Below are positions 1-5,796 of a stretch of 5,796 nt of DNA, one piece after another (the stretch's first letter is position 1; every line of letters starts with the position of its first letter). The notes beneath the pieces were generated by a model that did no database searches, was not told the origin of the DNA, and saw nothing but the letters and a program-made list of their open reading frames with translations. The DNA comes from an uncultured Eubacteriales bacterium. GTDB taxonomy: Bacteria > Bacillota_A > Clostridia > Christensenellales > Aristaeellaceae. The position numbers and the translations under genes are program-made. The stretch lies in the NCBI GenBank assembly GCA_902775835.1, contig CACYNZ010000239.1, positions 1-5,796 of the forward strand, read 5' to 3'.

Positions 1-491
1 TGATGCAACTGCTGCTCACGGACAGCGACCAGCAGGTCGATGAGGTCGGCATAGATGCGGACATCCGAAATGGCGGATTCCTCATAATAATGCGTATAGA
101 TATTCAGCATACAGCGCTGCGCACGGAGCGAAAGCTCGCGGTCAAGCTCCGGCGTGATGACGAAGGTCGAATTGAACAGCGGCATGATCGCTTCGAGCGC
201 GGGATTGCCGTTCAGCACATCCTGACTGCACTGGAAAATGATGCGGCGGCCGGGATATTCCGGCAGGGTATGCAGCTCGCCGGGCGGGATGATGATGACA
301 TCGCGCTCGCGCAGGTCGAACTGCTTGTCGCCGGTGAGGACAGTAAAGTCATTTTCCAGCGGCATGATGATCTCGACCGCGGTATGCCAGTGCGTCGGAT
401 AATACTCTGTCTCAACATTGTCATAGAGCATGACGAACCGTTTGTTTTCGTATTCTACGGTTTCGTATTCTCCGGAAAGATTCTTGATCAC
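1..491 (-). CDS. AraC-family transcriptional regulator, N-terminal sensing domain (partial, 3' end outside window)
   Basis: The minus-strand frame opens with GTG at 489-491 and stays open for 163 codons to the window edge, so the C-terminal part is missing. The GTG start is chosen because an AAGGAGG-type ribosome site sits 8 bases upstream and an excellent promoter lies behind it. The visible part looks like the N-terminal cupin (AraC-binding-like) domain: a His-rich strand THWHTAVEII at residues 33-42, then an RERDVIIIPPGELHTL segment at about 61-76, which is the typical metal/ligand-barrel signature of these regulators. A helical region follows from about 115 (ELDRELSLRAQRCMLNIY). In the family this domain binds a ligand, often a sugar, and a C-terminal pair of helix-turn-helix motifs binds DNA; those motifs are not in view here. 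It is divergent from a truncated secreted-protein gene at 828, so regulation of that gene is a reasonable inference. The ligand cannot be told from sequence. Confidence 0.85.
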   Translation of the reverse strand, partial: MIKNLSGEYETVEYENKRFVMLYDNVETEYYPTHWHTAVEIIMPLENDFTVLTGDKQFDLRERDVIIIPPGELHTLPEYPGRRIIFQCSQDVLNGNPALEAIMPLFNSTFVITPELDRELSLRAQRCMLNIYTHYYEESAISDVRIYADLIDLLVAVREQQLH

Positions 492-560
492 AGTACAGCC
501 CTCCTTTCGGCTTTGATGAAAAGCGCCGGACAATAGAATCACATCATACTATTATTATTT

Positions 561-589
561 ATTATATCGCAAAATCTGAAAAATGTAAA
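561..589 (-). promoter_or_regulatory. Sigma-A-type promoter for the AraC-family gene
   Basis: On the minus strand TTTACA (584-589) is followed after exactly 17 bases by a perfect TATAAT (561-566). Transcription would begin near 554, leaving a leader of about 60 bases before the GTG at 491. The surrounding DNA is strongly AT-rich, including an ATT-repeat tract at 551-565. Confidence 0.75.
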
Positions 590-637
590 GAGGATTTTCG
601 CAATTATTGACCTTTCAGACGCAAAATACTGCAAAAT
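569..637 (+). repeat. Three GCAAAAT direct repeats in the divergent control region (candidate operator)
   Basis: GCAAAAT occurs at 569-575, 621-627 and 631-637. The last two are spaced 10 bases apart start to start (about one helical turn), and the first lies 52 bases further away (about five turns). The first copy overlaps the -35/-10 spacer of the regulator's own promoter. Same-face direct repeats suit an AraC-type dimer, but the motif is short and AT-rich, so chance is possible. Confidence 0.3.
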
Positions 638-669
638 GCACAAACAGCAAGCGGGAAAATGTGCAGGTT

Positions 670-758
670 GCCGATGAAAAATCATCCCCGCATAGGAGAA
701 ATACCGTTATTTTGTACTGTAAATATACATATTTTTCATTGCACGCCGATAAAATATC
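670..758 (+). repeat. Imperfect 14-base direct repeat flanking/overlapping the plus-strand promoter (candidate operator)
   Basis: GCCGATGAAAAATC at 670-683 and GCCGATAAAATATC at 745-758 agree at 12 of 14 positions and lie 75 bases apart (about seven helical turns). The second copy lies between the -35 and -10 boxes of the plus-strand promoter, where a bound protein would block or reposition RNA polymerase. With no second example to compare, this is only a candidate regulator site. Confidence 0.3.
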
Positions 759-767
759 TGTTATAAT
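739..767 (+). promoter_or_regulatory. Near-consensus sigma-A promoter driving the truncated secreted-protein gene
   Basis: TTGCAC (739-744), a 17-base spacer and a perfect TATAAT (762-767). Transcription would begin near 774, giving a leader of about 54 bases that contains a GGGGG ribosome-binding run (817-821) before the ATG at 828. It is divergent from the promoter of the AraC-family gene, with about 150 bases between the two -35 boxes. Confidence 0.75.
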
Positions 768-827
768 TTACCTTGGAGCAATATACAGAACGCTCACATC
801 CGGGGGAACAATACAGGGGGTAATATT

Positions 828-899
828 ATGAAGATCACAGGAACCAGAATGACAGCTGTACTGTGCGCAGTATTGCTGACCGCAGCGCAGATGCAGGGG
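828..899 (+). pseudogene. 5' end of a probable secreted protein: signal peptide only, truncated at the junction
   Basis: ATG at 828 has a good upstream promoter and a G-rich ribosome site. The first ~23 residues form a plausible signal peptide: a basic start (MKITGTR) followed by a hydrophobic core (MTAVLCAVLLTAA, residues 8-20). Beyond about residue 24 the frame is simply the antisense of an ATPase gene, with no protein-like character, so the mature domain is missing. The frame happens to stay open and runs on into the phosphatase at 1410, which would mislead gene callers. The right-hand limit given is approximate. Placement beside a divergent AraC-type regulator resembles gut clostridial loci for extracellular carbohydrate enzymes or binding proteins, but the mature function cannot be known. 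Confidence 0.5.
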
Positions 900-935
900 A
901 TCCCGCCGCGGAATGCGGTGCCGGCGGCCGTCGTA
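885..935. other. Junction where two convergent genes are both truncated (deletion or chimeric join)
   Basis: Left of this interval the plus strand carries promoter, ribosome site and signal peptide. Right of it the minus strand carries a well-formed ATPase N-terminus. Neither gene continues across. A BamHI/Sau3AI-type GGATCC palindrome sits at 898-903, just where both lose plausible protein character. GATC tetramers are common enough that one could lie here by chance. I cannot fix the exact breakpoint without homologues. Confidence 0.55.
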
Positions 936-1268
936 CAAAAGATTATTGCTGCTGACGCCGCCTGCTCCATAGACCACCTTCAGGGCATCCACGGGCCCGA
1001 ATCTCGCATCCGTATAGAGCGGTTCATCAAAATGCACCTGAACCTCCGCGGTATCCATGCGCGTTTTCCCATTCAGGAACCGGTCACTTTCCCTGAGATC
1101 GCGGTGTGTCGGATAAACCGGACCCAGCAGACGGTCCAGGGCCTCCATCACATTGCTCTTGCCTGCCTTGTTGGCGCCGAACAGGACCACAGGCTGATGA
1201 AGCGGAAATGTGATTTCCATATCTTCCACGGTCCGGAAATGCCGGATATGCACTCTTGTGATTCTCAT
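899..1268 (-). pseudogene. OLD/RecF-type AAA (ABC-class) ATPase, N-terminal fragment only
   Basis: The minus-strand ATG at 1266-1268 has a G6 ribosome-binding run (1277-1282) 8 bases upstream. The start MRITRVHIRHFRTVEDMEI and the Walker A loop GANKAGKS (residues 31-38) followed by NVMEALDRLLGP are typical of ATP-dependent OLD-family nucleases and RecF-like proteins, which use ATP to act on DNA and are often linked to repair or phage defence. About 123 residues look genuine. The frame then continues to a stop at 768 only through sequence belonging to another gene's promoter and signal-peptide region, so the signature motif, Walker B and any Toprim nuclease domain are absent. Full members are usually several hundred residues long. 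It is divergent from the phosphatase gene. The family call is fair, but which subfamily cannot be decided from the N-terminus. Confidence 0.65.
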
Positions 1269-1290
1269 GCTGCATGCCCCCCTGCGGAAT

Positions 1291-1318
1291 ATCTTACGGT
1301 TTTCAGCCTTGGTGTCAA
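1291..1318 (-). promoter_or_regulatory. Possible promoter for the ATPase fragment
   Basis: On the minus strand a perfect TTGACA (1313-1318) is followed after 16 bases by TAAGAT (1291-1296, four of six matches). Transcription would begin near 1284, only a few bases before the ribosome site, so the leader would be very short. In the same 141-base divergent gap the best plus-strand candidate for the phosphatase gene is weak: TTTACA (1342-1347), 18 bases, TACTCT (1366-1371). Confidence 0.45.
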
Positions 1319-1409
1319 CTGTTTTCTTCTGCCGCCTGAGCTTTACAATTCCCGCTCCCGCGTGGTACTCTCTTTGGCGGACACTTTCCCCAAAAAGGAG
1401 ACTTCAGGC

Positions 1410-2189
1410 ATGTACGAATCCATTCTCAACAGCATGATTCAGGCTGCCCGGGCCGGCGGCGCGCTCATTCTCGCAGCCCACGACCATTCCGCACACTGGA
1501 AGGAAGGGCACTTCAATTTTGCCACGGACACGGATCTCAAGGTTCAGCAGAACATCCAGGAAATGCTCGCGTCCGACTTTCCTAACGTCCAGTTCTTCGC
1601 CGAAGAGCAGGAAAACCGGCCGCTCTCCGATGTAGCCGCATTCGTGGTGGATCCCATCGACGGGACCATCAATTTTGCCCGCGGCAGACGCGCTTCCGTG
1701 GTTTCCATCGCCTATCTTGAAAAGCAGCAGCCTGTGTGCGCCGTGGTATACCAGCCGTACTCAGATGAGTGCTTCACCGCCATTGCGGGCCGGGGCGCCT
1801 TCCTGAACGGCAGTCCCATCCATACCGCGGATACCCCGCTTTCACGGGCTGTGGTGGCTTTCGGCACTTCACCTTATGATCCGGAGCTCTGCCGGGACTC
1901 CATGCAGATCGCCGCGGACTTCATGAAGGAATGCGGGGACCTGCGAAGGGTCGGTGCCGCTGCACTGGACCTGTGCGATGTGGCCTGCGGCAGATCGGAT
2001 GTGTTTTTCGAGCTTCGGCTTCGTCCCTGGGATGTGGCAGCCGGCGCTCTGATCGTGAAGGAAGCCGGCGGAATCTATGCTTCCATCGGCCTGGACGCCC
2101 CGGTCTTTTCCCGCAGCGCAGGGGCCTTCGCCTGCTGTCCTTCCTGCAGCGGCGCCATGGCCGTCATTCAGAAAACACTGGACAGATAA
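1410..2189 (+). CDS. Inositol monophosphatase-family phosphatase
   Basis: A 259-residue protein, the usual length for this Mg-dependent, Li-sensitive-type phosphatase superfamily (inositol monophosphatase, fructose-1,6-bisphosphatase, 3'-nucleotidase). The metal site is complete: the acidic pair E65-E66, the signature DPIDGTINF at 81-89, and WD at 207-208 within RPWDVAAGALIVKEAGG. The start at 1410 is supported by AAAAAGGAG at 1392-1400, 9 bases upstream, and because the family N-terminus (amphipathic helix, AARAGGALIL) begins here. The frame is open upstream to 828, but that extension is antisense to the ATPase fragment and has no family resemblance. Several members hydrolyse inositol phosphates, histidinol phosphate or PAP; substrate cannot be assigned from motifs. 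The C-terminus carries an unusual cysteine cluster (ACCPSC, residues 241-246). No convincing terminator follows, so some transcripts may run into scfA. Confidence 0.92.
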   Translation: MYESILNSMIQAARAGGALILAAHDHSAHWKEGHFNFATDTDLKVQQNIQEMLASDFPNVQFFAEEQENRPLSDVAAFVVDPIDGTINFARGRRASVVSIAYLEKQQPVCAVVYQPYSDECFTAIAGRGAFLNGSPIHTADTPLSRAVVAFGTSPYDPELCRDSMQIAADFMKECGDLRRVGAAALDLCDVACGRSDVFFELRLRPWDVAAGALIVKEAGGIYASIGLDAPVFSRSAGAFACCPSCSGAMAVIQKTLDR

Positions 2190-2212
2190 CCGGCGCGCTT
2201 TCGCGTCTTTCC

Positions 2213-2241
2213 TTGACTTCACTCTGGGGCTATGCTATACT
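2213..2241 (+). promoter_or_regulatory. Strong promoter of the SCIFF operon, with extended -10
   Basis: TTGACT (2213-2218) and TATACT (2236-2241) are 17 bases apart, and a TG dinucleotide one base before the -10 (2233-2234) makes it an extended -10 element. Transcription would begin near 2248, leaving about 52 bases before the scfA start. The promoter begins only 24 bases after the phosphatase stop codon. Confidence 0.75.
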
Positions 2242-2299
2242 CCGCATGTTAACGGGGCGGCTTATGCCTTCCCGGAATCCTCAGATGGGAGATGGGATT

Positions 2300-2446
2300 A
2301 TGGAAAGAATCAAGACCCTGAACACCCGTGATCTGTGCGAGAGCGCCAAGAACGGCGGTTGCGGCGAGTGCCAGACTTCCTGCCAGAGCGCATGCAAGAC
2401 CAGCTGCGGTGTGGCAAACCAGCAGTGTGAAAATACTGCCAAGTAA
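2300..2446 (+). CDS. scfA: SCIFF six-cysteine ranthipeptide precursor
   Basis: A 48-residue RiPP precursor. The leader MERIKTLNTRDL and the core GGCGECQTSCQSACKTSC closely follow the conserved SCIFF pattern, and the maturase gene lies directly downstream. Start: GGGAG at 2287-2291, 8 bases before ATG. Cysteines are at 21, 24, 28, 32, 36 and 43, the expected six, plus an extra C13 in the leader. In studied SCIFF peptides, as I recall, the maturase links Cys32 to Thr37; here residue 37 is Gly (codon GGT at 2408-2410), giving CGVANQQC where CTVANQ is usual. T26 and T34 remain. The cross-link may therefore use another residue, form on the glycine alpha-carbon, or be lost. The peptide acts in the cytoplasm or after export; its biological role in Clostridia is still unsettled. 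The gene is short enough to be missed by automatic callers. Confidence 0.97.
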   Translation: MERIKTLNTRDLCESAKNGGCGECQTSCQSACKTSCGVANQQCENTAK

Positions 2447-2453
2447 AGCAGAG

Positions 2454-2482
2454 AAAGCAGCTGCCTGAGGCAGCGCTTTTTC
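2454..2482 (+). terminator. Intercistronic terminator/attenuator between scfA and scfB
   Basis: The stem GCTGCC/GGCAGC (2460-2465 and 2469-2474) with loop TGA is extended by AAAGC/GCTTT (2454-2458 and 2475-2479) around one bulged A, followed by a T-rich tract (TTTTTCTTTCT, from 2477). Placed in the 62-base gap after the precursor stop, it should end a share of transcripts, giving much more precursor than maturase, or protect the 3' end of the scfA message. An outer GAGAAAG/CTTTCTC pair (2451-2457 and 2482-2488) could lengthen the structure. Confidence 0.7.
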
Positions 2483-2508
2483 TTTCTCAACGAATCAAAG
2501 GAGCATGC

Positions 2509-3882
2509 ATGGTACATCAGTTCAAACTCAATGGGTATAACATCTGTGTGGATACCTGTTCCGGTTCTATTCACGAAGTGGATGACGTGGCCTATGACAT
2601 CATTGCCATGTATCCGGATCATACGCCCGAGGAAATCGTGGAGACCATTCTCCGCACCTATCCCGACCGTGAAGACGTCACCCGTGAAGAAATCCTCGAG
2701 TGCATCGAAGATGTCCGGAGTCTCGTGAAGGCCGGAAAGCTGTATGCCGAGGATCATTTTTCCTCGCTCGCAGGCCGGCTCAAGGAAAAGTCCGGAAATG
2801 TGGTCAAGGCTCTGTGCCTGCATGTAGCACATACCTGCAATCTGAACTGTTCCTACTGCTTTGCCAGTCAGGGCCGCTTTCACGGAGAACGCGCGCTCAT
2901 GAGCCTGGACGTGGGCAAGCGGGCCCTGGACTTTCTTGTGGAGAATTCCGGCACGCGCAAGCATCTTGAGGTGGACTTTTTCGGAGGCGAACCTCTGATG
3001 AACTGGGACGTGGTCAAGCAGCTCGTGGCCTACGCCCGCTCCCTGGAAAAGACCACCGGAAAGGTGTTCCGCTTTACCCTTACCACCAACGGCATGCTCA
3101 TTGATGACGATGTCATTGAGTTCAGCAACCGGGAAATGAACAATGTGGTGCTCTCCCTGGACGGCCGCAGAGAAATTCATGACGCCCTGCGCGTGGATTA
3201 TGCCGGGAACGGTAGTTATGACCGGATTGTCCCCAAGTTCCAGGAACTCGTGCGCAGGCGCAAGGGTCAGTATTATATGCGTGGCACGTTTACGCACCGG
3301 AATCCGGATTTTACCAAGGACCTGTTCCATATGGCGGATCTCGGGTTCACCGAGCTGTCCATGGAGCCCGTGGTCTGCGCCGATGACGATCCCGCGGCCC
3401 TCACCGAGTCGGATATCGAGATTGTCAAGGAGCAGTACGAGATTCTGGCCAAGGACATGCTCCGGAGAAAAGCGGAGGGACATCCCATCACCTTCTATCA
3501 TTACATGCTTGACCTGGAAGGCGGTCCCTGCATATACAAGCGGCTCAGCGGCTGCGGCAGCGGAACCGAATACATGGCGGTCACGCCCTGGGGCGATCTG
3601 TATCCCTGCCACCAGTTCGTAGGCGACGAGAACTATAAGCTGGGCGATATCTGGAATGGCGTTACCAACACAGACCTCCGGGAATCCTTCCGTGCATGCA
3701 ACGCCTGCAGCCGTGAAGAGTGTGCGGACTGCTGGGCCCGCCTCTACTGCTCCGGCGGATGTGCAGCCAATGCCTACCATGCCAGCGGCAGCATTACGGG
3801 CATCTATCCCAAGGGCTGCGAGCTTTTCCGCAAGCGCATGGAATGCGCCATCATGATGAAGGTGGCAGAAACACATATGTAA
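2509..3882 (+). CDS. scfB: Radical SAM/SPASM SCIFF peptide maturase (thioether-forming)
   Basis: A 457-residue enzyme, the usual size for SCIFF maturases such as CteB. Residues 1 to about 85 form a PqqD-like peptide-recognition domain (VHQFKLNGYNICVDTCSGSI, then VDDVAYDII) that binds the precursor leader. The radical SAM cluster motif is C110-NLN-C114-SY-C117, with GGEP at 159-162 for SAM binding. The C-terminal SPASM part supplies ten cysteines for two auxiliary iron-sulfur clusters: C341, C349, C367, C397, C400, C405, C408, C414, C418 and C437. In the family, SAM is cleaved to a 5'-deoxyadenosyl radical that abstracts hydrogen from the precursor, and a cysteine thiolate closes a thioether ring. 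The start at 2509 has AAAGGAG at 2497-2503, 5 bases upstream; an ATG at 2505 is out of frame. All expected cluster ligands are present, so the enzyme looks intact although its substrate lacks the usual Thr37. Confidence 0.97.
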   Translation: MVHQFKLNGYNICVDTCSGSIHEVDDVAYDIIAMYPDHTPEEIVETILRTYPDREDVTREEILECIEDVRSLVKAGKLYAEDHFSSLAGRLKEKSGNVVKALCLHVAHTCNLNCSYCFASQGRFHGERALMSLDVGKRALDFLVENSGTRKHLEVDFFGGEPLMNWDVVKQLVAYARSLEKTTGKVFRFTLTTNGMLIDDDVIEFSNREMNNVVLSLDGRREIHDALRVDYAGNGSYDRIVPKFQELVRRRKGQYYMRGTFTHRNPDFTKDLFHMADLGFTELSMEPVVCADDDPAALTESDIEIVKEQYEILAKDMLRRKAEGHPITFYHYMLDLEGGPCIYKRLSGCGSGTEYMAVTPWGDLYPCHQFVGDENYKLGDIWNGVTNTDLRESFRACNACSREECADCWARLYCSGGCAANAYHASGSITGIYPKGCELFRKRMECAIMMKVAETHM

Positions 3883-3887
3883 TCTCC

Positions 3888-3918
3888 GGGACGGCAGACC
3901 CTGTCTGCTGTCCCTTTT
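3888..3918 (+). terminator. Rho-independent terminator of the scfA-scfB operon
   Basis: GGGACGGCAGAC (3888-3899) pairs with GTCTGCTGTCCC (3903-3914), a 12-pair stem containing one G-U pair, with a CCT loop and then TTTT at 3915-3918 and a further T-rich stretch. It begins 6 bases after the scfB stop codon. Confidence 0.88.
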
Positions 3919-3954
3919 CCTTTCGGACAGACAGTTTCCGGAAATCCGGGCAGT

Positions 3955-3988
3955 AAAAACGGCTGCTGCAGTTGACCTGCAGCAGCCG
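3955..3988 (-). terminator. Rho-independent terminator of the prs-GNAT operon
   Basis: The perfect 12-pair stem CGGCTGCTGCAG (3960-3971) with CTGCAGCAGCCG (3977-3988) and a 5-base loop is followed, reading the minus strand, by TTTTT (complement of 3955-3959). It lies about 60 bases past the GNAT stop. Together with the plus-strand terminator it insulates the two convergent operons; the 165-base gap 3883-4047 holds little else. Confidence 0.88.
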
Positions 3989-4047
3989 CTGTGCTTCAAA
4001 TGGATAAGCCGTTATTCTGTTCTTCCCTGCAGGCACGGCCTGCGTTT

Positions 4048-4557
4048 TCAGGCATCCTGCCTGTACTGGTAGCGGACCACTTCAAATTCATGTCCGAGCC
4101 TCAGGATACTCCGGATTTCATGAAGGCACCGGAATCCGAGGGTTTCAAACAGAAAGCGCCCGGAAAGATTATGCCGCAGCAGCCAGATTTCTTCCTGCTG
4201 CATGCCCATCTTCTGCAGCTCTTCCACAGCCCAGAGCACCATCTGACGCTTCATTTCAGGCGTCAGGTCCTGAACCCAGCCTACATCGGTGATCAGACCG
4301 ACCCTGCTTTCCTTACTTTCCGGGCCGTACACGACATATCCTGCCAGCCCGTCACCGGAAGGAATCACGGAAATGCAGCGCTTTTCCAAAAGCCATTTGT
4401 CCACCTGACCGTCGGCATACCTGCGCATTTCCGCTTCCTGCAGATTGGCCTCCGGAAGAAATCCACGGTATGTCTCTCTGGCGTAATTCTGCTTGAGTCT
4501 TACGAGCGTCTCACGTTCATGTGAGAGATAGGGCCTCATCTGCACTGTCTTCGTCAT
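4048..4557 (-). CDS. GNAT-like acetyltransferase-fold protein with an atypical acetyl-CoA loop
   Basis: A 169-residue protein, a usual GNAT length. Residues 60-110 (strand RCISVIPSGDGLAGYVVYG, then RVGLITDVGWVQDLTP and helix EMKRQMVLWAVEELQKMGM) fit the central GNAT strands and the helix after the CoA loop. EEIWLLRHNLSGRFLFETLGF at 122-142 matches the late motif with the Asn and the terminal LGF that follows it. The Q/R-x-x-G-x-G/A pyrophosphate loop normally found between strand and helix is not visible; DLTPEMKRQM (97-106) stands in its place, so CoA binding may be altered or the activity lost. The ATG lies 2 bases after the prs stop codon with no clear ribosome site of its own, so translation is probably coupled to prs. 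Substrate is unknown. This family call rests on the overall pattern. Confidence 0.65.
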   Translation of the reverse strand: MTKTVQMRPYLSHERETLVRLKQNYARETYRGFLPEANLQEAEMRRYADGQVDKWLLEKRCISVIPSGDGLAGYVVYGPESKESRVGLITDVGWVQDLTPEMKRQMVLWAVEELQKMGMQQEEIWLLRHNLSGRFLFETLGFRCLHEIRSILRLGHEFEVVRYQYRQDA

Positions 4558-4559
4558 GC

Positions 4560-5780
4560 TTATACCAGTCGGATACCAGCATCAAGCTGTTCCTGATTGT
4601 ACTTGTTCAGCAGCCGGTGAATCCTGGCGTAGGGATTCAGCAGTCCGGACAGGGAACGATCATGGTTCAGGGTTGCAATGATATAGGAGATATACTTGCT
4701 CATGTCCGCTTCCACAAACCAGGGAGCTTCGCGGAGCTCAGGCCTGCGGTAGGTAAGGTTGGTGGAGATTACACGGTCGATAATCCCCTCTTCGTATGCT
4801 TTGTTATACTCATCGATGCCGTCGGTGAACAGGGCAAAGGTAGCTGCGGCAAAGATGCGCTTTGCATGGCGCTTCTTCAGCTCACGCGCCAGCTCAATCA
4901 CGGATTCGCCGCTGGAGATGATGTCGTCCGCCACGAACACGTCCTTGCCTTCCACGCTGTCGCCCAGATACTCATGGGCAATGATGGGGTTTCTGCCGTT
5001 GACAATGCGCGTATAGTCACGGCGCTTGTAGAACAGGCCCATGTCCAGTTCCAGGACGGACGCATAGAAGATGTTGCGGTCAATTGCGCCTTCATCCGGA
5101 GAAACAATCATCAGGTGTTCCTTGTCGATCTGAAGCGTCTTGTCCTTGCGCAGCAGCGCCTTCAGGATCTGATAGGAGGGCATGACGGAATCAAATCCGC
5201 CGCAGGGAATGGCATTCTGGACACGCGGATCATGTGCGTCAAAGGTGATGATGTTGCTGACACCCATGCGCTCCAGTTCCTGGAGCATCATGGCGCAGTC
5301 CAGACTTTCGCGGGAAGAGCGCCTGTGCTGTCTTCCTTCGTACAGCATCGGCATAATGACATTGATGCGCTTTGCCTTCCCGTTCATTGCCGCGATCAGC
5401 CGCCGGAGATCAGCGTAATGATCATCCGGGCTCATGGGTACGTCCTGTCCATACATTTTATAGGTGCAGTTATAGGCGCCGACATCGCAGAGAATGTACA
5501 TGTCATAGCCGCGTACGCTCTCCTTGATCATGCCCTTGCCTTCGCCGTTGCCGAAACGGGGGCAGATATTCTTTACGAGAAAGTCCTGTCTTGCCGCGCC
5601 TGGCGTCGTCGCCATGTCTCCTGGTTCTGTCGTCTCCTCTGAATGATCACGCCATTTGATGAGCCATCTGTTGATCTTTTCACCAAGTTCTTCCGTTCCC
5701 CGCATGGAGATCAGTCCAAGCGGTCCAACGGGGTAGGTCAGAAAACTGTCTCGATTCCAGGTGCTCACAAAGTCACTCAT
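4560..5780 (-). CDS. prs: Ribose-phosphate pyrophosphokinase (PRPP synthetase), long clostridial form
   Basis: A 406-residue protein, longer than the classical ~315-residue enzyme and matching the ~390-residue form of Lachnospiraceae-type Clostridia. It makes PRPP from ribose 5-phosphate and ATP for purine, pyrimidine, histidine and NAD synthesis in the cytoplasm. Landmarks: PVGPLGLI at 17-24; a charged linker at about 45-65 with little similarity to the short enzymes; MSPDDHYADLRRLIAA at 116-131; the ATP-site segment EGRQHRRSSRESLD at 148-161; FDAHDPRVQNAIP at 180-192; the catalytic flexible-loop region YKRRDYTRIVNGRNP at 251-265; and the PRPP-binding loop ADDIISSGES at 284-293, where classical enzymes have DDMIDTAGT. 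The start at 5780 has AGAGG 8 bases upstream (5789-5793). The promoter is outside the window. It is the first gene of a two-gene unit with the GNAT-like gene. The divergent active-site loops are a family trait and not a sign of decay. Confidence 0.9.
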   Translation of the reverse strand: MSDFVSTWNRDSFLTYPVGPLGLISMRGTEELGEKINRWLIKWRDHSEETTEPGDMATTPGAARQDFLVKNICPRFGNGEGKGMIKESVRGYDMYILCDVGAYNCTYKMYGQDVPMSPDDHYADLRRLIAAMNGKAKRINVIMPMLYEGRQHRRSSRESLDCAMMLQELERMGVSNIITFDAHDPRVQNAIPCGGFDSVMPSYQILKALLRKDKTLQIDKEHLMIVSPDEGAIDRNIFYASVLELDMGLFYKRRDYTRIVNGRNPIIAHEYLGDSVEGKDVFVADDIISSGESVIELARELKKRHAKRIFAAATFALFTDGIDEYNKAYEEGIIDRVISTNLTYRRPELREAPWFVEADMSKYISYIIATLNHDRSLSGLLNPYARIHRLLNKYNQEQLDAGIRLV

Positions 5781-5796
5781 GGCTCCAACCTCTTTC

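Follow-up and report, generated by a model that had tools for sequence, protein, structure and literature searches.

Ranthipeptides of the TIGR03973 (SCIFF) family are described as ubiquitous to Clostridia in an excerpt of a rumen isolate survey (PMC13289728), and according to an excerpt of a methods paper (PMC5300114), clear ScfA homologues all seem to be equivalent in function. Quorum sensing is among the SCIFF roles listed in an excerpt of one review (PMC8326336 or PMC8172795).

The closest described systems are thermocellin (CteA/CteB of C. thermocellum) and Tte1186a/Tte1186, each a SCIFF precursor with a SCIFF maturase. According to excerpts of two reviews (PMC8326336, PMC8172795), Tte1186a and CteA were first assigned a Cys32-Thr37 ring from in vitro work (Bruender 2016, Grove 2017), whereas Hudson et al. 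2019, who co-expressed CteA and CteB in E. coli, found Cys32-Thr34 via the gamma-carbon; one of the two reviews calls this discrepancy unclear and in want of clarification. The same excerpts report that CteB binds the leader, and in one of them threonine carrying deuterium on its alpha and beta carbons, a label that distinguishes the gamma-carbon, is reported for CteA. A further source (PMC11002830, excerpt) gives thermocellin a Cys-Thr gamma-carbon link, with the residue number unnamed in that excerpt. A more distant ranthipeptide with a related maturase is freyrasin (PapA/PapB), which has Cys-X3-Asp motifs and six beta-carbon links to Asp (PMC8326336, PMC8172795, PMC11002830, excerpts).

A SCIFF locus with glycine at residue 37

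The window is the whole stretch of 5,796 nucleotides analysed here, from an uncultured Eubacteriales bacterium (contig CACYNZ010000239.1). Its SCIFF locus has these features:

2300..2446, + strand: SCIFF precursor, 48 residues, cysteines at 13, 21, 24, 28, 32, 36 and 43; TIGR03973 81.2 bits (curated cut-off 50), Pfam SCIFF (PF13165) 81.9 bits (cut-off 27)
2393..2401, + strand: codons TGC AAG ACC for Cys32-Lys33-Thr34, with the ring donor and acceptor reported for CteA (PMC8326336, PMC8172795, excerpts)
2408..2410, + strand: Gly37 codon GGT
2509..3882, + strand: SCIFF maturase (radical SAM/SPASM), 457 residues, CxxxCxxC at C110, C114 and C117; TIGR03974 734.9 bits (cut-off 425)

Both family scores of the precursor are above their cut-offs in profile searches, so the open reading frame at 2300-2446 is no chance frame, and the first-pass annotation was right to call it a SCIFF precursor. 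Six of its cysteines (21, 24, 28, 32, 36 and 43) fall within about 45 residues, and the maturase adjoins it, 62 bases downstream. A search of solved structures with the precursor gave one irrelevant match (E 0.69). Re-reading the codons agreed with the annotation's TGC GGT GTG at 2405-2413: C36 is TGC (2405-2407), G37 is GGT (2408-2410) and V38 is GTG (2411-2413).

The maturase, which the same annotation had called intact, is indeed an open frame with its CxxxCxxC motif and a high family score. It also scores above the cut-offs for the radical SAM domain (PF04055, 59.4 bits against 29.5) and the SPASM domain (PF13186, 22.0 bits against 21.5). Residues 1-454 align with the solved chain 5wgg_A (E 4.5e-156; match labelled radical SAM domain protein), which we take to be CteB. 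In this alignment, 5wgg_A has Asp beside the first motif cysteine, whereas the window maturase has Thr109.

Like CteA and Tte1186a, the window precursor has both Cys32 and Thr34, the donor and acceptor of the CteA-reported pair (PMC8326336, PMC8172795, excerpts). By the reported numbering those two peptides have Thr37, the acceptor in the older Cys32-Thr37 assignment, whereas the window precursor has Gly37. The likeness to freyrasin is looser: the window maturase scores 265.8 bits against NF047865, below the cut-off of 340, and the precursor core is without Asp.

Gly37 is standard in one branch of the family

A protein search found Gly37 in 120/120 homologues (the best 120 of 5306 over threshold), all with Lys-Thr-Ser (KTS) at 33-35. 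Gly37 was likewise found in 78 of 80 genome loci, these being the best 80 maturase matches of at least 592 loci encoding a relative. This does not support the first-pass annotation's view of the peptide as an exception. The other two loci (L030, L078) have a Gly-clade maturase, but neither the 800-base stretch upstream of it nor a pattern search of the locus showed a SCIFF precursor; a divergent one could have been missed.

We also considered and rejected a single-base sequencing error at codon 37: turning any ACN codon into GGT takes at least two base changes, which a single error would not produce, and the best 120 homologues all share Gly37.

Three of the 78 Gly37 loci are from named strains not marked as MAGs: Oscillibacter sp. 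ER4 (L009) and O. valericigenes An860 (L031) and An890 (L041). These members of the Gly37 branch of TIGR03973 resemble the window in precursor length (45-48 residues), core cysteines, the CQSACKTSCGVANQ core, leader Cys13 and a downstream maturase; some leader and tail residues differ.

The homologue and best-maturase sets lean to near relatives, so we added draws of genomes spread evenly around the L001 genome. TIGR03973 was matched in 322/391 genomes of the first draw, 101/118 of a class draw and 123/149 of a phylum draw (122 over the cut-off), and in 0/14 control genomes. From the phylum draw, 120 places were fetched; G001 (Gly) and G034 (Thr) were already in the set, and G526, below the cut-off, was left out. 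Residue 37 in these 120 was Thr in 117, Gly in 2 and Ser in 1. The class draw, for 80 of its 90 places outside the earlier sets, gave Thr in 60 and Gly in 20, and the 30 best-scoring loci of the 391-genome draw gave 27 and 3.

Together, the 78 near relatives, the 30 loci with the best scores and 199 loci from the draws make a set of 307 precursors with Thr37 in 204, Gly37 in 102 and Ser37 in one. Because this set mixes differently chosen loci, 102/307 is not a frequency, and Gly37 frequencies were taken from the phylum and class draws. Across the phylum Gly37 is seldom seen, but it is common within the class and the norm among relatives close to the window. In itself it is nothing new in the family, being standard in one branch.

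The first-pass annotation had looked, as evidence against its own reading, to a family alignment with Gly37 in many members of known cross-link. Its first part was borne out, with Gly in 102/307 precursors of a set rich in near relatives, all in one clade. For its second part, no Gly37 peptide with a mapped ring turned up in the open-licence literature, where a residue is not directly searchable, making this a weak absence.

Fixed residues of the precursor core

Cys24, Cys28, Gln29, Ser30, Ala31, Lys33, Thr34, Ser35, Asn40 and Cys43 were each present in 307/307 precursors, and Cys32 in 306. Residue 36 was Cys in 300, Ile in 4 and Leu in 3. KTS was found in 311/311 loci when a double precursor (L237, outside the 307-row table) and three repeats of other genomes in the set (L081-L083, excluded from the 307-set and the tree) were included. 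Two choices of method bear on these counts. Where a locus had several pattern matches, a match was retained if its residue 34 was Thr or Ser; before that filter, KTS was found by pattern in 191 of 200 fetched places and by eye in the other 9, and it was present throughout the unfiltered lists of near-relative and further loci. The 307-row table was anchored on A-C/S-K-T-S, and a row without the anchor would have halted it.

The invariant block includes Thr34 but not residue 37. Invariance fails to single out Thr34, because Lys33, Ser35 and Ser30 are equally fixed, and the block may be kept for binding. A natural clade is without Thr37, whereas every row examined has Thr34, so Thr37 cannot be the acceptor throughout the family; among those rows, the alignment excludes it as a family-wide need.

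The leader also differs between the two groups, with Cys13 in 86/103 Gly37 precursors vs 2/204 Thr37 precursors. With this Gly37-clade leader cysteine added to the six of the core, the window peptide has seven.

Two relatives have unusual precursors. L166, which branches basally in the Gly clade, has serine at both 32 and 37 and one more Cys towards its C-terminus, with a maturase of 459 residues; it is without the reported donor Cys32, and an assembly error is possible. L237 has a 95-residue open frame that includes two SCIFF precursor units, each with Gly37.

One change on the maturase tree

Of 313 loci, 284 had a maturase match, from which we dropped six outside 400-560 residues, three repeats and one identical row. 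The remaining 274 plus the window gave a tree of 275 rows, 272 of them with a Thr or Gly state. On the FastTree phylogeny of all 275 maturases, these states need one change, at a branch with support of 99. A quick IQ-TREE run on a 70-row subset also needed one change, with support of 94 when the Ser37 row was included and 99 when it was not. The window is within the Gly clade of this unrooted maturase tree, nearest to L001.

Gly37 is best read as the marker of one old clade, not as the loss of an essential acceptor. The new ranthipeptide subclass proposed in the first-pass annotation is not supported: Gly37 is standard in a clade separated by a single change on the tree. The tree is unrooted, so it does not give the direction of that change; from its narrower spread, our guess is that Gly is the derived state.

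We defined a marker column as one where at least 95% of the Gly clade has one residue and at most 5% of the other clade has the same residue. Five maturase columns qualified: 4, 109, 328, 332 and 440. Residue 109, which directly precedes C110 of the CxxxCxxC motif, is Thr in 100/103 Gly37 rows and Asp in 145/169 Thr37 rows; the exceptions are three Thr37 rows with Thr109 and three Gly37 rows without it. Residue 332 is Tyr in 103/103 Gly37 rows and Phe in 161/169 Thr37 rows. Co-change of the maturase with residue 37 is no proof of co-adaptation, because it is a single shared event. On sequence, the marker columns would leave room for an altered ring in the Gly37 clade.

Which ring does the window peptide carry?

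We consider it likely that in the window locus a SCIFF precursor of standard type (ScfA) is paired with its maturase (ScfB), both belonging to the Clostridia clade marked by Gly37, and that the product has a Cys32-Thr34 gamma-carbon ring as in CteA. Judged by its sequence, it is best read as an ordinary, intact SCIFF/ranthipeptide member from gut-type Clostridia. The leader would be bound by the N-terminal recognition domain of the maturase, which would link the Cys32 sulphur to the Thr34 gamma-carbon, as reported for CteA with CteB in E. coli. By analogy, the ring is probably Cys32-Thr34: we infer it from the presence and conservation of both residues. A link to Thr34 was one option listed in the first-pass annotation, and it agrees with the CteA report (PMC8326336, PMC8172795, excerpts). 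The Cys32-Thr37 ring which that annotation gave does exist as a published in vitro assignment, but an older one, Cys32-Thr34 having been reported since (same excerpts). Against the preferred reading is the narrow choice at residue 37, where Thr, Gly and one Ser are the only states in 307 precursors. Thr is kept there in 117/120 loci of the phylum draw, so residue 37 probably has some role in those peptides.

A rival reading is a ring that differs by clade: maturases of the Thr37 type would make Cys32-Thr37, or this ring as well as Cys32-Thr34, and those of the Gly37 type would link to Thr34, Ser35 or another residue. We think this unlikely. The in vitro work that gave Cys32-Thr37 argues for it, as does the tracking of residue 37 by maturase residue 109, but that co-change counts as one event, not as independent evidence, and has three exceptions on each side. 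By a rough estimate, it is unsurprising that one of five marker columns in 457 positions falls near the motif, and in CteA, a peptide of the Thr37 type, Hudson et al. 2019 placed the ring at Thr34 (PMC8326336, PMC8172795, excerpts). We are similarly doubtful of a coupled change in the Gly37 clade, in which the active site of the maturase shifted (Asp109 to Thr by the cluster motif and Phe332 to Tyr) as Thr37 was lost, giving this clade a ring position or a second modification unlike that of the Thr37 branch.

Readings that take the ring away from a threonine altogether fare worse. That the locus yields no thioether, its precursor being decayed or repurposed, seems very improbable to us: Thr37 is absent here and the relative L166 is without Cys32, but both genes are open and high-scoring, and the core cysteines and invariant block are kept. 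We give even less credence to Gly37 as a sactipeptide-like acceptor via its alpha-carbon, which the first-pass annotation had offered as an option. Its one attraction is that Gly occupies the place of a once-reported acceptor; nothing in the sequence evidence supports it, Thr34 is present, and the maturase family is reported for non-alpha links (PMC8326336, PMC8172795, PMC11002830, excerpts).

Signals and genes around the locus

Three regulatory-type signals flank or separate the two genes:

2213..2241, + strand: promoter-like site, TTGACT-17-TATACT, second hexamer preceded by TG (consensus scan, 10/12 matches; weak)
2450..2483, + strand: hairpin in the precursor-maturase gap with a T-rich tract in its 3' arm, terminator- or attenuator-like
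3888..3914, + strand: terminator-like hairpin 3' of the maturase, 12 pairs, T-rich tail

The consensus scan saw 2 promoter-like sites in 2150-4050 vs 0.9 expected. The hairpin in the gap folds at -21.3 kcal/mol (z -3.13; 1/200 shuffles as good), and a terminator scan matched at 2460-2474, one of 6 terminator-like sites in the region vs 1.3 expected. A leaky stop between the genes would yield precursor in excess of enzyme.

Upstream of the precursor is an inositol-monophosphatase-family gene (1410-2189, + strand; PF00459, 180.2 bits) with no match among the fetched loci. Further upstream is a shortened AAA/SMC-type ATPase gene (905-1268, - strand), matched in 1/8 near genomes. Its similarity to a 547-residue frame in the L001 genome (L314) breaks off near position 912, roughly 119 residues away from its ATG, and an assembly join or rearrangement near that point of the window is likely. 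The stretch 3-900, AT-rich in its middle (GC as low as 0.37), includes a - strand cupin/AraC-binding-like gene that scores under the Pfam cut-offs and, at 828, a start resembling that of a signal peptide. It has weak matches in 6/8 near genomes and none in the L001 genome, and may not belong with the remaining contig.

Downstream of the maturase, the gene at 4048-4557 (- strand) had no Pfam or NCBIfam match at 0.001, and a PRPP-synthetase-like gene follows at 4560-5780 (- strand; NF005299, 562.8 bits). This order is also found 3' of the maturase in L003, L017 and L019, and in L045 at a contig end; L001 has the PRPP gene (91%) with no match to the 4048-4557 gene. A mobile origin gained no support within the searches made: there was no plasmid match by DNA, and 0/20 pattern matches in viral contigs had a maturase relative.

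Implications for the SCIFF family

Gly37 members bear on the published conflict between Cys32-Thr37 and Cys32-Thr34, and they are good natural substrates for addressing it. The family also offers two natural maturase types for probing the roles of residues 109 and 332.
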